NCBI GenBank assembly: GCA_031278145.1
Contig: JAITLA010000152.1
Span: 1 to 5,777, forward strand
Direction: 5' to 3'
DNA from: Eubacteriales Family XIII. Incertae Sedis bacterium
Lineage (GTDB): Bacteria; Bacillota_A; Clostridia; Peptostreptococcales; Anaerovoracaceae
DNA length: 5,777 nt
The translations under genes were made by a program, and so were the position numbers. This document shows, piece after piece, positions 1 through 5,777 of the stretch (position 1 is the first letter of the stretch; each line of letters opens with the position of its first letter). The notes under the pieces were generated by a model that saw only the letters and a program-made list of their open reading frames with translations, was not told the origin of the DNA and searched no databases.

Positions 1-245
1 ATGCCGAGCAAGGCGCCCACGCCCGTGCCCGCCAAGCGGTTGCGCCCGCTCTTGAGGGATTTCTCCACGCTGTCCTGCATGCAGATGACGGCGGCCGTGC
101 AGGCCAAAAAGGCGTCGAAGTTCGTGGTATAGCCGAAGGGCGCCGCAAGCCGGTAGAGCAGCATGCAGATCAGAACGGACAGGGCCGTTTTCACCGTTCG
201 CATCCCTATCGTCAGTGGATGTCTTTTTTTGTCTTGATCTTTCAT
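1..245 (-). CDS. Aromatic acid exporter / FUSC-family membrane protein (N-terminal part)
   Basis: This is the start of a minus-strand gene cut by the left edge; 81 codons are visible. The protein begins MKDQDKKRHPLTIGMRTVKT, followed by a hydrophobic segment (about residues 20-35, ALSVLICMLLYRLAAPFG). A second apolar stretch (about 46-57) ends in AAVICMQDSVEKSL, and a basic SGRNRLAGTGVGALLG segment leads into the next membrane helix. The AAVICMQ...S...G.NR..GT..G pattern is typical of the aromatic acid exporter / FUSC-like (ArAE, DUF939-type) family, inner-membrane proteins thought to export small aromatic or organic compounds. The start at 245 was chosen because it gives a short cytoplasmic N-terminus before the first helix. 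The Shine-Dalgarno site is weak (GGAAA about 10 nt upstream). Met15 is an alternative start. A good promoter lies 80-110 bp upstream. The substrate cannot be told. Confidence 0.8.
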   Translation of the reverse strand, partial: MKDQDKKRHPLTIGMRTVKTALSVLICMLLYRLAAPFGYTTNFDAFLACTAAVICMQDSVEKSLKSGRNRLAGTGVGALLG

Positions 246-323
246 TCCGATAAATTTCCGAATATCGCGCAAACGCGGGCGGCGAAGGAAGACCGCGCGG
301 ATTTTTCTCTCTTGCCGATAACC

Positions 324-353
324 AGTATACCATGCCGGCGCATAGGCGTTCAA
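324..353 (-). promoter_or_regulatory. Sigma-A promoter for the exporter gene
   Basis: On the minus strand, TTGAAC (353-348) and TATACT (329-324) are separated by 18 bp. The expected start of transcription is near 317, giving a leader of about 70 nt before the exporter start codon. Each hexamer differs from the sigma-A consensus at one or two positions. The -35 lies inside the inverted repeat at 349-367 shared with the opposite promoter. Confidence 0.65.
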
Positions 354-367
354 GATTAACTCTTGAA
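349..367. promoter_or_regulatory. Inverted repeat spanning both divergent -35 elements (candidate operator)
   Basis: TTCAAGA (349-355) and TCTTGAA (361-367) form a perfect 7-bp inverted repeat with a 5-bp AT-rich centre (TTAAC). Most of the -35 of the leftward promoter falls in one arm and most of the -35 of the rightward promoter in the other, so one bound dimer could block both. The symmetry may instead simply reflect two similar -35 hexamers placed back to back. No regulator gene is visible nearby. Confidence 0.45.
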
Positions 368-391
368 ATGCCCGCGATAAAATAGTAATAT
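363..391 (+). promoter_or_regulatory. Sigma-A promoter for the unknown/TIR gene pair
   Basis: TTGAAA (363-368) and TAATAT (386-391) are separated by 17 bp, in a locally AT-rich stretch that stands out from the GC-rich surroundings. The predicted transcription start is near 398, about 60 nt before the preferred start codon at 460. It is arranged back to back with the exporter promoter. Confidence 0.65.
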
Positions 392-459
392 AGTATCAGA
401 ATCGGCAGGGACTTGTGCGGCCATGCGCAAAGTCCTGCGGCGGGAAAGGATTTTTGACA

Positions 460-972
460 ATGCGCGTGTCATCGAGGGGCGGATCGGCGCCGATCCCCGG
501 CCTGCGCGACAAGGACGCCGCGAGCGGAGAGCTTCGCTGCCGCGTCGTGCGCAAACACATAGGCGACAGGCCGCCGGGCAAGCCCAACTGGAACAAGATT
601 CCGACAAAGAAAAAGCCGCTCCTGCACGAGAACGAATGGGAGAAGCTCATAGCGAGCTCCGCCGTCAAGGACGCCGTCCGCGGCAGAGCGATGTCGGGGC
701 AATCCGAGAGGCTGCTCGTGGATTACATCTCGCAGCGGTCCCCCGACCGCAGGCGCATGTACGAAATCCTCTTCAGCCGCTACGGCGACAAGCTTGAGGC
801 CTACAGCGCCGGGGACGGCAGCAACATGCGAAACGTGAACGGCATGTGGGAATACGACCTCACGCAGGCCGAGGCGCGCCTCGTGGAGGGCTTCATGCGC
901 ATCTACGCGCCGGCCTTCGAAGCGGCGCGCGCCGATTTTCTCACGGGCCGCCACCTGTTTCGGGAGATCTGA
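460..972 (+). CDS. Hypothetical protein upstream of the TIR gene (170 aa)
   Basis: I do not recognise this protein. It has 170 residues, no signal peptide and no membrane segment, so it should be cytoplasmic. The N-terminal third is basic and Gly/Pro-rich, with a lysine-rich patch (PGKPNWNKIPTKKKP, about residues 39-53). The rest looks mostly helical with mixed charges, including ENEWEKLIASSAVKDAVRG, SPDRRRMYEILFSRYGDKLEAY and a C-terminal MWEYDLTQAEARLVEGFMRIYAPAFEAARADF stretch. The ATG at 460 was chosen because AAAGGA (445-450) sits 9 nt upstream. An in-frame GTG at 415 with a weaker CAGGG site would add 15 residues. G/C-biased third codon positions support it as a real gene. The TIR-protein gene follows after 73 bp on the same strand with no terminator between, so the two probably share a transcript and possibly a job. 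That link is inferred from position only. Confidence 0.75.
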   Translation: MRVSSRGGSAPIPGLRDKDAASGELRCRVVRKHIGDRPPGKPNWNKIPTKKKPLLHENEWEKLIASSAVKDAVRGRAMSGQSERLLVDYISQRSPDRRRMYEILFSRYGDKLEAYSAGDGSNMRNVNGMWEYDLTQAEARLVEGFMRIYAPAFEAARADFLTGRHLFREI

Positions 973-1045
973 GCGCGCCGCTTGCGCGCCGGGGAAGGGC
1001 CGGGCGTTTGACGATGCGCGCCGGGTGGAATGAGGAGAAGGGAAT

Positions 1046-1864
1046 ATGCGGTACTTATTGTATGACTTGGGAACGGTCGCCGGCGGCGAGGTGGAGGTGA
1101 CGCTCGGCTACGCGGCCAACGTCCTGATCCTGAACGAGGAAAACTACGCCCTCTACAAGGAGAACAAGCCGCCCCGCTTCATCGGGGGCTATATCGAGCG
1201 CGCCCCCTACAAGATCGCTCTGCCGGAGGGGGGCCATTGGCTCACGATCATCGACTCGGGCAGCTTCTTCTCCAAGATCCGCGCGCTCGTGCGATTTCTC
1301 CCCGCGGACGGCGGCGCGGCCGTCGTCCCGGAGCCCGTGATATGCGAACGGCTCTCCACCGAAAACGCGCCCGCGGAGAGCTTCGCCGAAGCCGTCCGGC
1401 GCTACAGGCTGCGGGCCTTCATCCTGCACTATTACAAAGACCGCGAAAACATGGCCCTGCCGCTCGCGCGGGCGCTCGAGGAGGAGGGCCTGCCCGTTTT
1501 CCACGACGATTTCATGCTGGAACCCGGGGATGATTTGGAGGACAGGATACGAACCGGCATCACCCGGTACAAGTTCGGCATCGTGATCCTCTCCCGCGCC
1601 TTCGTGCGCATCGGCTGGCAGGCCGCCGGCATCCGCTGCCTCTACGACGAATTGGCGTCCGAATACAAGGATATCCATCCGGTGTGGCACAACATCACAA
1701 AGAACGATCTGGCGAACTTCCTGCCGGTGCTGGAGCGCTTCATCCCGGAAAAACCCGGCGCCGGCGGCATCCCCGCAATCGTCCGGGACGTCGTCGGCCT
1801 GCTGTGGCCGAATCCGCCCGCCGGCTCCGATGTGAGGGGGCAGGCCGCCACCACAAGCCTTTAA
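1046..1864 (+). CDS. DUF1883 + TIR domain protein
   Basis: The protein has 272 residues. Residues 1-85 resemble DUF1883, a small beta-rich domain of unknown function: YDLGTVAGGEVEVTL, then AANVLILNEENYALYK, GGYIERAPYKIALPEGGHW and a closing IIDSG strand. A linker (about 86-120) leads to a TIR domain (about 122-238). Its visible TIR features are strand A (AFILHYYKDREN), the ALEEEGLPVFHDDFMLEPGDDL box, the FGIVILSRAFVRIGW box and the HPVWHNITKNDL segment. Many bacterial TIR domains cleave NAD+ or make cyclic ADP-ribose-type signals in anti-phage defence. In such TIRs a catalytic Glu usually lies four residues after the conserved Trp (W...EL); here W191 is followed by QAAGI, so Gly195 occupies that place. 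The domain may therefore be non-enzymatic, or use another residue such as Glu202. The start is supported by AGGAG (1033-1037) 8 nt upstream. It is probably co-transcribed with the 170-residue gene before it. The domain calls are strong; the defence role is inferred. Confidence 0.88.
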   Translation: MRYLLYDLGTVAGGEVEVTLGYAANVLILNEENYALYKENKPPRFIGGYIERAPYKIALPEGGHWLTIIDSGSFFSKIRALVRFLPADGGAAVVPEPVICERLSTENAPAESFAEAVRRYRLRAFILHYYKDRENMALPLARALEEEGLPVFHDDFMLEPGDDLEDRIRTGITRYKFGIVILSRAFVRIGWQAAGIRCLYDELASEYKDIHPVWHNITKNDLANFLPVLERFIPEKPGAGGIPAIVRDVVGLLWPNPPAGSDVRGQAATTSL

Positions 1865-1892
1865 ACGTCAAAAAGGAAACCTTCGCGACAAC

Positions 1893-1921
1893 TGGACAAT
1901 TGCGTACCCGTGCGGTATAAT
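1893..1921 (+). promoter_or_regulatory. Strong sigma-A promoter for the 112-aa protein and probably the SLH protein
   Basis: TGGACA (1893-1898), one mismatch from TTGACA, is followed after 17 bp by a perfect TATAAT (1916-1921). Transcription should start near 1928. This leaves an untranslated leader of about 170 nt before the ATG at 2098. The promoter begins only 29 bp after the TIR stop codon, and no terminator separates them. Confidence 0.8.
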
Positions 1922-1929
1922 AAAGACAA

Positions 1930-1966
1930 GAGCCCCGCAGAACCGGTCGTCCGGTCGCGGGCGCTC
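1930..1966 (+). other. Long stem-loop at the 5' end of the leader transcript
   Basis: GAGCCCCGC (1930-1938) pairs with GCGGG-c-GCTC (1957-1966) with a single bulged C. Inside it ACCGG (1942-1946) pairs with CCGGT (1951-1955) around a TCGT loop. Together this gives about 14 base pairs beginning within a few nucleotides of the predicted transcription start. No T-run follows, so it is not a terminator. It could protect the mRNA 5' end or be part of a larger regulatory fold; I do not recognise a known riboswitch class. Confidence 0.5.
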
Positions 1967-1987
1967 CTCACATCCGTTCGGGACAAG

Positions 1988-2060
1988 CGGGCCGGTGCAA
2001 CGCCGCATCCGCACCGCACACCCCGCCGCGCGAATGGCGCGCGCGGGCCCGACCACCGGC
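1988..2060 (+). other. GC-rich inverted repeats in the leader (possible long-range fold)
   Basis: Several mutually exclusive pairings exist here. CGGGCC (1988-1993) can pair with GGCCCG (2046-2051). GCCGGTG (1991-1997) can pair with CACCGGC (2054-2060). CGGTGC (1993-1998) can pair with GCACCG (2011-2016). CCGCGCG (2026-2032) can pair with CGCGCGG (2040-2046). Competing pairings are what a switching leader would show, but GC-rich DNA produces them by chance as well. The segment lies just before the ribosome binding region. Confidence 0.3.
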
Positions 2061-2083
2061 GCAAACGCTTTGGGAGGATCACT

Positions 2084-2137
2084 TTGGATCTTTTGATATG
2101 GAAAGCAACGAAAAGACGAATGCCAACATTCGCATAG
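2084..2137 (+). CDS. Possible 17-codon leader peptide overlapping the next gene's start
   Basis: The best Shine-Dalgarno site of this region, GGGAGG (2072-2077), lies 6 nt before a TTG at 2084. It is 20 nt before the ATG at 2098, too far to serve that ATG well. From the TTG a short frame reads MDLLIWKATKRRMPTFA and stops at 2137, overlapping the first 40 nt of the 112-residue gene out of frame. It could couple translation of the two frames. Alternatively, the TTG is irrelevant and the weaker GGA at 2086-2088 serves the ATG. This is a speculative call. Confidence 0.25.
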   Translation: MDLLIWKATKRRMPTFA

Positions 2138-2436
2138 AACTGTATCATGACGGCTTGCTGGTCGCCGCCTTGGGCAATTACATGTCGCACGTTTCCCGAA
2201 TCGAGATCGAAAACGTGCTGTTCGCACCGCCCATCGCCGCGATCACAAAATGCAACAAGACTTTCGTGCGCGGCGTCATCGATTCACGGGAAACGAGGGT
2301 GCCCATGTTTACGGCCGAAGAGCCGATAGAAAATTCCGCCGACATCCGTTCCGCCATCGGCAATATGACGGTACGGGTCAACGTGGAGGCGGAACGCCTC
2401 AAGATGCAAAGAAGCATCCGCACCGTTCAAGGATAG
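2098..2436 (+). CDS. Hypothetical protein (112 aa) upstream of the SLH protein
   Basis: I do not recognise this protein. It has 112 residues with no signal peptide or membrane helix. Alternating hydrophobic stretches suggest a mainly beta fold (IRIELYHDGLLVAAL, RIEIENVLFAPPIAAITK, MTVRVNVEAERLKM), with an acidic loop TAEEPIENSADI in the middle. There are no catalytic motifs I can name. The ATG at 2098 is the only start that keeps the frame open, because no in-frame start exists upstream. Its own Shine-Dalgarno site is weak, with GGA 9 nt before it. Codon third positions are less G/C-biased than in the neighbouring genes, which might mean a different history. The SLH-protein gene begins 66 bp downstream on the same strand with no terminator between, so the strong promoter at 1893-1921 probably drives both. 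A link to the cell surface is only a guess from this position. Confidence 0.75.
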   Translation: MESNEKTNANIRIELYHDGLLVAALGNYMSHVSRIEIENVLFAPPIAAITKCNKTFVRGVIDSRETRVPMFTAEEPIENSADIRSAIGNMTVRVNVEAERLKMQRSIRTVQG

Positions 2437-2502
2437 ATTGCGCGCCGCAGCGCCTTCGTCCGCGATAAGTCGATATTTCACGGTTGTCCGGAGATTGATC
2501 GC

Positions 2503-4758
2503 ATGAAGATGAATTTGAGAGTATGCACCGTCGCCGCATTTCTGCTCTTGTCTGTCCTGTCCTGCGCCCTTCTGCGGGAAACGCCCGTATACGGCGCGTC
2601 CAATTTCGTGGACACGGTGTGGCACTGGGCCGACGAGGAGATTCGCAGCGCCGTGGATTACGGTTATATCAACGGATACACCGACGGCAGATTCCTGCCC
2701 GACGCGGCCATCAAGCGCTCCGAGTTCGTCAAGGTCGTGAACGCGGCCATGGGCTATTCGGAGCTCGGCAACATCGCTTTTTCGGACGTACCGTCCTACG
2801 AATGGTATTACAACGAGGTGCGCAAGGCCGCAGCCGCGGGCTACATCGCGGGCTATGGCGGCGGCGCCTGGTTCGCGCCCGACAATCCCATCACGCGCGA
2901 AGAGGTTGCGACGGTGCTCTTTCGGATATCCCCGGGCGAGAGCTCGACCAAGACGCCGAAGGGGCTCGTGGACGCGAAGGAGATAGGGGAATGGGCCGTG
3001 GCGGCCGTGAACTCCGCCTACACCAAAGGCTATCTGAGCGGCTATCCCGACGGCAACTTCTACCCCAAGCGCAACCTGACGCGCGCGGAAACCGTCAAGG
3101 TCATCAACAAGATCCTCGGCATCGATCAGGATTCGCGGGCCATCACGGAACTTGCGCTCTCGGACTACAACAACGTGCGGGCGGTCGTGAACGCCACGTC
3201 GCGGCTCAGCGGCACCCTGTACTGGGTCCTGCTCGAAAACCCCCGCACCGCCCCGAGCGCCCTGCAGATCTCGCAGGGCAAGGACGCGACCGGCGCGGCC
3301 GCACCCAAGAAGGGCAACGTGAAGGTGAAGGCCTACGAGCGGGCCTCCATCACCGCGGACGGCCTCACGGCAAACAAGCCCTATACGATGTACGCGACGG
3401 TGAAAGGGAGCGACGGCAAGCTGTCCAACATGCGGAGCCTGTACTTCAACACCGAGGACGAGGCCAACATGGGCGAGAACTGGATCAGCTCCTTCGGGGT
3501 CGGCACAATCACCGAAACCGGCGCCCTTCTGACGGTGCAGTCCACGGAAAAGGGTACCTTCTACTGGGTGCTCGTCGAGAACAGCGCGGGCAAGCCCTCG
3601 CAGACGAACATCGCCGCAGGCAACGACAAAGGCGGCGACAAGGCGCTGCAATCGGGCAATGTGCCGATTGATCGGAACAGAAGCCTGACCGTCGAGCTGA
3701 CGGGCCTCAAGGTCGGGAGCGGCTACGACGTTTACGGCTACGTCGCGAAGAACGCGGACGAGTTCTCCAAGGTCGAATCGCGCGCCTTCACGACCACCGG
3801 CGTGGGCACGCCGACCATCCGAAGCCTGAGCGCGGTCATCAACAGCGCCAACATGCTCGAGATAACGGTCAGCGTCAACGCCAAGGGGACCTTCCACTGG
3901 ATTGCCGTGGCGGAGAGCGGCAACGCCCTGCCGCCCACGCCCGAAAAGGTCAAGGCCGGCGCCGCCAACGCAAACCAGACCGTTGGCGCGAAGGGCAGCG
4001 TCCCGGGCGTGGAGAATACCTTTACGACCACCGCCGCGATCTCGATGAATACGAAATACCGCGTGTACGCCTGCCTCGAAGGCCCCTCCGGCGCGCTCTC
4101 CCCCGTTTCCTACACGGGGCTTGTGGAGAAAACGACGCAATCCGGCGCCCTGACCGGCCTGACGCTCAGCGCGGAGGGCGGGCGCTTGGTCAGCGGCTTC
4201 AGCTTTGACGTGAACGCGCGGAGCTATCCGAACATCGTCGTGACAAACGGCAGCTCCTACATCGTCGTGCGACCCGTGGCCTCCGCGAGCACGGATATCA
4301 TCGTGGACGGGAGCATCGTGGCGAGCGGCGCGACGGCACGCATCCTCCTGCCGAGCACGGCGGGCGAAACGCGCAGCTTCACCGTCGAAACATCCGAATC
4401 GGGCAAGAGCAAGCAGGTCTACACCTTCACCGTGCGCGAGAACACGCCCAAACCGGACGACGTGTACGTGTCCGGCGCGGATCCCGAAAATCCGAAGCCC
4501 TCATCGGACAAGGTCTACACGAGCTACGTGCCCGAAAACTACAAGAGCGTGAACATCTCCGTCAGCTTCGGCTCGGAATTCACCTGCGTGCTCGTGCAGG
4601 GGACCACGCGCACGACCGTGCGGAGCGGGGAGCGGCGGACCATAACCCTGAACGAGGGCGGCGACGGCACAAAGACCGATATCACCATCGAGCTGTCAGG
4701 CCCCACAAACGGCGGCGACAAAGACAGCTTCACCCTGTCCGTCGTCAAGAGGCGGTAA
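2503..4758 (+). CDS. Secreted SLH-domain cell-surface protein with FN3-like repeats and a cadherin-like domain
   Basis: The protein has 751 residues and is probably held on the cell wall. Residues 1-32 form a signal peptide: basic MKMNLR, hydrophobic core VAAFLLLSVLSCALL, likely cleavage near VYGA-S. Three SLH domains follow at about 35-84, 92-142 and 155-206. Their wall-binding motifs are seen as KRSE (71-74), TREE (131-134) and TRAE (193-196); in this family they bind pyruvylated secondary cell-wall polymer. Next come three FN3-like repeats of about 105 residues (about 214-317, 327-432 and 436-541). Each carries a G-T-(L/F)-(Y/H)-W core at residues 237, 351 and 462 and a late Y-x-(V/M)-Y-(G/A) strand. 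Residues 549-646 fit a cadherin-like beta-sandwich (LTGLTLSAEGG to YTFTVREN). The last 100 residues are a more divergent, similar beta domain. The start is supported by GGAG (2490-2493) 9 nt upstream. No enzyme domain is seen, so an S-layer, scaffold or adhesin role is inferred. Confidence 0.92.
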   Translation: MKMNLRVCTVAAFLLLSVLSCALLRETPVYGASNFVDTVWHWADEEIRSAVDYGYINGYTDGRFLPDAAIKRSEFVKVVNAAMGYSELGNIAFSDVPSYEWYYNEVRKAAAAGYIAGYGGGAWFAPDNPITREEVATVLFRISPGESSTKTPKGLVDAKEIGEWAVAAVNSAYTKGYLSGYPDGNFYPKRNLTRAETVKVINKILGIDQDSRAITELALSDYNNVRAVVNATSRLSGTLYWVLLENPRTAPSALQISQGKDATGAAAPKKGNVKVKAYERASITADGLTANKPYTMYATVKGSDGKLSNMRSLYFNTEDEANMGENWISSFGVGTITETGALLTVQSTEKGTFYWVLVENSAGKPSQTNIAAGNDKGGDKALQSGNVPIDRNRSLTVELTGLKVGSGYDVYGYVAKNADEFSKVESRAFTTTGVGTPTIRSLSAVINSANMLEITVSVNAKGTFHWIAVAESGNALPPTPEKVKAGAANANQTVGAKGSVPGVENTFTTTAAISMNTKYRVYACLEGPSGALSPVSYTGLVEKTTQSGALTGLTLSAEGGRLVSGFSFDVNARSYPNIVVTNGSSYIVVRPVASASTDIIVDGSIVASGATARILLPSTAGETRSFTVETSESGKSKQVYTFTVRENTPKPDDVYVSGADPENPKPSSDKVYTSYVPENYKSVNISVSFGSEFTCVLVQGTTRTTVRSGERRTITLNEGGDGTKTDITIELSGPTNGGDKDSFTLSVVKRR

Positions 4759-4786
4759 GCGTGCCCCGCGCACGAACGAAACGAAC

Positions 4787-4834
4787 AAGGGCCGGCGCGT
4801 CCCCGTGATACGGACGGGACGCGCCGGCCCTTTC
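4787..4834 (+). terminator. Strong intrinsic terminator after the SLH gene
   Basis: GGGCCGGCGCGTCCC (4789-4803) pairs perfectly with its complement at 4816-4830. Two A-T pairs extend it at the base (4787-4788 with 4831-4832), giving 17 bp with a 12-nt loop. A TTTCT run follows at 4831-4835. It begins 28 bp after the stop codon of the surface protein. Confidence 0.92.
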
Positions 4835-4882
4835 TAAGATATGCGGCATATGCCGGCTTCAAAGCGCTATGTGTCCATCTTT

Positions 4883-4954
4883 GTCCATCCTTTGTTGTTT
4901 TCATACATCGGTTTGCAACACCAACCGTATTTTACGACAAAGGATGGATTTTTT
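4883..4954 (+). terminator. Second hairpin with T-run (back-up terminator or small-RNA 3' end)
   Basis: TCCATCCTTTGT (4884-4895) and ACAAAGGATGGA (4937-4948) are a perfect 12-bp inverted repeat. G-U and further pairs extend it to about 16 bp (4883-4898 with 4934-4949). The 35-nt loop contains its own CGGTT/AACCG stem (4909-4913 with 4923-4927). TTTTTT (4949-4954) follows directly. This fits a terminator for plus-strand transcripts, but the long loop is unusual and the main terminator already lies 50 bp upstream. It could end a small RNA or be an unrelated repeat. Confidence 0.45.
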
Positions 4955-5022
4955 CATTGGCCTGCCATGCTACCGCTCATTCTATTCACACCGGCGCCGC
5001 CGGTGGTTTCGACGGCCAATGA
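4954..5022 (+). other. Nested inverted repeats in the argC upstream gap
   Basis: TCATTGGCC (4954-4962) pairs perfectly with GGCCAATGA (5014-5022). It encloses a tight hairpin, CACCGGC (4989-4995) with GCCGGTG (4999-5005). This stands directly after the hairpin at 4883-4954, so about 140 bp here consist almost entirely of paired segments. No open frame with a ribosome binding site was found. It may be a structured RNA or DNA element of unknown type. Confidence 0.35.
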
Positions 5023-5060
5023 CGCGAGGAAGGCTCCGCCCCGGCGTCCGCCCGAGCAAT

Positions 5061-5090
5061 TTGCATAAATATGCACAAGTTCGCGATAAT
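5061..5090 (+). promoter_or_regulatory. Upstream argC promoter (P1) overlapping the ARG-box-like site
   Basis: TTGCAT (5061-5066) and GATAAT (5085-5090) are separated by 18 bp. It is weaker than the downstream promoter. Its -35 lies inside the ARG-box-like palindrome, an arrangement that would let a bound repressor block it. Transcription would start near 5097. Confidence 0.4.
5062..5075. promoter_or_regulatory. ARG-box-like operator (ArgR/AhrC site)
   Basis: TGCATAAATATGCA is a palindrome that matches the core ArgR/AhrC operator pattern TGNATWWWWATNCA at every fixed position. Its place 134 bp upstream of the argC start codon fits arginine-responsive control of arginine synthesis. A degenerate half-matching copy lies at 5093-5106, ending in ATTCA, 31 bp away and directly before the -35 of the main promoter. 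The match is seen directly; binding by ArgR is inferred from the family. Confidence 0.7.
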
Positions 5091-5114
5091 ATTAATTTTT
5101 TATTCATTTTTCTG

Positions 5115-5142
5115 TTGACAAGCCTCGCGGAACGTGTATAAT
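5115..5142 (+). promoter_or_regulatory. Consensus sigma-A promoter (P2) for argC
   Basis: Perfect TTGACA (5115-5120) and perfect TATAAT (5137-5142) are separated by 16 bp. A very AT-rich stretch (5086-5111) just upstream resembles an UP element. Transcription should start near 5150, about 60 nt before argC. Confidence 0.88.
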
Positions 5143-5208
5143 AGAAGAAGTCGCGTCGGCGGGCCGCTTCGATAAGGGCCCTGCGCGGCGCATCGGAGGA
5201 CGCGCGGA

Positions 5209-5777
5209 ATGAAACACAAGATATTCATCGACGGACGCGAAGGGACCACGGGGCTCAAGATCCTCGAGCGTTTTGCCGCGCGCGCGGACACGGAGATTCT
5301 GGAGATCGCGGAGGCGGAACGCAAGGAGCGCAAGAGCAGACTGGCCCGCATGGCCGAGGCGGAGATCGCATTCCTGTGCCTGCCGGACGAGGCCTCGCGC
5401 GCGATTGCGGCGGATGTCGCCGAATCGGGCGTAAAGACGCGCCTCATAGACGCGTCCACCGCCTTTCGCACATCGCCGGACTGGGTCTACGGCCTGCCGG
5501 AGCTGACGCGGGAGCAAGGCGGGCGAATCGCGACGGCCGGGAGGGTCGCCGTGCCGGGCTGTCACGCGACGGGCTTCATCCTGATTGCGCGGACGCTGAT
5601 CGAGGCGGGCGTGACGGACGCGGATTACCCCTTCTCCTTCTGTTCCCTCACGGGCTACAGCGGCGGCGGCAAGCGGATGATAGACGACTACGCGCGGCGG
5701 GACGATATCGGGGCGCCACGGCAATACGGGCTGTCGCAGGCGCACAAGCACCTCCCGGAGATCGAAGCCTTCTCGGG
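5209..5777 (+). CDS. argC: N-acetyl-gamma-glutamyl-phosphate reductase (type 2), 5' part
   Basis: This enzyme reduces N-acetyl-gamma-glutamyl phosphate with NADPH to N-acetylglutamate semialdehyde, the third step of arginine/ornithine synthesis in the cytoplasm. The right edge cuts the gene; 189 codons are visible of roughly 310 usual for the short type-2 form. Residues 4-16 (KIFIDGREGTTGL) form the nucleotide-binding strand-loop. DASTAFR (81-87) and YGLPEL (94-99) are family signatures. The catalytic cysteine is Cys118 in VPGCHATG. SLTGYSGGGKRMID and the AHKHLPEIE segment, which holds the conserved His, complete the visible active site. All key residues seen are intact. GGAGGA (5195-5200), 8 nt upstream, supports the start. 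An ARG-box-like site and two promoters precede it, so arginine repression is likely. Other arg genes probably follow outside the window. Confidence 0.94.
   Translation, partial: MKHKIFIDGREGTTGLKILERFAARADTEILEIAEAERKERKSRLARMAEAEIAFLCLPDEASRAIAADVAESGVKTRLIDASTAFRTSPDWVYGLPELTREQGGRIATAGRVAVPGCHATGFILIARTLIEAGVTDADYPFSFCSLTGYSGGGKRMIDDYARRDDIGAPRQYGLSQAHKHLPEIEAFS

What the first reader, a model, noticed from the sequence alone, without database searches (positions are those of the whole stretch)
1046..1864. DUF1883-TIR protein whose TIR domain lacks the usual catalytic glutamate
The TIR boxes are clear, but the residue four after the conserved Trp191, normally the NADase Glu (W...EL), is Gly195. 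A TIR without this residue could be a sensor or adaptor, could use another acid such as Glu202, or could have lost activity. With an N-terminal DUF1883, which may bind an unknown ligand, it might be a sensing partner rather than a toxin. The motif and substitution are read directly; the functional meaning is inference.
Basis: partly seen in the sequence, partly recalled or inferred. Interest (0 to 1): 0.7.

Follow-up and report, generated by a model that had tools for sequence, protein, structure and literature searches.

The report
Clade-fixed dead TIR domain with DUF1883
A bacterial protein built like an immune NAD-cutting enzyme has lost its key cutting residue across its whole sampled lineage yet is still preserved, so it probably now works as a non-cutting signalling or scaffold part.

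Summary
Window 1046-1864 encodes a 272-aa DUF1883-TIR protein with Gly195 where TIR NADases have the WxxxE glutamate (ungapped register with AbTir E208). It is not a local mutation. The position is Gly in 19 of 19 close homologues, Asp in 4 of 4 sister rows and Glu in 101 of 101 outgroup rows examined; the tree needs two changes. Of eight AbTir positions where mutation inhibited activity, S140, R151, E208 and R215 are replaced in all 23 Gly/Asp rows, while W204 is kept in 23 of 23. R151 and R215 also vary in some Glu-bearing viral TIRs, so Glu and the two serines carry the argument. The gene is not decaying: pairwise TIR dN/dS is 0.06-0.14. A 170-aa unannotated gene (U170) lies 23-110 bp upstream in 6 of 7 loci, but U170 also occurs without the TIR.

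Best reading: a TIR pseudoenzyme, a DUF1883-regulated scaffold or adaptor that assembles but does not cleave NAD+, perhaps with U170. Its process is unknown, and Glu202 as a substitute acid is unlikely. New variant of a known kind; no assay was possible.

The parts
1046..1864 (+). DUF1883-TIR pseudoenzyme gene, 272 aa
   Evidence: homologues
1046..1303 (+). DUF1883 domain (residues 1-86)
   Evidence: Pfam PF08980 E 9.7e-16; PDB 2b1y Atu1913 E 2.1e-9
1406..1807 (+). TIR domain (residues about 121-254)
1424..1444 (+). box 1 / AA-loop, LHYYKDR (residues 127-133), replacing SHASEDK of outgroup proteins
1457..1459 (+). Leu138 at the place of AbTir R151
1511..1537 (+). BB loop FMLEPGDDL (residues 156-164), with F156, G161, D162 and L164 retained in the Gly clade
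1616..1618 (+). Trp191, the WxxxE tryptophan, retained (AbTir W204)
1628..1630 (+). Gly195 codon GGC at the catalytic Glu position (AbTir E208)
1649..1651 (+).
460..972 (+). U170: unannotated gene upstream (170 aa from the ATG at 460; a GTG at 415 would give 185 aa), 73 bp gap, recurrent neighbour
   Evidence: no hit at E 0.1 in Pfam, NCBIfam or PHROGs; one weak PADLOC hit, E 0.044
363..391 (+). promoter-like site before U170, TTGAAA-17-TAATAT, 9 of 12
   Evidence: consensus match only
1893..1921 (+). promoter-like site after the TIR gene, TGGACA-17-TATAAT, 11 of 12; the same pattern read by eye in L001 and L002; suggests the next gene has its own promoter
2098..2436 (+). S112: 112-aa unannotated downstream gene, probably a separate unit

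Best explanation
The protein is a clade-fixed TIR pseudoenzyme. An ancestral DUF1883-TIR NADase lost its catalytic Glu (most simply Glu, then Asp, then Gly) together with other residues of the NAD pocket, but kept the TIR fold, much of the BB loop and two tryptophans. Most likely DUF1883 responds to a ligand or partner and the TIR domain then assembles with itself or another protein as a scaffold or adaptor, without cutting NAD+. It may be made together with U170. Shown by sequence: loss of the residues, fixation in the sampled clade, purifying selection, gene adjacency. Inferred: the enzymatic ancestor, absence of NADase activity, assembly, the DUF1883 switch, partnership with U170.
For: Position 195 is Gly 19/19, Asp 4/4 (sister rows), Glu 101/101 (outgroup rows). 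AbTir positions where mutation inhibited NADase (PMC11374754 Table II): S140, R151, E208 and R215 are replaced in all 23 Gly/Asp rows; D167 is D or E; W204 is kept 23/23. The S140 and S143 positions are Ser in 101/101 outgroup rows and 28/28 viral rows. The tree needs two changes, with Gly rows as one group at 99*. Pairwise dN/dS in the TIR domain is 0.059-0.138 over 10 pairs. Mean identity: Glu-Glu TIR 82% and DUF1883 67%; Gly-Glu TIR 36% and DUF1883 45%; Gly-Gly TIR 86% and DUF1883 82%, which I read as the TIR losing an old constraint and gaining a new one. The fold is intact: model pLDDT 86 overall, block means 85-97 over residues 121-250, with Foldseek and VIA matches to bacterial TIRs. 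U170 is directly upstream in 6 of 7 loci.
Against: No activity was measured. W191 and W214 are kept, which could mean a nucleotide is still bound or a different reaction is run. Replacement of R151 and R215 is not diagnostic: in 28 viral relatives that all keep Glu, the R151 position is R in only 22 and the R215 position is K or R in only 8. W204 and Y238 were not needed in TcpC. U170 occurs without a detected DUF1883 protein in 3 of 8 genomes with a strong U170 match, and the TIR-bearing G054 has no detected U170. The TIR-bearing genomes are MAGs or many-contig assemblies. Only the best 120 of 7949 profile hits were listed, so the outgroup sample is skewed. The Asp rows have long branches, and the tool warned about two joins.
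Confidence: 0.65

Rival explanations
1. The TIR is still an enzyme that uses another acid (Glu202, Asp154/155 or Glu159), perhaps on another nucleotide.
For: Glu202 is invariant 19/19 in the Gly clade, residue 154 is D or E in 23/23, and W191 is kept.
Against: Glu202 lies where outgroup rows have K/R (101/101) and AbTir has R215, two helical turns from residue 195; the S140 and S143 positions are also replaced. In the Asp sister rows position 202 is L or M, so it is not an old alternative.
Confidence: 0.12
2. It is a half-site or capping subunit (a special case of the scaffold reading, so the odds overlap): it joins strands of an active TIR, offering the partner face while lacking its own catalytic face, and so completes or limits another TIR's active site.
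For: TIR active sites span two protomers (PMC12847820, passages). Here the catalytic pocket is dismantled while W214, the PxW motif and BB-loop residues G161, D162 and L164 are kept. Another TIR with W+4 = Glu is present in G003, G004 and G010.
Against: No second TIR_2 match in G001, G002 or G054 (incomplete assemblies). The other TIRs are of a different kind. No complex could be modelled.
Confidence: 0.12
3. A decaying former defence gene with no present function.
For: Catalytic residues lost; long stem (1.79) and long branches of the Asp rows.
Against: Open frame in the 7 loci read as DNA; dN/dS 0.06-0.14 in the TIR; Gly-clade TIR 86% identical.
Confidence: 0.04
4. It still acts in phage defence as a non-catalytic sensor subunit with U170 or another effector (compatible with the scaffold reading, so the odds overlap).
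For: TIR-level PADLOC matches (PDC-S66 E 2.6e-24 over residues 124-229; a ThsB model E 8.4e-12). A viral contig (L055) encodes a relative matching residues 1-253 with Glu, and phrog_9211 matches residues 1-230.
Against: Recurring neighbours are housekeeping genes rather than known defence genes. No effector was recognised among the window genes scanned; neighbours in the other TIR-bearing loci were compared only by BLAST among themselves, not all scanned against family libraries.
Confidence: 0.15

Closest known systems
DUF1883-TIR proteins with intact Glu (one search set; viral L055; phrog_9211)
   Same: Same two-domain architecture, aligned over nearly the whole length
   Different: They keep S, S, R, W, E and K/R in 100 or 101 of 101 rows; here S, S, R, E and K/R are replaced
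Bacterial TIR NADases AbTir, PdTIR, BtTir
   Different: Catalytic Glu and three more positions whose mutation inhibits AbTir are replaced
Animal TIR adaptors MyD88 and TIRAP/MAL and endosomal TLRs
   Same: The NADase Glu position is rarely Glu, under 10% (PMC7075850, passages); MyD88 and MAL assemble into filaments (PMC9153377 and PMC11364022, passages)
C. difficile MrpA-MrpB (PMC12393383; abstract, passages and section 12)
   Same: A DUF1883 protein (MrpB, 87 aa) that can be co-transcribed with a small protein of no known family; chromosomal, tied to cell division and motility
   Different: MrpB has no TIR; MrpA (81 aa, predicted mostly beta) does not look like U170 (170 aa, mostly helical in a low-confidence model); homology not tested
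PADLOC PDC-S66 and Thoeris ThsB models
   Same: Similarity over the TIR domain
   Different: Only the TIR part of each profile is matched; no ThsA-like gene recognised in the window

Membership tests
Pfam DUF1883 (PF08980) | score over curated cut-off, full domain | tested here: met
   57.9 bits against cut-off 26, profile 1-87 of 89
Pfam TIR_2 (PF13676) | score over curated cut-off | tested here: met
   43.4 bits against cut-off 28; fold agrees
TIR NADase (enzymatic TIR) | WxxxE catalytic glutamate | tested here: not met
   Gly195; Gly in 19 of 19 clade members
TIR NADase (enzymatic TIR) | other positions whose mutation inhibits AbTir (S140, R151, R215) | tested here: not met
   L127, L138, E202; R151 and R215 also vary in some Glu-bearing viral TIRs, so only S140 is a firm marker
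TIR NADase (enzymatic TIR) | measured NAD+ cleavage | not testable with these tools
   needs purified protein
Non-catalytic TIR adaptor / pseudoenzyme | TIR fold under purifying selection without the catalytic Glu | tested here: met
Non-catalytic TIR adaptor / pseudoenzyme | homotypic or heterotypic TIR assembly | not testable with these tools
   no complex prediction available; some BB-loop residues retained
Thoeris (ThsB) | full-length ThsB match | tested here: not met
   best ThsB model matched over profile 169-271 of 303 only
Thoeris (ThsB) | ThsA partner gene nearby | tested here: inconclusive
   none recognised among window genes scanned; whole genome not held
PDC-S66 (PADLOC) | full-length model match | tested here: not met
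   profile 151-256 of 282 only
Retron TIR (NCBIfam NF042941) | score over curated cut-off | tested here: not met
   39.9 bits against cut-off 600
MrpAB-like DUF1883 pair | homology of the small partner to MrpA | not tested
   MrpA sequence not obtained; sizes and predicted folds differ

The most novel reading that the evidence does not exclude
A bacterial immune TIR enzyme was domesticated: over two steps (Glu to Asp to Gly) a DUF1883-TIR NADase became a 'half' TIR that keeps its assembly faces and a probable adenine-side tryptophan but no catalytic pocket. It now works with the U170 protein as a resident signalling scaffold, possibly in envelope, motility or division control like the C. difficile DUF1883 protein MrpB, or as a regulator of other TIRs in the same cell.
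Probability: 0.3. Interest if true: 0.65.

Novelty: new variant of a known kind. Interest (0 to 1): 0.5.

Why it matters
Animal TIR adaptors without NADase activity are well known. I found no description of a bacterial DUF1883-TIR counterpart with a traceable loss of the site. Here one bacterial family holds the enzyme-like form, a possible Asp intermediate and a conserved Glu-less form, a natural series for asking how a NADase becomes a scaffold and what non-catalytic bacterial TIRs do. It also warns against annotating DUF1883-TIR genes as NADases or defence genes by domain alone.

Tried and rejected
Local mutation or sequencing error: rejected by 19 of 19 Gly and GGC codons in all five Gly-clade loci read as DNA, the window included.

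Pseudogene: rejected by dN/dS. Caveats: simple Nei-Gojobori counts, five sequences, synonymous sites near saturation in several pairs with L004 and infinite in 2 of 10 DUF1883 pairs and 1 of 10 linker pairs.

Glu202 as catalytic acid: judged unlikely. I had no model coordinates, so the distance is from ideal helix geometry.

R151 and R215 as firm markers of activity: weakened on checking, because Glu-bearing viral relatives vary there. This took my confidence in the pseudoenzyme reading from 0.68 to 0.65.

U170 as a known fold: Foldseek on a low-confidence model (pLDDT 66) gave no match at E 0.001 or better; inconclusive. U170 as an exclusive partner of the TIR: not so. U170 is also scarce in the order: 5 of 393 genomes; DUF1883 in 12 of 393.

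Fold of DUF1883 alone: the TIR domain filled the structure lists, so only the sequence match to 2b1y stands. Own genome: none held. Literature on bacterial TIRs lacking the Glu: 0 papers; one search found 81 papers, 20 listed, none of which says so in its title or abstract start. The library is open-access only. Searches on termite origin and on the adenine tryptophan of AbTir and SARM1 returned 0.

Viral relatives: 28 of 28 keep Glu, so no viral source of the Glu-less form was seen in that one pattern-limited scan.

Full report
What is there. The window holds, left to right, the end of an aromatic-acid-exporter-like gene on the minus strand, an unannotated gene (U170, 460-972; 170 aa from the ATG I used), the DUF1883-TIR gene (1046-1864), an unannotated 112-aa gene (S112, 2098-2436), an S-layer-homology protein (2503-4758) and the start of argC (from 5209). 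DUF1883 and TIR_2 both pass Pfam's cut-offs in the finding's ORF. The register to AbTir is ungapped in the phmmer alignment and agrees at both ends of the structural alignment, which puts Gly195 on the catalytic Glu208.

Is the Gly a local accident? No. The protein search gave 26 hits including the window itself. I left out P0002 (the window again, shorter) and aligned P0001 with 25 homologues. A second, profile search matched 7949 of 7999 scored candidates, of which only the best 120 are listed. From these plus two loci read from genomes I built a 124-row set. Column 195 is Gly in 19 of 19 close relatives (the fragment P0020 included), Asp in 4 of 4 sister rows (P0021, P0022, L009/G054, L010/G010), and Glu in 101 of 101 others. 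Two further loci, L002 and L003, also read Gly (GGC). In IMG/VR, 28 of 28 relatives have Glu. A quick maximum-likelihood tree of 67 rows (18 Gly, 4 Asp, 45 of the 101 Glu rows; P0020 left out; six trait columns dropped) needs two changes: the Glu rows lie on one side of a branch (100*) and the Gly rows on one side of another (99*). Codons fit a single step from Asp to Gly (GAC in L010 and L029, GGC in the Gly loci). The tool warned that the Asp rows have long branches and that two long-branch joins may be false. The direction from Glu to Asp to Gly rests on taking the Glu rows as outgroup.

How much of the active site is gone? A mutational scan of AbTir lists S140, R151, D167, V193, W204, E208, R215 and Y238 as positions whose mutation inhibits activity (PMC11374754, section 13 with Table II; its E208 row is printed 'E208E'; W204 and Y238 had no effect in TcpC). 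At these places the Gly clade has L (19/19), L or V (18 and 1), D or E (15 and 4), V, A or I (14, 4, 1), W (19/19), G (19/19), E (19/19) and F (19/19). The outgroup has S 101/101, R 100/101, D 101/101, V 100/101, W 101/101, E 101/101, K or R 101/101, and Y or F 101/101. The SHASEDK stretch has become LHYYKDR. Against over-reading: in the 28 viral relatives, all with Glu, the R151 position is R in 22 and the R215 position K or R in 8, while both serines and D167 are kept in 28 of 28. So R151 and R215 alone prove little; the Glu and the two serines carry the argument. F156, G161, D162 and L164 around the BB loop, W191, and P212-x-W214 are kept in the Gly clade. That W214 corresponds to the adenine-contacting tryptophan of the neighbouring protomer is my recollection; the SpbK paper says only that such a tryptophan exists in TIR-B of AbTir and SARM1 (PMC12847820, passages). 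The picture is of a dismantled catalytic pocket in a TIR that keeps its fold and part of its assembly surfaces.

Is it still selected? Yes. Over ten pairs of five genomes, pairwise dN/dS is 0.059-0.138 in the TIR domain, 0.050-0.194 in DUF1883 (8 pairs with finite dS), 0.195-0.609 in the linker (9 finite pairs) and 0.115-0.284 in U170. Among Glu-bearing proteins the TIR is the more conserved domain (82% against 67%). Between Gly and Glu proteins it is the less conserved one (36% against 45%). Within the Gly clade it is again about as conserved as DUF1883 (86% against 82%). I read this as loss of the old catalytic constraint followed by a new one.

Surroundings. U170 lies directly upstream on the same strand in 6 of 7 loci (window, L001-L004, L010; gaps 73, 87, 23, 110, 87 and 57 bp); the exception is G054. 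A promoter-like site precedes U170 (9 of 12 matches), and a stronger one (11 of 12) follows the TIR gene, with the same pattern in L001 and L002, so U170-TIR may be its own transcription unit (inference). Among 197 genomes of the same family, DUF1883 occurs in 6 and U170 in 10, two of them weak. Five of the six DUF1883 genomes have U170; three genomes with strong U170 have no detected DUF1883. In the order sample DUF1883 is in 12 of 393 and U170 in 5 of 393. The wider neighbourhood is only partly shared. The exporter gene is upstream in the window, L002, L003 and L004. MotA and MotB lie near the TIR in L003 and L029 (MotB also in L002) and near the TIR-less U170 loci L024 and L025. Alanine racemase follows the TIR in L029. 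S112 is in L001, L002 and L010. The S-layer protein is in L001, L002 and L025, with a weak match in L024. argC was found in none of the loci compared (gene names are from L024 copies). My simple ORF picker chose wrong-strand frames in places, so that map is rough. Overall this looks more like a resident chromosomal locus than a mobile defence island (inference). The named relatives are MAGs called Clostridiales Family XIII bacterium; that they come from termite guts is my recollection and was not confirmed.

What it does. The best-supported statement is negative and structural: a TIR domain that very probably cannot cleave NAD+ by the known mechanism but is kept. Assembly is the other known job of TIRs, and active TIR assemblies share a head-to-tail strand (PMC11364022, passages). 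[quoted passage not shown] Hence the working model: DUF1883 senses, the TIR assembles, U170 or another protein carries the signal. In C. difficile a TIR-less DUF1883 protein, MrpB, acts with a small partner in cell division and motility (same preprint). That is a precedent for a non-defence DUF1883 pair and only a lead here.

Compared with what is known. TIRs without the Glu are not new as such: the Glu is in over 70% of all TIRs and rare in MyD88, TIRAP and endosomal TLRs (PMC7075850, passages). Not every TIR has the Glu or detectable activity (PMC9153377, passages), and one microbiome survey required the Glu before calling a TIR active (PMC9092222, passages). What I found no description of is a bacterial DUF1883-TIR family in which loss of the site can be traced and is fixed. 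I therefore call it a new variant of a known kind.

Noticed in passing
460-972: U170 family: 31 proteins found (window included), no named domain; weak, possibly real relatives of about 200 aa in G091 and G193 sharing an SPDR motif.
   Followed up: partly
2098-2436: S112: conserved 112-aa orphan after the TIR gene in L001, L002 and L010, with a strong promoter-like site ahead of it in the window, L001 and L002.
   Followed up: partly
L003, L029, L024, L025: MotA/MotB genes lie near the locus in all four; a GGDEF-HDOD-EAL protein lies beyond them in L024 and L025 only. Whether U170 or the TIR protein is tied to motility is untested.
   Followed up: partly
L036, L037, L041: A second kind of TIR (WVMREVE motif, Glu at W+4) recurs in G004, G010 and G003.
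   Followed up: partly
L046, L047, L049, L050: Short DUF1883 open frames of 87-99 aa in 4.2-4.3 Mb genomes of the same order, about the size of C. difficile MrpB.
   Followed up: no
L020: The U170 match in G123 contains one in-frame TAG in the model frame.
   Followed up: no
L055: A relative of the whole DUF1883-TIR protein with intact Glu in a viral contig; phrog_9211 also matches residues 1-230.
   Followed up: partly
L029:9166-11072: In G054 the Asp-type TIR gene (stop at 9933) overlaps the first possible start of the alanine racemase frame (9921), suggesting coupling there.
   Followed up: no
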